A stretch of 64,000 nt of DNA from Bacteroidota bacterium. GTDB lineage: Bacteria; Bacteroidota; Bacteroidia; NS11-12g; UBA9320. A program made the translations under genes and the position numbers. The notes below the pieces were generated by a model. The model made no database searches, was not told the DNA's origin, and was given only the letters and a program-made list of their open reading frames with translations. The stretch is from the NCBI GenBank assembly GCA_947468275.1, contig CANIKO010000008.1:62001-126000 (forward strand), written 5' to 3'. Positions 1-64,000 of the stretch are shown here, piece by piece (position 1 is the stretch's first letter; every line of letters begins with the position of its first letter).

Positions 1-1616
1 TTAAGTGAAGCGGTCAATTCTTTCCAGCTATTTCCAGCATTATTTGAAGCTAATATTTTTGTTTTAGATAAAATATAAACCTGATTGCCATCCAAAGGAT
101 TAACCACAAATGGATTAATAAAATAATAAGAATAATTGCCAACAGGTTTTATATTAACCTCATTATTAAAAAATTGATCCATTCTACGTATTTCTCCATT
201 TTGAGAAGAAGCATACGTATAATAGGGTGCTGTGGAAGAAAACGAGCAATAAGCACCATCTCCTCCCAATACATGTGATTCAATTATCCCATCAGAATAA
301 TAAGTTCCATTATCTTGCGAGCCACCTATAAATTCAAACCGGTTTAATGGATTATAATTTCCGGTATAAAATTGGGTAATATTTAAACCTTGATTTAAAG
401 AAATATTGAATGAAAATGCCGTTTTATTATTCATTAAATAAACCCCACCATCACTTCCAATTAAAAAATTTCTGCCAGAAGAATAGAAAAAACTGGTGTG
501 AAAATCAGAATGACCGCTACTCATCTCTGTCCAGTTGGCTCCCCCATCAGTGGAAGCCATACTTTTAACCGAAATTGCCAATACAAAATTGGTATCAATT
601 GAACTTATATTCGTATTTAAACAATACCATGCCCAAGAATAAACATTACTTGAAGGTGAGGTTATTTTTTTCCAGCTCAATCCATGATTAGATGTTTTAT
701 AAATACCGGTTAATGCATTACCAGAGGTATTTAACATCTGACAATACGCTACGTTTGGAAATCGTTTACAGTAATTCATACTGATACGACCAATGCCACT
801 TGTGGGTATTCCATTGCTTAAACGTGTAAATTTCATAATGCTGTCTTCAGTAGCTTTAATTAATCCGTAAGCTTCCAAGCCAAACCAAATTGTGGAATCC
901 TTATAAGTAACAATTTCCTGAATTGCTTTTGAAGATTGATAAGTTGCTTTAAAAGTTGCTCCGTTGTCAGTAGTTCTAAAAAGACCACCGTTGGCCACAC
1001 CTACATAAAAAGTTGAACTGTCAGTTTTTGAAAATTCAATATCCCAAATAGCTGCAAAAGAACTTAATGAAGCAGTAGCAGGCAATTGAGAAAATGTCTT
1101 CCCGCCATCAGTGGACTTAAAAATTCCCGCCCCATCTAATCCTATAGTATTATTCATTTGTTCTCCGGTACCATAATAAATTTCATTTGGGTTAAATGGA
1201 TTTTGAGTAATACAAGTAACAGCCATTGATAGGTTTTGATCATTAACTGTAGCCCACGTTTGTCCACCATTATTGCTTACCCACAATCCTCCTGAAACTC
1301 CTCCTGCAAAAATATGGGTACTATCAGCCGCATCAATTAATAGTGCTCTTACTCTACCGGCTACATTATTGGGGCCCATTTCCGTTATAAAATTTAAAGC
1401 ATCTGAGCTTTTCTTGTTCAAAGCATCTCGCCGTGCCCAGCTATTACGAAGGCCATAATAATTTAACCCATCCACAAGATTTTTCATTTCATTGTATTGT
1501 TCCTCCCAGCCAGGATTTTGGATCAATTTATGGGTTTGTGGTGCTCTAAGATTTAAAAGAAAAAGTCCAATTAGTGAAAAGCTAAAAAAAAATAATGTGG
1601 GTTTATAAAAATTCAT
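1..1616 (-). CDS. Asp-box beta-propeller secreted protein, C-terminus off the window
   Basis: Read on the minus strand from ATG at 1616, this frame stays open to the window edge (about 538 residues), so the gene is cut at its 3' end. The first 25 or so residues are a hydrophobic signal/anchor rich in Phe and Leu. The rest holds at least six Asp-box motifs of the S/T-x-D/N-x-G-x-T/S-W/F type, for example SNNGGQTW, STDGGKTF, TTDNGATF and STDGGANW, as in sortilin/VPS10 and BNR sialidase-like propellers. Such Bacteroidota proteins usually end in a T9SS sorting domain, but that part is not visible. Function beyond a secreted propeller is unknown. The gene follows the terminator-like hairpin that closes the efflux operon. 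Confidence 0.8.
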   Translation of the reverse strand, partial: MNFYKPTLFFFSFSLIGLFLLNLRAPQTHKLIQNPGWEEQYNEMKNLVDGLNYYGLRNSWARRDALNKKSSDALNFITEMGPNNVAGRVRALLIDAADSTHIFAGGVSGGLWVSNNGGQTWATVNDQNLSMAVTCITQNPFNPNEIYYGTGEQMNNTIGLDGAGIFKSTDGGKTFSQLPATASLSSFAAIWDIEFSKTDSSTFYVGVANGGLFRTTDNGATFKATYQSSKAIQEIVTYKDSTIWFGLEAYGLIKATEDSIMKFTRLSNGIPTSGIGRISMNYCKRFPNVAYCQMLNTSGNALTGIYKTSNHGLSWKKITSPSSNVYSWAWYCLNTNISSIDTNFVLAISVKSMASTDGGANWTEMSSGHSDFHTSFFYSSGRNFLIGSDGGVYLMNNKTAFSFNISLNQGLNITQFYTGNYNPLNRFEFIGGSQDNGTYYSDGIIESHVLGGDGAYCSFSSTAPYYTYASSQNGEIRRMDQFFNNEVNIKPVGNYSYYFINPFVVNPLDGNQVYILSKTKILASNNAGNSWKELTASL

Positions 1617-1634
1617 TTGATGTACAAAGTTATT

Positions 1635-1661
1635 AAAAAAATTCTAGAGGGATGGTTCCCT
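1635..1661 (-). terminator. Probable terminator after the efflux operon
   Basis: On the minus strand a 5-bp stem AGGGA/TCCCT with loop ACCA (1661-1648) is followed, after six bases, by seven T (1641-1635). It lies 31 bases past the stop of the CusA N-half and just before the next start at 1616. The stem is short, so this is a moderate call. Confidence 0.45.
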
Positions 1662-1691
1662 AAGATTGAATTTTAAAGTATTACAATTAAA

Positions 1692-2960
1692 CTATTCTTT
1701 GAACTGAACTTCGCTAAGATGCCGGTATGAATTTTCGACCATAACAATTCCATCGTCTACAATTACGCTTATGGCCAAAGCAATTCCTGTTAGCGACATT
1801 ATGTTAGACGAAAACCCAAATGCATTTAATAAAATAAAAGCAGATGCAACGGCAATCGGAATTTGTATTAGTATTATTAATGCGCTTCGCCAATGGAAAA
1901 GGAAAATTAAAATAACCATAGATACACTTATAAACACCTCGAGTAAAGTGCCTTTTATTGAACCGATGGCCTCCTCAATCAATCCACTTCGGTCATAATC
2001 AATTTTAAATTTCACTCCTTCAGGCAATCCCTTTTGCACTTCTAGCATTTTTAATTTCACATTTTTAATTACGGCGTCTGCATTTTCGCCATAGCGCATT
2101 ACCACTATCCCTCCCACTTTTTCACCTTCACCATTCTCATCAAAAATTCCATACCGAATGTCTCCTCCCATCTGAACAGAGCCAACATCCTTAATTCTTA
2201 TGGGAACATTATTAGAAGTGCTTATAGTAATATTTTCAATTTCACTCATCGATTTTATGTATCCCAGACCTCTCACAATGTAAGATTTATCACTCATTTC
2301 AAATTTCCGTCCGCCAACATCATTATTATTTGATTTCACAGCCTTTAATACATCCATCATCGATAGATTATAATAATTCAATTTTATAGGATCAATAATG
2401 GCTTGGTATTGTTTTTGAAATCCCCCAAAAGATGCAACTTCACTTACACCTGGAACAGTTTGCAACGCAAATTTTATATACCAATCTTGCAATGCACGTT
2501 GTTCACCAAGGTCATAGCCTTTTGCATCCAAAGAATACCAAAAAACATGCCCTACTCCCGTTCCGTCTGGGCCAAGTGTTGGCGATATACCATATGGCAA
2601 GAGTTTCTGTGCAAAGTTTAACCTTTCAGCTACCCGTGTTCTAGCCCAATAAATGTCTACATTATCTTCAAACACAAGATAAACGAAACTCATACCAAAC
2701 ATTGACGCACCTCTAATATTTTTTAATTTTGGTACACCTTGGAGATTTGAAACTAGAGGATATGTAATTTGATCTTCAATTACCTGTGGACTTCGCCCCA
2801 TCCATTCGGTAAAAACAATTACTTGATTTTCAGATAAATCGGGAATGGCATCCACCGGATTATTTTTTACTTCATAGAGGCCCCAGCCTAATAAGCAGAT
2901 GGCAACTAGTAGTACAACTATCCGATTGCGAAGTGAAAATGAAATTAGTTTTTCTACCAT
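1692..2960 (-). CDS. cusA: CusA/CzcA-type RND metal pump, N-terminal part only (TM1-TM4)
   Basis: This 422-residue protein matches only the first part of a heavy-metal RND pump (normally about 1040 residues). It has TM1 (about residues 12-30), the first periplasmic porter domains including GPDGTGVGHVFWY near 130-145, then TM2-TM4, with the TM4 signature ending IVDDGIVMVEN around 398-408. It stops a dozen residues later with TAG, in the cytoplasmic loop before TM5. The missing remainder is encoded at 6735-8645, upstream in transcription and separated by TolC and two adaptor genes. Both fragment ends would be cytoplasmic, so co-assembly is topologically possible. TM4 reads more like CusA (Cu/Ag) than CzcA, because the first Asp of the CzcA DFG motif is absent. 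It lies 138 bp after the adaptor gene and has its own promoter-like sequence. Confidence 0.9.
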   Translation of the reverse strand: MVEKLISFSLRNRIVVLLVAICLLGWGLYEVKNNPVDAIPDLSENQVIVFTEWMGRSPQVIEDQITYPLVSNLQGVPKLKNIRGASMFGMSFVYLVFEDNVDIYWARTRVAERLNFAQKLLPYGISPTLGPDGTGVGHVFWYSLDAKGYDLGEQRALQDWYIKFALQTVPGVSEVASFGGFQKQYQAIIDPIKLNYYNLSMMDVLKAVKSNNNDVGGRKFEMSDKSYIVRGLGYIKSMSEIENITISTSNNVPIRIKDVGSVQMGGDIRYGIFDENGEGEKVGGIVVMRYGENADAVIKNVKLKMLEVQKGLPEGVKFKIDYDRSGLIEEAIGSIKGTLLEVFISVSMVILIFLFHWRSALIILIQIPIAVASAFILLNAFGFSSNIMSLTGIALAISVIVDDGIVMVENSYRHLSEVQFKE

Positions 2961-2977
2961 GTTATGATTGCCTAATA

Positions 2978-3010
2978 CAATTATATTTATTGTTTTTTAT
3001 TTCTGTCAAA
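2978..3010 (-). promoter_or_regulatory. cusA: Possible Bacteroidota promoter for the CusA N-half
   Basis: On the minus strand, TTTG (3010-3007), a 21-base spacer and TATAATTG (2985-2978, one mismatch to TAnnTTTG) lie 17 bases before the ATG at 2960. Every other junction in this operon is an overlap or a short gap apart from the one before the C-half, so a separate promoter here would fit an independently expressed N-half. Confidence 0.35.
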
Positions 3011-3098
3011 TCCATTTTTTTTTAGACAATGTCCCATTTCATTTGAATTAATATGGTTATCCCTTTTATCTAATTCTATTGATTTTGCCAACTATTAT

Positions 3099-4301
3099 TT
3101 AAATTTTCATTCCTTCCATCGGATTTGCGCCTCGTTTAAAAACATACTCACTATTTAGCAAGTAAGCTCCCGTAACTACTATTACTTCCCCAGCTGTAAT
3201 ACCTGATATTATTTCAACCATTTGACTATTCTGCCTTCCAAGTTTTACCATTTTATTTTCAAAAATCCCATCACTATTGCGTACCCAAACATTTGCCCCT
3301 TTGCTATCTTGAATTATAGCATCAATTGGAAGTGCCAAAGTTGTTTTCTTCTCCGTTTGCAGAGAGATATTTGCAAGCATTCCTGGTAAAATTTGTTGAG
3401 AAGGATTCGTAACTTCAAACCTTGCCAATACATATCTTTCCGGTGACTGCACTTGTGGATCAATAAAAATAACCTTACCATTAAATAATTTTTCACTAGT
3501 AGACTCAATAGAAAAATCAGCTTCGGTCCCTTGTTCTATATATTGCAAATAGGGCAAATACACCTGGGCTTCAACCCAAAGCGAATTGAGAGAAGCTAAT
3601 TGAAAAAGATTAGTGCCGAGGTTTACATAATTCCCTTCTACAATATAAATATCACTTACAAACCCGCCTTTAGATGCGAATACTGGTACAATTTGCAAAA
3701 CCTCTTTCGAGATTCTAATTTTATTTATCTGTGATTCGCTCATTCCATAAAGCAGTAATTTATTTTTTGAGGCGGTTCCAATTAACTTTCCTAGAGAATG
3801 GCTTTGCAATGAAATAAGATACTCTTGCTGTGTATTATTTAAGTCTTCACTATAAATTTCATATAATAATTGGCCCTGAGTTATATAGTCCCCAATATTT
3901 TTTACAAATAATTTTTCAATTCTGCCATAAACTCTAGCACTAATGGCCTCAGTTAAATTTTGATCTACTGTCACTTTGCCAGTCAGCGTAATTTCTTTTG
4001 CCATAATATGTTCTCGCAACGTATCGTAGGTAATATTTGCTAACTTTATTTGTTGCTTACTCAATTGAATTTGTCCCACTTTCATGTTATTTTTCTTAAC
4101 CATTATAAGTTCCATATGGCAAATAGGACAAATACCTTCCTTGTTTTCTATAACCTGCGGATCCATGGAACAGGTATAATATTCATTGTCATTTGCCATT
4201 TGCAAATGGTTACCAATGTTATTACACGATATTAAAAAGAAGAAAAAGCAAATAATGCCCCCCCTCCCTATTATTCTTATAATTTTATTTACCTCATTCA
4301 T
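3099..4301 (-). CDS. cusB: CusB-like RND periplasmic adaptor with heavy-metal-binding N-terminus
   Basis: This 400-residue membrane-fusion (HlyD/CusB) lipoprotein has lipobox LISC (Cys26). At residues 41-66 there is a small metal-binding domain, YYTCSMDPQ...CPICHMEL, typical of Cu/Ag efflux adaptors. Barrel-sandwich and beta-barrel segments follow, with a hairpin region in between. Its start codon overlaps the stop of the preceding adaptor by 8 nt (ATGAATGA), pointing to translational coupling. Adaptors of this type join the inner-membrane RND trimer to the TolC channel and pass metal to the pump. Two adaptors in one operon is common in Bacteroidota. The metal-binding motif supports copper or silver as substrate, though this is family inference. 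Confidence 0.9.
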   Translation of the reverse strand: MNEVNKIIRIIGRGGIICFFFFLISCNNIGNHLQMANDNEYYTCSMDPQVIENKEGICPICHMELIMVKKNNMKVGQIQLSKQQIKLANITYDTLREHIMAKEITLTGKVTVDQNLTEAISARVYGRIEKLFVKNIGDYITQGQLLYEIYSEDLNNTQQEYLISLQSHSLGKLIGTASKNKLLLYGMSESQINKIRISKEVLQIVPVFASKGGFVSDIYIVEGNYVNLGTNLFQLASLNSLWVEAQVYLPYLQYIEQGTEADFSIESTSEKLFNGKVIFIDPQVQSPERYVLARFEVTNPSQQILPGMLANISLQTEKKTTLALPIDAIIQDSKGANVWVRNSDGIFENKMVKLGRQNSQMVEIISGITAGEVIVVTGAYLLNSEYVFKRGANPMEGMKI

Positions 4302-5502
4302 CCTCTTTTGCGATTATAAAACTTTCACTATCTACCATATATTGGGCATTAACAGCAATTTGGTCTTCAATGTTTAAACCTTGAATTATCTGAATAAATG
4401 AATCTGCGACAACCCCAGTTCTGATTTTTTTAGTTTGGAAAGCAACTTTCGTTTTTATAAAAACAATTTGCTTTTGGCCAATATTTAGAACTGCTTTTCG
4501 AGGTAACCAAATTCCAGATATTTCATTGGAATTAATTTTTGCATTCACCAGCGTGCCAATTTTCAAATTAGGTTTTACTTCATTTTCTAAATACACCCTT
4601 GCCTTAATTGCTGATGCATTTTGGCCTGTAACAGGTTCAATATATCCGATAACAGCATTTATTGTATTTGTTGGGTTGGTTTCGGATATTAATGAAACTT
4701 TGTCTCCAACTTTGATGCACTTAGCATCTAAAGGAAAAATATTTAATACTGCCCAAATTTTATTGGTATTATAAACAGCAAAAATCGGCTGACCTCTGTC
4801 GATATACATTCCTTCTCTGATTGAAAGTGACGAAGTTTGTGAAGAAGGTATATTTTCAATTTGCCCCTGAGTTGAAGAATTTGATAAATTTCTATTTCCT
4901 GAACTCATGCCATTCCCCATGGATGGCAAAGAATTTTTTACTCCATTGGACAATCCTATATCATGAATATGTCCGCTGTATGGGCTGTAAACAGGCATAG
5001 GATTAATTAATTTCCTTAATATTTCAATTTGCCGAAGTTGTTCATTTGTAACCCCTAGCACTATTAATTTTTGTTTGGATGATTTTATAAGGAGTTGATC
5101 AGGACTTGGATTGTTAAGCAAAAAAATCAGATTCTGCTGTTCAGTTAAAATTTCTGGGCTGTAAACATCCATAATACGTTGGCCTTTATAAACAATTTCA
5201 AAATTATACCTTACATATAATTTTTCAATTCGTCCGTCAAACCGGGCACTAATATTATTAAGCAAACTCGGATCGTATGCTATAACACCAGTTGCTTCTA
5301 TTACGGGAGAAATAGATTTTTGAACTGGTAAAATTGTTTTTACCTCACTAAAAACGGTTTGATTAGCGGGCTGTTCCAATCCGTTTAAATCTCCCGTTGC
5401 CGTTGAAAGATGTTCTGGTTCACTAATATTTTTGCACGATGGAATAATCATCAAGCTAAGCACAATTAGTGAAAAGTATAATACCCCTTGGGCATTAACC
5501 AT
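4294..5502 (-). CDS. cusB: CusB-like RND periplasmic adaptor lipoprotein
   Basis: This is a second membrane-fusion protein of the CusB/HlyD type, about 402 residues. I prefer the ATG at 5502 over the in-frame start at 5538, because it gives a clean lipoprotein signal (MVNAQGVLYF to lipobox IPSC, Cys23) and begins just after the TolC stop. The N-terminal beta-barrel motif NISARFDGRIEKLYV and the C-terminal adaptor motif KIGTLVNAKI are present. A Met/Ser/Asn-rich stretch (about residues 183-210) interrupts the barrel region and could bind Cu or Ag. It lacks the Cys-rich domain of its neighbour. It probably works with TolC (5513-6748) and the split CusA. Confidence 0.88.
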   Translation of the reverse strand: MVNAQGVLYFSLIVLSLMIIPSCKNISEPEHLSTATGDLNGLEQPANQTVFSEVKTILPVQKSISPVIEATGVIAYDPSLLNNISARFDGRIEKLYVRYNFEIVYKGQRIMDVYSPEILTEQQNLIFLLNNPSPDQLLIKSSKQKLIVLGVTNEQLRQIEILRKLINPMPVYSPYSGHIHDIGLSNGVKNSLPSMGNGMSSGNRNLSNSSTQGQIENIPSSQTSSLSIREGMYIDRGQPIFAVYNTNKIWAVLNIFPLDAKCIKVGDKVSLISETNPTNTINAVIGYIEPVTGQNASAIKARVYLENEVKPNLKIGTLVNAKINSNEISGIWLPRKAVLNIGQKQIVFIKTKVAFQTKKIRTGVVADSFIQIIQGLNIEDQIAVNAQYMVDSESFIIAKEDE

Positions 5503-5512
5503 TAACCATTGC

Positions 5513-6748
5513 CTATCGTATTTCCATTTCTCTTTCATAATTTACTTGTAATTTCAGTAATGTATTTAATCGATCCAGCTCATTCATTTTTGCCATACTA
5601 TACATTTTTATTCCATCCAGCACTAAAAATAAATCTTCAGTATTTTGTTCATAGGAGAGCAGTGCTGCCCTATAACTGTTAATATAAGCGGGAATAATAT
5701 TTTGTTTATAATTTACCAATTGATTCTTAGCGGATTGAATTTGAGTTTGCAAGGATGTTACTATTCCAGTAGTTTCATTCACAAGGGATTTTTTTTGAAA
5801 ACTTAAAGCATTGGCTTCATTGTTCAATCCTTTGATATTTGCCTTATATTCTTTGGAGGCAAAAGGTGCAATGGGAATAACCATCATAGCCATTGCAGAA
5901 TATAATTTTGGCATGGGCATTACACTATAAGTTTGCATATGGGTTATTGAAAACCCAAAATCGGGCAATCGTTTTGATTGTTCTACTTTCTGCTGAAGTC
6001 TCACCAAATCAATTCTAGCATCATATTGTTTTATATCGCTTCGCGAAGAAGTAATTAATGCGGTGTCGTTTAATTGTACCTCATAATTTTTGGGTTGTAA
6101 TGTCGTATCAATTTCAAATACATAGGATTGATTACAATTCATTAAAGTATTAATCTCTGTATTTTTCATTTTTATATCGGCTAGAAACATAGTTTGCATG
6201 TTTCGCAATTCAAATAAATCAGCTTGCGCCTTATAAATATTGCTAAGTTTCTCTTTGTTATAGGTAAACCTTACCCGTGCTACTTTTAACACATACTGAA
6301 GTATTGAATCGGTTTGCACTAAAACCTCATATTTTTTTTTCAATACAATCCATTCATAATAATTTTGTTTTGCCATTGTATACATTCCATTTTTACTAGA
6401 CCCTTTCCCTTGCTTTTCGACAGATGACATACCCTGCATTAAATTATAATTAGCCTTTTGTTTGGTTGGGTTAGGTATCATTTGTTGGCTTGAAAACATC
6501 CACATACCTCTTCTAAAATCATTGTACGGCGTTTGCCAAGGACCAGTAGTAAAAGTAGTTGGCATCCAACTTTTTGCGCCTTCCGAATAGTTACTAATAG
6601 CACTTATTTGCTCATCAAACATTTTAAGCATTGGATTATTTTTCTCAATCCTATTTAAAATAGAATCAAGGGGAAGCACTTGAGAAATTACTCCAAAAGG
6701 TAAAAAGCAAAAGACAATTACCAATTTTATATTTTTAAATATCTTCAT
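5513..6748 (-). CDS. TolC-family outer-membrane efflux protein (CusC role)
   Basis: This is a roughly 411-residue TolC-like protein. The ATG at 6748 gives a normal signal peptide (MKIFKNIKLV...VISQ); an upstream ATG at 6775 would only add residues encoded inside the CusA C-half. The gene overlaps the CusA C-half stop by 14 nt. Long amphipathic helices rich in Gln, Asn, Lys and Leu fit the periplasmic helical barrel. Met-rich stretches (MWMFSSQQMIP, MPMPKLYSAMAMM) fit metal efflux. In Bacteroidota this gene normally follows a complete cusA; here it follows only the C-terminal part. Confidence 0.88.
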   Translation of the reverse strand: MKIFKNIKLVIVFCFLPFGVISQVLPLDSILNRIEKNNPMLKMFDEQISAISNYSEGAKSWMPTTFTTGPWQTPYNDFRRGMWMFSSQQMIPNPTKQKANYNLMQGMSSVEKQGKGSSKNGMYTMAKQNYYEWIVLKKKYEVLVQTDSILQYVLKVARVRFTYNKEKLSNIYKAQADLFELRNMQTMFLADIKMKNTEINTLMNCNQSYVFEIDTTLQPKNYEVQLNDTALITSSRSDIKQYDARIDLVRLQQKVEQSKRLPDFGFSITHMQTYSVMPMPKLYSAMAMMVIPIAPFASKEYKANIKGLNNEANALSFQKKSLVNETTGIVTSLQTQIQSAKNQLVNYKQNIIPAYINSYRAALLSYEQNTEDLFLVLDGIKMYSMAKMNELDRLNTLLKLQVNYEREMEIR

Positions 6749-8645
6749 TATTTCCTGCCAATAAAATTTTACCATGTATTTTCAATTCTCTTAATTTTAC
6801 CATTTCAAAAACTACTGGTGTGACTAATAACACATAAATTGTAGAAGTAATTACACCCCCAATTAATGGTATCGTTATTGGCAACATTACATCGCTGCCA
6901 GCCCCTTTTGACCATAGTATTGGGACTAAACCAAAAAGCGAAACCGAAACGGTCATCAATTTAGGACGTAAACGCTGAACAGCTCCATCCATGATGTATT
7001 TTCGCAAATCCTCTTTTGAAATGGTTTGCGATGAATTTCCTTTATCGGACACCAATTTTTCCATGTATTCATTCAAATAAATCATCATTAGCATTGCAGT
7101 TTCCGCAGCCACACCAAATAAGGCTATAAATCCTACGGCTACTGCCACAGATAAATTAACACCATAAAAATACACCATGTAAACACCCCCAATTAAAGCG
7201 AATGGCACAGTTATCATTGTAAGTAATGCTTCTTTTAATGATTTATAGGTAAAATATAGAACCATAAAAATTATTAGAATCACTATTGGCATAATCATCT
7301 TTAATGTTTTGTTGGCACGAATTTGATTTTCCCATTGTCCGCTCCATTCAAGATTATACCCTTTTGGAAGTTTAGTAAACATTTTATTTAATTTAGCCTG
7401 TGCTTCCTCAACAGTGCTACCTAAATCACGGTCGCGAACATTAAATAAAATTGTTCCTCGTAACATTGCATTTTCCGAATTTATCATAGGTGGGCCTTCA
7501 GAAATAGATATGGAGGCTATTGTTGAAAGTGGAATAGTACCGTAATTCATGGTTTTCACTGGAATTTGATTAATGGCTTCTAAACTATTTCTATAATCTT
7601 GAGCAAATCGAGCATTCACAGTAAAACGTTCTCTCCCTTCAATTGTAGTTGTAAGATTCATCCCTCCTAATGCCGTTTCTACATACATATTTACATCATC
7701 TACACTCAAACCGTATTTACCAATCTCATCTTTCTTTATAGTAATATCAACGTATCTGCCCCCCGTTATCGGTTCCACATATAAATCTTTAATTCCATAA
7801 ATCCCTTGTAATTCATTTTTCATTCGGGTAGCCAAGGCATAAATGGAATCTAGGTTTTGTCCGTAAATTTTTAATCCCACATCTGTCCTTATTCCAGTAG
7901 AAAGCATATTTATTCGGTTGATGATGGGTTGAGTAAAACCGTTCACAACCCCCGGAATCTGTAATTTAGCATTTAGTTCATTAAGGATGTCATCTTTAGT
8001 TATATCGGTCCGCCATTTTGATTGGGGTTTTAATAAAATAATAGTTTCAATCATACTTATCGGTGAATTATCCGTTGCGGTGTTTGCTCTACCAGCCTTT
8101 CCCAATACATTTTGAACCTCCGGTACCGACTTTATAATTTTATCCTGAACCTGTAAGATTCTTTTTACTTCGGAGTTGGAAACATCAGGCAAAGTAACTG
8201 GCATAAATAAAATGGACCCCTCATCTAAAGGTGGCATAAATTCTGTACCCATTCTAAACATCATCGCAATACCAATAATCAAAGCAATAATATTTATTCC
8301 AAGAACTGTTTTGCGCCATCGTAAACACCATAAAATTATAGGTGAATAAATTTTCTCCAAAATTCGTGTGACAGGATTTGCACTTTCAGGTTTCAGATTC
8401 CCTTTAAGTAAAAAAGAAATTAAAACTGGGGCTAATGTTATAGCTAAAAATGCGTCTATAATTAGGATGAACGTTTTGGTCCATGCGAGGGGATGAAACA
8501 ATTTCCCTTCAATACCAGTTAATAAAAAAACAGGTAAAAACGAAGCAATAACTACAATTGTTGAGTAAAAAACTCCTGGCCCCACTTGCCTTGAAGCTTT
8601 TTCTATAATTTTTAAACGTTGTTTTTTATCCATTTTTAAATCCAT
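6735..8645 (-). CDS. cusA: CusA/CzcA-type RND metal pump, C-terminal part only (TM5-TM12)
   Basis: These 636 residues begin at MDLKMDKKQRLKIIEKASRQVGP, the end of the cytoplasmic loop of CusA, and run through TM5 (about 26-45), TM6, the second periplasmic porter region and TM7-TM12. Added to the 422-residue fragment at 1692-2960 this makes 1058 residues, the normal size of a whole pump. Met198 (ISMIET), Met247 (INMLSTG) and Met329 (GGMNLT) sit where I would place the CusA methionine cluster for Cu(I)/Ag(I), although I could not align them formally. TM10 keeps GFIALFGVAAE. Upstream in-frame codons end at a TGA five codons before the ATG, so there is no hidden N-terminal extension. Both halves look intact and free of frameshifts. 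Confidence 0.9.
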   Translation of the reverse strand: MDLKMDKKQRLKIIEKASRQVGPGVFYSTIVVIASFLPVFLLTGIEGKLFHPLAWTKTFILIIDAFLAITLAPVLISFLLKGNLKPESANPVTRILEKIYSPIILWCLRWRKTVLGINIIALIIGIAMMFRMGTEFMPPLDEGSILFMPVTLPDVSNSEVKRILQVQDKIIKSVPEVQNVLGKAGRANTATDNSPISMIETIILLKPQSKWRTDITKDDILNELNAKLQIPGVVNGFTQPIINRINMLSTGIRTDVGLKIYGQNLDSIYALATRMKNELQGIYGIKDLYVEPITGGRYVDITIKKDEIGKYGLSVDDVNMYVETALGGMNLTTTIEGRERFTVNARFAQDYRNSLEAINQIPVKTMNYGTIPLSTIASISISEGPPMINSENAMLRGTILFNVRDRDLGSTVEEAQAKLNKMFTKLPKGYNLEWSGQWENQIRANKTLKMIMPIVILIIFMVLYFTYKSLKEALLTMITVPFALIGGVYMVYFYGVNLSVAVAVGFIALFGVAAETAMLMMIYLNEYMEKLVSDKGNSSQTISKEDLRKYIMDGAVQRLRPKLMTVSVSLFGLVPILWSKGAGSDVMLPITIPLIGGVITSTIYVLLVTPVVFEMVKLRELKIHGKILLAGNNEDI

Positions 8646-8726
8646 GCTTTGCAGTTTTCAAAGCGGTTTATTTTTTATTAAAATACTAAATGTAAGAAAT
8701 CGTCCAAGCCAATAGCTCGCACAATA

Positions 8727-8752
8727 TTAGCCATCCTGAAATAGGCGGCTAA
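8727..8752 (-). other. Imperfect hairpin between HYC_CC_PP gene and CusA C-half
   Basis: TTAGCC (8727-8732) pairs with GGCTAA (8747-8752), and CCT (8735-8737) with AGG (8743-8745), around loop GAAAT. No T-run follows on either strand, so this is not a standard terminator. It sits exactly where the N-terminal half of CusA would be expected. Confidence 0.4.
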
Positions 8753-8765
8753 AGATTTATAAAAT

Positions 8766-9152
8766 TCAAATAAGAAAGACCCTGTCCAAGAGATAAATAG
8801 GAACTTTGGGTTTGAACTGCGGTGGAAGATAAAAATCAGAAAAAGTATAGTTTAGTTTGACTTTAGGTGCCACTAAACTCTGATTAACATGTTTAAAATA
8901 AATTTGAAGATGAGTAGATTTAAAAATAAATTGATTAATTTTAGCTTGATCAATTTTAGCTTTGAATATAGTTGTTTTGTCTTTGCAGCAACTTGATTTC
9001 ATTGCTTTTTCACCACAATCACATTTCTGTTTTTCAGTAGAAAAGAATTTAATGGATGAAATTTCGCCACCGCAGTAATGCACGGTAATTGCCATTCCTG
9101 AGTTAGAAATCAAGAAAAAAACAAGAAGCAATATGGCAGATATCCGTTTCAA
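8766..9152 (-). CDS. HYC_CC_PP family secreted protein
   Basis: This 128-residue exported protein has a signal peptide (MKRISAILLLVFFLISNSG), then HYC (25-27), CDC (44-46), CC (55-56) and PP (110-111). These motifs define the HYC_CC_PP family, which in Bacteroidota usually lies directly before CusA/CzcA genes. The cysteines suggest metal handling, but no biochemical role is established that I know of. The start codon is TTG at 9152; no ATG gives a signal peptide. A TATATTTG promoter element lies only 8 bases upstream. Its presence marks where the cusA N-terminus would be expected in the usual operon order. Confidence 0.82.
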   Translation of the reverse strand: MKRISAILLLVFFLISNSGMAITVHYCGGEISSIKFFSTEKQKCDCGEKAMKSSCCKDKTTIFKAKIDQAKINQFIFKSTHLQIYFKHVNQSLVAPKVKLNYTFSDFYLPPQFKPKVPIYLLDRVFLI

Positions 9153-9160
9153 TTTCAGTA

Positions 9161-9168
9161 CAAATATA
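9161..9168 (-). promoter_or_regulatory. -7 element TATATTTG for the efflux operon
   Basis: A perfect TAnnTTTG match lies 8 bases before the TTG start at 9152. I see no good -33 TTG at the expected distance. The resulting mRNA leader would be very short or absent. Confidence 0.4.
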
Positions 9169-9249
9169 CAAATATTATGAAATCACATTATGATAATGGT
9201 CATTTTAACATTTTCAAATTCTTTGAGGGTATATAATTTTTCATTTACT

Positions 9250-11154
9250 TTATATCCTCTCCACTTTAATCATCCTGTCACCCACTCCCAATTTATGAAT
9301 AATTTCCATGCCTTCTATCACATAACCAATTATGGTATATCGTCCATCCAAATGAGGTGTTGGGCAATGGGTAACAAACCATTGACAGCTTTCGGTATCA
9401 GGACCTGATGAGGCTAGGCCAACTGCCCCGGTTGAATATTTTAAGGATGAAAACTCACTTCGGACGGTATAATTTACTCCGCCAAATCCATCCCCACGAG
9501 GGCAACCTCCTTGCACCACAAAATTGGGAACCATGCGATGAAAATATTTTCCATTATAAAAGCCATCCTCTACCAGTTTTAATATAGAAGAAACAGAACC
9601 CGGGGCTTCATTCACGTTCATTTGAATAATAAACTCACCCTTATTGGTGGTTACTTTAATTTTTTGGTCTGTCTTAATTTTCACTACATACTCCCAGTTA
9701 ATGGGATGGTTCCATTCTGTTTCAGGTTTCTTATAAACCGTTTTATTAATCATGGCCAGCACTTTTGTAATATCAATATAGGCTTCCATTTCCTGGGGCA
9801 GTTGCAGTTTGGCTTGGGCTTCAACTAATAAATCTTTATAATTAGGCTCTAATGTAATTTGTTTTTCTAAAATTGCATTGGCTATAATGCTCAAAGCTCC
9901 TTCGTCGGCATCTTTTATTAATATGGCTACTGTTTCATTAAAATCACTAATCAAATTATCAGGAAACCCTTTGGAATTTCTACATTTAATTAATGATTCC
10001 ATAGCTGCACTTTTAACTGCAGGCTGCTCTGTTTGCATCAAAATTGTACTTATTGCTGCATAATTGTAATAACTATTTTCTAGCAATTGCAGGTTCCAAA
10101 TTTTATCGTAGATAGTATTGGTAATGGGGAGTTTAATATTAAAATTTTTGCAGTCGCTATTTTTCAAAATATTAACAATTGCTGGGCTATAGGTGAAGCT
10201 AGGATATTCACTTAATGACTTACAATTTTTTGAAATTAATTCACTTTGGGCTAGTTCCAAAGAAGGATAAACTATTTTAGAATTTAAAAAAGATAACTTA
10301 AATATTTGAGAATTAAAATCTAATTTGTTAATTGAAATGGTCTTATATATTGAGACTAAATTTAGATAAAGATATATATCATCCAGTTTAAACTTATTGA
10401 CAAAAAATGAATCGAAAATTTTTCTTATTTGAAATGAATCCTCTTGGTCTACTTTGACTTTTCCGAAGATAGTTAATAAGGGAAGTGAAAAAATAGGATC
10501 ATACTGCCTACCATAAAAATAATATAATGCAGTTTTAAAATTTTCAGATAATACAATGGAATATGGGGTTCTTGCTATATACCAATCGGCATAAGGTGAA
10601 TTATTTTTACCCAATCTTTCCACCATTTTATCTGTCAGACTTTGGCTACTCACCCCTTTAAGCATAGCCCTGTAAATACACTCATCAAAACCTAATTGAT
10701 TTACATTTTCAATTTGCTCCAATTTACCAACCTTTGATTTTGTAATGCATTTGCCCAAAGCCACCAAAGCGGCAGGTTTTAGTTTAGCTTTTCGTTTATG
10801 GTTTATTATCTTTAATAAATAAGGAATGTAAAACGAATCACGGCTTTGGCCTATGGCTTCCAATGCTGCAATTTTTACATCTGTATTTCCTTTTTTTACA
10901 AGTTTTAATAATGGATCTCTTAAACTGCTGTCTTGCCAGCTTTCCAATCCTTTTAAGGCTAGTATTTTTTGATCTTTGGTTCCACTTTTAAAAATGGAAT
11001 TAGTATAAAATACATCACTTCGGTCTTTGGCTTCCCAAATTTTTTGATTGGTTTTATCCGTAAAAATATTTTGAGAAATAGCATTTTTACTTACTACAAT
11101 CAAAACCAAAACAATTAATAAACTAAACCGTAAACTATTTTTGAGCTGTAACAT
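9250..11154 (-). CDS. HEAT-repeat protein with C-terminal cyclophilin peptidyl-prolyl isomerase domain
   Basis: About 634 residues. I chose ATG 11154 because it starts a proper signal peptide (MLQLKNSLRFSLLIVLVLIVV...ISQ); an upstream start at 11271 would encode 39 poor residues inside the permease gene. Residues about 45-150 and 340-450 contain HEAT-like helical repeats (LKGLESWQDSSLRDPLLKLV, IAALEAIGQSRDSFYIPYLL). The last 145 residues are a cyclophilin-type isomerase (FHRMVPNFVVQGGCPRGDG...GLASSGPDTESCQWFVTH...LDGRYTIIG). It probably acts in the periplasm, assisting the folding of envelope proteins. It overlaps the LptF/G-type gene by 20 nt. Confidence 0.85.
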   Translation of the reverse strand: MLQLKNSLRFSLLIVLVLIVVSKNAISQNIFTDKTNQKIWEAKDRSDVFYTNSIFKSGTKDQKILALKGLESWQDSSLRDPLLKLVKKGNTDVKIAALEAIGQSRDSFYIPYLLKIINHKRKAKLKPAALVALGKCITKSKVGKLEQIENVNQLGFDECIYRAMLKGVSSQSLTDKMVERLGKNNSPYADWYIARTPYSIVLSENFKTALYYFYGRQYDPIFSLPLLTIFGKVKVDQEDSFQIRKIFDSFFVNKFKLDDIYLYLNLVSIYKTISINKLDFNSQIFKLSFLNSKIVYPSLELAQSELISKNCKSLSEYPSFTYSPAIVNILKNSDCKNFNIKLPITNTIYDKIWNLQLLENSYYNYAAISTILMQTEQPAVKSAAMESLIKCRNSKGFPDNLISDFNETVAILIKDADEGALSIIANAILEKQITLEPNYKDLLVEAQAKLQLPQEMEAYIDITKVLAMINKTVYKKPETEWNHPINWEYVVKIKTDQKIKVTTNKGEFIIQMNVNEAPGSVSSILKLVEDGFYNGKYFHRMVPNFVVQGGCPRGDGFGGVNYTVRSEFSSLKYSTGAVGLASSGPDTESCQWFVTHCPTPHLDGRYTIIGYVIEGMEIIHKLGVGDRMIKVERI

Positions 11155-12217
11155 AAAAATATATGGCAATTGGTACAAAAAATAAATTTGGCACCCAAAC
11201 GGAAAGAATTGGAGCCATACTGCCGGTGGAGCCATACGATATAAACCATTGGATAAAAAATAAGTAGGCAAAACTTACGAATAATCCAACGGCTAGATTT
11301 ACTCCGATTCCTCCACGTTTTTTGGAACTTGAAACACAAACCCCAATAAAAGTGAGCAACATGAGCGAAAAAGGTGCGGCATATCTTCGGTATTTTTCCG
11401 TTTGATAAAAGAATGCCCTTCCCGTTCCTCTCATTTTTTCCAACTCAATGTATGTATTTAATTCACTCATATTAAAGGATTGAACATCGTCATCACGCCT
11501 GAAAAAATCGGTAGGATTAAATGGGATAAGTGTATCCAAGTATTCACCCATTATTAATTTTTCAGTTCCATCATCATGTATATATCGGTAACGATACTTA
11601 AATAACCGCCATTTACTTTTTTTATTAAACCAATTTATCCTTTCCGCAGTAAGCTTTTTGGTTATTTTCCCACTTTCAATCCATTCAATATTTAAATTGT
11701 AACCGGAGCTATCCATACGATCAAAATTGCCCAAAGACATTACTACTCCGGGTTTTATTTGCCTTACAATATTTTCTTTATACTCATCATTTATATTTCT
11801 AATATATCGGTTTTCAAAATTCACTCTAAGTTTATCACTATGCGGAATAACCCATGCATTTAACATAAATGAAAATACCCCTAACACAGCTGCGACCAAA
11901 AGATAAGGTCTTAAAAAACGATTATAGGAAACTCCGGAAGCTAGCATGGCCACAATTTCAGATTTGCCTGCCAATTTTGAAGTAAAGAAAATTACAGTTA
12001 AAAAAACAAAGAAAGGACTGAATAAATTAAGGATGAAAGGTATAAAATTCAAATAATACCCTTTTACGATGGCACTAAGCGGCGCGTGTTTTTCTACAAA
12101 TTCGTCTAACTTTTCAGAAACGTCAAAAATGACTATGATTAAGGTAAAAAGTCCCAAGGCAACAATAAATGTTGATAGGAATCTTTTAATAATGTATTTA
12201 TCAATTAAGGTTAACAT
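11135..12217 (-). CDS. LptF/LptG family permease (YjgP/YjgQ)
   Basis: This is a 360-residue inner-membrane protein that begins MLTLIDKYIIKRFLSTFIVALGLFTLIIVIFDVSEKLDEF, the family's usual opening, with six predicted TM segments: three before and three after a periplasmic beta-jellyroll-like region (about residues 130-265). LptF and LptG are the membrane parts of the ABC transporter that pulls lipopolysaccharide out of the inner membrane. Bacteroidota often carry the two genes apart, and I cannot tell F from G here. The next gene starts within its last codons. Confidence 0.88.
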   Translation of the reverse strand: MLTLIDKYIIKRFLSTFIVALGLFTLIIVIFDVSEKLDEFVEKHAPLSAIVKGYYLNFIPFILNLFSPFFVFLTVIFFTSKLAGKSEIVAMLASGVSYNRFLRPYLLVAAVLGVFSFMLNAWVIPHSDKLRVNFENRYIRNINDEYKENIVRQIKPGVVMSLGNFDRMDSSGYNLNIEWIESGKITKKLTAERINWFNKKSKWRLFKYRYRYIHDDGTEKLIMGEYLDTLIPFNPTDFFRRDDDVQSFNMSELNTYIELEKMRGTGRAFFYQTEKYRRYAAPFSLMLLTFIGVCVSSSKKRGGIGVNLAVGLFVSFAYLFFIQWFISYGSTGSMAPILSVWVPNLFFVPIAIYFYVTAQK

Positions 12218-12263
12218 TTGAAGATATTATGAAAGACAAAAATGAGTTATCTCTGCTTTCATA

Positions 12264-12623
12264 TTAATCAAGTCTGTCTTTTACAGATTTGAATGCTGTA
12301 TAAAAAATATTAATTAGTTCGTTGCACTCATCTATTAATGGAGTAACTAATTGCGAATCCATCATTTTTTCATCATTTATAAATTCTAAAATATATCCGC
12401 ATTTATCAGCCAACTCAGAACAATCGCTCAGTTTTTTTACAAAATTGACTGTGGATTGCCCCACTAATAATCCCCGGGATTTGGATGGCAAATCAATAGC
12501 TACAGACAATAATTCATTGCGAAGATGAAGGGCAATTAAATTATTAGCCGGCAATAGCAAAGCTAGTTTTGTACAGGTATGGCCTAATATTTTGGTTCGT
12601 TCTCTGAGTTCTAAAGGATTCAT
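12264..12623 (-). CDS. Four-helix-bundle protein (23S rRNA intervening-sequence type, divergent)
   Basis: This 119-residue, all-helical soluble protein carries the arrangement seen in the S23/IVP four-helix-bundle family: a LALLLPANNLIALHLRNELLSVAIDLPSKSRG segment followed by FVKKLSDCSELADKCGYILEFI. Copies are scattered singly in Bacteroidota genomes and their role is unclear. The match is divergent; the canonical NIAEG-type motif is replaced by KSRGLLVG. It precedes the LptF/G-type gene by 46 bp and could be co-transcribed with it. Confidence 0.6.
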   Translation of the reverse strand: MNPLELRERTKILGHTCTKLALLLPANNLIALHLRNELLSVAIDLPSKSRGLLVGQSTVNFVKKLSDCSELADKCGYILEFINDEKMMDSQLVTPLIDECNELINIFYTAFKSVKDRLD

Positions 12624-12733
12624 ATGTAATGTATGTATATTTTTTAGTCATTTGCCATATGGAATGCCCTTATTTTAATTTGCAGTTGATGTGAAATTGT
12701 TTTCAAGGGCATTTCATGACAGCGGCAAATTTA

Positions 12734-12764
12734 ATATAAGATATAAGATTGTTAGATATAAGAT
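12734..12764. repeat. Three copies of ATATAAGAT
   Basis: Exact 9-mers ATATAAGAT start at 12734, 12741 and 12756, in the 191-bp gap between the barrel gene and the four-helix-bundle gene. Nothing else recognisable lies in that gap. Confidence 0.6.
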
Positions 12765-12814
12765 TAAAGACTAATTAATAACTGTAAACACAGATTACTA
12801 ATTGTTCAGATTTA

Positions 12815-13816
12815 TTATTTAGACGCTTTTTCCTTTAACATAAACCTATATGAAACTCCCAATGTGGCCTGATATTGCGATGCAATCTGAGTTTTAGTAA
12901 CGTATTGATAAATTGGTATTTCGGTTAATGCATAAACCGTTACTTTGCGCTGATAGGTGTAACTTACCTGAGGTGCAAAAAACACTTTTTTATATCCGGT
13001 GGCCGCAGGGTCATAATTAGGGTAGGCATATAATAAGATATTTTTATTTAACTTCATTTTATCTACCCATTCACCTCGCACTTGTAATGTAACCCCCAAG
13101 CTTTTAAAAAATGTTTTACTTGCAAATAAGCCTACACTCATAAAATTACCATGCTTTTCACCCATTGCATTCCATCCACGTTTAATATAAGTGGCATTGG
13201 TAAATATTCTAAATTTAGAATAGTCTTTTAAATAAAAGGTATAAAAAATAATATCCTGAGCTCCAGAAGATGGCTGAACTGCCAATGGTTTGCGTATATA
13301 ATAAACATCTCCCGAAAAAGGCTCTATTTTGCGCATTGAGTCATTGTATTTTCCCAAGGGAATTTTAAAACCAATGCCAACCGTAAGCTCCGTTTTTCTG
13401 TTTCTTTTAGTTTTATTAATTATATCATAGCGAGGGAAAATTATCAAATCACCAATTCCCTTTGATTTAATAGTTTCAGCTTTATTTAAGGTTACTTGAG
13501 TTTTATTTAAAAAATATCCCGTTTCTAAATACAAAGTAAAATTTTTGGTAATCCCCAACCCCAAACGACTATAAATATAATTAGTTGTAAAATGATCCAT
13601 ATCCAAACGGTACTCTGCGGGTTTATCTCCTGTTAAAAATTTTCGGGTAAGAATATATTGAAAATTGGTATTCAAATCTACCTGATGTAACATCAAAACT
13701 CCTTGCGATGCACCACCGGCAATCGGGCTCCCACTTCCTCCAGCACAACATTGGGCATTGGTTTTAATAACCGATAATCCTAAAATACTGAAGAGAAGTA
13801 TTTTTTTAAAGTTCAT
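12815..13816 (-). CDS. Predicted outer-membrane beta-barrel protein
   Basis: This 333-residue exported protein has signal peptide MNFKKILLFSILGLSVIKTNA and then a conspicuous CCAGGSGSPIAGG motif at the mature N-terminus. Alternating strands through the rest (FTLYLETGYFLNKTQV, KTELTVGIGFKIPLG, VTVYALTEIPIYQYVTKTQ) fit a 12- to 14-strand barrel, and the protein ends LGVSYRFML. It follows the T9SS thioredoxin-like gene by 19 bp and almost certainly shares its mRNA. The vicinal Cys pair near the N-terminus next to a CxxC neighbour is suggestive of redox or metal chemistry, but I do not recognise a named family. Confidence 0.7.
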   Translation of the reverse strand: MNFKKILLFSILGLSVIKTNAQCCAGGSGSPIAGGASQGVLMLHQVDLNTNFQYILTRKFLTGDKPAEYRLDMDHFTTNYIYSRLGLGITKNFTLYLETGYFLNKTQVTLNKAETIKSKGIGDLIIFPRYDIINKTKRNRKTELTVGIGFKIPLGKYNDSMRKIEPFSGDVYYIRKPLAVQPSSGAQDIIFYTFYLKDYSKFRIFTNATYIKRGWNAMGEKHGNFMSVGLFASKTFFKSLGVTLQVRGEWVDKMKLNKNILLYAYPNYDPAATGYKKVFFAPQVSYTYQRKVTVYALTEIPIYQYVTKTQIASQYQATLGVSYRFMLKEKASK

Positions 13817-13835
13817 ATAAACAATTAAGATATGA

Positions 13836-14621
13836 TTAATGAGAAACTGCTAATCTTAGGGTTTTTGTTCCAAACGGTTCGGTCACTTTTACTAAATAAA
13901 GTCCTTCAGAAATATCCGCGGTCGAAATTTCAATATCGTTTTTGCCCTGAGCTAATAATTCACTATTTATAACTGTCATTACTTTTTGACCAACTGAATT
14001 AAAAACCTCAATAGTCACTTCTACCGAATTTTTTAGAGTTAAGGAAACATTTGCGTTGTTAATGGCTGGATTAGGATTAATAGAAATAGCCACATCGGAT
14101 ATAGGATTTTTGCTTATGGATGCAGCAGTTAAAGCAGCATTGATGCCTGCTTGCAACTTAGCCACATCACCGGCGGCAGTATTTATTTCATTAAAAAAAA
14201 TAGTGTGATTTATCCCGCCCATTATCACAATTTTAGGCATTCCTGCGGAACCATACTTACTCATATCTATGCTACTATTTGAAAATCGGGTGGTATTGGG
14301 CATACTGTTCTGATCCACCCAGCTATTTAATTGTGTACAGGAATTATTGGCATAATCGTCGGCTATGTATATAAATACTTTACCGGGATTAGTGGTAGCA
14401 TAACTTTGGACAATATTATAAGCTGTTTTTGATGGACCCACGCAAGAAGAACACGGCATTACCCAATCCAGCACTATTACTTTTCCACTGTTTAATTCGG
14501 CAAATAAGTCGTGATTATTTCCGTTGCAATCATTGCAATTAAAATTGGTAGCTGTTGTTTGAGAAAAGCCTGAGAACGCTACTAAGAGAAAGGATAATGA
14601 GATGTATATTTTTTTCATCAA
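13836..14621 (-). CDS. Thioredoxin-like protein with T9SS type A sorting domain
   Basis: 261 residues. After the signal peptide (to about residue 20) comes a thioredoxin-like fold with redox motif CSSC at 57-60 (VMPCSSCVGPSK), and extra cysteines at 29 and 32 (CNDC). The last 85 residues are a T9SS C-terminal sorting domain (NPNPAINN..., SEGLYLVKV, LRLAVSH). The protein should therefore be carried across the outer membrane and attached to the cell surface or released. Surface-exposed thioredoxin-like cargo beside a barrel protein is an uncommon pairing. The mRNA probably starts from the -7 element at 14642-14649. Confidence 0.85.
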   Translation of the reverse strand: MMKKIYISLSFLLVAFSGFSQTTATNFNCNDCNGNNHDLFAELNSGKVIVLDWVMPCSSCVGPSKTAYNIVQSYATTNPGKVFIYIADDYANNSCTQLNSWVDQNSMPNTTRFSNSSIDMSKYGSAGMPKIVIMGGINHTIFFNEINTAAGDVAKLQAGINAALTAASISKNPISDVAISINPNPAINNANVSLTLKNSVEVTIEVFNSVGQKVMTVINSELLAQGKNDIEISTADISEGLYLVKVTEPFGTKTLRLAVSH

Positions 14622-14641
14622 ATTTATTTATATATAAAAAA

Positions 14642-14649
14642 CAAACATA
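14642..14649 (-). promoter_or_regulatory. -7 element TATGTTTG for the thioredoxin/barrel operon
   Basis: A perfect TAnnTTTG match lies 20 bases before ATG 14621 on the minus strand; the -33 element is unclear. Confidence 0.4.
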
Positions 14650-14825
14650 CAAATATTAAAATACAATAACCTATGACCTGAGTCATATTTACAACCGTAT
14701 ATCCGAAGCCTTTGCTATTTACTATAAGAACTTTTCAAGCTAAGTATTCTAAAATAATAGCAAACTATTTTATTAAAGATATATTCGTAATATTGCTTAA
14801 AATCAGGCTATAGAGTTTAAATACA

Positions 14826-15941
14826 ATGACAGATAAAAAAGAATTAATTGATGGAATAATAAAGTTACTAAAAAACTATGAATTTGGGGTACCAATCGAA
14901 CGATTTTTAAAATCAAAGGGCGTTCCTCCTGAAAAATTTGACGAACTAATAAATGAAGCAGAATCAATACTTAAAGAAAAAGAAATAACTATTACCGCTA
15001 TTAAATCTAAAATACTATTTGGGTTATGGATTTTACTTTCTATACTGACAGTTTACCTTTTTTATTTTGTTCTGCCGCATACCAATATGAAAACTTTTCC
15101 CGGATTTTTCTCAGTTATTGGAACTGCGTTATTTGTTCTTTTTTCCTATCTTGCTTTTGCTTATTATAAGTCATGGGATAGAGAATATATAAGGAGTAAT
15201 AAAAGCCCAAGATTATTGCTGCCGATTTTTCTTTTTTTAGCAACACCTGGAGTAATTGTATATTTTATTTTCTTCTGGCATTTTGAAAGTATAAATGAAG
15301 ATATTCTCAAAAGCACCCATAAAGAGGTTATCGGAACCATTATGGAGGGCACTTCATGGGAAGGAAGAAGAATCAAGTCATATAAGGTAACTGTTAAATT
15401 TCGAACTTTGGAAGGCCAAAATGTTGTAGCCGATGAAGATGTGGCAGAATACGAATTCAATAATTTTTATAAAGGTCAAAGGGTTCATATTGCCTATTCA
15501 AGCATCGACCCCCATAATATAGAAATATTAACAAACAAAAGTGATATTACAAAAATTACAGGCTCAGAAGAACGAAGTATAACTCCTTCTGATTTAATAT
15601 TTCTTTTATCTCAAGGAAAAAGCAAATTGAAGGATAACGTAAGTAAAATAACTTTTGGATGGGAATATAAAGACACTTCAATTCTGTTTAATCCTGAAAA
15701 AAATTTAATAATTGGAATTAATGGTAATCAAATATTTTTTGGAACGAATGAATTATCAATGTATACATTTCCAAAGCTTTTTGCTGAATTAGGATTCAAA
15801 AGGTTGGATAAGGATGAAAAGAATATTTTGATGCAAAAGGAAATGATTTTTAAATCTGAAAAATATTATGCAGTAATCGAAATGCTGATAATTGACCATG
15901 GTCCTTATTATAAAACAACCATCCTTTTAAATGAAAAGTAA
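14826..15941 (+). CDS. DUF3592-type membrane protein
   Basis: 371 residues. A short helical N-terminal part (1-58) is followed by three TM segments at about 62-82, 97-119 and 127-149. A soluble domain then contains the DUF3592 pattern (GTIMEGTSWEGRRIKSYKVTVKFRTLEGQ, then FYKGQRVHIAYSSIDPHNIEIL), and a C-terminal half of about 150 residues that I do not recognise. The function of DUF3592 proteins is unknown. It is convergent with the T9SS/PKD gene, and a degenerate copy of the tgt 3' end lies only 14 bp past its stop. Confidence 0.7.
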   Translation: MTDKKELIDGIIKLLKNYEFGVPIERFLKSKGVPPEKFDELINEAESILKEKEITITAIKSKILFGLWILLSILTVYLFYFVLPHTNMKTFPGFFSVIGTALFVLFSYLAFAYYKSWDREYIRSNKSPRLLLPIFLFLATPGVIVYFIFFWHFESINEDILKSTHKEVIGTIMEGTSWEGRRIKSYKVTVKFRTLEGQNVVADEDVAEYEFNNFYKGQRVHIAYSSIDPHNIEILTNKSDITKITGSEERSITPSDLIFLLSQGKSKLKDNVSKITFGWEYKDTSILFNPEKNLIIGINGNQIFFGTNELSMYTFPKLFAELGFKRLDKDEKNILMQKEMIFKSEKYYAVIEMLIIDHGPYYKTTILLNEK

Positions 15942-15955
15942 TTTTTTTTAAAGTC

Positions 15956-16016
15956 TTACAACCTCACATCCAATACTTTCACCACCCTATTTTTCCATTC
16001 CCAAAAAGGTTCCTTC
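15956..16016 (-). pseudogene. tgt: Displaced 3'-end fragment of tgt (degenerate duplicate)
   Basis: This 61-bp stretch matches the last 60 bp of the intact tgt gene (21426-21485) in the same orientation, with seven mismatches and one inserted base by my hand alignment. The last 20 bases of the gene, TTACAACCTCACATCCAATA on the plus strand, are identical. The single-base insertion breaks the reading frame, so it is not expressed as Tgt. It starts 14 bp past the DUF3592 stop and ends next to the stop of the T9SS/PKD gene. Confidence 0.8.
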
Positions 16017-16017
16017 T

Positions 16018-18162
16018 TTATCTAACCGAGTTTTCATCAGTGGAAACCACTACCTTTTGAAACCAAACTCTTCCGCCGCTATTCACTTTTACCAAATAAA
16101 CACCTGCATTCACCTCTAAATTAATAATATTAACTTTTTCAACAGGTTCTACTTTTTTAACCCTTTTGCCCAACAAGTCATATACCTCTAAAGAAATATC
16201 CTTGGCTGGATTATCAATTTCTAAAGTAAAGTTTCCACTGTTTGGGTTGGGATAAATTTTGAAACCTGAGGATTTTGAAATATTAGAAACTCCAAGAGAT
16301 ATTGAAATATCTTTACATGTTATAGAAAAACAATCGGCTGCGTTAATCACTTTTAGGCAAGCCTTGTATTTTCCTATTTTTGGGTAAGTATATGTAATAT
16401 CTTTTACTATTGAACTATCACCATTACCAAAATACCATTTATAACTGGTATTGCCTAATTGGGTGGCTTTGAATTCAACCGTATTTTTATTTAAAGTGTA
16501 ACTAAAATCAGATTTGGGATTTGCATTTACTGTTACTGATTTGGTTATGGAATCTGAACATTTTCCAGTTAAAGTTGCTACCAACGTAACATTATAGGTC
16601 ATCGAAATCTCTGGTATAATGTAAAAATGAGATGGGGAATTATCGACAGATATTTTCCCGTCACCAAATTTCCATCTATATTTTAAATTGCTTTTTGGCT
16701 CAGATATGTTAATAAAATGAACACTATCCAATTCGCAAACATCAATTACATCAAAATTAGGTTTAGGATTGGCAACAATTATATCTGTTTTTAGACTATC
16801 AATTCTGCCGAAATAATAGAGATTTAATTTAACTGTGAAAGTTCCAGACTTTGAATAAATATGGCTTATATTCTGGGGTTTAGTTGAAGTATTAAATGCA
16901 CCTGAACCCGGGTCGCCAAAATCCCAATTCACAGAATCTGGATAATTATAATCTTCAATTGTAAAAAAGCTCGTATCCCCGGCACATGATGATTTTAAGG
17001 TAATAGCGGTAACATATTTTTTTAAAAAAATAGGAACAAAATTTGGCAACCCCATTAGTGAAGTTTTACCGGATAAATAAACCGCATTTTTTCGGAACCT
17101 GCATTTCACCCCTAATGAATCAGGGGCATGAATTACATGTAAATATCCATTGCCACCTTCCTCAACATATATCTTTCCATCAGAGCCAAGTTGCAATGGC
17201 AAACGACCATTTATGGCACTGCTATCTATTAATTTCTTCGATTGGATGAATTCCAATTTTGAGTTGGCCTGTGCCTTGTATTGATAAATCTTTCGCTTTT
17301 TACCTTGGCTTACGTATAAATAATTATTTAATTGCGAAAACTCAACAGAAAACACAAAGGCATTTTTATCTTCATTTACAATCCAAATATTACTTAAAAG
17401 TCCTGTTGAATCATTAAAACTTGCAAATAAAATTGAATCAGTTAGGTAGGTTGCATAAGCAATTTTCTTTCCATCAGGTGAAATCTTTAAATACCCTTCA
17501 CCTCTACCAATATCTTTATATCCAGTTTTAGTAGTAACAGGGCTTTTTAGACCTGAAGAGGTTAATTGCCAAGCAAAAATCGAATCAGATCTTGATGAAG
17601 AGTCATTAATGAATGAATGCAATTTGTTGGAAATTACCCAATAATCTTTTCCATTGGCATGCTTTGTCCCTGTTAATCTTTGCCCAGAAAACATTAGCAA
17701 AGGAATTCTTCTTTTTCCTTGTTCAACATCCCCCTTACCTGAATTTAAGCGCATGTTAATTATTGAATAATGAAGTAAGTTGGTCTCGAATCCTTTATAA
17801 GAAATACCTTCTGTTGTAAATAAATAAAATATATGAGCTGAATCAGGTAAAGGCACAATAAGTGCCGATTGATAATTACTTACATCTGTAATATACCTTT
17901 CATCTTTACTATTAGGCATCAGTGTATGAGTGCTATCATAAATCGAATATCCATTGGTATAGAAGAGCAATTTACCATCAGGGGTACAAATACTTGCCGA
18001 ACCACCTGAACTTGATAACTTACTATTTGTTAGTCCTTTTGGAGAACCTGACTGAAAACTTAATCCGGCATTGGTTCCAAAATACCAAATATTTGCTTCT
18101 TTTTGAGAAAAACATTGAATTGAATTAAGTAATAGAAACGATAAAAAAATCTGCCTCATCAT
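16018..18162 (-). CDS. T9SS-sorted secreted protein with propeller-like region and PKD domains
   Basis: About 714 residues. The annotated start could be ATG 18171, but a -7 element ends only 2 bases before it, so I favour the downstream MMRQIF start at 18162. After the signal peptide (to FSQ) comes a region of about 370 residues of KWD-type propeller repeats (ISPDGKKIAYATYL, LGSDGKIYVEEGG). PKD-like domains follow, with the WDFGDPGSG, YRWKFGDG and YKWYFGNGDSS motifs. The last 80 residues are a type A sorting domain (FKIYPNPNSGNFTLEI, AGVYLVKV). The protein is probably surface-exposed; no enzyme motif is visible. It belongs to the segment bracketed by tgt 3' ends. Confidence 0.8.
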   Translation of the reverse strand: MMRQIFLSFLLLNSIQCFSQKEANIWYFGTNAGLSFQSGSPKGLTNSKLSSSGGSASICTPDGKLLFYTNGYSIYDSTHTLMPNSKDERYITDVSNYQSALIVPLPDSAHIFYLFTTEGISYKGFETNLLHYSIINMRLNSGKGDVEQGKRRIPLLMFSGQRLTGTKHANGKDYWVISNKLHSFINDSSSRSDSIFAWQLTSSGLKSPVTTKTGYKDIGRGEGYLKISPDGKKIAYATYLTDSILFASFNDSTGLLSNIWIVNEDKNAFVFSVEFSQLNNYLYVSQGKKRKIYQYKAQANSKLEFIQSKKLIDSSAINGRLPLQLGSDGKIYVEEGGNGYLHVIHAPDSLGVKCRFRKNAVYLSGKTSLMGLPNFVPIFLKKYVTAITLKSSCAGDTSFFTIEDYNYPDSVNWDFGDPGSGAFNTSTKPQNISHIYSKSGTFTVKLNLYYFGRIDSLKTDIIVANPKPNFDVIDVCELDSVHFINISEPKSNLKYRWKFGDGKISVDNSPSHFYIIPEISMTYNVTLVATLTGKCSDSITKSVTVNANPKSDFSYTLNKNTVEFKATQLGNTSYKWYFGNGDSSIVKDITYTYPKIGKYKACLKVINAADCFSITCKDISISLGVSNISKSSGFKIYPNPNSGNFTLEIDNPAKDISLEVYDLLGKRVKKVEPVEKVNIINLEVNAGVYLVKVNSGGRVWFQKVVVSTDENSVR

Positions 18163-18173
18163 GTTGTTCATTT

Positions 18174-18181
18174 CAAAATTA
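18174..18181 (-). promoter_or_regulatory. -7 element TAATTTTG deciding the start of the PKD protein
   Basis: A perfect TAnnTTTG match ends 2 bases before ATG 18171 on the minus strand. Transcription would begin at or inside that codon, which argues for translation from 18162 or 18159. Confidence 0.4.
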
Positions 18182-18260
18182 ATTAAATTTTTGCGATTGC
18201 CTATTTAAATAAAAAAATCCGTTGAGACAATTCACTAAAGTAAAGGCTTGGTTTAAAGCA

Positions 18261-20564
18261 TTAATCAATTTTTAATTTTAACATACTTATTTTTTCGATT
18301 GTTTTTAATTCGAGTAAGTAAATTCCTCTATTTATGTCTTTAACATTCAAATATAATTTATTAGCTCCCTCTTTGAGTAATTCATTTTGTGTTAATACAG
18401 ATTTACCATTAATATCAATAAGGTTTATAATCAATTTTTCGTTGTTTGTAGATACTATATCAATCCATACATCTTTTGATGTTGGATTTGGAAAAACTTT
18501 AGCGTTTAACTGATTTTTAAGATCTGTATTTTTTAATAGTGATCTTTTCCACATAGCATATACATCAATTTTTATGTTATCATTTTGAGGATTTTGTCCT
18601 GAAGAAAAAGTTCCATTTGTCCCCATTGAACCAGTGCGCCCATCGCTAACTTTTGATGGAGCTCCTACATCGTTACAATCCTCAGTAAATATTGTGTTTT
18701 CAGTTTCAATTTCGTGAATGAATGCTGGCCCATCAGGTGATTCATGATCATATGTAAGAATTATCTGCGGAGGTATACTTCCGTCATAAAAATCAATATG
18801 AACTGCCGCCCCTGGACTACCACAGCCTGAAGAATTTGGAGCATTACTATAATCCAAAAAACCAAGTGCAGTCTTCGATGGGCTAGAACAAGTACGAAAA
18901 TGTTTGAACATATCCGCAGGAGTTTTAGTACTTCCTTCCCAAATTGAAATGTAAGTATCGCAACCATCATATACTTCGAGAGTATTGATGGAATTTTTAT
19001 ATTGACCAATTAACCCTGTGCAACTTTGACTACTATAAAATTTAGTATCTAAACTACTTCCAACTACATCTGCTGATTGAGCATTTGCGGCCAAAAAGCA
19101 CATCGAATAATCAACGTTGCATTCAAATTTACAAGTTGTCGCCCCTGATGTACAATCTGCTCCAGAACATCTGTTTACACCTGGAATAGTTGAAGATGTA
19201 TAATTAACTTCGCCCCAACCTCCTTTACCAGCATTAGCACCTGCTCCTCCTTGGATAGAGTAATTAAAATAATTATTACTAGCGGTATATGTGTAATTAT
19301 TATTACAAGCAATCCATATAAATCCTGCATCGCCACCATTGCCGCCATCGCCTCCAGTACCACCTACACCTTCATCCCCATAACCTCCTGCACCTGCATC
19401 CATTCCTGCTGAACCACAACATCCTTGCCCCCCAGGGCCTCCTGCGCCACCAGCCCCCCCGTTAGCACCGTTTCCTCCTTTTAACGCATTACCACCATTT
19501 GCAGAAATTACTACACTATTACTGGTAATATTAACATCTATAGCTTTAATGATCATTGCTCCTCCTCCTCGGCCGCCTTTACCTGCTGCTCCACCAGAAC
19601 CACCAGCCATACCTGAAGTTCCAGCTGTTCCAGTAGTAGCGCACAATGAATTATTTCCGCCGGTTCCTCCAAAACCACCACCGCCAGCACCATCTCCGCT
19701 ACCATATCCTGAAATAAACGAACCAGGATTACCCATAACCAATAAACTGTTAAATGTTGCTTTAGAAAAAGGTGTACCCGCACCATTAGCTGACCCAGAA
19801 CTTGAAGTATTATTAGCCTGTCCACCTTTGGAGCCTATGAGTGAACCTCCAATTGCAACACTACCGCATCCAGAACCACCATCAAACCACCAAAACCCAG
19901 GAGCAGGTGTTAATGATAAAGGTGTTGGTGTGGTCGCAGCAGGAGCCCCTGCTCCTCCAGGAGCATAAGTATGTCCCGCATCAGCGGCTGTATAACCTTT
20001 GCCATCAACTGTTATTAGCCCACCCGAGATTGCTAATGTTCCATTTACAATTATTGGCAAAATTCCACCTATATGACCATTATATGGACTACAAGTCACA
20101 GTTCCGCCAGATAAAGTAAAATCATCAAATCGATGAATGATGACTAACTGTAAATTAGCTCCGCCACCAACTGAATATGAAAGCATCGTTCCATTTACAG
20201 CTTCTAATTTTAAATCAGTTGTAGGAGAACAATTATTTGTTTTTATCCATACATTTTGATGACGTCCAACTGTCCCTCCCTTCATCTGAATTAATACAGC
20301 CATATTATCTACTGCAAAATTGCCTTGCTTGTATGTACTACTTATATTGACACAAAGTGTTGCACTTGTCGAACTGCCAAATGATGTAACTTCGGCTTTA
20401 ACATCATCCAAATAGAGAAAGCCTGAAGTCAAATTAGGATCTACTTCAACGGCAAATCCAGTTCCAAATCCGCTAATTTGCCCCTCAAGATTTACGGATA
20501 ATGTGAAAAGAATAAGTGTAATAATTGTTAATTTTTTTGATACAAATTCGTTTAAATACTTCAT
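18261..20564 (-). CDS. Glycine-rich T9SS-sorted surface protein
   Basis: 767 residues. A signal peptide (to about residue 30) is followed by a hydrophobic beta-rich part. Residues about 200-430 are extremely rich in Gly, Ala and Ser in collagen- or silk-like runs (GGAGGPGGQGCCG, GGTGGDGGNGGDAG). A Cys-containing globular part follows (about 460-640: SQSCTGLIGQYKNSINTLEVYDGC, IPPQIILTYDHESPDGP). The protein ends in a type A sorting domain (VFPNPTSKDVWIDI, NRGIYLLEL). Such glycine-rich secreted proteins could be structural or adhesive, but no function is shown. The Gly-rich part creates proline-rich open frames on the other strand, which I treat as shadows. It is divergent from the XRE regulator. 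Confidence 0.8.
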   Translation of the reverse strand: MKYLNEFVSKKLTIITLILFTLSVNLEGQISGFGTGFAVEVDPNLTSGFLYLDDVKAEVTSFGSSTSATLCVNISSTYKQGNFAVDNMAVLIQMKGGTVGRHQNVWIKTNNCSPTTDLKLEAVNGTMLSYSVGGGANLQLVIIHRFDDFTLSGGTVTCSPYNGHIGGILPIIVNGTLAISGGLITVDGKGYTAADAGHTYAPGGAGAPAATTPTPLSLTPAPGFWWFDGGSGCGSVAIGGSLIGSKGGQANNTSSSGSANGAGTPFSKATFNSLLVMGNPGSFISGYGSGDGAGGGGFGGTGGNNSLCATTGTAGTSGMAGGSGGAAGKGGRGGGAMIIKAIDVNITSNSVVISANGGNALKGGNGANGGAGGAGGPGGQGCCGSAGMDAGAGGYGDEGVGGTGGDGGNGGDAGFIWIACNNNYTYTASNNYFNYSIQGGAGANAGKGGWGEVNYTSSTIPGVNRCSGADCTSGATTCKFECNVDYSMCFLAANAQSADVVGSSLDTKFYSSQSCTGLIGQYKNSINTLEVYDGCDTYISIWEGSTKTPADMFKHFRTCSSPSKTALGFLDYSNAPNSSGCGSPGAAVHIDFYDGSIPPQIILTYDHESPDGPAFIHEIETENTIFTEDCNDVGAPSKVSDGRTGSMGTNGTFSSGQNPQNDNIKIDVYAMWKRSLLKNTDLKNQLNAKVFPNPTSKDVWIDIVSTNNEKLIINLIDINGKSVLTQNELLKEGANKLYLNVKDINRGIYLLELKTIEKISMLKLKID

Positions 20565-20614
20565 GCTTTTTAATTTTATGATAAAAATTTACCTGCTTTA
20601 AGAAGGCTTTATGC

Positions 20615-20632
20615 GTTTCACGACATTGAAAC
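20615..20632. promoter_or_regulatory. Inverted repeat GTTTCA-N6-TGAAAC, candidate operator
   Basis: A perfect 6-bp dyad with a CGACAT centre lies in the 292-bp divergent region between the glycine-rich gene and the XRE regulator, 51 bp before the former's ATG. The spacing suits a dimeric helix-turn-helix protein. The assignment is inference. Confidence 0.35.
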
Positions 20633-20660
20633 ACATTACCAAACCAACATCTTATAATTG

Positions 20661-20677
20661 GTATTGTAAAGCAATAC
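20661..20677. promoter_or_regulatory. Inverted repeat GTATTG-N5-CAATAC, candidate operator
   Basis: A second perfect 6-bp dyad, with TAAAG centre, lies in the same divergent region. A short palindrome ATTGCAAT follows near 20690. No other feature was seen in this gap apart from the regulator's -7 element. Confidence 0.35.
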
Positions 20678-20825
20678 TTTATAGCAGGAATTGCAATATT
20701 TTCTGTGAATACTTTTAAATAGTGATGCGCATTAAGTTAATTTTAAAATTGCGGAATCATATAAGTTTGGAATAAATAATATTAAAATATGCTATAAATC
20801 ATTATATAAGGAAAATATTTTAAGA

Positions 20826-20833
20826 TATATTTG
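20826..20833 (+). promoter_or_regulatory. -7 element TATATTTG for the XRE regulator
   Basis: A perfect TAnnTTTG match lies 23 bases before ATG 20857. Confidence 0.4.
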
Positions 20834-20856
20834 TCTTTTATTTTATTGCTTCTAAT

Positions 20857-21339
20857 ATGAAAAACCAAAAATTATCGGATGAAGAATTAAAAACGATATT
20901 TAATAATATGAGGATATTTAGAAATATGCTAGGTATTAAACAAGAAGCATTTGCTGATTCGATAGGCATGAAACAAGGGGATTACTCTAAACTTGAAAGT
21001 GGGAAGAAGGATAATTGGAGCAAATATTGGGATATAATTGCAAGTACTTTATGTGTTCATCCTTTACAATTAACACTTCGCAATTGTCAGATAGAAAACA
21101 GAAATGGCATGTTAGTTATTAATGGATTAGATACTTCACAATACGAGTTTTTAGAACCTAATATTAGATTGTGGAAAATCTTGGATGAAAAAAGAGAAAG
21201 AGAATTTAACGCCTTAAAGGATGAAAATAATGTATTAAAGCAATCCTTAAAATTAAAAGAAAACAAAATATTGAAAGCATATAAAATAATAGCTCATCAA
21301 AATAAAATGCTTCAAAAATTTGCTGTTAACATAAGTTAA
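20857..21339 (+). CDS. XRE-family helix-turn-helix regulator with C-terminal coiled coil
   Basis: 160 residues. Residues about 14-70 form a helix-turn-helix of the Cro/C1 type (IFRNMLGIKQEAFADSIGMKQGDYSKLESGKK). Residues about 115-152 form a Lys/Glu-rich coiled coil (ILDEKREREFNALKDENNVLKQSLKLKENKI) likely to drive dimerisation. Orphan regulators of this shape are common beside secreted-protein genes in Bacteroidota. Its divergent position and the dyads between the two genes suggest that it controls the glycine-rich T9SS gene, itself or both, but this is inference. It lies in the 5.4-kb segment flanked by the two tgt 3' ends. Confidence 0.85.
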   Translation: MKNQKLSDEELKTIFNNMRIFRNMLGIKQEAFADSIGMKQGDYSKLESGKKDNWSKYWDIIASTLCVHPLQLTLRNCQIENRNGMLVINGLDTSQYEFLEPNIRLWKILDEKREREFNALKDENNVLKQSLKLKENKILKAYKIIAHQNKMLQKFAVNIS

Positions 21340-21425
21340 TATTGAGTTGATTGGCTATAGAAATGGAATTTGACCATTTCAAAAAGCATAACCTAAAACT
21401 GTTACTTTACCAATTATAAATTAAT

Positions 21426-22544
21426 TTACAACCTCACATCCAATACCTTCACCATTCCATTCTTCCATTCCTTAAAGGTTCCTTCATGTATTTTTTCACG
21501 GGCAGTAGTTACCAACCACATATAGAATTTAAGATTATGAATACTTGAAATTTGGGCCGCCAGATATTCTTTGGCTACTAACAAATGTCGCAAATAAGCT
21601 TTGGAATAATGCGGTGTAAGCTCATCATCAATCGGGCTAAAATCATTGTCCCACTTTTTATTTCTAATATTTATAGTTCCGTTTTTGGTAAACAACATTC
21701 CGTTGCGGGCATTGCGGGTAGGCATTACACAGTCAAACATATCTATACCCAAGGCGATGCATTCCAAAATGTTGGCCGGTGTTCCCACTCCCATTAAGTA
21801 GCGGGGTTTATCAGCAGGTAAAATGGAGCAAACCAAATCCGTCATGGCATACATATCTTCATGCGGTTCACCAACGGATAAACCGCCTATGGCATTGCCT
21901 TCACAATTCATAGAAGCTATATATTCGGCAGATTGCTTGCGCAAATCCGGAAATGTGCTGCCTTGAACAATAGGAAAAAGAGTTTGACTATACCCATACA
22001 ATCCTTCAGTAGCATTAAAATGTTCAACACATCGCTTTAGCCAACGGTGGGTAAGATGCATGCTCTTTTCGGCATACGGTTTTTCACAAGGCCACGGGGT
22101 GCATTCATCAAAAGCCATTATTATATCTGCTCCTATTTCACGCTGTGTGTCCATCACATTTTCAGGAGTAAAAAGCAATTTACTACCGTCAATGTGACTT
22201 CTGAACTCAACTCCATCTTCTTTTAATTTTCTATTGGCCGATAATGAATAAACCTGATAACCACCGCTATCCGTAAGAATGGGTCGGTCCCAATTCATAA
22301 ATTTATGTAACCCTCCGGCTTGTTTTAAGATGGAAGTACCCGGACGAAGATATAAATGATAGGTATTACCTAAAATAATAGGGGCATTAATACTTTCCTT
22401 TAAAAAATACTGGTCAACGGCTTTCACAGTTCCTTGGGTGCCCACGGGCATAAAAACCGGAGTTTGTATTAAACCGTGGTCGGTTACAATAATACCGGTA
22501 CGGGCTTTACTGTTTTTATCTGTTTGTTGGAGGGTAAACTTCAT
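21426..22544 (-). CDS. tgt: Queuine tRNA-ribosyltransferase (tRNA-guanine transglycosylase)
   Basis: 372 residues, full length. The enzyme swaps guanine-34 for the queuosine precursor in GUN tRNAs. The catalytic-site motifs LTDSGGYQVYSL (about 89-100), IVQGS, AIGGLSVGE and GIDMFDCVMPTRNARNG, with the nucleophile Asp, are all present. The usual zinc motif CxCxxC...H is not: that segment reads SPIDDELTPHYSKAYLRH, leaving only the His. I believe related Bacteroidota enzymes share this loss, but could not check. It is the last gene of menG-porT-tgt, starting directly after the porT stop. Its last 60 bp are duplicated at 15956-16016. Confidence 0.95.
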   Translation of the reverse strand: MKFTLQQTDKNSKARTGIIVTDHGLIQTPVFMPVGTQGTVKAVDQYFLKESINAPIILGNTYHLYLRPGTSILKQAGGLHKFMNWDRPILTDSGGYQVYSLSANRKLKEDGVEFRSHIDGSKLLFTPENVMDTQREIGADIIMAFDECTPWPCEKPYAEKSMHLTHRWLKRCVEHFNATEGLYGYSQTLFPIVQGSTFPDLRKQSAEYIASMNCEGNAIGGLSVGEPHEDMYAMTDLVCSILPADKPRYLMGVGTPANILECIALGIDMFDCVMPTRNARNGMLFTKNGTINIRNKKWDNDFSPIDDELTPHYSKAYLRHLLVAKEYLAAQISSIHNLKFYMWLVTTAREKIHEGTFKEWKNGMVKVLDVRL

Positions 22545-23237
22545 TTACTCAAAATGAAGCGAAAGTTGAATAAGCTTAGGATATAAGCCACCCAGGGATG
22601 TTGTATAAATATAATTATCCTTTATCAAGGAATTTCTAAAATCATTGCTTAATTTTATTTCAGGGGAAAATTTAAAATAAGGATAGTAAAGATCTAAGCC
22701 AAAGCCCACATCATAATTAATCGTAGAAGCATGCATGCCAACGACAGGTTTAGTAGCACTTCGTTCGGTTTCGGCATCACTGGTAAAATTATAGCGATAC
22801 CCTACTCCGCCTATCACATAAAACCTGAAATTTTTATGACGCACCGTTTTGTATTTTATAAGCAATGGAACTTCAAAATAAGTAGATTGTAACATGGCTG
22901 TTTTTGTAGTTCCACCTTTAAAATGGTAGGTTAAATTTCGCTGCGACATTACTTGAACGATAGCCATTGTTCGTAAATCCCAAAATTCATTTAAGTGAAA
23001 ATTAACAATACCTCCTACTCCAAGGCCCGGAAAATTAGTAGTTGTTATACTGTTTAGAGTATCGTTGGGTAAACTAAAAAAATTCTCACTTCTCGAAAAT
23101 TTCATTTTACCATAAGTACCGATTATAGAAAACCCAAAATGTATTTTTTGATTAAGGTCATAAAGCGGGTCATTCATTTGAGCCATTGATGATTTACCAA
23201 TGAATAAAGTGACTATAATGATAAATACACGTTTCAT
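22545..23237 (-). CDS. porT: PorT-like outer-membrane beta-barrel protein of the T9SS
   Basis: 230 residues. A signal peptide (to SSMA) is followed by an 8-strand barrel pattern: FGFSIIGTYGKMKF, FPGLGVGGIVNFHL, YFEVPLLIKYKTV, FRFYVIGGVGYRYNF, and the C-terminal strand LIQLSLHFE ending in Phe-Glu. PorT is needed for type IX secretion, and its gene commonly lies beside menG/ubiE in this phylum, as here (3 bp after menG). Family-level homology to general PF13568 barrels cannot be excluded by eye, so the PorT call leans on gene order. Confidence 0.72.
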   Translation of the reverse strand: MKRVFIIIVTLFIGKSSMAQMNDPLYDLNQKIHFGFSIIGTYGKMKFSRSENFFSLPNDTLNSITTTNFPGLGVGGIVNFHLNEFWDLRTMAIVQVMSQRNLTYHFKGGTTKTAMLQSTYFEVPLLIKYKTVRHKNFRFYVIGGVGYRYNFTSDAETERSATKPVVGMHASTINYDVGFGLDLYYPYFKFSPEIKLSNDFRNSLIKDNYIYTTSLGGLYPKLIQLSLHFE

Positions 23238-23240
23238 TCT

Positions 23241-23960
23241 TTATTTAACAGCAGTGTATAACGTACAAACTCCAAACATAAAACGTTTTTCTTTGCAATC
23301 CAAATATCCGCATTGGGTCATTATTTCAATGAATTGTTTCCCATCAGGAAATGCATTTACTGATTGGGGCAGGTAAGTGTAGGCTTTATTGTTTTTTGAA
23401 AACACCTTTCCGATCAAAGGCAAAATATTATTAAAATAAAAATTATAGCCTTGTTTAAATGGAAAAGATGCAGGTCTGGAAAATTCGAGGATGGCCACCA
23501 TTCCTCCTTTTCGCAAAACACGGTACATTTCTGATAATCCTTTGTTTAGATGTTCAAAATTTCTTACTCCAAATGCCACAGTTACAGCATCAAATTCATT
23601 CTCAGAATACTTAATATTTTCAGAATCTCCTTTTTCAAGAATGATCTTGGTAATTCCGTCTTTTTTTAGCTTCTCACGACCGAATGACAACATTCCTTCC
23701 GAAATATCAATGCCAATAACCTGATCAGGATTTAATCGCAATGCTTCAATGGCCAAATCACCGGTGCCAGTGGCCACATCTAATATTTTTTTGGGACTAA
23801 TTGATTTTAATGCATTAATGGTTTTTATCCTCCAAATCTTGTCAATGCCTAAAGATAGTGTATGATTTAGAAAATCGTATTTAGGACTGATGGAATCAAA
23901 CATTTGCTCCACCTGAATTTTTTTTGACTCTGGTGAAAGTATATCAGGTTTTACTTGCAT
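23241..23960 (-). CDS. menG: Demethylmenaquinone/2-methoxy-benzoquinol methyltransferase
   Basis: 239 residues when started at ATG 23960 (MQVKPDILSPESKKIQVEQMF). A longer frame to 24023 would run over the engB promoter and start. SAM-binding motif LDVATGTGDLAIEA lies at about 67-80. The family signatures YDFLNHTLSLGIDKIWR and RVLRKGGMVAILEFSRP are present. It performs the C-methylation in menaquinone synthesis, the quinone used by the complex I encoded at 36344-49081. It is first in menG-porT-tgt. A TATATTTG element lies 8 bases upstream of the start, inside a 44-bp divergent intergenic region. Confidence 0.94.
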   Translation of the reverse strand: MQVKPDILSPESKKIQVEQMFDSISPKYDFLNHTLSLGIDKIWRIKTINALKSISPKKILDVATGTGDLAIEALRLNPDQVIGIDISEGMLSFGREKLKKDGITKIILEKGDSENIKYSENEFDAVTVAFGVRNFEHLNKGLSEMYRVLRKGGMVAILEFSRPASFPFKQGYNFYFNNILPLIGKVFSKNNKAYTYLPQSVNAFPDGKQFIEIMTQCGYLDCKEKRFMFGVCTLYTAVK

Positions 23961-23965
23961 ACAAG

Positions 23966-23996
23966 TTGCAAATATACGGCTATTGACATAGCTTTG
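23966..23996 (+). promoter_or_regulatory. engB: Promoter of engB: TTG-N20-TAGCTTTG
   Basis: TTG (23966-23968), a 20-base spacer and TAGCTTTG (23989-23996) fit the Bacteroidota consensus at both elements and lie 8 bases before ATG 24005. Confidence 0.6.
23969..23976 (-). promoter_or_regulatory. menG: -7 element TATATTTG for menG-porT-tgt
   Basis: A perfect TAnnTTTG match on the minus strand lies 8 bases before ATG 23960. It overlaps the spacer of the engB promoter on the other strand. Confidence 0.5.
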
Positions 23997-24004
23997 GAAA
24001 CGAA

Positions 24005-24595
24005 ATGGAAGTGAAGTCAGCACGGTTTTTAAAATCGTTTGGAGAATACTCTCAAATGCAAAATGAACTCAAACCTGAGTTTGCATTTATAGGCAGAAGT
24101 AATGTTGGAAAGTCGTCGTTAATCAATATGCTTTGTAATAATAAATACTTGGCTAAAACCTCGTCAACACCAGGTAAAACAAAGCTTATTAACCAATTTC
24201 TAATTAACGAAAAATGGTATTTGGTAGATTTACCGGGCTATGGATATGCCCGAGTTTCAAAAGGAGATAAGAAAGTATTTGATAGTTTAATCACCAATTA
24301 TATTATCAATCGTGAAAATCTTTTTTGCTTATTTGTGTTAATTGATAGCCGACTTGAACCACAAAAAATAGATTTAGAATTCATTACAAAATGTGGTGAA
24401 TCTGGCATTCCTATTTGTTTGGTTTTTACCAAGATTGATAAGGATAAAGGGAAATTCGTTACTCAAAATGTAGAAGCTATGCTAAATGAACTAAAAAAAA
24501 CGTGGGAAAACTTGCCAACGCATTTGCTTTCTTCCGCTGAAAAAGGCGATGGGCGAAAGGAGATTTTGAAGTTTATTTCAAACGCATTAAAGTAA
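24005..24595 (+). CDS. engB: Ribosome biogenesis GTPase EngB (YihA/YsxC)
   Basis: 196 residues with all GTPase motifs: G1 GRSNVGKSS (30-38), the G2 Thr in KTSSTPGKT, G3 DLPGYGYA, G4 TKIDK and a SSAEKGDG G5-like end. EngB is an essential small GTPase for late assembly of the 50S subunit. It is divergent from menG with interleaved promoters and is followed 15 bp downstream by the FAD oxidoreductase gene. Confidence 0.95.
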   Translation: MEVKSARFLKSFGEYSQMQNELKPEFAFIGRSNVGKSSLINMLCNNKYLAKTSSTPGKTKLINQFLINEKWYLVDLPGYGYARVSKGDKKVFDSLITNYIINRENLFCLFVLIDSRLEPQKIDLEFITKCGESGIPICLVFTKIDKDKGKFVTQNVEAMLNELKKTWENLPTHLLSSAEKGDGRKEILKFISNALK

Positions 24596-24610
24596 TACTT
24601 TATTCAAAAC

Positions 24611-25738
24611 ATGTTAAGCTTTTGGGAGAAAAATAGTTTTTTAAACTTTGACATAATTATTGTAGGTGCAGGAATCAATGGACTTTCAGCGGCTTGCGCC
24701 ATTAAAGAAAAACATCCTGAACGAAGTGTTCTGATTTTGGAACGAGGCAGTTGGCCACTAGGGGCAAGTACCCGAAATGCAGGTTTTGCCTGCTTCGGAA
24801 GTTTTGCTGAAATACGAGATGATATAAACCAAAATGGATTGGACAAAGCCTTGCAATTAATTGAATGGCGAGTTAAAGGTTTGGAAATTCACAAACGACG
24901 ATTGGGTGATGAAAAAATGGGTTATAAAAATACAGGCGGCGGTGAAATTTTATTTGGCGACGAATCTTTTGAACAGGACGAATTGGAAGTGATGAACCAA
25001 AATCTAAAACCAATTTTAAAGACTAAAGTTTTCAAAACTGATATTTCAAAAGTGAATGAATATGGTTTTAACAAAAAAAATATCAGACAATTTATAACCA
25101 ATAGCTGCGAAGGTCAGGTAGATTCAGGGCTGCTAATGTATAATCTTTGGCAATACACTGCAAGCCTTGGAGTGTTGATAATGAACGGAATAGATGTATT
25201 GGATTTTAATGATTCAGGTAAAAATTGCGAAATAATTGCCAAACATAATATGTTAAAGGAAACTCCGAAATTCACTTGTCAAACCTTAATTTTTAGTACC
25301 AATGCGTTTTCATCATACTTCTTTCCAAATTTGGATGTAGTGCCTGGCCGCGGACAAATACTGGCCACCAAACCTATTGAAGGTTTGAAATTTGAAGGTA
25401 TTTTTCATTTCCGTCAGGGTTATTATTACTTCCGCAATTTTGGCAACCGCATAATTTTTGGGGGTGGCCGAAACGAAAATAAAGAAGGAGAAACAACCAC
25501 CGAAATAGCTTTGAATAATGAAATTCAAAACAGTTTAGACCATTATTTAAAAACCTTGATAATTCCTGATATTAAATATGAAATAGACTATCGCTGGGCC
25601 GGTATTATGGCCTTTGGTAATGAAAAGCTGCCAATAATCGAAAGGGTTTCTTCCAATGTGATAGCCGGAGTGAGAATGGGTGGAATGGGTGTGGCTTTGT
25701 CGGGAGTTACTTCGGAGAGGATTGCGGAAATGGTGTAG
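24611..25738 (+). CDS. FAD-dependent oxidoreductase (DAO family)
   Basis: 375 residues. After a short lead comes the dinucleotide-binding fold IIIVGAGINGLSAACAI (about 16-32), then LERGSWPLGASTRNAGFACFGS, where ASTRNAG is typical of glycine oxidase/DadA-like flavoenzymes, and a C-terminal GGGRNENKEGE and RVSSNVIAGVRMGGMGVALS segment. The substrate is probably an amine or amino acid, but it cannot be set from sequence alone. It is 15 bp after engB, so likely co-transcribed, with no obvious functional link. Confidence 0.85.
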   Translation: MLSFWEKNSFLNFDIIIVGAGINGLSAACAIKEKHPERSVLILERGSWPLGASTRNAGFACFGSFAEIRDDINQNGLDKALQLIEWRVKGLEIHKRRLGDEKMGYKNTGGGEILFGDESFEQDELEVMNQNLKPILKTKVFKTDISKVNEYGFNKKNIRQFITNSCEGQVDSGLLMYNLWQYTASLGVLIMNGIDVLDFNDSGKNCEIIAKHNMLKETPKFTCQTLIFSTNAFSSYFFPNLDVVPGRGQILATKPIEGLKFEGIFHFRQGYYYFRNFGNRIIFGGGRNENKEGETTTEIALNNEIQNSLDHYLKTLIIPDIKYEIDYRWAGIMAFGNEKLPIIERVSSNVIAGVRMGGMGVALSGVTSERIAEMV

Positions 25739-25778
25739 ATTTTATAAAGAATTGACTAATTTTAAAAAATCCTGTTAT

Positions 25779-26138
25779 TTATCTTCTATAAGTTTTTGTA
25801 GTTTTCGGTAAGCCTCCATTGTTAATGAACCCCATTTCATCCGTTTCAAATAAGGGTAAGAAATAAGTGCATACCCCATCTGCATCAATCTCTGTAATAC
25901 CAATTGGGTCATTTTTTTTACCATAAAAAACAATCTTTTTTTCGAGAATAAAAGTACCAACCTCACCCCAAACATAGGAAGATGTATCGTTTATAATTTC
26001 AATTACACTATTGATATTTGCATTTATAATAATATGATCAAAAGAAAATAAACCCTTGCACACTATTGCTTTACCAACTTCTCCTAATGGAAAAATTAGA
26101 TTATTTTTGATCTCTTCATCGCATTGCCTAGGATACAA
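25779..26138 (-). CDS. Unrecognised 119-residue protein, start uncertain, possibly a truncated lipoprotein
   Basis: The open frame runs from a stop at 26163-26165 to the stop at 25779. It has no ATG near its 5' end; the best start is TTG at 26138. The residues just upstream read IWGCAEKI, which looks like the lipobox end of a lipoprotein signal, but in-frame stops cut it off there. The body is beta-rich (KAIVCKGLFSFDHIIINANINSV, VGTFILEKKIVFYGKK). I know no family for it. It may be a decayed gene. It is convergent with the FAD oxidoreductase. Confidence 0.45.
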   Translation of the reverse strand: MYPRQCDEEIKNNLIFPLGEVGKAIVCKGLFSFDHIIINANINSVIEIINDTSSYVWGEVGTFILEKKIVFYGKKNDPIGITEIDADGVCTYFLPLFETDEMGFINNGGLPKTTKTYRR

Positions 26139-26298
26139 TATTTTCTCAGCGCATCCCCAGATTTATATATTTCTTTAAAAGATCTTGAATTAAGATTGTA
26201 GGGATTAGTAAAAAATAAAGGTTAATAATCCATTTAGAATTACCCCCAAATAGATTAAACCATTCTTGTACATTGAAACAAAAATAATTAAAGAAAAT

Positions 26299-27252
26299 CT
26301 ACTTTCTTGCCATCACCCTCTTCACAGCATCAACAATATTAACCGTATCCAAACCATATTTCACTAGCAATTCATCAGGAGTTCCACTTTCGCCAAAACT
26401 ATCGTTTACTGCTACCATTTCCACAGGTTTAGGATTATTTAAAGCCAAGAGTTGACAAATGCTGTCGCCCAATCCACCATTCATTTGGTGTTCTTCAGCA
26501 GTTACGGCACAACCGGTTTTAGCCACTGAAGCTAACACTGCTTCCTTATCCAACGGCTTTATAGTATGAATATTTATGATATCCGCTTCAATACCCATTT
26601 CAGCCAAAATTTCGCCGGCTTTAATGGCTTTCCAAACGAGGTGACCGGTGCAAAAAATTGAAACTGCATTTCCACTATTTATATGCCAGGCTTTGCCTAT
26701 TTCAAATTTCTGGTCAGGTGCTGTAAACACTGGCCACTTTGGGCGGCCAAATCGTAAATAAACAGGACCATCATAATTGGCAATAGCAATAGTAGCGGCT
26801 TTAGTTTGGTTATAATCGCAAGGATTTATAACTACCATTCCAGGTAGCATTTTCATTAAACCAATATCTTCTAATATTTGATGAGTAGCTCCATCTTCTC
26901 CCAAAGTTACTCCAGCGTGAGAAGCGCAAATTTTTACATTTTTACCCGAATAAGCAACTGACTGACGTATTTGATCATAAACCCGGCCTGTACTAAAGTT
27001 GGCAAAAGTACCTGTAAATGGAATTTTACCCCCAGTGGCTAAACCAGCAGCCATACCTATCATATTGGCTTCGGCTATTCCAGTTTGTATAAATCGTTCA
27101 GGAAATTCCTTCTTAAAAGCATCCATTTTTAAAGACCCAGTAAGGTCGGCACATAAAGCTACAACATTAGGATTGGTTCGTCCCAATTCCAACAAACCTG
27201 CACCAAACCCTGAACGGGTATCTTTTTGATCGAGTATTTCTATTTTAACCAT
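26299..27252 (-). CDS. Transketolase, C-terminal subunit
   Basis: 317 residues covering the pyrimidine-binding and C-terminal domains of transketolase (FIQTGIAEANMIGMAAGLA with the catalytic Glu; GATHQILEDIGLMKMLPGM; AVTAEEHQMNGGLGDSI). It must pair with the N-terminal subunit at 28754-29608 to form one active site for the pentose phosphate pathway. Two-gene transketolases are normal in Bacteroidota and archaea, but the genes usually touch; here a 1.4-kb vWA gene sits between them, ending 11 bp before this start. Confidence 0.92.
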   Translation of the reverse strand: MVKIEILDQKDTRSGFGAGLLELGRTNPNVVALCADLTGSLKMDAFKKEFPERFIQTGIAEANMIGMAAGLATGGKIPFTGTFANFSTGRVYDQIRQSVAYSGKNVKICASHAGVTLGEDGATHQILEDIGLMKMLPGMVVINPCDYNQTKAATIAIANYDGPVYLRFGRPKWPVFTAPDQKFEIGKAWHINSGNAVSIFCTGHLVWKAIKAGEILAEMGIEADIINIHTIKPLDKEAVLASVAKTGCAVTAEEHQMNGGLGDSICQLLALNNPKPVEMVAVNDSFGESGTPDELLVKYGLDTVNIVDAVKRVMARK

Positions 27253-27263
27253 TTTTTAAAGTT

Positions 27264-28661
27264 CTACATTACGTTCAGGTTAAACACCTGTCCTGATTTT
27301 ATTTCGAAGTCATTTCTTTTTGTAGCTATGATTCGCTTATCGATATTAGCTCTGCAAATAAATTTATAATTACCGGGCTGAAGCACTATTATTTGTGCAC
27401 CAGAGCTATTATTTACATTTATCACCCACTCTAATTTATTAGTTTCCGGATTAAATTTATAAATAGCTCCCATTACCCCTAATCGTGAGTAAAAGTTAAG
27501 TTTACCCGGCTGAGGTATTTCGATAAAAGTGGTGAGACTTTGATTTATGTTTATATTTTTTTGATAGTTCCTTGGTGTACATAATATCTCAACATCATAT
27601 TTCCCAATAATATATTTTTCCGTTGTATTAAAATCCTGAACATTCACCACCTCATGGGTTCCAGCTTTTTTTACAATGCATTGCAATCGATTATAATTTG
27701 TAACTCCTACAACCTTTAAATTTAGTAAACCCTGCGGTGCATCAATGGCTATAATATTATGACGACCTGCAATAATTTCAATATTTTCTTTTTTTACAGG
27801 AGGTAACGTATGTACCACTATATCATATCTGTTCACAGGATCAAGATTTATAGTATCAGGTACACCTCTGTCGTTTAGTGTATGAACAAAATTATCAGTC
27901 ATTCTACCATTATGATGGTCATAAAAAGTCATGTTTACATCTGTCTCCAATGCTCTACCGCTTTGGTCTAATAAGTTTATCTGCAAGGTGGTATTATTCA
28001 AAGCTTGAGATATAACTACTTTTAATACATCATCAAAACCTTCTTCGGTGGTTGCATCAAAAAAACGACCTATACATTCAAATTGTCTCCCAAATTCTTT
28101 ATCCAATCCTACGCCAATAATAAAAGGCCTTAAAATAACCCCACGTCTTTGCAATGCTTCCGACACGGCACATGGGTCGCCGTTGCATTCTTCCATTCCG
28201 TCGGTTATTAAAATAACAACGTTCCGGCTCCTATTATCTTGAGGAAAATCAAAGGCTGATTCCTGTAAAGAGTATGCAATAAGGGTTGTACCTAAAGGTC
28301 GTATGCTTTTCAACTTGTCCTTTAAGGCATCATGATTGAATTTTCCAAAAGGAATTTCGAGTTTGGTGTCACGACAATTTTGTTTATCCTTTGTGCTTTG
28401 GTGACCGTATACGCGCAAAGCTAATTCAAGATTCGGGGTATTTCGCAAGCTATCCACCATTTTAGATAAGAGGCGTTTGGCCACATCCATTCGCGTATCG
28501 CGACCCATTTCGGCATACATACTGCCACTGGCATCCAATAAAAATAAAATACGAGTTTTATTGGGTTGTTGAGCGTTTACATTAGCAAAAGGCGCGCTTG
28601 TAAAAACCAGTAATAAAATACAGAAGATGAATTTACTTTTAAATATTGCTTTATGTATCAA
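27264..28661 (-). CDS. Secreted von Willebrand factor A domain protein
   Basis: 465 residues. The signal peptide ends near residue 30 (VNAQ). The vWA domain (36-230) has an intact metal-ion-dependent adhesion site: DASGS at 43-47, the Thr in PLGTTL, and the Asp in LITDGMEE. Three or four beta-domains of about 70 residues follow (INLLDQSGRALETDV, LKVVGVTNYNRLQCIVKK, YKFICRANIDKR). The start codon is TTG at 28661. No TM segment or sorting domain is seen at the C-terminus, so it is probably periplasmic. Lying between the transketolase subunit genes on the same strand, it is probably co-transcribed with the C subunit; any functional link is unknown. Confidence 0.82.
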   Translation of the reverse strand: MIHKAIFKSKFIFCILLLVFTSAPFANVNAQQPNKTRILFLLDASGSMYAEMGRDTRMDVAKRLLSKMVDSLRNTPNLELALRVYGHQSTKDKQNCRDTKLEIPFGKFNHDALKDKLKSIRPLGTTLIAYSLQESAFDFPQDNRSRNVVILITDGMEECNGDPCAVSEALQRRGVILRPFIIGVGLDKEFGRQFECIGRFFDATTEEGFDDVLKVVISQALNNTTLQINLLDQSGRALETDVNMTFYDHHNGRMTDNFVHTLNDRGVPDTINLDPVNRYDIVVHTLPPVKKENIEIIAGRHNIIAIDAPQGLLNLKVVGVTNYNRLQCIVKKAGTHEVVNVQDFNTTEKYIIGKYDVEILCTPRNYQKNININQSLTTFIEIPQPGKLNFYSRLGVMGAIYKFNPETNKLEWVINVNNSSGAQIIVLQPGNYKFICRANIDKRIIATKRNDFEIKSGQVFNLNVM

Positions 28662-28753
28662 ATTGCTTTTTTTAATAAATACTATTTACAAATATTAAAC
28701 CTTTGGAAATAGTATTACGAAAAAGTTATGCTTCTATTGTCCTGAAAATTAAA

Positions 28754-29608
28754 TTAATAATCACCCAATGTTTCGGGTAATTGCTCTAAGGCCTTTGCCA
28801 GTTGCTCATTATTTGGAGCTATACCATGCCATTCATGGCTTCCCATCATAAAATCAACACCGGCGCCCATATCTGTTTTCATTTTTATTAAAACCGGCTT
28901 TCCATGTCTTGACAAGCCTTTTGCTTTAGTCAAAGTTTCCACCACGTTGCCCATATCGTTTCCGTCCATGTCTAAAGTAAGCCAGCCAAAGGCTTCAAAC
29001 TTATCTTTAATCTCGGTAAAGCCCATTATTTCTTTGGTGCTGCCGTCTATTTGCTGACCATTAAAATCAACAATTCCAATTAAATTATCTACCTTATTAT
29101 GAGCCGCAAACATGATGGCTTCCCAGTTTTGCCCTTCCTCCAATTCACCGTCTCCCATTAAGCAATACACAGTTTTCGGGTCATTATTCATTCGTTTACT
29201 CAATGCAATTCCGGTAGCTACCGAAAGTCCTTGTCCCAAAGAACCAGAAGCTATTCTTACTCCTTCCAAATGTTCATGTGTGGCAGGATGACCCTGTAAA
29301 CGCGTGTTTAATTTACGAAATGTAACCAATTCACTTACCTCAAAGATACCCGCCCTAGACATAACGCTATATAATAAAGGCGAAATATGACCATTGGATA
29401 AAATAAAAATATCTTCGCCTTTACCATCCATATTAAAAGGTTTGGCTTGATATTCCATAACCTCATGATATAAAGCTACCAACAAATCAGCACATCCTAA
29501 TGAACCACCTGGATGACCGGACTGAACGGCATGTACCATTCTAACAATATCTCGCCTTACTTGACTAGCAATATCCTGAAGCTGCGTAACAGTATGTTTA
29601 CCTGACAT
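28754..29608 (-). CDS. Transketolase, N-terminal subunit
   Basis: 284 residues from ATG 29608 (MSGKHTVTQL); a GTG 18 bp upstream is the alternative. It carries the thiamine-diphosphate domain: SGHPGGSLGCADL, IFILSNGHISPLLY, GSLGQGLSVATGIA and the cofactor motif MGDGELEEGQNWEA...VDFN. It is the partner of the subunit at 26299-27252. The vWA gene begins 92 bp downstream. Divergent from corA. Confidence 0.92.
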   Translation of the reverse strand: MSGKHTVTQLQDIASQVRRDIVRMVHAVQSGHPGGSLGCADLLVALYHEVMEYQAKPFNMDGKGEDIFILSNGHISPLLYSVMSRAGIFEVSELVTFRKLNTRLQGHPATHEHLEGVRIASGSLGQGLSVATGIALSKRMNNDPKTVYCLMGDGELEEGQNWEAIMFAAHNKVDNLIGIVDFNGQQIDGSTKEIMGFTEIKDKFEAFGWLTLDMDGNDMGNVVETLTKAKGLSRHGKPVLIKMKTDMGAGVDFMMGSHEWHGIAPNNEQLAKALEQLPETLGDY

Positions 29609-29762
29609 ATATTTTACAAATTTCACGTATTAAAGTTTGGAATTATAGTGATGTGGAAAGTTGGGGGAATACTATTTAAGATCTAAGAGGAAAAAACGCA
29701 AGAATTAAGAAAAGGAGTTACTTTTAATGTCTTTTTAAATGTTCATTTTATCTTTAAAAGTT

Positions 29763-29770
29763 TACTTTTG
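29763..29770 (+). promoter_or_regulatory. -7 element TACTTTTG of the corA-like gene
   Basis: A perfect TAnnTTTG match lies 117 bases before ATG 29888, far more than for other genes here. The -33 element is unclear. It implies a leader of about 110 nt. Confidence 0.45.
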
Positions 29771-29793
29771 CACCCATATAAAATTATCCAAAA

Positions 29794-29820
29794 ATGGACG
29801 ATTATCATTCGAGAATTTAA
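29794..29820 (+). CDS. Possible 8-residue leader peptide (MDDYHSRI)
   Basis: An ATG 23 bases after the -7 element opens a 9-codon frame (ATG GAC GAT TAT CAT TCG AGA ATT TAA). It ends five bases before the terminator-like hairpin of the corA leader. Length, start context and position are those of an attenuator peptide, but so short a frame can arise by chance. Confidence 0.3.
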   Translation: MDDYHSRI

Positions 29821-29824
29821 AGGT

Positions 29825-29861
29825 GAATAGAAGCTAACCAATTAGGCCTCTATTCTTTTTT
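29825..29861 (+). terminator. Terminator-like hairpin inside the corA leader
   Basis: GAATAGA (29825-29831) pairs perfectly with TCTATTC (29849-29855). An inner GCTAA/TTAG(G)C stem closes on CCAA, and six T (29856-29861) follow at once. No plus-strand gene ends upstream within 4 kb, so this would act on the corA transcript itself. GGAGG at 29875-29879 then precedes ATG 29888 by 8 bases. Confidence 0.55.
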
Positions 29862-29887
29862 AACTTAAAAAAATGGAGGATTAAGAA

Positions 29888-30814
29888 ATGTTAACTTATT
29901 ATAAAAACAACAACGGCTTATTACAATCAAAGCGCAACGAAGAATATTTTTGGATAAATGCCGAATGTCCAGATGAAAATGAAAAGGATTATTTACTAAA
30001 TGAAATCCAAATTCCTGAAGCCTTTTATAATGACATTGAGGATATTGACGAACGGCCTCGTATAGAAATTGAAAATGGTTGGTATCTATTTATCTTACGG
30101 ATTCCCATTAAAAGTGATGATGAAAAACTTCCTTTTAATACCGCCCCCTTAGGAATTATCTTTAAAAATGATATTTTCATTTCTCTGAGTTTTTATAAGA
30201 CAGAAATTATTTTTGATTTTATATTATACAGTCAGCGAAAAAAAATAACTATTCAAAATCATTTTGATTTGGTTTTAAAACTCCTGCTTTCCTCAAGTGT
30301 TTGGTTTCTAAAATATTTAAAGCAAATTAATCAACGTATTAAATTAGCAGAGAATAACCTAGAAAAATCTATAAAAAACGAGGATTTACAAACCTTGCTA
30401 CAAATTGAAAAGTGTTTAGTTTTCTTTATTACCTCGCTCAAAGGCAATGATATTTTATTTCACCGTGTAAGGAACATTAAAAGTGAAAAAGAAAATTACG
30501 ACCCCGAACTAATCGAAGATGTAGAAATTGAATTGAGACAGGCGCAGGAAACCACGAATATATACAGTGACATATTAAGTGGGATGATGGATGCCTATGC
30601 TTCGGTAATTTCCAATAACCTCAATATTATCATGAAACGGCTCACTTCTATATCTATCATTTTGATGATACCAACGGTGATAGCCAGTTTATATGGAATG
30701 AATGTGCCCAATGCCCTTGAAAACAACCACTATGGTTTTTGGATAGTGTTGTTTATATCATTTCTGTTTTCAGCTATTGGAGTACTGATGTTCAAGAAGA
30801 AGAATTTTTTCTAA
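29888..30814 (+). CDS. CorA-family magnesium/divalent cation transporter
   Basis: 308 residues: an acidic N-terminal domain (about 1-240) rich in helices, then two TM segments near the C-terminus. The CorA signature YGMN lies at 269-272 between them, followed by NVPNALENNHYG. CorA proteins form pentameric channels for Mg2+, sometimes Co2+ or Ni2+. A Shine-Dalgarno-like GGAGG sits 8 bases before the ATG, unusual in this window. The leader has a -7 element, a mini-ORF and a terminator-like hairpin, which suggests attenuation, perhaps by Mg2+. It is convergent with porX, only 5 bp between stops. Confidence 0.88.
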   Translation: MLTYYKNNNGLLQSKRNEEYFWINAECPDENEKDYLLNEIQIPEAFYNDIEDIDERPRIEIENGWYLFILRIPIKSDDEKLPFNTAPLGIIFKNDIFISLSFYKTEIIFDFILYSQRKKITIQNHFDLVLKLLLSSSVWFLKYLKQINQRIKLAENNLEKSIKNEDLQTLLQIEKCLVFFITSLKGNDILFHRVRNIKSEKENYDPELIEDVEIELRQAQETTNIYSDILSGMMDAYASVISNNLNIIMKRLTSISIILMIPTVIASLYGMNVPNALENNHYGFWIVLFISFLFSAIGVLMFKKKNFF

Positions 30815-30819
30815 AAATA

Positions 30820-32373
30820 TTATTTCGCCGCCAGCGTTATCAACGGTATCAGCATCTCCTCAATAGAAATACCTCCATGCTGAAACGTATTATCGTAATA
30901 ATTGGAGTAATGGTTTTGGTTGTTGGGGTAAACAAAATAGCCATTTTCACGAGCAAATATAAAATTGCTACTAAGGTGTTGTTTTGGCAAAAAACCATCT
31001 TCGGGCTTTAAAATTTCAAACACTTCCTTTTTGTTATAGCTTAAATTTTTACCAGTTTTATAACGGAGATTGGAAGTGGTTTTTTTATCACCTATAACTT
31101 TTATAGTTTCGCTTACCCTTACAGAACCATGATCGGTGGAGATTACTATTTTACCACCTTTTTCAGCTATTTTTTTCATAGCTTCCCAAAGTGGAGAATG
31201 TTCAAACCAACTTTGAGTAATACTTCTATAAGCAGGCTCTTCCTCAGCCAGTTCACGCATTATTTTATAATCCGTACGGGCATGGCTCAGTGAATCTACA
31301 AAATTGTAAACAATTACATTCATTTCATTGCTGAACATATTCGGAATATCATCCAACATATCTTTTGCTTGATCAAGGTTTACTACTTTGGTGTATTTAG
31401 TTTTTAAAGGTTTTCTTAATCTTCCTAAGAGGTCGGTAAAAAAATCACCTTCAAAATTATTTTTACCTCCATCCTCTTCGTCATTGCTCCACTTCCCAGG
31501 GAATCGTTTTTCAATGTCCGAAGGCATTAATCCGGCAAAGATGGCATTACGGCAATATTGAGTACTAGTGGGCAATATGGATAAATACAAATCCTCTTTT
31601 TCCACCCTAAAATACTCTGAAATAATGGGTGAGATGGTTCGCCATTGATCAAACCGTAGATTATCAATTAAAATAAAAAAGAATGGTTTCCCAGGTTCTT
31701 GTTCAGTCAAGATTCCCCGTCGCATCAAAGTGTGGCTCATTATTGGAGCCTGAGCATTATCATAAGGCAAAAATTTAAGATAGTTATCTTCTACATACTT
31801 GCAAAAATTCTTATTGGCTTCCTGCTTTTGCATTTTAAAAACTTCCTCCATACCTGTTTCTTGGCTCTGATCAAAATTCACTTCCCAATAAACCAGTTTT
31901 TTGTATAGATTTTTCCAATCTTCAAAATTAAGCCTCTCCCCCATAGTCATACCGATAGTTCTAAATTCCTGTTGATAGCCTGAAGTGGTCTTTTCTTTGA
32001 CCAGCTCACGTTTTTCAAGTATTTTTTTGATGCTTAAAAGTATCTGATTAGGATGAGCAGGTTTAATAAGATAGTCATCAATTTTTGTACCGATGGCATC
32101 TTCCATCATACCTTCTTCCTCGTTTTTTGTTATAAGCACAACGGGCAAATCATTGCGGTACTCCTTTACCTGTTTCAGCACTTCCAAGCCGGAAATACCT
32201 GGCATATTTTCGTCTAAAAAAACTATATCAAAATATTGTTTCTTCACTTCATCAATAGCATCGCGACCATTATTTACAGTGGTTATTTTATAGCCTTTAT
32301 TTTCAAGAAAAATAATATGTGGTTTAAGGAGTTCAATTTCGTCATCAGCCCAAAGTATATGTTCGTTTGCCAT
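30820..32373 (-). CDS. porX: PorX: response regulator receiver with PglZ phosphatase-like domain
   Basis: 517 residues. Residues 5-122 are a receiver domain (acidic pair DD at 10-11, phospho-acceptor Asp54 in FLDENMPG, Thr/Lys in LITKNEE and IKPAHP). Residues about 200-517 are an alkaline-phosphatase-superfamily PglZ domain (FFILIDNLRFDQWR, STQYCRNAIFAGLMP, VISTDHGSVRVSE). This pairing is characteristic of PorX, which with the PorY kinase controls T9SS genes and has been shown to act on nucleotide or oligoribonucleotide substrates. No kinase lies nearby. The start MANEHILWADDE is clear. Confidence 0.92.
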   Translation of the reverse strand: MANEHILWADDEIELLKPHIIFLENKGYKITTVNNGRDAIDEVKKQYFDIVFLDENMPGISGLEVLKQVKEYRNDLPVVLITKNEEEGMMEDAIGTKIDDYLIKPAHPNQILLSIKKILEKRELVKEKTTSGYQQEFRTIGMTMGERLNFEDWKNLYKKLVYWEVNFDQSQETGMEEVFKMQKQEANKNFCKYVEDNYLKFLPYDNAQAPIMSHTLMRRGILTEQEPGKPFFFILIDNLRFDQWRTISPIISEYFRVEKEDLYLSILPTSTQYCRNAIFAGLMPSDIEKRFPGKWSNDEEDGGKNNFEGDFFTDLLGRLRKPLKTKYTKVVNLDQAKDMLDDIPNMFSNEMNVIVYNFVDSLSHARTDYKIMRELAEEEPAYRSITQSWFEHSPLWEAMKKIAEKGGKIVISTDHGSVRVSETIKVIGDKKTTSNLRYKTGKNLSYNKKEVFEILKPEDGFLPKQHLSSNFIFARENGYFVYPNNQNHYSNYYDNTFQHGGISIEEMLIPLITLAAK

Positions 32374-32507
32374 TGTATTTTTAACGGAATAATTAGTTTA
32401 TATATTGCTAGGCACAAAGAAACAAAAGCTTAGCCACAGATTTACAGAATATTATTTTATAATAATAATTTAAAACAGGTAAACTCAATTTAGTAGTTTG
32501 AAATCCA

Positions 32508-32540
32508 TTGTTACAATAACCCAAGAACTAATTAACTTTG
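32508..32540 (+). promoter_or_regulatory. Promoter TTG-N22-TAACTTTG of the HD hydrolase
   Basis: TTG (32508-32510) and TAACTTTG (32533-32540) match the phylum consensus. The TTG start codon lies 10 bases after the -7 element. Confidence 0.5.
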
Positions 32541-32550
32541 CCCTACCACT

Positions 32551-33759
32551 TTGAACAAATTAAAAATAATAAATGACCCCGTTTATGGTTTTATAACCAT
32601 TCCTTATGAAATCATTTTCGATTTGATGGAACACGCTTGGTTTCAGAGATTGCGAAGAATTAATCAGTTAGGATTAACACAATTGGTTTATCCTGGAGCC
32701 ATTCATACTAGATTTCATCACGCTTTAGGTGCTTTACATTTAATGACCAAAGCACTTGACACCCTAGAACAAAAAGGAGTAGAACTAACAACTGAAGAAA
32801 AAGAAGCGACTTGTATTGCCATATTGCTCCACGACATTGGACACGGGCCATTTTCACATGTTTTGGAGAATACAATTTTGCCTGGTATACATCATGAAAC
32901 TATTTCTCTGGAATTAATGCAATTACTTAACAAAGAGTTTAATGGCAGGTTGAATTTGGCTATTGAAATATTTATTGACAATTACTCTAAGAAATTTCTG
33001 CATCAGTTAATAAGCAGCCAATTGGATATGGACCGATTGGATTACCTTACTCGTGATTCTTTTTATACGGGTGTAAGTGAAGGGATTGTAGGAATTGATC
33101 GCATTATAAGTATGCTAGCGGTAAAAGACAATGAATTAGTGGTAGAAGAAAAAGGTATTTATAGTATTGAAAAATTCATCATTGCCCGTCGTTTAATGTA
33201 CTGGCAGGTTTATTTGCATAAAACCACTTTGGCCGCCGATCAATTGATCACTAATATTATGAAGCGAGCCAAGGAATTATTGGCAAGAGGATTTGAGTTA
33301 AAAACTACCGACGATTTACTTTATTTTTTAAAATTAAAGTCTCCAATTACAATGGACTCTATATTGTTTGAAAAGTTTAATAAAATTGATGACTCGGATT
33401 TAATTATAAATATTAAGCAATGGCAGGAATGCGATGATTTTGTGCTGAGCAAACTTTGCCAATCGCTTATAAACCGAAAACTCCCAAAAATTAGTATTCA
33501 AAATAAGCCTTTTGATAATTCATTAGTGGAAGAGAAAAAAAATATTGCATTTTCAAAAATCAAACAATTAGATGATCTAACAATTGGATATTATATAAAT
33601 ACTGGAACGGTAAAAAATGAAGCCTACAAAAACAAAGGGACTATTAAAATATTAACAAAACAAGGTGAATTAAAGGACCTTGCCAAGGCTTCAGACAATT
33701 ACAATATTGCATCTTTAACAGAAACGGTAACCAAGTATTATTTAAGTTTTTTGAGTTAG
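32551..33759 (+). CDS. HD-domain phosphohydrolase (dNTPase-like)
   Basis: 402 residues starting at TTG 32551 (NKLKIINDPVYGFITIP, the usual family opening, which fixes the start despite the rare codon). The HD metal site is seen as RFHHALG (55-61), LLHDIGHGPFSH (92-103, with HD at 94-95) and DMDRLDYLTRDS (about 178-189). Proteins of this family hydrolyse nucleoside triphosphates or phosphomonoesters; the exact substrate here is not known. It is transcribed alone, divergent from porX. Confidence 0.85.
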   Translation: MNKLKIINDPVYGFITIPYEIIFDLMEHAWFQRLRRINQLGLTQLVYPGAIHTRFHHALGALHLMTKALDTLEQKGVELTTEEKEATCIAILLHDIGHGPFSHVLENTILPGIHHETISLELMQLLNKEFNGRLNLAIEIFIDNYSKKFLHQLISSQLDMDRLDYLTRDSFYTGVSEGIVGIDRIISMLAVKDNELVVEEKGIYSIEKFIIARRLMYWQVYLHKTTLAADQLITNIMKRAKELLARGFELKTTDDLLYFLKLKSPITMDSILFEKFNKIDDSDLIINIKQWQECDDFVLSKLCQSLINRKLPKISIQNKPFDNSLVEEKKNIAFSKIKQLDDLTIGYYINTGTVKNEAYKNKGTIKILTKQGELKDLAKASDNYNIASLTETVTKYYLSFLS

Positions 33760-33764
33760 AAATT

Positions 33765-36278
33765 TTACAATTTCTGTAACCGTATATTCTCAGTCATAAT
33801 TCCATTATTACTTATCTTTAAGTAATAAACCCCTTGGCTAAATTGACTCATATCGATTAACAGTTTATGATAGGAAACTTTATTATTCAATAACATATTA
33901 CCCAATTGGTCAAACAATTCTAATTCTATATTTCCTTCAAAATTCTCAATAATCACTATTCCATTAATTACAGGATTTGGATATACCTTTATTAAATTAA
34001 TTTTTGAAATATTATTGATTGAGAGTGGTTTGGCTATATTTATAGTATCATCGTCACTACCGCAATAATTACTAACTATCACTCTATAGCCTCCGTATTC
34101 ATTTACCGTGATAGTTTTAGCAGTGGAGCCTGTTGTCCATTGGTAATTGCAACCATCATTTTTAGCATCTAAAGTAATTACAAATGGTTTGCCCAACATT
34201 GTATCACGACCTAAATCTACAACCGGTTTTGCAATTTTAACAATTTTCAAAGTATCCCTAACTTCACCACACCGGTTAAAAACTTTAACCGAATATTCAC
34301 CAGAATTTGAAAAATTTCGAATAATGCTATCTTTACTATCCCACCATACTACGTTAAAATCTTTTACATTAGGATTTATTGTAACCGAATGTTTAAAATT
34401 ATTACAATAAATAGTGTCCCTTCCTAAATACACCTGAGGAATATTTAAGATCCCCAGTTGTATAGTATCTGACGCAATGCCACACTCGTTTCTTATGCTG
34501 GCATAATACTTACCAGGAGTCATCCATTTTTTATTGAATTGATTGTCTCCGTCCCACCAACTTACTGTCGAAATATTTTTAACTGAATCCAATGAGATTG
34601 AATGACTAATGCTTTTACAATAAATACTATCCTTACCTAAATATAGGCTTGGCGTTTTCTTATAACTAACATTAATTGTATCACTCAAATTGTTGCACTT
34701 ATTTTTAAAATTAAGAGAATAATTACCAGCTTTTAAAATTGTTTTGGTTGCAATGGTATCCAAATTGTTCCATAAATATTTCCCTGGTGATAATGTGTTT
34801 TTTAAAATCAATTTTTCATTATTACAAAGAATTGTGTCATGGCCTAAATCAAGTTTAAGATATGGAAGATAACTCAACGTAAATGTGTCGGACATACTTT
34901 TACAACGATTGGTAACTCGAACCCAGTATTTACCAGGCTGTGTAGCAACTAAATGATATGAATCATTATAATCACTCCACAGATACTGACACGCAAAACA
35001 AGAAAAGGATATATTGTCTTTTACACTGCCGCAATACAATGAATCTTTAACATAAATAGTTGGGTTTCTCCATATAAATACAATAAAAGTATCACGGAGT
35101 ATTTCTTCACAATTTTGCAACTCAAATGTGATTTCGTATCGGCCTTCATGTGAACCAACAATTGAAGCAGTAGTATCATTTTTTCGATAAAATTTGGTTA
35201 AATTATCATCGACCTTCCAATTTGGTTTATTTAATCCTTCGACTTTAAAAGGAGTTTCATAAACAAATTTATCGCAAACAACTGTATCTTGAGGCACACG
35301 AATAAATCTACTCAAACAGCTTTTATCTTCATATTTAAAAATATCTAAACTATCACCACTTGTGGAATATGCAACGGCCCATGCGAGGTATGGATTGATG
35401 ACAATAACTTTTGTGAAATTAAGTTTGGTATGAGTAGCCATTAAAGTCCAAGATAAACCACTATTGTATGACATCAGTATTGTTCCCTTTTCACCACACA
35501 CCATTCCTACACTGTCATTTGTAAAATATATACCTTTTAAATTTTCAGAAGTTGGGGAAGAAACACTTTTATAGGTTTTGCCATAATCTATGCTGCGTAC
35601 TATTTTTCCATTATTGCCTACTAACACAACAATTGAATCCTGAATTACTTTGAAATCTGAAATCTGAATATTTAGTGAGGTATTGACATTGTAATTTGAG
35701 AATCCATTAGTTGTTACAAAAACACCATTTGAAAGTGTACATAACACACCTTTATTTTTCGTCCACATCTTTAAAGATGTTAATATTTTAGAACTGTTCA
35801 AACTTTTACGAGACCATGAATTACCTCCATTATACGTATATTCTAGATAGTTTATCGAATCCTTATTATCCAAATTATCAGGTCCTGTTACAAAAACCGT
35901 ATCCTGATCAATTGCAAAAATATTTAAGAGGTCATCATCGCTATTTCCTGTCCTCCTAAGTGACCAATTAGTTCCCCCATCTGTAGTTTTCAGTACCAAA
36001 TCGTCATAACCTATTATGAAGCCGTTATTGGCATCAATAAAATTAATATGTGTAAATCTATTATAGCTTGAAAGTATTTGAGTCCAGGTTTTTCCTGTAT
36101 CTGTAGTTTTTAAAACCTTACCAGAACTCAAAACAAAACCATTTGATTTTGAAATAAATACAATATCTAATAAACCAGCATTGCCTGACTTGGCTAGCTT
36201 TTTCCAAACTTGTGCCTGAATTGAGAAAGAAAATAGTAATGCTATTAGTATTAATAAAGATTTGAGAAATTTAAACAT
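33765..36278 (-). CDS. T9SS-sorted protein: YCF48-like propeller plus Ig-like repeats
   Basis: 837 residues. After a signal peptide (to QAQ) comes an Asp-box propeller of the YCF48/BNR type (about 25-310: KTTDTGKTWTQI, KTTDGGTNWSLR, SIDYGKTYKSV, SYNSGLSWTLM). Residues about 390-750 form at least five tandem units of about 65 residues, most beginning with L/V-x-L-G-x-D-T/S-I-Y-C and carrying a second Cys in RCG or ECG, so each unit probably has one disulfide. A type A sorting domain ends the protein (VYPNPVINGIVIIENF, QGVYYLKIS). It is probably a surface adhesin-like protein; no catalytic motif is seen. Confidence 0.85.
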   Translation of the reverse strand: MFKFLKSLLILIALLFSFSIQAQVWKKLAKSGNAGLLDIVFISKSNGFVLSSGKVLKTTDTGKTWTQILSSYNRFTHINFIDANNGFIIGYDDLVLKTTDGGTNWSLRRTGNSDDDLLNIFAIDQDTVFVTGPDNLDNKDSINYLEYTYNGGNSWSRKSLNSSKILTSLKMWTKNKGVLCTLSNGVFVTTNGFSNYNVNTSLNIQISDFKVIQDSIVVLVGNNGKIVRSIDYGKTYKSVSSPTSENLKGIYFTNDSVGMVCGEKGTILMSYNSGLSWTLMATHTKLNFTKVIVINPYLAWAVAYSTSGDSLDIFKYEDKSCLSRFIRVPQDTVVCDKFVYETPFKVEGLNKPNWKVDDNLTKFYRKNDTTASIVGSHEGRYEITFELQNCEEILRDTFIVFIWRNPTIYVKDSLYCGSVKDNISFSCFACQYLWSDYNDSYHLVATQPGKYWVRVTNRCKSMSDTFTLSYLPYLKLDLGHDTILCNNEKLILKNTLSPGKYLWNNLDTIATKTILKAGNYSLNFKNKCNNLSDTINVSYKKTPSLYLGKDSIYCKSISHSISLDSVKNISTVSWWDGDNQFNKKWMTPGKYYASIRNECGIASDTIQLGILNIPQVYLGRDTIYCNNFKHSVTINPNVKDFNVVWWDSKDSIIRNFSNSGEYSVKVFNRCGEVRDTLKIVKIAKPVVDLGRDTMLGKPFVITLDAKNDGCNYQWTTGSTAKTITVNEYGGYRVIVSNYCGSDDDTINIAKPLSINNISKINLIKVYPNPVINGIVIIENFEGNIELELFDQLGNMLLNNKVSYHKLLIDMSQFSQGVYYLKISNNGIMTENIRLQKL

Positions 36279-36298
36279 TACAACCTAAAAATGGCAAG

Positions 36299-36306
36299 CA
36301 AATATA
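36299..36306 (-). promoter_or_regulatory. -7 element TATATTTG of the propeller/Ig-repeat gene
   Basis: A perfect TAnnTTTG match lies 20 bases before ATG 36278, in the 65-bp gap after nuoN. Confidence 0.4.
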
Positions 36307-36343
36307 TTAAATAACTTTACAGAAACAGCCTATAAAAATAATT

Positions 36344-37726
36344 CTATAAACCAATTATTCCAGGAAATATTGCTAACACGATTAAACCAATAAGTGATAG
36401 TGTGATAACTAAATAACCGGCATAATTCTTTTCAGTTAACTCAGTACTTTCTTCGGCTTCAACTTTATTAAAATACATTGCTGTAATTGCTCTAAAATAA
36501 TAATAAATACTAATTGCTGAGCTGCAAATGGCTATAACTACTAACCATAGATGTTCGCTTATTGCTTGCTTGAAAATTGAATATTTAGCAAAAAAACCAG
36601 GAAATGGAGGAATTCCAGAAAGCGATAACAAACAAACGGTTAAAATTAAGGCTAGAAAAGGAGACCGTTTTCCTAAACCATTAAATATTGATAAACTATT
36701 GTCTTTGTTATGATTAGGATTAATTATTAAAAGACATGCAAAAATACCAATAGTTGCAAGTGAATATACTACCAAATAAAATCCAACTATAGAAGGGGTA
36801 TCTTTATTTACAGTTAACAACGCCATCAATACATAACCTACATGTGAAATACTGCTGTAAGCCATCATTCGCTTAAAGTCATCTTGCATCACTGCTACCA
36901 TATTGGCAAATAACATTGTAGCAGCAGACATAATAGCCAATATTAAATACCAATCACTACTCAACATTGGACTTAAATAAATTATAAACTTCATAAATGC
37001 TCCCAATCCAGCAGTTTTTACAACTGTTGCCATAAATGCAGTAACTAATGTTGGACTTCCTTGATATACATCCGGACTCCAATAATGAAAAGGTACTGCG
37101 GCAATTTTGAAAGCAAATGCTATTGTAACAAACAGTAAACCAATGCTAATCATAGCAGGATTTGATTCCAATGCGGTTGCAGAAAGACTGCGGATAGCAT
37201 CCAAATCAAAAGTTCTGGTGGCTCCATATATTAAGGCTATACCAAATAATAAAAAACCAGTTGCAAAGGCTCCCATAATAAAATATTTAAGAGATGCCTC
37301 GTTCGATTTTAGATTATTTCTATTACTTCCAACCATAACATACAAGGGGATTGACAAAATTTCAATACCTAAAAATAACATCACCATGTTATTAAAACTA
37401 ACCATACATACCACGCCGCAAAGAACAAAGAACATTAGCCCTATTATATCGCCAAAACTTTCATCGGTATAGCTAAATCCCTTCACTGACATAATTGTTA
37501 TAAGTATAGTACTACAAATTGCGATGGCTATTAAAAAGGTAGAATAATTATCAAAAATCAGCATATTCCGCAAATTTTCTGGCCCATAATAACTATCGTA
37601 AAACAGGTATCCAAGCGCAGTTGCCAAAGCTATTGTAGCAAATAAAGGCAATATTTTTTTCAGTCCAAATATCCCACCAAACAATGAAAAAATGCCTGAT
37701 ATAAAAAGTAATATTAGTGTTTTCAT
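36344..37726 (-). CDS. nuoN: NADH-quinone oxidoreductase subunit N
   Basis: 460 residues, about 14 TM segments, one of the three antiporter-like proton-pumping subunits of complex I. The broken-helix region carries GSPTLVTAFMATVVKTAG, and the AFKIAAVPFHYWSPDVYQG motif is typical of NuoN. It is the last gene of nuoA-N, its start overlapping the nuoM stop by 4 nt. No terminator-like hairpin was seen after it. Confidence 0.95.
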   Translation of the reverse strand: MKTLILLFISGIFSLFGGIFGLKKILPLFATIALATALGYLFYDSYYGPENLRNMLIFDNYSTFLIAIAICSTILITIMSVKGFSYTDESFGDIIGLMFFVLCGVVCMVSFNNMVMLFLGIEILSIPLYVMVGSNRNNLKSNEASLKYFIMGAFATGFLLFGIALIYGATRTFDLDAIRSLSATALESNPAMISIGLLFVTIAFAFKIAAVPFHYWSPDVYQGSPTLVTAFMATVVKTAGLGAFMKFIIYLSPMLSSDWYLILAIMSAATMLFANMVAVMQDDFKRMMAYSSISHVGYVLMALLTVNKDTPSIVGFYLVVYSLATIGIFACLLIINPNHNKDNSLSIFNGLGKRSPFLALILTVCLLSLSGIPPFPGFFAKYSIFKQAISEHLWLVVIAICSSAISIYYYFRAITAMYFNKVEAEESTELTEKNYAGYLVITLSLIGLIVLAIFPGIIGL

Positions 37727-39177
37727 TGTATTGCTCCTCCTTTCATTAGTGATATCAAATTGTTTACAGATGTGTCAGAAATATTTAAAATTAGATTAGG
37801 AAAAACGCCTACTGCTATAACCAAAACTACTATGATACCAAGAGTTAAATATTCGGACCATGACAATTTACCTATTCTCCCTCCATTATCTTTTTCAGGA
37901 CCATACATGGCTAATTGGTATACTCTTAACATATAAACTGCACAAAAAATAATGGTTAATCCAGAAACGATTCCTATGATAATTTGATAATTAAATGTGG
38001 CATTTAATAATAAAAATTCACCGGTAAAACCATTGGTGAATGGGACTGCAACACTTCCCAACATTATTATCATAAATAAGAATGCAAAACCTCTACCGTA
38101 TTTTGCTAGTCCGCCCATTTGAGTTAAGTCACGGGTTTTAATCCGACGTTCAATTATTTCGGCCACAAAAAATAAGCCAATTACATTTATCCCATGATTA
38201 AAACTTTGTAAAATCCCACCTTGCAATCCTTCTTTATTCCATGTCATAATGCCGGCTGCTATAAGTCCGACGTGGCTAACAGAAGACCAAGCGATTACGC
38301 GCTTTATATCATTTTGTTGGATGGCAATAATTGCAGCATAAATAATCCCAACAACTGCTAATATTATAAATATATTATAGTTGCAACCGCATGCATTTTT
38401 AGCCATTGGCCACATCCAACGAATCATACCAAAAATTCCCATTTTAAGCATAATACCCGAGAGAAGCATTGTGCCTTGAGCTGGTGCAACAGTGTATGTA
38501 TCAGCTTGCCATGTATGAAATGGAAATACAGGCATTTTTATTGCGAAAGCTATAAAAAACGCCCAAAGAACAAGGGTTGATTCCCAACCGTTAATATCAG
38601 CCTTTACCATTTCACTCCATTCAAAACTATGATTGCCGGGAGTGTGCAGGTATACAAAAATTAAGGCTAAAAGCATTAATAAACTTCCAAAAAATGTGTA
38701 AATAAAAAATTTAAAAGTTATTTTAATTCGGTTTTCTCCACCCCAAATACCAACAATAAAGTAAATTGGAATTAGTGCCAATTCCCAAAATATATAGAAC
38801 ATTAAACCATTAGTGGAAAGAAAAACGCCATTTAATGCCCCTTGCATAATTAATACAAATGACAAAAATTTAGTCATTCCCGGATATTTATTATCCCAAG
38901 CACTTAATATTATTAATACACAAGCTATATTGGTTAGAAGCAACATTACCATTGCAATACCATCAATACCAGTAGAAAAATTTAACCCAAGCGCTGAAAA
39001 CCATTCATAGCTTGAAGTATATTGAATTGCACTATTTTTTACATCAAATCCTGATAGGAAAATAAAGTTTACTATTAACTGTGCAACCGAGGCAGTTAGT
39101 GCTACTATTTTTGCTAGCTTGTCTTTAAAAACTAAAGCTAACAGGGCCGCTATGAAAGGAATTATTATAAGTACCAA
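37723..39177 (-). CDS. nuoM: NADH-quinone oxidoreductase subunit M
   Basis: 484 residues, about 14 TM segments, an antiporter-like subunit of the membrane arm. Motifs LALIPIYFIVGIWGGENRIKI (with the conserved Glu), AIKMPVFPFHTWQADTYTVAPAQGTMLLSGIMLKMG and VIAWSSVSHVGLI identify it. It starts 4 bp after the nuoL stop. Confidence 0.96.
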   Translation of the reverse strand: MVLIIIPFIAALLALVFKDKLAKIVALTASVAQLIVNFIFLSGFDVKNSAIQYTSSYEWFSALGLNFSTGIDGIAMVMLLLTNIACVLIILSAWDNKYPGMTKFLSFVLIMQGALNGVFLSTNGLMFYIFWELALIPIYFIVGIWGGENRIKITFKFFIYTFFGSLLMLLALIFVYLHTPGNHSFEWSEMVKADINGWESTLVLWAFFIAFAIKMPVFPFHTWQADTYTVAPAQGTMLLSGIMLKMGIFGMIRWMWPMAKNACGCNYNIFIILAVVGIIYAAIIAIQQNDIKRVIAWSSVSHVGLIAAGIMTWNKEGLQGGILQSFNHGINVIGLFFVAEIIERRIKTRDLTQMGGLAKYGRGFAFLFMIIMLGSVAVPFTNGFTGEFLLLNATFNYQIIIGIVSGLTIIFCAVYMLRVYQLAMYGPEKDNGGRIGKLSWSEYLTLGIIVVLVIAVGVFPNLILNISDTSVNNLISLMKGGAIQ

Positions 39178-39181
39178 AATA

Positions 39182-41065
39182 TTATACCAATTGATAAATT
39201 ACCAAAAATGTGATGACACCTACTACCATTGCCAACAAATAATACTCAACGTTACCCGATTGCAATTGTCTTAAATATTTACCGCAAACTGTAACGCCTT
39301 TTCCTGAAATATTTACAATTCCATCAATAAACTTCCTGTCCATAAAATCATGGGCAAAACGTGAAAGCCATTCGATGGGTTTTAAAATTACTGTATTATA
39401 AATTTCATCAAAATAATATTTATGACTTAATATTCTCTCTACACCTGTTTCATCTTCAATGGATATAGGTATATTTTTATTAGAAATATAGTATCGGCGA
39501 GTTGCTAATATTATTATTGCCAATAAAACTACGGATATAATTAAAACAGCTATTTCGAATATTTCAGATGGATGAGGAATATGAGCATTTGTTAATACCT
39601 TACCTAAAAATTCATCTACAAAATGGTGATGAGAAAATAACGATGATAAACCTAAAAACCCTCCAATACAAGAAAGAACTGCTAATAGAACTAATGGTAT
39701 AGTCATTGTTGCAGGGCTTTCATGCAAATGATTTTTTTGTTCCTCTGTTCCCCTAAATTCTCCATGAAATGTTAGAAAATATAATCGAAACATATATATA
39801 GCTGTAATTACTGAGGTTAAGGCCAATAATACAAATACTACTATTCCGTTGCCATAATAGGCTTTTGCAAGTATTTCATCTTTACTAAAAAAACCAGCCA
39901 ATGGGGGCACTCCAGCTATTGCTAGGGTTCCTAATAGAAATGTTATGTGAGTTATTTTTAACTTTTTTCTTAATCCACCCATAAACCGAATATCTTGCTC
40001 TCCACTCATTGCATGAATTACACTTCCTGAACCCAAAAACAATAAAGCTTTAAAAAATGCATGGGTAGTAACGTGAAATAAAGCAGTAGAATAAGCCCCC
40101 ACGCCAAGAGCAACAAACATATATCCTAACTGGCTAACAGTAGAATAAGCCAAAACCTTTTTAATATCATTTTGCTTAATTGCAATCGTCGCTGCAACGA
40201 CTGCAGTAACTAAACCAACTACCAACACAATGGTAGAAGCTAATTCTGAACTTACAAACAATACTGAAGAACGAGCCACTAAATAAATTCCTGCGGTAAC
40301 CATGGTAGCAGCATGTATTAATGCTGAAACTGGAGTTGGTCCAGCCATCGCATCAGGCAACCATGTAAATAATGGAATTTGAGCGCTTTTGCCTATGGCA
40401 CCTACAAATAATAGAATGCAAATTAATTCAACAGTTCCTTTATTAGCAGAAGCTGCCCCTGAAAATATAGTTTGATAATCGGTGGTACCGAAGGTATTGA
40501 ACAATACAAATATTCCTATCAATAAACCTAAATCACCGATGCGGTTCATAATAAAAGCTTTGCGAGCTGCATAACCATATTCTTTATTGGTATACCAAAA
40601 TCCAATCAACAGATAGGAACACATTCCTACCCCTTCCCAACCAAAAAACATTATTACATAATTAGATCCCAATACTAGAGTAAGCATTGAAAATATGAAC
40701 AGATTTAAATAAGCAAAAAACTTATAAAAACCTTCATCGTGGTGCATGTATCCAATAGAATAAATATGAATTAAAAAACCAACGCCTGTTATTATAAGCA
40801 TCATCCAAACAGAAAGCCTATCGGCTAAAAAACTGAAATCAATCGAGATGTTACCTGCTGAAATCCAATTATACAAATCTAACTTAACGGAATCGCCACC
40901 GTTACTGAGATGATTGAATAGTATAATTGAACAAACAAAACTAACCAACACACTAGTAGAAGAAATTATGCCTGTAATGTTTTTTGACATAAAACGCCCG
41001 AGTAATCCTGAAACTACAAATCCTAAAAGTGGTGTAAAAATGGCTAAAGCTATATAATTTCCCAT
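39182..41065 (-). CDS. nuoL: NADH-quinone oxidoreductase subunit L
   Basis: 627 residues, the largest antiporter-like subunit, with the long C-terminal lateral helix. Motifs FFGWEGVGMCSYLLIGFWY, SAQIPLFTWLPDAMAGPTPVSALIHAATMVTAGIYL and VLAYSTVSQLGYMF are intact. It sits between nuoK and nuoM in the standard order. Confidence 0.96.
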   Translation of the reverse strand: MGNYIALAIFTPLLGFVVSGLLGRFMSKNITGIISSTSVLVSFVCSIILFNHLSNGGDSVKLDLYNWISAGNISIDFSFLADRLSVWMMLIITGVGFLIHIYSIGYMHHDEGFYKFFAYLNLFIFSMLTLVLGSNYVIMFFGWEGVGMCSYLLIGFWYTNKEYGYAARKAFIMNRIGDLGLLIGIFVLFNTFGTTDYQTIFSGAASANKGTVELICILLFVGAIGKSAQIPLFTWLPDAMAGPTPVSALIHAATMVTAGIYLVARSSVLFVSSELASTIVLVVGLVTAVVAATIAIKQNDIKKVLAYSTVSQLGYMFVALGVGAYSTALFHVTTHAFFKALLFLGSGSVIHAMSGEQDIRFMGGLRKKLKITHITFLLGTLAIAGVPPLAGFFSKDEILAKAYYGNGIVVFVLLALTSVITAIYMFRLYFLTFHGEFRGTEEQKNHLHESPATMTIPLVLLAVLSCIGGFLGLSSLFSHHHFVDEFLGKVLTNAHIPHPSEIFEIAVLIISVVLLAIIILATRRYYISNKNIPISIEDETGVERILSHKYYFDEIYNTVILKPIEWLSRFAHDFMDRKFIDGIVNISGKGVTVCGKYLRQLQSGNVEYYLLAMVVGVITFLVIYQLV

Positions 41066-41073
41066 CTACCCTA

Positions 41074-41388
41074 TCAATGTTTTAATTTATCTAACAAACT
41101 AATATCTACCGATTTCGTATTTCGGTAGATCATCACTAAAATGGCAAGCCCAACGGCAACTTCCGCTGCTGCCACCACCATTATAAAAAATACAAATATT
41201 TGACCTGCTGAATCCTGAAAATACGTGGAGAACGCAGTAAATAAAAGATTAACTGCATTAAGCATTAATTCAACACACATTAATAATACAATTCCATTTC
41301 TCCTTATCAATACACCCATAACACCGATGCTGAAAAGGATAGAACTTAACCAAATGTAATGGTCTATTGGTGGTAAATAACTATTCAC
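41074..41388 (-). CDS. nuoK: NADH-quinone oxidoreductase subunit K
   Basis: 104 residues, three TM segments. The conserved Glu of the proton path is seen in MCVELMLNAVNL, and VVAAAEVAVGLAI carries the second. The start codon is GTG, overlapping the nuoJ stop by 8 nt (GTGAATAG). Confidence 0.95.
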   Translation of the reverse strand: MNSYLPPIDHYIWLSSILFSIGVMGVLIRRNGIVLLMCVELMLNAVNLLFTAFSTYFQDSAGQIFVFFIMVVAAAEVAVGLAILVMIYRNTKSVDISLLDKLKH

Positions 41389-41896
41389 TTATTACCTCCG
41401 TTTCTCCATTATGGCGCTTGCCAACTAAGATTGCTCCAACCATTGCAGATAAAAACAAAACTGAACTTATCTCGAATGGAACAACAAAATCAGTAAATAA
41501 AACTCTTCCCAAATTTTTCACTAATCCAATATCTGTAATTGGTAAATTTTCTGAACTTACATTACCTTTTATTAATGCGCCTAAAAGTGTTATTAATAAT
41601 AACCCGCCGGCAATAACTCCTGCCAATTTTGTTTTCATCGATTTTTGAGGTTCAGTTTCTTTATTTAAATTTAGAAGCATAAGCACAAATAGGAACAACA
41701 CCATGATTGCTCCAGCATATACTATTATATTTACTACAAATAAAAACTGTGCATTCATGAGTAAATATTGACCTGAAACCATAAAGAAAGTGGCAATTAA
41801 ATACAAAACACTATGAACTGGATTGCGCGCTGCAATCATCATAATGGCTGTGAGGATGGTTAATCCGCTTAAAATGTAAAATAGATATCCCAGCAT
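41381..41896 (-). CDS. nuoJ: NADH-quinone oxidoreductase subunit J
   Basis: 171 residues, five TM segments. The NuoJ hallmark segment NIIVYAGAIMVLFLFVLMLLN, which contains the pi-bulge region of TM3, is present. It lies 15 bp after nuoI and is coupled to nuoK. Confidence 0.95.
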   Translation of the reverse strand: MLGYLFYILSGLTILTAIMMIAARNPVHSVLYLIATFFMVSGQYLLMNAQFLFVVNIIVYAGAIMVLFLFVLMLLNLNKETEPQKSMKTKLAGVIAGGLLLITLLGALIKGNVSSENLPITDIGLVKNLGRVLFTDFVVPFEISSVLFLSAMVGAILVGKRHNGETEVISE

Positions 41897-41911
41897 TATT
41901 TTAAATTTACT

Positions 41912-42463
41912 TTAATCATTGAATTTTTGTGTTACTACTTCCATAGTCTGTCTTTTTGAAACATCTATTCGCTTATCAATCTGCTCCACCAATCTATCCT
42001 TACCATAAATAAAATCCTCTCTTTCGAAATTAGCAGGCAAAATCTCTGTTGTTAAAAAGATGGCTTCCTTCGGACATGCGGATTCGCATAAACCACAAAA
42101 AATGCATCTCAACATGTTGATTTCATAAACAGTTGCGTATTTTTCTTCGCGGTATAGTCCTTCTTCTCCTTTTTGACGTTCAGCCGAAGTCATAGTAATG
42201 GCTTCAGCAGGACAAGCAACAGCGCATAAACCACAAGCCGTGCAACGTTCAGCTCCTTTATCATCACGTTTTAAAACATGTTTACCTCGATAAACATTAC
42301 TTACAGGTCGTGTTTGTTCTGGGTATTTAATCGTGGCACCCTTCATAAAAAGGTGTTTTAATGTAATGAACAAACCTCCAATAACGGCGGGGAGATAAAT
42401 TCTCTCCATCAAAGTCATTTTCTTGTTTGATACTTCTATGCTCCTATTCGTTAGGGATTTCAT
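41912..42463 (-). CDS. nuoI: NADH-quinone oxidoreductase subunit I (two [4Fe-4S] ferredoxin)
   Basis: 183 residues. Two ferredoxin motifs, CTACGLCAVACPAEAI (about 75-90) and CIFCGLCESACPKEAI (about 120-135), bind clusters N6a and N6b that pass electrons towards NuoB. The N-terminal amphipathic part anchors it to the membrane arm. It follows nuoH by 23 bp. Confidence 0.95.
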   Translation of the reverse strand: MKSLTNRSIEVSNKKMTLMERIYLPAVIGGLFITLKHLFMKGATIKYPEQTRPVSNVYRGKHVLKRDDKGAERCTACGLCAVACPAEAITMTSAERQKGEEGLYREEKYATVYEINMLRCIFCGLCESACPKEAIFLTTEILPANFEREDFIYGKDRLVEQIDKRIDVSKRQTMEVVTQKFND

Positions 42464-42486
42464 TTAAGGATTGTAATTATTATAGT

Positions 42487-43539
42487 TTAAAACATTTTAG
42501 TTATCATAGCCAACAAATCGCCTTTGAACATTAGCCATCCTCCTGTTATCATCAAATTTATTACGGCCAAAGGAATTAAAGCTTTCCAACCGAGTTGCAT
42601 TAATTGATCATATCTAAAACGAGGTAAAGTCCATCTTACCCACATAAAAAAGAATATAAAAAATAAAATCTTTGCAAAGAAAACTCCAACTCCAATAAAG
42701 GTTATAGCATTCGCTGACAATCCTAAATCATGCATGAACGGAAAATTATAACCTCCAAAAAACAATACTGAGATTACCGCAGACGAAATAAACATATTAA
42801 TATATTCCGCAAATAGAAAAAATCCCAATTTCATACTACTGTATTCCGTATGATATCCGCCAATTAATTCCGATTCACATTCTGCCATATCGAAGGGGGC
42901 ACGGTTGCATTCAGCAAATGCACAAACTAAGAATAGTAAGAAGGCTAACGGCTGATAAAAAACATTCCATTGTCCGCCTTTTTGAGCCTCTACAATATCT
43001 CCTAGATTTAAAGAACCTGTAGACATAACAATAGCTAAAATTGCCAATCCCATTGCTAATTCATAGCTTATCATTTGCGAACTAGCTCTTACAGCTCCAT
43101 AAAGTGAGTACTTATTATTTGAAGCCCAGCCACCTATCATTATTCCATAGACTCCAATTGAAACGAATCCCATTATATAAAGTATTCCTATATCAATATT
43201 TGCTATCTGAAGATTAAAAGTTTCACCAAAAAGTGTTACTGTTCCACCCCAAGGTATAATTGCACCAGTCATACACGCTGTAAACATTGCTAAACCTGGA
43301 GCTAAAATAAATAACCATTTTTCAGATTTCCCAGGGATAAAGTCTTCTTTAAAAAACATTTTACCACCATCAGCCAAAGGTTGAAAAATCCCCCATGGAC
43401 CAGCTCTGTCAGGGCCAATACGATCCTGTATTCCTGCTGCAACTTTTCTTTCCATATATGTTGAATACATGGCTGCCACAAGTGTGATAGTGAATATGAT
43501 TAGAATTATGACGATTTTAATTATTAATAATGTACTCAT
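42487..43539 (-). CDS. nuoH: NADH-quinone oxidoreductase subunit H
   Basis: 350 residues, eight TM segments, forming the quinone chamber with NuoB and NuoD. Motifs MERKVAAGIQDRIGPDRAGPWGIFQPLADGGKMFFKED and NRAPFDMAECESELIGGYHTEYSSMKLG identify it. It starts 3 bp after the short nuoG. Confidence 0.96.
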   Translation of the reverse strand: MSTLLIIKIVIILIIFTITLVAAMYSTYMERKVAAGIQDRIGPDRAGPWGIFQPLADGGKMFFKEDFIPGKSEKWLFILAPGLAMFTACMTGAIIPWGGTVTLFGETFNLQIANIDIGILYIMGFVSIGVYGIMIGGWASNNKYSLYGAVRASSQMISYELAMGLAILAIVMSTGSLNLGDIVEAQKGGQWNVFYQPLAFLLFLVCAFAECNRAPFDMAECESELIGGYHTEYSSMKLGFFLFAEYINMFISSAVISVLFFGGYNFPFMHDLGLSANAITFIGVGVFFAKILFFIFFFMWVRWTLPRFRYDQLMQLGWKALIPLAVINLMITGGWLMFKGDLLAMITKMF

Positions 43540-43542
43540 TTT

Positions 43543-44487
43543 CTATCCTATTTCTTTTACGTTATCCGCAGGTTTTAATTCATAATGCCCTTGACCAATA
43601 ACAGAATCACGTTCAATATGTCGTGGTCCTTCAATAGTCCATTTCCCTAAATCTTTGCTATCAAAACGGCAAGTATTACATATAAAATCCTTTACTTCAC
43701 CATATTGGTCCTTGCGACCAGTTACTCTGTAAATTTCATCTCCAAACATCCATACGACAGCTTCACCTGAACATTTATCACACTTACAATGAGCATTCAT
43801 GGGATTTAGAAACCAAACACGGCTTTTAAATCTAAATGTTTTATCTGTCAAAGCTCCAACAGGGCAAACATCAATAACATTACCACTAAATTCATTTTCA
43901 ATTGAATTTTGAATATACGTTCCTATTTCTGAATGATCCCCGCGATTTAATACCCCATGCACTCTGTCATCGGTAATTTGATCGACCGTATTTACACATC
44001 TGTAACATAATATACAACGTGTCATGTGCAATTGAATATTTGGACCAATGTCTATTTTTTCGAAGGTACGTTTTTCTTCTTCGTATCTTGAACCCGAAGC
44101 TCCATGTTCAAAAGCTAAATTTTGTAAATCACATTCTCCTGCTTGATCACAAATTGGACAATCCAAAGGATGATTGATTAATAAAAATTCAACAACTCCC
44201 TTACGGGCATCCATTACCTTAGCACTAGTTTTATTGCCCACTTCCATTCCATCCATAACTGGTGTGGAACAGCTTGCTACAAGCTTTGGCATTGGGCGTG
44301 GATCTTTTTCAGAACCTTTGGTTACTTCCACCAAACAGGTTCGGCATTTCCCTCCACTTATATCCAATTTACTATAATAGCACATTGCAGGTGGTACCAA
44401 GTCGCCACCAATTTGGCGTGCTGCATTTAGTATCGTAGTTCCTTCTGCTACCTCAATGGTATGTCCGTCAATTGTTACTTTTGGCAT
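43543..44487 (-). CDS. nuoG: NADH-quinone oxidoreductase subunit G, short form without molybdopterin-like domain
   Basis: 314 residues, against 700-900 for most NuoG. It keeps the [2Fe-2S] domain (CYYSKLDISGGKCRTCLVEV, CSTP), the His-ligated cluster (HPLDCPICDQAGECDLQ), the [4Fe-4S] motif CILCYRCVNTV with CPVGALTD, and a final domain with CKCDKCSGEAV. The large molybdopterin-oxidoreductase-like domain is missing. The stop is followed at once by nuoH, with no leftover coding sequence, so this looks like a genuine short form and not a frameshift. I believe other Bacteroidota share it. Confidence 0.92.
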   Translation of the reverse strand: MPKVTIDGHTIEVAEGTTILNAARQIGGDLVPPAMCYYSKLDISGGKCRTCLVEVTKGSEKDPRPMPKLVASCSTPVMDGMEVGNKTSAKVMDARKGVVEFLLINHPLDCPICDQAGECDLQNLAFEHGASGSRYEEEKRTFEKIDIGPNIQLHMTRCILCYRCVNTVDQITDDRVHGVLNRGDHSEIGTYIQNSIENEFSGNVIDVCPVGALTDKTFRFKSRVWFLNPMNAHCKCDKCSGEAVVWMFGDEIYRVTGRKDQYGEVKDFICNTCRFDSKDLGKWTIEGPRHIERDSVIGQGHYELKPADNVKEIG

Positions 44488-44491
44488 CTTA

Positions 44492-45835
44492 TTATACTGC
44501 TAATTCAGGTTCTTTTACCAAACCATAATTTTTTTCTAAACACTTTATTGGCTCATTAATGTGCCACTCAAATTCTTCGCGGAAATGACGAATTGCTGCG
44601 GCCACTGGCCAAGCTGCGGCATCACCTAAAGGACAAATTGTATTTCCTTCGATTTTGCGTTGAACATCCCATAATAAATCAATATCATGCATATGGCCAT
44701 GACCATTTTCAATACGATGTAATACTTTTTCCATCCATCCCGTTCCTTCACGACATGGACTACATTGTCCACAACTTTCATGATGATAAAATCTTGTAAA
44801 ATTCCAAGTGTTGCGAACAATGCATTGGTCTTCATCAAATACTATAAACCCTCCTGAGCCCAACATACTTCCAGTTGCAAAACCACCATCGGCCAAAGAT
44901 TCATAACTCATTAATCTTTGTTCGCCAGCGGCCGTTTTTGTAACTAAATAATGAGGTAAAATAGGAACAGAGGAACCTCCTGGAACGCACGCTTTTAATC
45001 TTTTGCCTCCTTTTATTCCGCCACAGTATTCGTCTGAGTATAAAAATTCTTCTACGGATAATCCTAATTCAATTTCATACACTCCCGGCTTAGTAATATT
45101 GCCACAAGCCGAAATAAGTTTAGTACCAGTACTTCTTCCAATACCAATTTTTGCATATTCATCACCACCATTATTTATAATTGAAACTACTGAGGCTAAA
45201 GTTTCTACATTATTAACAACTGAAGGGCATTGCCACAATCCTTTAACTGCAGGAAATGGTGGCTTCATTCTTGGATTTCCACGTTTTCCTTCTAAAGATT
45301 CTATAAGTGCTGTTTCCTCACCACAGATATAAGCTCCGGCTCCAGGAGTAACATATAAATCTAAATTAAATCCACTACCTTTAATATTTTTACCTAACCA
45401 TCCATTGCTATATGCTTCAGCAATCGCTTTCTCTAAAATACGAAGAATCCACATAAACTCACCTCGGATATAAATATACGAAGTGTTACATCCCAATGCA
45501 TAACTAGATAAAATCATCCCCTCAATCAAAAGATGAGGATTTTTTTCCATCAAATAGCGATCTTTAAATGTACCAGGCTCAGATTCATCTGCATTACAAA
45601 GCAAATAGCGAGGAACCCCTTCAGGTTTGGCAATAAAACTCCACTTCATTCCTGCGGGAAATCCTGCTCCACCTCTACCTCTTAGTCCAGATTTTTTAAC
45701 TTCCTCCACCACTTCATCTGGTGTCATTTTTTTTAAAGCTTTTTCAACCGCTTCATATCCACCTTCTTTTCGGTATACATCGTAGGTATTAATACCCTCA
45801 ACATTTATCTTTTCAAGTAATATTTTCCGTCCCAT
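44492..45835 (-). CDS. nuoF: NADH-quinone oxidoreductase subunit F (NADH/FMN-binding)
   Basis: 447 residues. The FMN/NADH-binding glycine-rich motif GLRGRGGAGFPAGMKW (about 50-65), the ICGEETALIESLEGKRGNPRMKPPFPA segment and the N3 [4Fe-4S] ligands ESCGQCSPCREGTGWM are all present. It oxidises NADH at the tip of the peripheral arm. It starts 1 bp after the nuoE stop. Confidence 0.96.
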   Translation of the reverse strand: MGRKILLEKINVEGINTYDVYRKEGGYEAVEKALKKMTPDEVVEEVKKSGLRGRGGAGFPAGMKWSFIAKPEGVPRYLLCNADESEPGTFKDRYLMEKNPHLLIEGMILSSYALGCNTSYIYIRGEFMWILRILEKAIAEAYSNGWLGKNIKGSGFNLDLYVTPGAGAYICGEETALIESLEGKRGNPRMKPPFPAVKGLWQCPSVVNNVETLASVVSIINNGGDEYAKIGIGRSTGTKLISACGNITKPGVYEIELGLSVEEFLYSDEYCGGIKGGKRLKACVPGGSSVPILPHYLVTKTAAGEQRLMSYESLADGGFATGSMLGSGGFIVFDEDQCIVRNTWNFTRFYHHESCGQCSPCREGTGWMEKVLHRIENGHGHMHDIDLLWDVQRKIEGNTICPLGDAAAWPVAAAIRHFREEFEWHINEPIKCLEKNYGLVKEPELAV

Positions 45836-45836
45836 C

Positions 45837-46355
45837 TTAACTATGCATCGTTCTAAATGTTAACAATAAATTATCAACTTTTTCCTCGGTTAAATTCTCA
45901 TAAAAGGTCTCGCCGATTTGCAACATTGGGCCGTATCCACAAGCTCCCAAACATTCTGCTGCTTTTAAGGTAAACATACCATCAGATGTGGTTTCTCCAG
46001 GTTTAATGTTTAAAGTAGTTTCGATATGTTTTAATATTTTTTCTGCACCTACTAGACAGCAAGGTCCTGTATGACAAAATTCAATAACCACTTTTCCGAC
46101 AGGGTTAAGATTATACATACTGTAAAATGAGGCAACCTCATATACTTCAATAGGCTGAATGTGCAAGAGTCTGGAAACATAATCCATCACATCCACACTT
46201 AACCAATTTCCGAACTCTTCCTGAGCCATATGCAAAATTCTCAAAATTGCACTCTTTTGTTTGCCCTCCGGAAATTGTTTTATAATTCTATCAATTTCCT
46301 TTAAGGTTTCTGGTTTGAATTGAATATTACTTTCAGTTGTTTCCATATTATGCAT
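45837..46355 (-). CDS. nuoE: NADH-quinone oxidoreductase subunit E ([2Fe-2S])
   Basis: 172 residues of thioredoxin-like [2Fe-2S] protein. The four cluster ligands are in CHTGPCCLVGAEKI and CLGACGYGP. It partners NuoF. The ATG overlaps the nuoD stop by 8 nt (ATGCATAA); the start could also be the ATG nine bases downstream (METTESN). Confidence 0.94.
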   Translation of the reverse strand: MHNMETTESNIQFKPETLKEIDRIIKQFPEGKQKSAILRILHMAQEEFGNWLSVDVMDYVSRLLHIQPIEVYEVASFYSMYNLNPVGKVVIEFCHTGPCCLVGAEKILKHIETTLNIKPGETTSDGMFTLKAAECLGACGYGPMLQIGETFYENLTEEKVDNLLLTFRTMHS

Positions 46356-47553
46356 CTAATTCTCCGGCTATTACATTTAAACTACTCATGGTTACAATGG
46401 CATCGCTTAACATCGAGCCTTTTATCATTTCAGGATAGGCTTGATAATAAATAAAACAAGGCCTTCTAAAATGAAGTCGGTTAGGTGTTCTGCCTCCGTC
46501 GCTTATTAGATAGAATCCTAATTCACCATTACCACCTTCAACAGCATGATAAACTTCTCCAGATGGAATATCTGTTTCACCCATCACTATTTTAAAATGA
46601 TAGATTAAGGCTTCCATACTGCGATATACTTCCTGTTTTGGAGGCAAATAAAACTCTGGAACATCAGCGTGATAATTACCTGCAGGCATTTTATCCAACG
46701 CCTGACGTATAATCGAAAGGCTTTGGTGAATTTCTTCCTGCCTCACATTAAATCGGTCGAAAGTATCACCGCTTTTACCCACAGGAACTTTAAAATCAAA
46801 ATCTTGATATGATGAATATGGATTCATAACTCTCACATCATAATCAACTCCTGCTGCACGCAAATTTGGTCCAGTAAAACCATAATTTAATGCCCTTTCT
46901 GCACTTATTGGCCCAACGTCTATGGTCCTATCCATAAAAATACGGTTGCGGCACAACATATTTTCAAAATCCTCCAACCGTTTTGGAAACTCTTTTAAAA
47001 ATGCATTAAGTTTATTATATAGCTCTGGACTGAAATCCCTTTCAAATCCACCAATTCGACCAATATTAGTAGTCAATCGAGCACCACAAACTTCCTCAAA
47101 CATGTCATAAATGCGTTCACGTTCCTGAAACAAATAGAAAAACCCTGTTAGGGCGCCTGTATCCACACCAATTACGCAATTACAAACCAAATGATCAGAG
47201 ATTCTTGCAAGTTCCATAATTATAACTCGCATGTAATCCACACGTTTAGGAACTTCAATACCTATCAATTTCTCTACTGTCATATCCCATCCTAAATTAT
47301 TAATGGGGGATGAACAATAATTTAACCTATCTGTTAAAGTGGTAATTTGATTAAAAGGTCTTCTTTCGGCTATTTTTTCAAAAGCCCTATGAATATATCC
47401 AACAGTTTGCTCCGCACTTTGAATACGTTCACCATCCATGGTTAATACATTCTGAAAAATTCCATGAGTAGCAGGATGGGTTGGACCAAGGTTTAGAGTA
47501 GCCAACTCTCCGTCCATACTATCTTTAGCAACTATTTGTTGTGATTTATCCAT
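46348..47553 (-). CDS. nuoD: NADH-quinone oxidoreductase subunit D
   Basis: 401 residues, the hydrogenase-large-subunit homologue that lines the quinone site. Motifs LGPTHPATHGIFQNVL, GYIHRAFEKIAERRPFNQI, GALTGFFYLFQERERIYDMFE and the C-terminal VIAGELDA are standard. NuoC is separate, not fused. It overlaps nuoC by 8 nt (ATGGATAA) and nuoE by 8 nt. Confidence 0.96.
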   Translation of the reverse strand: MDKSQQIVAKDSMDGELATLNLGPTHPATHGIFQNVLTMDGERIQSAEQTVGYIHRAFEKIAERRPFNQITTLTDRLNYCSSPINNLGWDMTVEKLIGIEVPKRVDYMRVIIMELARISDHLVCNCVIGVDTGALTGFFYLFQERERIYDMFEEVCGARLTTNIGRIGGFERDFSPELYNKLNAFLKEFPKRLEDFENMLCRNRIFMDRTIDVGPISAERALNYGFTGPNLRAAGVDYDVRVMNPYSSYQDFDFKVPVGKSGDTFDRFNVRQEEIHQSLSIIRQALDKMPAGNYHADVPEFYLPPKQEVYRSMEALIYHFKIVMGETDIPSGEVYHAVEGGNGELGFYLISDGGRTPNRLHFRRPCFIYYQAYPEMIKGSMLSDAIVTMSSLNVIAGELDA

Positions 47554-48106
47554 GGTTATTACCTTTAGCTAAAGCTTTTTTATTATCAAACGTTACACTT
47601 TCATTTCCAATCCTTCCAAAAAACCTATCGTCTTTATCAGTGCGAGTCGCATCTTCCATTGGGTACTCTTTACGCATTGGAAAATAATCCATTTCGTCCA
47701 TATTTAATATGCGTTTCAAGTTAGGATGTCCTTCAAAAATAATTCCGTAGAAATCAAAAGTTTCCCGTTCCATCCAATTGGCTGCTGAATAAATATCGCA
47801 TATAGTTGGAACATTAATATTTTCACGCCCCACAAAGGTTTTTAATCTCAGTCTGAAATTAGCTTCTAAATTGTGAAGGTGATAAACCACTGCAAACTCA
47901 CGGTTGCCCTGATTAGGATATTGAACTCCACATATATCGGTTAAAAAGATAAAATTCATTTGCTCATCATCTTTGAGCCAATGAACTAATGCCTTTAAAT
48001 TTTGAGGAGCAATTTCTAAAGTTAATAAACCAAAAGGTTCGGAGGAAGCTTCAGTTATTCCCGGAAATCGAGATTCTATTGCATTTATTAGTAATTCTTT
48101 ATCCAC
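47546..48106 (-). CDS. nuoC: NADH-quinone oxidoreductase subunit C
   Basis: 186 residues. The 30-kDa subunit signature ERETFDFYGIIFEGHPNLKRILNMDEMDYFPMRKEYPM is present at about 122-160. It is a structural part of the peripheral arm. It starts 4 bp after nuoB. Confidence 0.95.
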   Translation of the reverse strand: MDKELLINAIESRFPGITEASSEPFGLLTLEIAPQNLKALVHWLKDDEQMNFIFLTDICGVQYPNQGNREFAVVYHLHNLEANFRLRLKTFVGRENINVPTICDIYSAANWMERETFDFYGIIFEGHPNLKRILNMDEMDYFPMRKEYPMEDATRTDKDDRFFGRIGNESVTFDNKKALAKGNNHG

Positions 48107-48110
48107 CGCT

Positions 48111-48653
48111 TTATTTAATATTATACGATTCTAGTAAGGTTTTATACTCTTGAGTATAGCGTCGACGCAGGCTTTCTTCCTTTACAAGTTCCTGTATGTG
48201 CATCACACCATCTATAATTTGCTCAGGGCGAGGTGGACATCCTGGGACATAAACATCAACAGGAATCACCTTATCAATACCCTGCAACACGCTGTATGAA
48301 TCAAATATACCACCACTACTAGCACAAGCACCAACGGCTATTACCCATTTTGGCTCGGCCATTTGCTCATAAACTTGACGAAGTATTGGTCCCATCTTTT
48401 TTGATATAGTTCCCATTACCATTAATAAATCGGCCTGACGTGGAGAAAAACTTAAACGTTCCATTCCAAAACGCGCCATATCATAATTAGAACTCATGGT
48501 TCCCATAAATTCAATACCGCAACAAGAAGTAGCAAAAGGTAATGGCCAAACTGAATTTGCACGAGCTAATCCAATGACATCCCCTATTTTGGTGGCAAAA
48601 AATCCCTCACCTTCTAATCCTTGCGGAGCATCTGCTATTTTTATTTCTGACAT
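48111..48653 (-). CDS. nuoB: NADH-quinone oxidoreductase subunit B
   Basis: 180 residues with the four ligands of cluster N2: the Cys pair in TSCCGIEFMG, GACASSGG and PGCPPRPEQI. N2 is the last cluster before quinone. It starts 62 bp after the nuoA stop; a small CGAA/TTCG hairpin lies in that gap. Confidence 0.96.
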   Translation of the reverse strand: MSEIKIADAPQGLEGEGFFATKIGDVIGLARANSVWPLPFATSCCGIEFMGTMSSNYDMARFGMERLSFSPRQADLLMVMGTISKKMGPILRQVYEQMAEPKWVIAVGACASSGGIFDSYSVLQGIDKVIPVDVYVPGCPPRPEQIIDGVMHIQELVKEESLRRRYTQEYKTLLESYNIK

Positions 48654-48715
48654 TTGATAACTAGTTCTCTACTATTTTTTGATTATATGAATTATCGAAT
48701 CTTCGATTTACTTTA

Positions 48716-49081
48716 TTATTTGTCCCACTCGAGTGCACCTTTTTTCAAAACATAAAAATAACCCACCAAAAAGAAGCCTACAAACATAAGAACAGCTAAA
48801 AATCCTTCTGCACCCATTTCTTTAAAATTAACTGCATAAGGATAGAAGAAAATTATCTCGACGTCGAACAGAACAAATAAAATCGCAATCATAAAATACT
48901 TAACCGAAAAAGGAATACGAGCATTTCCATGGGCTTCAACTCCGCATTCAAAATTTTCAGTCTTATTATTAGAATTCCTATTGGGTCCTAGAAGGTGTGT
49001 GGCAACCAATACAAAAGCTACGAAACCCAAGGCTACAATGGCTTGAATAAGTATTGGCAAATAATCGGCAGGTACGTTCAT
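48716..49081 (-). CDS. nuoA: NADH-quinone oxidoreductase subunit A
   Basis: 121 residues, three TM segments, with the conserved loop ENFECGVEAHGNARIPFSVKYF containing the Cys near the quinone path, and FDVEIIFFYPYAV. It is the first gene of the nuo operon and lies behind a good promoter match. Confidence 0.96.
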   Translation of the reverse strand: MNVPADYLPILIQAIVALGFVAFVLVATHLLGPNRNSNNKTENFECGVEAHGNARIPFSVKYFMIAILFVLFDVEIIFFYPYAVNFKEMGAEGFLAVLMFVGFFLVGYFYVLKKGALEWDK

Positions 49082-49100
49082 TTGATACTATAAAGTGCTG

Positions 49101-49131
49101 CGAAATTAATTGAAATTACATAACCAACAAA
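49101..49131 (-). promoter_or_regulatory. nuoA: Promoter of the nuoA-N operon: TTTG-N19-TAATTTCG
   Basis: On the minus strand, TTTG (49131-49128) and TAATTTCG (49108-49101, one mismatch to TAnnTTTG) are 19 bases apart and end 19 bases before ATG 49081. The rest of the 213-bp gap to mtgA holds nothing I recognise. Confidence 0.45.
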
Positions 49132-49294
49132 GGTTATTTATAACTGTTTTTCTGATTTTGGTCAGTAATTATTTAACCAAGGAAATGTCAAATATTCTGA
49201 TGTAAAAAGGGGCAATGAATAATGCTTAATTAACTATAGAAATAGGATAAATGGAGAGTAAAATTGAATTTTAGTCCACCGAACAACAACTCTA

Positions 49295-50014
49295 CTAATC
49301 GGCATTGGGCGGATTATCATAATCTAGTTTTCCTCCCCAATGACGCATTTGACGCAATGCAAAACTTTGTCGCTTTTGAGTATAATGGCTAGGACGGGTG
49401 GCCGAAAATTTTCTCGGATTTGGTAAAATCGCAGCTATGCCTGCAGCCTGCTGATTGGTAAGATTGGCTGCTGATTTATGAAAATAATGTTGCGATGCCG
49501 CTTCGGCACCATAAATACCATCGCCCATTTCTATGATATTCAGGTACACTTCCATAATACGCTCCTTACTCCAAAATATTTCTATTAAAAAAGTAAAATA
49601 AACTTCAAGCCCCTTTCGAAGCCAGCTTCGGCCTTGCCAAAGAAAAAGATTTTTAGCTGTTTGTTGGCTGATGGTGCTGGCTCCCCGTTTTCTTTTTTTC
49701 CATTTGTTTTCAGCCATGGCTTTTTTGATAGCCGTAAAATCAAATCCATTGTGTACTAAAAAATTTTGATCTTCAGTGCATACCACTGCCAATTGCAAAT
49801 TATTTGAAATATTATCAATCGACTCCCAATCCTTTTCAAGTTTGATTTCTTCTCCTTTAGCTTTCTGCTCAATACATCTTGTTACCATTAAAGGCGTTAC
49901 TGGAACAGGAATCCATTTAAAAAGAATAACCAACAACAAGGTGATGGCAAAAAAATACATCACCACTTTTTTAATAATATTCCAAATTACAAGGCTAGCC
50001 AAAAACTTAAACAT
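49295..50014 (-). CDS. mtgA: Monofunctional peptidoglycan transglycosylase
   Basis: 239 residues. One N-terminal TM segment (about 12-33) is followed by a GT51 domain: CTEDQNFLVHNGFD with the catalytic Glu, RGASTISQQTAKNLFLWQGRSW, and ERIMEVYLNIIEMGDGIYGAEAAS. It polymerises lipid II into glycan strands without a transpeptidase domain. A TAGATTTG element ends only 4 bases before the ATG. Confidence 0.94.
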   Translation of the reverse strand: MFKFLASLVIWNIIKKVVMYFFAITLLLVILFKWIPVPVTPLMVTRCIEQKAKGEEIKLEKDWESIDNISNNLQLAVVCTEDQNFLVHNGFDFTAIKKAMAENKWKKRKRGASTISQQTAKNLFLWQGRSWLRKGLEVYFTFLIEIFWSKERIMEVYLNIIEMGDGIYGAEAASQHYFHKSAANLTNQQAAGIAAILPNPRKFSATRPSHYTQKRQSFALRQMRHWGGKLDYDNPPNAD

Positions 50015-50018
50015 GCTG

Positions 50019-50026
50019 CAAATCTA
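50019..50026 (-). promoter_or_regulatory. mtgA: -7 element TAGATTTG of mtgA
   Basis: A perfect TAnnTTTG match lies 4 bases before ATG 50014, implying a leaderless mRNA if it is used. Confidence 0.4.
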
Positions 50027-50108
50027 AAAACTTTATATAAAGTGTTATCTTAGAATTAACCACAGGTGTCCAGTCTAATTCCATTTTTAAACCATCGCTA
50101 AATAAACT

Positions 50109-50116
50109 TATTTTTG
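50109..50116 (+). promoter_or_regulatory. -7 element TATTTTTG of the DedA gene
   Basis: A perfect TAnnTTTG match lies 5 bases before ATG 50122. Confidence 0.4.
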
Positions 50117-50121
50117 CCGCC

Positions 50122-50769
50122 ATGGATTTTTTACACACCTTTATTAATTCTTTTCTTCATTTAGATAAAACCCTTGGAGATATTATTGCAGATTTTGGCC
50201 CTTGGACCTATGCTATATTATTTGCTATAATATTTATTGAAACTGGTTTGGTGGTAATGCCCTTTTTACCAGGTGATTCACTACTGTTTATGGCTGGTAG
50301 CTTTGCAGCTTTGGGAAGTTTAAATATAGGTTTCCTCATTTTACTGCTCATAATTGCAGCAGTCTTGGGCGATAATACAAATTATTTTGTAGGACGTTTT
50401 TTGGGCCATAAAGCTATAAAATGGAAATTGAGGGGAAGGCAATTGGTAAACCCTAAATACATAGAAAAATCAGAGAAATTTTATGAAAAATACGGTGTTA
50501 AAACAATCATTTTAGCACGATTTGTTCCTATTGTTCGCACCTTCGCCCCTTTTGTGGCAGGAGTTGGAGAGATGAAATACAGCCGGTTTTTACCCTTCGA
50601 TATTTTAGGTGGTATACTCTGGGTAAGTATTGCTACGTTAGCCGGTTATTGGTTTGGTGGAATGGAAGTAGTAAAAAAGAATTTTGAACTTGTAGTTATA
50701 GGTATAATTTTTATTTCAGTATTACCTATTATTATTGAAGTGCTTAGAAACAAAGGCAAAAAAGTATAG
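50122..50769 (+). CDS. DedA-family inner-membrane protein
   Basis: 215 residues with the DedA/SNARE-associated pattern: ETGLVVMPFLPGDSLLFMAGSFAA (about 47-70), the re-entrant-loop region NTNYFVGRFLGHKA, and the conserved Arg in FVPIVRTFAPFVAGVGEMKYSRF. Proteins of this family transport or flip lipid carriers such as undecaprenyl phosphate or phospholipids and depend on the proton motive force; which lipid is moved here is not shown. It stands alone, divergent from mtgA, another cell-wall gene. Confidence 0.9.
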   Translation: MDFLHTFINSFLHLDKTLGDIIADFGPWTYAILFAIIFIETGLVVMPFLPGDSLLFMAGSFAALGSLNIGFLILLLIIAAVLGDNTNYFVGRFLGHKAIKWKLRGRQLVNPKYIEKSEKFYEKYGVKTIILARFVPIVRTFAPFVAGVGEMKYSRFLPFDILGGILWVSIATLAGYWFGGMEVVKKNFELVVIGIIFISVLPIIIEVLRNKGKKV

Positions 50770-50860
50770 TTCAGTCTTTTTTTAAGCGTATATAAAAACA
50801 AACTTAGCAATAATCCGAAGTTATTTTATAACATTGCACAATAATTAATTATTATAAATC

Positions 50861-51814
50861 ATGTCAGACGATCAAAATCAACCAATTAGAGAAGAAAACG
50901 AAAAGAAAAAACCACTTTTTGGGGCTACATTTTCAATCCTATTAGTACTTTCACTTTGTGTAAACGGTTTTTTGTACTACAAATATTACAAAAGCACACA
51001 TGCAGAGGATGGACAAACTTATGAAGCTATCTATAAAAGCGCCATGGTTAAACATAATTCCGAAAAAACTGAGCTTAACCGTGAATTGGAAGAGATTAAA
51101 GCCAAATTAGAAGAAGCTATTCAGAATAATACAGGCCTTGCTGGAACAAATAGTGAGTTAGAGGCTAAATTAGATGCTAAAACTTTGGAATTAGCAAAAA
51201 AAATAAAATCGGGAGGAATAGCTAATCCTAAAGCATTGCGTGAAGCAAAAGCTGAAATTGAGCGATTGAAAGATCTTTACCAAGCCTTAATGACTAAAGA
51301 TGAAACTTTGATGGCTTCAAACCGAGATTTAGCTGCAAAAGTATTAGAAACTGAAACTGCTGTGGAGGAGGCAAAAACTAAAGCCCAAACATTGGAAGAA
51401 CAAAAAAACGTTCTTGATGAAAAGGTTAGAAACAGTAGCCTAAGTGTAGCCGATTTAAAGGTGGTTGGAGTTATGACCAAAAACTCTAAAGACGAAGAAA
51501 CCTTTAAAGCGAATAAAATTAAAAAATTAAAAATAACCTTTACCATTTTACAAAATGAATTGGTGGAGCCTGGTAACAAGGATATAGTTATTCGATTAAT
51601 TGGAATTAACAATGAAGTATTAACGAATGATAATGAAAAGTTAATGGATACTGAAAAATTATCTTCCATGACCGAAACAGTTGATTTTCAGAATGAGTTA
51701 GTAAAAACAACTGTATTTTACAACCAAAAAGCCTCTTTTAAAAAGGGAACCTATACCATAGAGTTAATTAATAACAATAAACTAATGGGCCGAGCGGCCT
51801 TTATTTTAAGGTAA
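50861..51814 (+). CDS. Membrane-anchored coiled-coil protein of unknown function
   Basis: 317 residues. A charged cytoplasmic N-terminus (1-23) is followed by one TM segment (about 25-43, FSILLVLSLCVNGFLYYKYY), a long coiled coil (about 55-195, repeated E-L-x-A-K-L and EAKTKAQTLEEQKNVL heptads), and a beta-rich C-terminal domain (about 205-317, KLKITFTILQNELVEPGNKDIVIRLIG, KGTYTIELINNNKLMGRAAF). The layout suggests a periplasmic spacer with a binding domain. I know no named family. A perfect bidirectional terminator lies 10 bp after the stop. Confidence 0.75.
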   Translation: MSDDQNQPIREENEKKKPLFGATFSILLVLSLCVNGFLYYKYYKSTHAEDGQTYEAIYKSAMVKHNSEKTELNRELEEIKAKLEEAIQNNTGLAGTNSELEAKLDAKTLELAKKIKSGGIANPKALREAKAEIERLKDLYQALMTKDETLMASNRDLAAKVLETETAVEEAKTKAQTLEEQKNVLDEKVRNSSLSVADLKVVGVMTKNSKDEETFKANKIKKLKITFTILQNELVEPGNKDIVIRLIGINNEVLTNDNEKLMDTEKLSSMTETVDFQNELVKTTVFYNQKASFKKGTYTIELINNNKLMGRAAFILR

Positions 51815-51824
51815 TTGCCACATA

Positions 51825-51884
51825 AATTATTCCATAAAAAAAAAGGTCTCAAAATTTTGAGACCTTTTTTTTTATGGAATAATT
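51825..51884. terminator. Bidirectional terminator, perfect 60-nt palindrome
   Basis: Each half is the exact reverse complement of the other across 30 bases: AATTATTCCAT, nine A, then GGTCTCAAAA, mirrored by TTTTGAGACC, nine T and ATGGAATAATT. The GC-bearing stem GGTCTC/GAGACC is followed by nine T on both strands. It lies between two convergent genes ending at 51814 and 51895. Confidence 0.9.
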
Positions 51885-51894
51885 AGAATGACTA

Positions 51895-52335
51895 TTATTT
51901 TTTAACCCTTACACAATTCATACCTTTTAATCCAGGCTCTAACTCAAAGGTTACAATATCATTTTCAACAACAGGCTGCAATAAACCGTTAACGTGAAAG
52001 AAGAATTTATCCTGATTTTTCTGTTCTATGATGAAACCAAAGCCTTTATCATTATTATAAAAATCAACTTTACCTGTATAAATAACTGGACCAGTATCTT
52101 CACGTTTAGGAATACCGATTTCAATGTTATCAGCTATAATCGATGTTTTTTTAGATGGATCAGGTGGTGTGCTAGAAATCATACCATTTTCATCTACATA
52201 AGCTATCATATTTTCAAATATACCAGGACCCGCATTGGCACGACGCATCTCTGTTTTTGCTTGTTTGTCCTGACGTTTTTTTAAACGCTTTTTTTCTTTT
52301 TCTTTCTTGTTAAATGTTTCTTGAGTTTTGCCCAT
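51895..52335 (-). CDS. Cold-shock-domain protein with basic N-terminal extension
   Basis: 146 residues. Residues 1-35 are strongly basic with long Lys/Arg runs (KEKEKKRLKKRQDKQAK). A linker follows. Residues about 84-146 form a cold-shock domain with RNP motifs adapted as GKVDFYNNDKGFGFI and DKFFFHVNGL, then VTFELEPGLKGMNCVRV. It is likely an RNA chaperone. The 263-bp stretch upstream, before lysA, has no gene I can support and may include a long leader. Confidence 0.85.
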   Translation of the reverse strand: MGKTQETFNKKEKEKKRLKKRQDKQAKTEMRRANAGPGIFENMIAYVDENGMISSTPPDPSKKTSIIADNIEIGIPKREDTGPVIYTGKVDFYNNDKGFGFIIEQKNQDKFFFHVNGLLQPVVENDIVTFELEPGLKGMNCVRVKK

Positions 52336-52598
52336 TTTATAATGTTAAATATTAAATTAATGTATTGAATGAATAAGTTACTACCACCAAATACGAAACC
52401 GAAAAAAGCAATTTAAAATTGAGATTTAACGAAAAAGCGTTAGAATATTTGTAACAGCTAAATAAGAATATATATTGAACTTTATTCAGGCCATAAAATT
52501 ACAATTTATTTTGAGATTTAAAAAACAGAATGATTGAACTCTATTTTTGTAATTCGATTAGCAAAAATGAAGCAGTAAGAGTTAACATCTATCAATTA

Positions 52599-53831
52599 TT
52601 AAAGTCCAATATCTATCTGGTGCTTCAATTGGTCTTCCAAAGTTTCCCTTTCACGTATTAATTTGGCTTCACCATTTATTATCATAACTTCGGCAGGACG
52701 AGTTCGGCTGTTATAATTTGAACTCATTGTAAATCCATAAGCCCCTGCATTTAGAATAGCCAAGATATCCCCTTCTTTTACTTCATTTAGTTTGCGATCA
52801 TAACCCAAAGTATCAGTTTCACAGATATAGCCAACTACAGAGTAAATTCTTTTGCTTCCTTTTGTATTACTTATATTTATAATATTATGATAAGCATCAT
52901 ACATTTTAGGGCGAAGTAAATGGTTCTGACCACTATTCACACCCACAAAAACGGTAGAAAGAGTTTGTTTAACCACATTGGCTTGCACTAGTAACACACC
53001 TGATTCACTTACTAAAAACTTTCCCGGTTCAAACCACAATTCCAATTCACGACCGTAATGTTTCGTTAATTTTTTAAAATTGGCGGTAATTTTTTTACCA
53101 ATTTTATTGATATCTGTAGTAATATCTCCCTCCTTATAACTAACCTTAAAACCTGAACCAAAATCCATGTATTCTAGATCAGTAAAATTTTGAGCAGCTT
53201 CAAATAAAAGGTCAGCCCCGCGCAAAAAAACATCGGCATCCAAAATATCACTACCTGTATGCATATGCAATCCAGTAACTTTAATTTTATGATTATTAAC
53301 GATTCTCTTTATTAAAGGTACCTGATAAATAGAAATGCCAAATTTTGAATCAATGTGCCCGACAGATATATGACTGTTTCCCCCAGCCATAATATGTGGA
53401 TTAAGTCTAATACAACACGGAACCGTATTGCCATATTCATGTCCAAATTGTTCTAAAATTGACATATTATCAATATTAATTGTAACACCATACTCAACCG
53501 CCTTTTTTATTTCTGAAAAAGCAACACAATTTGGAGTGTATAAAATATCTGAGGGTTCATAGCCTGCTTTTAATCCAATTTCTACCTCTTCTATGGAAAC
53601 GGTATCAAGTCCTGAACCTAAACTTTTTAAATATTTAATAATATTAATATTATTCAAGGCCTTGCAAGCATACTTCAATTTAAGTTTTACTTCCGGAAAG
53701 GCAACGATCAACTTATCATACTGTCTTTTTATCGTTTCAGCATCGTAAATATAAAGGGGAGTACCAAATTTTTGGGCCGTTTCTAGAAGATCAACCCCAC
53801 CTAAGCTATATCTGTTTTTATTTAATTGCAT
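52599..53831 (-). CDS. lysA: Diaminopimelate decarboxylase
   Basis: 410 residues, a fold-III PLP enzyme doing the last step of lysine synthesis. PLP Lys57 lies in KYACKALNN. HMHTGSDI and FGSGFKVSY bind the cofactor phosphate. The C-terminal ICETDTLGYDRKL and NAGAYGFTMSSNYNSRTRPAEV carry the active-site Cys and substrate contacts expected for LysA over ornithine decarboxylases. Upstream lies a heptad repeat (53838-53880) in place of a recognisable promoter. Confidence 0.94.
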   Translation of the reverse strand: MQLNKNRYSLGGVDLLETAQKFGTPLYIYDAETIKRQYDKLIVAFPEVKLKLKYACKALNNINIIKYLKSLGSGLDTVSIEEVEIGLKAGYEPSDILYTPNCVAFSEIKKAVEYGVTINIDNMSILEQFGHEYGNTVPCCIRLNPHIMAGGNSHISVGHIDSKFGISIYQVPLIKRIVNNHKIKVTGLHMHTGSDILDADVFLRGADLLFEAAQNFTDLEYMDFGSGFKVSYKEGDITTDINKIGKKITANFKKLTKHYGRELELWFEPGKFLVSESGVLLVQANVVKQTLSTVFVGVNSGQNHLLRPKMYDAYHNIINISNTKGSKRIYSVVGYICETDTLGYDRKLNEVKEGDILAILNAGAYGFTMSSNYNSRTRPAEVMIINGEAKLIRERETLEDQLKHQIDIGL

Positions 53832-53837
53832 TCTGTT

Positions 53838-53880
53838 TTGGTTATTGGTTATTGGTTATACGTTATTTGGTTATTGGTAA
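53838..53880. repeat. Heptanucleotide TTGGTTA repeat upstream of lysA
   Basis: TTGGTTA occurs at 53838, 53845, 53852 and 53867, with TTGGTAA at 53874; a degenerate unit fills 53859-53866. The array starts 7 bp before the lysA ATG and occupies half of the 85-bp gap to the M48 gene. Confidence 0.8.
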
Positions 53881-53916
53881 TAAATGTAATTGAATAATCA
53901 ATAACTAAATAACTCC

Positions 53917-54729
53917 TTATTTTGGTAATGAATTTTTAAACTCTAAGTATCTCGCAGGAAATGTTTCTCCAACTTTACTTCCCAATTCTATCCATTTATT
54001 TGTAATGGCTTGCACTCTATTATCAGGACTAGGATGTGTACTTAAAAATTGCGGACCTCCTGATTGACCTGAGGTTAATAATTTTTCGAAAAATCGTCCA
54101 ACTCCCCTCGCATCCAAATCTGTTTTATCTAAATATTCAACAGACCGTAAGTCAGCTTCAGTTTCACTTCCTCTGCTATATTTCAAACCTAATAGACTCG
54201 TGGTTACCTGTCCGGCTAATGACGAATCTCCTAAAATCATTTTTACTAACAAATCCCTTCCTAAGGCGGTGGTCATGGCTTCGGTGGTATGTCTTTCATC
54301 AGCGTGAGCTATTTCATGCCCCAATACTCCAGCTAACTGATCTTCACTTTCTAAATATTTTATTAATCCAGTATAAACATAGATATATCCACCTGGGGTG
54401 CAAAAGGCATTTAAAACTGAATCATTGATAATTATCTTTGTTTGCCACACAAAATCATTTCTATGTTTCATTGCAGCTTTATCCAATACTTCACTTGTAA
54501 TCCTTCTTAGGTGGGAATAAGCTACTGAAAATTGTATTTCGTCAAGTATAGGAAATTGTCGAGGGTCGGCAGCTATCTCTTCACTTACTTGCAATCCCAT
54601 TTTTTTATCATCTTCAATTGAAAAAAGATTTAATTGGATGATATTGGTCCCATCATCTTTTTTACAATTTGTTAAGGTTGTTGTAATATAAATTGATAAA
54701 AAAATCAGTAGAGCAAATTTGAATTTCAT
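53917..54729 (-). CDS. M48-family zinc metalloprotease lipoprotein
   Basis: 270 residues. Lipobox ends LTNC (Cys21 or 22), so it is probably anchored in the periplasmic face of a membrane. Zinc motif HEIAH lies at 138-142 with the third ligand in SETEADLRSVEYL, and NAFCTPGGYIYVYTG is the M48 upstream signature. It resembles the BepA/LoiP-type quality-control proteases that act on outer-membrane proteins. It lies just downstream of tamL on the same strand with its own TAATTTTG element (54746-54753), 16 bases before the ATG. Confidence 0.9.
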   Translation of the reverse strand: MKFKFALLIFLSIYITTTLTNCKKDDGTNIIQLNLFSIEDDKKMGLQVSEEIAADPRQFPILDEIQFSVAYSHLRRITSEVLDKAAMKHRNDFVWQTKIIINDSVLNAFCTPGGYIYVYTGLIKYLESEDQLAGVLGHEIAHADERHTTEAMTTALGRDLLVKMILGDSSLAGQVTTSLLGLKYSRGSETEADLRSVEYLDKTDLDARGVGRFFEKLLTSGQSGGPQFLSTHPSPDNRVQAITNKWIELGSKVGETFPARYLEFKNSLPK

Positions 54730-54766
54730 AGATTATTTAAAGTAGCAAAATTAATTAAATATTTTT

Positions 54767-57097
54767 TTAAAAAGGATACCCAACGGCTAATGAAGGATTA
54801 ACCTTAGTTTTAATCCAATCAATACTGCGAAACTCTTTTATTACCCATCGTTCATTTTCAGGTTTGGATGGGTCATGAAGTGGTACTCCAAAATCGAACC
54901 TTAGTATAAAAAATTCAAGGTCAAAACGCAAACCAAATCCTGTATTTAATGCCGCTTGCTTATAAAAAGTACCTATTTTAAACTGTGATTGTGAATTTGC
55001 AGATTTAGTAACTTGCCAAATATTTCCGGCGTCTATAAAAAATGCCCCGTCTAATTTTCCAGGAGCTATAGCAAATCTGTATTCGGCATTTGCCACGATC
55101 ATCATATCCCCTGTTTTATCAATTTGAATAATACTGGTATTGGAATAATTACCGGGGCCCAACACCCTTGGTCTCCATGCCCTTAGGCTATTACTCCCAC
55201 CTACATAAAATTGACGCTCAAAAGGCATGATTACTGAATTACCATAAGGAACTCCAAATCCAATATTAGCTCGCAATACTAAGGTTTTATTTTTCCCATA
55301 TTTTTTATATTTCACAGCATCAATATCTGTTCTAAAATATTGAAAATAAGGTAATCCAAATATTTTTTTTTCTGGGTCTGAATTCTTTAATATTTTTTTA
55401 TAAGCTAGCTCCATAAGGTTGCCTGAAAGTTCAAAAATATTGCTCCGGATGACCCAATAATTATCGGGAAATTTAGCGCTGTTATTATAAACTACAGATG
55501 CTTTTTGTGATGGAATTATATAATTACGGAATGTGCGAACCAATCGAAGACTATCCGTTGGATTGTTTAAACGTTCCAAAAATCCCGAATAAATTTTTGA
55601 GCTATTAAAACTTAATTGAATTGGGGAATAGTAGAATAAAAACGATTGTTTATCTTTTGTTTCATAACTAGATTGCCAGGTATAATTTATAGGTAAGGAG
55701 GTTCTTTGATAATTCGTATTTATTTCTTTTACCACCGAAAGATTTATAGAAGTGCGGTTCTTTTGTAAGTAGGGCTTCAAATCAATTTTTCGTATCCCCA
55801 CAAGCTTTGGAAACAATAACTCAAAAGTCACATTACTCTCGTAGTTGGCTAAATTTATTGTTTGATTAAAAAAGGTAACAGGTTTTCCGTTATTGCTTCC
55901 AAATTGTTTTTCAGCAGCGGCCCTCACCTTTATATTAAAATCTTCAGCATTTCTAAATACATTTTTATTATTAAGTTTTACGGTAGTAGCAATACCATAG
56001 TTTCTGGGATTGTTATCTTGAGAGTTAAGGTCGGTTTGCTTGTCCGAAGTGATGGTTTGAGGTTCAATAATAAAATCATGTTTGGCCACGGGCGTAAGAC
56101 TTATAAAAACCATTAATTTATTGGTGGTATCTGATTTATAAGGTATAACTGAAATATTAACCGATTTAAAAAGTCCCAACCCAATAAGTTTTTGATATGT
56201 TTCTTCTAATTTTTTTTGAGTAAACAATTCTTGGGGTCGCATAATTATTGACCGATTAATAATATTTGGTTTAATATTATATCCTCTAAAAACATAGTCA
56301 ATTCCAGCAAATTTAACAGAATCAGCTCGCCCGAACTGTTGCTTAAAATTCATCTCAACTACCACCTTTTGAATGATTTGTTGCCTGGCATTTCGCAATT
56401 CACCAGGATTACTTATATAAAAATAAATATTAGATGCCCTATGAAGTCCACCTGTATCGATTTTTGTTTCTATAAATGCTTTGTTAAAATAATAAAAACC
56501 GTTATTTCTAAATTCAGTTGTTAATCGATCCCTTTCCGCAGTTAATCGTTCATAATCTATGTTATCGCCCGTGTGTAAAATACTTCGTTTTGCAAATTCA
56601 TTGGCGGCCTTATCCAATAATATATCCGTACCATTATAAATTACTTTATTAATGGTGAATGGCTTACCAGGATGTATTGTGTAAGTAATATAAGACCGTT
56701 TTAAATAGGTTTTTACTTTTGAAGATACGGTTACATCATAATACCCTTTTTGATAAATAAACTGTTTAAGATTTTTCTCTGACTTAATTATCATTGAATT
56801 ATCTAAATAAATAGGCTTCTCGCCAATAATATCTGTTAAGGTATATTTTATTTTCCTAACAAATTTTATTTTAATGGTATCCCTTGGAAATAATTTTTGC
56901 CCCACATAATAGGACCATAAATTAAATTTAACTACTCCCAACATTTTTCTGTTAGGCACCAATAATATTTGCTCTTTTAAGTCTTCAATTTTTTCATCGC
57001 CATCCACTTTAACAAAATTGGCATCCAATAATGTTTTATCCTTTGGCACAAATTTCAAAACATTACACCCCGACGATAGCAAAATAACAATACCCAT
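54767..57097 (-). CDS. tamL: TamL-like BamA/TamA-family outer-membrane lipoprotein
   Basis: About 776 residues from ATG 57097 (MGIVILLSSGC, lipobox Cys11). A longer frame from TTG 57163 would overlap the divergent methyltransferase and spoil the signal. Residues about 20-350 contain POTRA-like repeats (FTINKVIYNGTDILL, KLEETYQKLIGLGLFKSVNISVIPY). The rest is a 16-strand Omp85 barrel with the lid motif in GGSNSLRAWRPR, ending VGYPF with terminal Phe. Lipid-anchored TamL replaces TamA in Bacteroidota. Confidence 0.88.
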   Translation of the reverse strand: MGIVILLSSGCNVLKFVPKDKTLLDANFVKVDGDEKIEDLKEQILLVPNRKMLGVVKFNLWSYYVGQKLFPRDTIKIKFVRKIKYTLTDIIGEKPIYLDNSMIIKSEKNLKQFIYQKGYYDVTVSSKVKTYLKRSYITYTIHPGKPFTINKVIYNGTDILLDKAANEFAKRSILHTGDNIDYERLTAERDRLTTEFRNNGFYYFNKAFIETKIDTGGLHRASNIYFYISNPGELRNARQQIIQKVVVEMNFKQQFGRADSVKFAGIDYVFRGYNIKPNIINRSIIMRPQELFTQKKLEETYQKLIGLGLFKSVNISVIPYKSDTTNKLMVFISLTPVAKHDFIIEPQTITSDKQTDLNSQDNNPRNYGIATTVKLNNKNVFRNAEDFNIKVRAAAEKQFGSNNGKPVTFFNQTINLANYESNVTFELLFPKLVGIRKIDLKPYLQKNRTSINLSVVKEINTNYQRTSLPINYTWQSSYETKDKQSFLFYYSPIQLSFNSSKIYSGFLERLNNPTDSLRLVRTFRNYIIPSQKASVVYNNSAKFPDNYWVIRSNIFELSGNLMELAYKKILKNSDPEKKIFGLPYFQYFRTDIDAVKYKKYGKNKTLVLRANIGFGVPYGNSVIMPFERQFYVGGSNSLRAWRPRVLGPGNYSNTSIIQIDKTGDMMIVANAEYRFAIAPGKLDGAFFIDAGNIWQVTKSANSQSQFKIGTFYKQAALNTGFGLRFDLEFFILRFDFGVPLHDPSKPENERWVIKEFRSIDWIKTKVNPSLAVGYPF

Positions 57098-57106
57098 TAT
57101 TATGAG

Positions 57107-57114
57107 TATTTTTG
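57107..57114 (+). promoter_or_regulatory. -7 element TATTTTTG of the SpoU methyltransferase
   Basis: A perfect TAnnTTTG match lies 8 bases before ATG 57123, inside a 25-bp divergent gap. It supports the short form of the protein. Confidence 0.5.
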
Positions 57115-57122
57115 CCCTCAAG

Positions 57123-57860
57123 ATGCTTTCTAACGCCAGAAAAAAGGAAATTAATAGTCTCAAACAGAAAAAATACAGGCAAAGATACAGTCAATTTTTA
57201 GTTGAGGGAGAAAAATCGGTGGTGGAGTTATGCCAAAGCGATTACATAATTCATGAAATTCTTATTACTCAAACTCAATTTGACAAAATGGGAGACAAAC
57301 TTCCCAAGTCAAAAGTATTGATTATAAGCGACAAAGACAGCGAACAATTAAGTGCTTTGGAAACCTCGCCAGGAATAATTGCAGTGTCTAATTTCAAGGA
57401 AAGTAAAATAGATGACTTTGCTTTTGAAAATAAAATAACCCTAATGCTCGATTCTATTTCTGATCCAGGAAATTTAGGAACAATAATTCGAATAGCTGAT
57501 TGGTATGGAATTGAAACGGTAATTTGTTCGCCGGATTGTGTAGATTTATATAATTCAAAAACAATCGCTTCTTCGATGGGATCATTTACTCGGGTTAATA
57601 TTATTTATACCGAGCTTGAGGCTATTTTAAAAAACAAAAAAATACCTTCGTTCGCATGTGTTATGAATGGAAACGCCATTCAAACTGTTGTAAAGCCCAA
57701 AGAAGCAATTATTATAATTGGAAATGAATCCAACGGAATTAGTTCGGAGATTGAAATACTAGCAACTCAAAAAATCACTATACCTCGCATAGGTCATGCC
57801 GAAAGTCTTAATGCAGCCATTGCCACAGCTATTGTTTGTCATACTTTTATCGTTCAATAA
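57123..57860 (+). CDS. TrmH/SpoU-family RNA 2'-O-methyltransferase
   Basis: 245 residues from ATG 57123 (MLSNARKKEINSLKQKKYR), preferred over an in-frame start at 57018 that lies inside tamL. The N-terminal L30e-like RNA-binding part has RYSQFLVEGEKSVVELC. The knotted SAM-binding domain has motif 1 LDSISDPGNLGTIIRIADWYG, motif 2 IIIGNESNGIS and motif 3 IPRIGHAESLNAAIATAI. It modifies rRNA or tRNA ribose; the exact site cannot be told from sequence. Confidence 0.9.
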   Translation: MLSNARKKEINSLKQKKYRQRYSQFLVEGEKSVVELCQSDYIIHEILITQTQFDKMGDKLPKSKVLIISDKDSEQLSALETSPGIIAVSNFKESKIDDFAFENKITLMLDSISDPGNLGTIIRIADWYGIETVICSPDCVDLYNSKTIASSMGSFTRVNIIYTELEAILKNKKIPSFACVMNGNAIQTVVKPKEAIIIIGNESNGISSEIEILATQKITIPRIGHAESLNAAIATAIVCHTFIVQ

Positions 57861-57915
57861 AAGTATTTAGTGTTTTTTTTGAAACCTGTGTTAAAATATT
57901 TTATTTTAGCACCCT

Positions 57916-59139
57916 ATGAATTCAAATAAAAAAATACTTAATGCCGCTGTTATTGTGGCGGCGCTTGGATATTTTGTTGACATTTATGACCTCATTCTTT
58001 TTAGTATTGTTAGGGTTCCTAGCCTCAAGGACTTAGGACTAACAGGCGATGCAATAACTACTGTGGGATTAAATTTACTAAACATACAAATGATAGGAAT
58101 GTTATTAGGCGGAATTATTTGGGGAGTAATGGGCGATAAAAGGGGGAGAATTTCAGTACTATTTTTAACTATTTTACTATACTCAGCAGCCAATATCCTT
58201 AATGGAATGGTTCACACCCTTAACGAATATTATGTATGTAGGTTTTTTGCAGGTCTTGGTTTGGCAGGAGAACTTGGAGTTGGAATAACGTTGGTATCTG
58301 AAGTAATGAGCCAGGAAAAACGAGGTTTTGGAACTACCATTGTTTCAAGTATTGGAATAACCGGTGCCATTGTAGGATTTTTGGTTTCTGACCTTTTTGA
58401 TTGGCGGGTTGCCTATTATTTTGGTGGTGGAATGGGCTTGATGCTATTGTTATTAAGGGTATTAATGTATGAATCAGGAATGTATTCAAAACTAAAAGAA
58501 AGTACTGTTAAAAAAGGAAGTTTTTTAAGTTTGTTTTCCAATCGAAAACGATTTATTAAATACTTAAAATGCATATTGATTGGGGTTCCTGTATGGTATA
58601 TTATTGGAGTGTTAGTTACACTTTCACCGGAGTTTGCTTCCGAAAAAGGATTAAATATTGTTGGTGATATTGTCGCAGGTAAAGCCGTTATGTATCATTA
58701 TATTGGTGCATCCATTGGTGCTTTTCTTACAGGGATGTTAAGCCAATATATTAAGTCAAGAAAAAAAGCATTAATAATTTCCTTGTTTACCTTAGCAATA
58801 ACATTGGTTTGGTTCTTTTTATCCTCAGGAGTTACCGAACCTACATTTTATTTTATCTTATTGGTAATTGGAATTCCAAATGGCTATTGGGCTGTATTTG
58901 TTACTACAGCGTCAGAACAATTTGGCACCAACCTTAGAGCTACCACTACTACATCTATCCCAAACTTTGTTCGCGGGGCTACGGTGCTAGTAACTACCGC
59001 CTTTAATTTTTTTAAATCAGGCTCCCTTGGCATAATTGGAGCCGGTATTACTTTAGGAATTGTTGTTCTGACTTTAGCAATTTATTCATCGTTTACAATT
59101 GACGAAAGTTACCATAAGGACTTGGATTATTATGAATAA
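57916..59139 (+). CDS. Major facilitator superfamily transporter
   Basis: 407 residues, 12 TM segments. The cytoplasmic loop between TM2 and TM3 reads GVMGDKRGRISV, the MFS motif A, and the TM4 region reads CRFFAGLGLAGELGVG, typical of sugar- or metabolite-proton symporters. YFVDIYDLILFSIVRVPSL in TM1 suggests the metabolite/H+ symporter branch. The substrate is unknown. The next gene's ATG overlaps its stop by 8 nt (ATGAATAA). Confidence 0.88.
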   Translation: MNSNKKILNAAVIVAALGYFVDIYDLILFSIVRVPSLKDLGLTGDAITTVGLNLLNIQMIGMLLGGIIWGVMGDKRGRISVLFLTILLYSAANILNGMVHTLNEYYVCRFFAGLGLAGELGVGITLVSEVMSQEKRGFGTTIVSSIGITGAIVGFLVSDLFDWRVAYYFGGGMGLMLLLLRVLMYESGMYSKLKESTVKKGSFLSLFSNRKRFIKYLKCILIGVPVWYIIGVLVTLSPEFASEKGLNIVGDIVAGKAVMYHYIGASIGAFLTGMLSQYIKSRKKALIISLFTLAITLVWFFLSSGVTEPTFYFILLVIGIPNGYWAVFVTTASEQFGTNLRATTTTSIPNFVRGATVLVTTAFNFFKSGSLGIIGAGITLGIVVLTLAIYSSFTIDESYHKDLDYYE

Positions 59140-59614
59140 ACCCATCCTATTTTTAAACCAATTGAATAAACGCTTTTACATTTTAATAATAATAGTAGTA
59201 GTTACTTTTTTAAAGGTTTATGCCAATACTAAAGCTGATGATATACTTGGAGTATGGCTAAGTATGGAAAAAACATCTAAAATAAAAATATATAAATGTG
59301 TAAATGATGGAAATAAATATTGTGGCAAAATTGTGTGGCTCAAACGGCCCAAAGAAGATAATGGTAAACCTAGGGTTGATAAAAATAATACGGATTCAAA
59401 AAATAAGAATAGACTGTTGCATGACATGGTAATTTTAAAATATTTGGAATATGATGCTGCTAAAAATGAATGGAACGGCGGAACAATTTATGACCCTTAT
59501 ACTGGCCTCACTTATAAATGTGTTATTAAAAAAATAGGTCAAATTTTAAGCGTCCGCGGGTTTTTTGGAGTTAGCTTAATTGGCCGAACTGCTGAATGGA
59601 CACTAGATGAATAA
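59132..59614 (+). CDS. DUF2147-family exported protein
   Basis: About 160 residues from ATG 59132, preferred over 59099 because it overlaps the MFS stop in the same ATGAATAA pattern seen elsewhere and gives a signal peptide (to YANTKA). The DUF2147 pattern is ILGVWLSMEKTSKIKIYKC...YCGKIVWLKRP, then WNGGTIYDPYTGLTYKCVI and VRGFFGVSLIGRTAEW. Proteins of this family are small periplasmic beta-barrels (lipocalin-like) of unknown function. It is convergent with the OmpA protein, 3 bp apart. Confidence 0.82.
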   Translation: MNKPILFLNQLNKRFYILIIIVVVTFLKVYANTKADDILGVWLSMEKTSKIKIYKCVNDGNKYCGKIVWLKRPKEDNGKPRVDKNNTDSKNKNRLLHDMVILKYLEYDAAKNEWNGGTIYDPYTGLTYKCVIKKIGQILSVRGFFGVSLIGRTAEWTLDE

Positions 59615-59617
59615 ACA

Positions 59618-60694
59618 TTAAGGGTTAGTAATTATTTTCAATTTCCAAACTTCCACCCGTTTATTTTTGTCCGCTTCTTGTTCATTTCTAGGTTCAGGAT
59701 AAATCATATTAAAATTACTCATTCCTTTAAATGTAAGCTGTTCGGCCGGAATACCGTGATTTATTAAATACCGATAAATAGTTCGTGCCCGCTTGTGGGA
59801 TAATTCATGATTATAACGCTTTTGATAAATGTTCATCGGGCGAGATAATGGACAATTCATGTGGCCTTGTATTTCAACAAACAGGGTTTTATCTGCTCGC
59901 AATATTTTCATCAACTTATCTAAATCCGGCTTACTTTCAGGTTTTAACGAGTCAGAATCAGAGTAAAAAAAGATATTATCAAATACTATTTTTTCTACCA
60001 CTTCAATAGGTTTTAGTTTGGCTTCTAAATAAATAGTATCTCCTTTTGCATTTTGAAAATACGAATCTTTAATTATCAAAGTAGAGTTTAAAAATCCTTC
60101 TTTCGAAAATATAAGGCTCACATTTTTACCGATTTTGGCAGGAAGAATAAATTTACCATCCGCCTTTGTGGATTGAAACACATTTAGTTTTTGGTCTTCA
60201 ATTACATAGCCGCAAGCCAATGTTCTTCCCGTATTATAATTACTCACAATCCCTTTAATTATAAATTTTCGGCCTTTATAATCAGTAATGGTAGTCCCGT
60301 AATCATATACCACTGTTATTTCTACTCGTCTGTTCAGCGATTTTAACTCTGAAACAGGATCTGATTCGCCAAAAGCTTCTTTGCTAATCATTCCTTCGGG
60401 CACACCTTGTAGAGTAAGGTACCTTAAACAATTCAAGGCACGGCGGTCGGAAAGATTTATGTTAAATGAATCATTAGCATCTGAATCGGCATGACCTTTA
60501 AGTTTTATTTCGCGAATATTTCGGCTGCCAATATCCAATAATTGCTGGCGAATACTCGCCATAGATTCAGAACTTACAACATCCGAATTGGTTTTAAAAT
60601 AAATATTAAAAACATGTTGCTGTTGGTCTTGAGCCAAGAGAAATAAAGGAATTGTGACCAAAAGAAGTACTGTTAAAAATCGGCAATTTCCCAT
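59618..60694 (-). CDS. Secreted protein with two OmpA-like domains flanking a carboxypeptidase-regulatory-like domain
   Basis: 358 residues. A signal peptide (to LLAQ) is followed by OmpA-like domain 1 (about 27-132: KGHADSDANDSFNINLSDRRA and NRRVEITV), a CarboxypepD_reg-like beta-sandwich (about 144-230: IIKGIVSNYNTGRTLACGYV, STKADGKFILPAKIGKNVSLIF), then OmpA-like domain 2 (about 237-354: VEIQGHMNCPL, LSHKRARTIYRYL, NKRVEVWKLKI). Both OmpA domains keep peptidoglycan-binding residues (Asp and Arg positions). Two such domains in one chain is unusual and could cross-link two peptidoglycan strands. A -7 element TATGTTTG lies at 60711-60718. Confidence 0.82.
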   Translation of the reverse strand: MGNCRFLTVLLLVTIPLFLLAQDQQQHVFNIYFKTNSDVVSSESMASIRQQLLDIGSRNIREIKLKGHADSDANDSFNINLSDRRALNCLRYLTLQGVPEGMISKEAFGESDPVSELKSLNRRVEITVVYDYGTTITDYKGRKFIIKGIVSNYNTGRTLACGYVIEDQKLNVFQSTKADGKFILPAKIGKNVSLIFSKEGFLNSTLIIKDSYFQNAKGDTIYLEAKLKPIEVVEKIVFDNIFFYSDSDSLKPESKPDLDKLMKILRADKTLFVEIQGHMNCPLSRPMNIYQKRYNHELSHKRARTIYRYLINHGIPAEQLTFKGMSNFNMIYPEPRNEQEADKNKRVEVWKLKIITNP

Positions 60695-60833
60695 TATTTT
60701 AAAACCAAAACAAACATACTATTTAACGCTAGAAAAACAAAAGAAGTGGGGTGAATAATAGTACCAAATACAATGTCAATTATCTTTTGCTTATTTACAG
60801 TAATTTTACGCAGCTTAATTAATTGTCTCACAA

Positions 60834-61283
60834 ATGCTCAAAAACCTTAAACCCATTTTTTTATCAAGTGCCATTTGCCTTTTGCTTTTGGCGTGTGTTC
60901 AAAATAAAACTAATAAAGACGCAGCCAACGACCCTGAAATTTTAAAGCTTTTAAACACTCAGGCTATGGCTTGGAACAACGGCGATATAAAGGGGTTTAT
61001 GGAAGGATATGAAAAATCAGACTCACTGCAATTTATAACCCGACGTGGCCGAACGTTAGGATGGCAAAATGTACTGGATAATTACACAAAACATTATCCT
61101 TCAAAAAAAGAAATGGGTCATTTGAACTTTAAAAATTTGATAGTTAAAAATCTTTCCGACAGCTTGGCTCAAGTATATGGCAACTGGGAATTATTAAAAG
61201 ACTCAACCGTTGGCGGCAATTTTTCATTGATTATGAAACACCAACCCCAAGGCTGGAAAATAATTATTGACCATACCTGGTAA
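60834..61283 (+). CDS. NTF2-like (DUF4440/SnoaL-type) lipoprotein
   Basis: 149 residues. The lipobox LLAC gives Cys21. The rest is a small alpha+beta cone: ILKLLNTQAMAWNNGDIKGFMEGYEKSDSLQFITRRGRTLGW, then SLAQVYGNWELLKDS and GNFSLIMKHQPQGWKIIIDHTW, a close fit to the YybH/DUF4440 group. These bind or hydrate small molecules in some members; no function can be given here. It is convergent with ilvE, 8 bp between stops. Confidence 0.82.
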   Translation: MLKNLKPIFLSSAICLLLLACVQNKTNKDAANDPEILKLLNTQAMAWNNGDIKGFMEGYEKSDSLQFITRRGRTLGWQNVLDNYTKHYPSKKEMGHLNFKNLIVKNLSDSLAQVYGNWELLKDSTVGGNFSLIMKHQPQGWKIIIDHTW

Positions 61284-61291
61284 TTTTAACT

Positions 61292-62362
61292 TTATGCTGT
61301 TTGAGTCATCATCACTTTCTCATTCCACCCAAAAAAATCCTCCTCTTTGCAGCGTTTAATATTTTCAAGCTTATTTTTTAATATACCGGCTACTGAATTT
61401 TCTTTCGGTTTTATATGAATAGAAATTCCTTTGTAACTCAATTCGCAAATTGGAGATACAGTGGCGGCAGTTCCTGTAGCAAAAGCTTCATCCAGTTTCC
61501 CTTCCTTATTCATCGCCATCACTTCATCTATCGAAATCAAACGTTCCTCTACTTTATAACCCATTTTTTTAGCCAATTGAATTACTGAATCACGGGTTAT
61601 TCCTTTTAATACAGTGCCTGTGGTAGCTGGTGTTATAAGAGTGTTGCCACTTAAAACAAAAAAATTAGAACTTCCCAATTCTTCCAGGTATTTATGTTCA
61701 AAGGCATCGGTCCAAAGCACCTGATGAAACCCTTCTTTTTCGGCGATATGGGACGGATACATTGCCGAGGCATAGTTTCCGGCCGTTTTAGCCTCCCCTA
61801 CTCCACCTTTCACAGCTCTTACAAATTCAGTTTCAATCTTAATTTTTAAAGGAACATTATAATAAGCCCCAACCGCACATCCATATATCATAAACATATA
61901 GTTGTGTGACGGATGAATACCTAAAAAATCATCAGTTGCTATCAAAAACGGACGAAGATATAATGCACTTCCTTCTTTGGACGAAATCCAATTTTCGTCG
62001 ATACGACACAATGCTTTTAATCCCTCCACAAATACTTCCTCAGGAATAGGTTGCATACACATTCTTTCCGCACTTTCATTCATCCGTTTTAAATTATCAA
62101 ATGGTCGAAAAATCTGAATACTGTTGTCAACCCCACGAAAGGCTTTCATTCCTTCAAAAATTGCCTGCCCATAATGCATGCACGATAACGATGGACTTAA
62201 AGGAATTGGGCCGTAAGGTTGAATCCTAAAATTCTTCCATTCCGTACCATCATAATCTGCTATAAACATATGGTCGGAAAACTCTCTTCCAAAGGCCAAA
62301 TTTGAAAAATCCACCTCACCAATTCTTGAAATTGGTGCCTCACTTATTTTTATATCAATCAT
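61292..62362 (-). CDS. ilvE: Branched-chain amino acid aminotransferase
   Basis: 356 residues from ATG 62362 (MIDIKISEAPISRIGEVDF); a longer in-frame start at 62407 adds 15 unlikely residues. It is a fold-IV PLP enzyme: the PLP Lys is in GVGEAKTAGNYASAMYPS, and RPFLIATDDFLGIHPS, LSGNTLITPATTGTVLKGITRDS and EAFATGTAATVSPI complete the active site. It catalyses the last step of Leu, Ile and Val synthesis and the first of their breakdown. It stands apart from other ilv or leu genes. Confidence 0.93.
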   Translation of the reverse strand: MIDIKISEAPISRIGEVDFSNLAFGREFSDHMFIADYDGTEWKNFRIQPYGPIPLSPSLSCMHYGQAIFEGMKAFRGVDNSIQIFRPFDNLKRMNESAERMCMQPIPEEVFVEGLKALCRIDENWISSKEGSALYLRPFLIATDDFLGIHPSHNYMFMIYGCAVGAYYNVPLKIKIETEFVRAVKGGVGEAKTAGNYASAMYPSHIAEKEGFHQVLWTDAFEHKYLEELGSSNFFVLSGNTLITPATTGTVLKGITRDSVIQLAKKMGYKVEERLISIDEVMAMNKEGKLDEAFATGTAATVSPICELSYKGISIHIKPKENSVAGILKNKLENIKRCKEEDFFGWNEKVMMTQTA

Positions 62363-62422
62363 TAAATTAACATTCGAATTAGGGCGCAATTTCCACTTAA
62401 TTTGCATCCTTTACAATAAATT

Positions 62423-62851
62423 ATGAAAATTGAGCCAGAAGCCTTATACAGTCTGTTTGACACCTTGTTTTTACCAACGGAAATCATCATTCCAAATGAT
62501 ATAAACGCAACAGAAGAGCCAACCAAAAAGCGGGTATTAATGCTTTTTGAAAAAGAATATACTTCCGAAGAACAAGATTTTTTAAATAAAATATTGGCAG
62601 CTATAAATATTAGCAGCGAAACGGTAGATACAAAATTTGAAATCACGGCTGACCAATTACCTGAAATTATTGAAGCAAATTCAGGTTATATTTTAATTTG
62701 GGGAATTAATTTTCCCGAAGCCGAGAACTATAAATTATTGCAAAATGGTAAAACCTCAATTTTGGTAATTGATTCATTAACTGCAATAAAAAAAGATCAA
62801 AGTTTAAAAACTAAACTTTGGAATGCTTTAAAAGCAGTTTTTGTAAAATAA
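62423..62851 (+). CDS. Unrecognised 142-residue cytoplasmic protein
   Basis: No signal or TM segment is present. The protein looks like a small alpha/beta domain: KKRVLMLFEKEYTSEEQDFLNKILAAI, then SGYILIWGINFPE, KTSILVIDSLTAIKKD, and a C-terminal helix LKTKLWNALKAVF. The alternation and size recall small Bacteroidota proteins of DNA polymerase accessory type, but I would not name it. Codon use looks like its neighbours. It is divergent from ilvE with 60 bp between the starts. Confidence 0.7.
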   Translation: MKIEPEALYSLFDTLFLPTEIIIPNDINATEEPTKKRVLMLFEKEYTSEEQDFLNKILAAINISSETVDTKFEITADQLPEIIEANSGYILIWGINFPEAENYKLLQNGKTSILVIDSLTAIKKDQSLKTKLWNALKAVFVK

Positions 62852-62866
62852 AATTCAGACGGAAAA

Positions 62867-63022
62867 TTAAACCCAATCCATAGCCAACACAAGGCCACCA
62901 AAAAAAGTGGGCAGGCCAAGCCAGAAGCCTCCTGGCATATAAACCAAAAGCAACATTAGTGCGATGAATGATACAAAGCACATTCCCCAATAAAAGCCTA
63001 CGTATTTTCTTTTTTCTGTCAT
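62867..63022 (-). CDS. 51-residue membrane protein
   Basis: ATG 63022 to TAA 62867 encodes MTEKRKYVGFYWGMCFVSF...GLPTFFGGLVLAMDWV. A basic N-terminus precedes two hydrophobic segments (about 10-28 and 33-48) joined by a PGG turn, a plausible helical hairpin. The frame is far too hydrophobic and well composed to be chance, and the region is otherwise gene-free. Function unknown; small two-TM proteins of this kind often attach to larger membrane complexes. Confidence 0.6.
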   Translation of the reverse strand: MTEKRKYVGFYWGMCFVSFIALMLLLVYMPGGFWLGLPTFFGGLVLAMDWV

Positions 63023-63097
63023 GGTAATTTAGTTGGGCGAAAATACAAATTTTTATATTTGTTTCAAGGTATCCTCCAGTATAAATATTATCAACAT

Positions 63098-64000
63098 TTA
63101 CAACACCTTTATCTCCGTTCTTCTATTCTTGCGCTTTCCTTCCTCGGTGGTATTGGGCATAATGGGAACTGATGAACCATAGCCTTTAAAGGTTAGTCGC
63201 GAAGCAGCAATTCCCTTGGCTTTTAACCACTCGTATACAGCCTTAGCCCGATTTTGCGATAGAGGTTGATTAATGGTTTCAGCACCCGAATTATCGGTAT
63301 GTCCTCCTATTTCTACTCTAATTTTACCATTGGTGGTGAGTAAATTAAACAATCGTTCCAACTCAGCGGTCGACTCAGGTTTGATTTCATATTTATTTAC
63401 ATCATACAAAATATTGTATAGAGGAACCGTTTGGCCTGCCTTTATTTTTTTGAGCGGAACATCAATTAAATATGGATCGGACGAAGGGCTATTTTTAACC
63501 GAAAAATTTTCAGAAAAAAACAAATAACCGTCAGCAGCCACATTCATACCATAATTTTTATTACCGGGAATAACAATTAAAAAATTACCGGTTTTTTCAT
63601 TCGATTTACAAAATCCTGCAACCGTTGACGTACCCAAATCTGTAAGTTCTACAAGGGTTTTAATTGGCAATTTAGTTTCGGCATCATATACCTTTCCTTT
63701 TACATAACTGGCAATGCCGGGCTTCACATTGCTAGGCAGTAAAAAACTATAAATATCCACTCTACCTTGATGACCGGGGTTTGTTTTTTTATCACTTGAA
63801 AAATACCCCATCGTTCCTGAACGATTCACTATCAGCCCTTCTTCATTGCCAACTGTATTTAAGGGGTAGCCTAAATTTACAGGTGTCATCCACCCTCCTG
63901 TATCATTTTGTTTAGCTAAAAATAAGTCTCGGTTTCCCATTCCCGGCCATCCATCAGATGCAAAATAGAGGGAGACTCCATCCTGGTGAATAAAAGGACA
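63098..64000 (-). CDS. PorE-like protein: PD40 propeller, carboxypeptidase-regulatory-like and OmpA domains, 5' end off the window
   Basis: The frame is open to the window edge; residues before the internal ATG at 63940 (FIHQDGVSLYFASDGWPGMG) are clear PD40/WD40-like propeller sequence, so the gene starts beyond 64000. Visible order: end of a propeller (NRDLFLAKQNDTGGW, GYFSSDKKTNPG), a carboxypeptidase-regulatory-like domain (VKGKVYDAETKLPIKTLVEL, NYGMNVAADGYLFFSENF), and a C-terminal OmpA domain (RVEIGGHTDNSGAETINQPLSQNRAKAVYEWL, GKRKNRRTEIKVL). This order matches PorE, which ties the T9SS to peptidoglycan, but other OmpA/PD40 proteins share it. Confidence 0.82.
   Translation of the reverse strand, partial: CPFIHQDGVSLYFASDGWPGMGNRDLFLAKQNDTGGWMTPVNLGYPLNTVGNEEGLIVNRSGTMGYFSSDKKTNPGHQGRVDIYSFLLPSNVKPGIASYVKGKVYDAETKLPIKTLVELTDLGTSTVAGFCKSNEKTGNFLIVIPGNKNYGMNVAADGYLFFSENFSVKNSPSSDPYLIDVPLKKIKAGQTVPLYNILYDVNKYEIKPESTAELERLFNLLTTNGKIRVEIGGHTDNSGAETINQPLSQNRAKAVYEWLKAKGIAASRLTFKGYGSSVPIMPNTTEEGKRKNRRTEIKVL

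Follow-up and report, generated by a model that had tools for sequence, protein, structure and literature searches.

How did a CusA-type metal pump come to be encoded as two pieces that stand at opposite ends of one operon, and in the reverse order? The question is raised by a stretch of 64,000 nucleotides of Bacteroidota DNA (hereafter the window), in which transcription of the minus strand runs through HYC_CC_PP, the C-terminal piece of the pump (C), TolC, CusB, CusB and, last, the N-terminal piece (N). TolC and two CusB genes, as in the tripartite operons of CusA, thus sit between the two halves of the permease (Table 1). It has to be asked whether the halves amount to one complete pump, when they were separated, and how they came to exchange places.

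Two chains that tile one CusA

Table 1. Features of the split-pump operon in the window, in order of transcription.
Feature	Position	Strand	Basis
HYC_CC_PP family protein, first gene of the operon	8766..9152	-	NF047658, E 1.9e-19; same position in L135 and L026
C chain of CusA-type pump, 636 aa	6735..8645	-	TIGR00914 431-1041; PF00873 413-1020
TolC-family outer membrane factor	5513..6775	-	PF02321
CusB-type periplasmic adaptor 1	4294..5538	-	PF16576
CusB-type periplasmic adaptor 2, with heavy-metal-binding domain	3099..4301	-	PF16576, PF19335
Decayed remnant of small heavy-metal-binding lipoprotein (hmbd) gene	2987..3055	-	Peptide HINSNEMGHCLKKNGFDRNKKQ* against HHQINSDIMGQCPTCKMDLTKLTKH* in L135
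Possible own promoter of N gene, Bacteroidetes-type, weak	2978..3010	-	TTTG-N21-TATAATTG
N chain of CusA-type pump, 422 aa	1692..2960	-	TIGR00914 1-426; PF00873 2-415

The two chains match adjoining parts of TIGR00914, the CusA/CzcA model of 1051 positions, N with 460.7 bits (E 9e-138) and C with 608.1 bits (E 3e-182), E-values that exclude a chance match. A full-length match is reached by N and C jointly, either chain alone falling below the 701-bit cut-off. Placed against structures of E. coli CusA, N ends at about residue 423 while C begins at about residue 427 and runs to 1041, so that the two tile CusA almost end to end, with no part missing or duplicated. The break falls after TM4 and before TM5, in a loop that we take from known RND topology to be cytoplasmic; N carries TM1-TM4 and the PN1, PN2 and DN periplasmic part, and C carries TM5-TM12 with PC1, PC2 and DC. 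AlphaFold models of each chain alone are of moderate confidence (pLDDT 64-67), and Foldseek searches with these moderate-confidence models gave CusA as the best match for N and for C. By sequence, the pair belongs to the CusA family without its one-chain feature: HME-RND permeases are single polypeptides, whereas here there are two open reading frames, three genes apart. A whole cusA closely related to the pair is absent from the window's genome; the HME/RND pumps that score next are whole, with identities of only about 20-40%.

These results agree with the initial annotation of this DNA, which had described a two-chain RND pump cut in the cytoplasmic TM4/TM5 loop and away from the TM6/TM7 duplication boundary, each piece having its own start and stop, with the halves reversed at the ends of the operon and HYC_CC_PP before the C half. 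Its term “circularly permuted pump” misleads, however, since the permutation affects gene order alone and each chain has the usual termini and topology.

The TolC gene overlaps the C gene by 41 bases, and N is probably carried on one transcript with the rest of the operon. A candidate promoter of its own matches 9 of 10 consensus positions, and 1.5% of shuffles match equally well. As this candidate is present in the window only, being absent from the relatives, and overlaps the decayed hmbd remnant, we place little weight on it.

A fission shared across Bacteroidota

A search of relatives for the same split, as had been proposed at the outset, found N as a separate open reading frame in 77 of the 80 closest loci from GTDB species genomes; in the other three (L092, L097 and L104) the permease is whole. 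The usual order in these loci is N-C-TolC-CusB-CusB, with N and C touching at a median gap of 2 bases. A scan of 395 genomes across the phylum placed all matches above 60% identity in frames of 425-475 aa, and matches at or below 60% were nearly all whole; the scan covered Bacteroidota only, and independent splits may thus exist elsewhere. The same cut is common to a large clade of the phylum that takes in Flavobacterium, Cytophaga, Runella, Chitinophagaceae, Haliscomenobacter and others. Both halves also stand as separate annotated genes on finished plasmids from cultured Runella slithyformis, Haliscomenobacter hydrossis and Adhaeribacter swui (pRUNSL02, pHALHY01 and an A. swui plasmid), where RefSeq names each half “efflux RND transporter permease subunit”. 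On the plasmids of R. slithyformis and H. hydrossis a multicopper oxidase gene lies near the split pump.

Some genomes carry more than one such operon. In G203 three split-pump operons lie close together (L142 3845-17517 and L143 8584-16130). Two of these form a tandem, and in the first no TolC was recognised; G310 likewise carries three. At another locus (L145 5054-9523, on the operon's strand) several small HYC_CC_PP-like and heavy-metal-binding open reading frames are found upstream of the split pump.

A tree of concatenated N and C sequences recovers a single clade of split pumps with support of 100/100. Nested within this clade are the three whole pumps. To group them with the outgroup whole pumps is rejected (AU p 4.8e-5), and these three are therefore most simply read as re-fusions. 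The deepest split row, L147, which sits on a long branch, was left out of the careful tree, and it is thus for the other rows that the split is best supported as a single event. The re-fused pumps are joined at the same loop (L092 10001-13153 and L104 10001-13153, 1051 aa; L097 968-4294, a 1109-aa frame). On these trees the split appears as one ancient fission, inherited and transferred across Bacteroidota and followed by one later re-fusion. It is an ancient and conserved trait of many Bacteroidota, older than the reordering of the operon.

Reordering of the operon and other readings of the split

The permuted order, C-TolC-CusB-CusB-N, is found in the window and in seven other genomes as far as their contigs reach, two of these (L027 and L035) displaying it in part only, up to contig ends. 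The permuted clade (the window, L135, L026, L029, L140, L141 and L035) has support of 100/99 and is joined by L027 in a larger tree; in both the N-only and the C-only tree, one change suffices for the permuted order. The congener L135 is 93% identical over both chains and shares the upstream neighbours and chromosomal site of the window. By contrast, L141 comes from another class and has a GC content of 56% against 34% in the window, differences that suggest horizontal transfer. In the permuted operon of L141 a CusF-like protein with a heavy-metal-binding tail precedes C (16484-16942).

What travelled with N gives an indication of how the order changed. An intact hmbd lipoprotein gene lies directly before N in five permuted loci (L135, L026, L027, L029 and L140). 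A gene of the hmbd type likewise occupies the position ahead of N in L153 and L157, which are unpermuted, and in L096, which is ordered T-B-B-hmbd-N-C (T, TolC; B, CusB). As hmbd precedes N in permuted and unpermuted operons alike, N moved together with this neighbour. The reordering, from hmbd-N-C-T-B-B to C-T-B-B-hmbd-N, is a single later event. Because the hmbd gene travels with N, the best-fitting route is probably tandem duplication of the operon with loss of outer parts: a head-to-tail duplication of hmbd-N-C-T-B-B, from which different outer parts were lost, would give both rotated orders. Support for L096 as sister to the permuted clade is weak (84/43), so that the case for this route draws mainly on the hmbd neighbour. 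Two irregular genes occur in these loci: the TolC gene of L096 is broken into two open reading frames (6007-7335), and in L027 CusB is separated from the hmbd-N pair by a 414-aa open reading frame (2967-4211) that does not resemble the efflux genes.

Alternatively, N may have been relocated together with hmbd by transposition or by integration of a circular operon, an account that we doubt but that has an appreciable chance of being correct. Relocation and duplication with loss both predict hmbd-N after CusB, and no second operon remains at the site; tblastn found no remnants of N between HYC and C, or of C after N. However, L096 has the same order rotated in a different way, and split operons do occur in tandem, in L142, both of which are expected from head-to-tail arrays. 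We therefore prefer duplication with loss as the route of reordering. The initial annotation had listed it among several possible origins and had let split and reordering arise together, which is contradicted by the older split, with N and C adjacent, in the large Bacteroidota clade.

Where the halves are adjacent, the two-chain form could be only apparent if programmed frameshifting or readthrough produced a single polypeptide. In many of these relatives N and C share 1-11 bases or lie almost end to end, as such a mechanism would have it, but the gaps extend up to 591 bases, and the reading frame from N (419-447 aa in length) to C is 0, 1 or 2 in 15, 26 and 37 of the 78 adjacent pairs. Since all three frame relations occur, N and C are two genes and not one frameshifted gene; in the permuted clade, moreover, the halves are at least three genes apart and in reverse order. 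We regard a product of frameshifting or readthrough as very unlikely.

The chance is smaller still that a normal cusA operon was wrongly assembled, or that two copies were collapsed into one; misassembly had been named at first as one possible origin. The window's genome is indeed a draft of 32 contigs, but the locus lies about 62 kb inside its contig (C8), the same order recurs in the separately assembled L135, L026, L029, L140 and L141 and partly in L027 and L035, and the split itself is present in finished plasmids. Misassembly was rejected on the ground that the order is shared by seven other genomes, one of them a congener that has it at the same site in the chromosome. Equally negligible is the idea that these are decaying halves of a dead pump retained by chance: each half alone lacks part of the proton relay, but both reading frames are intact, conservation is deep, functional residues are invariant or nearly so, and dN/dS between the window and L135 is 0.029 for N and 0.038 for C, lower than for TolC and CusB of the same operon. 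The distances of N and C are correlated (r = 0.955), and both halves are under strong purifying selection and co-inherited.

The predicted pump and its relation to known systems

In E. coli CusA the Cu(I) ligands are M573, M623, M672 and E625, and D405 forms hydrogen bonds with E939 and K984 in a proton relay that fails, stopping transport, on mutation of any one of the three (PMC8092243). Equivalents of the three methionines and of E625 are present on C, and the relay is divided between the chains, with D405 on N and E939 and K984 on C, so that the pump should work only with assembly in trans. All rows of the tree set have D405, and all split rows that extend to the sites concerned have M573, M623, M672 and E939; K984 is kept in most split rows and is V or L in five. 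The methionine relay pairs M410-M501, M403-M486, M391-M1009 and M271-M755 are not retained as a set: M391 (on N) and M1009 remain as the only pair, M410 (also on N) is present without M501, and the window differs from CusA at M271, M403, M486, M501 and M755. As several of these positions differ, the membrane path is presumably not that of E. coli CusA, and as the membrane pairs are mostly not conserved, periplasmic uptake seems favoured over a cytosolic route.

We consider it highly probable that the window encodes a two-chain CusA-type (HME-RND) exporter of Cu(I)/Ag(I) that stems from one ancient fission in the TM4/TM5 loop and was later reordered. Both assembly in trans and the Cu(I)/Ag(I) substrate are predictions from sequence. 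The N (TM1-4) and C (TM5-12) chains would insert separately into the membrane and pair through TM4-TM5 contact and the relay residues into one RND protomer; three rebuilt protomers would form a trimer, joined by TolC and the two CusB adaptors, and the assembled trimer would use protons to export periplasmic Cu(I)/Ag(I). As the halves are separate gene products and both G203 and G310 hold three split operons, it is conceivable, though improbable, that halves from different operons pair into hybrid pumps, mixing metal or adaptor specificities or gating assembly via the N chain.

This operon is a natural experiment in how a proton-driven transporter of 12 helices can be divided and yet retained, with one fission in a loop between helices, the reordering of gene pieces and one re-fusion all legible in living genomes. 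It predicts an RND protomer that assembles from TM1-4 and TM5-12 pieces with an inter-chain proton relay, which would be useful for engineering. Automated annotation renders many such pumps, probably functional, as two partial-looking permeases.

The open-access (PMC) literature yielded no published account of a split or fissioned HME-RND or CusA pump, and open-access titles and abstracts searched for separately expressed RND halves or for HYC_CC_PP with CusA held nothing on a split CusA. The pump of the window shares with E. coli CusA (CusCBA, HME-RND, TIGR00914) its family by sequence and Foldseek, the residues M573/M623/M672/E625 and D405/E939/K984, and TolC-type and CusB-type partners; it differs in having two chains in place of one of 1047 aa, in several methionine-relay residues, in its two CusB genes and in its operon order. 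Within the RND superfamily, SecD/SecF and the fused SecDF are known both as two chains and as one, but SecD and SecF divide at the ancient TM6/TM7 boundary, whereas the present cut lies in the TM4/TM5 loop and splits the relay asymmetrically. The heteromeric RND pumps MdtB/MdtC also combine two different RND polypeptides in one pump, each a whole RND protein, while the chains described here are parts of one. Split-Doa10 of Kluyveromyces likewise arose by natural fission in a cytosolic loop of a polytopic membrane protein and is conserved in its clade, and its halves have been proven by experiment to assemble into an active enzyme; in contrast to the window's pump, it is a eukaryotic ubiquitin ligase whose halves are adjacent and in order (PMC3464245).
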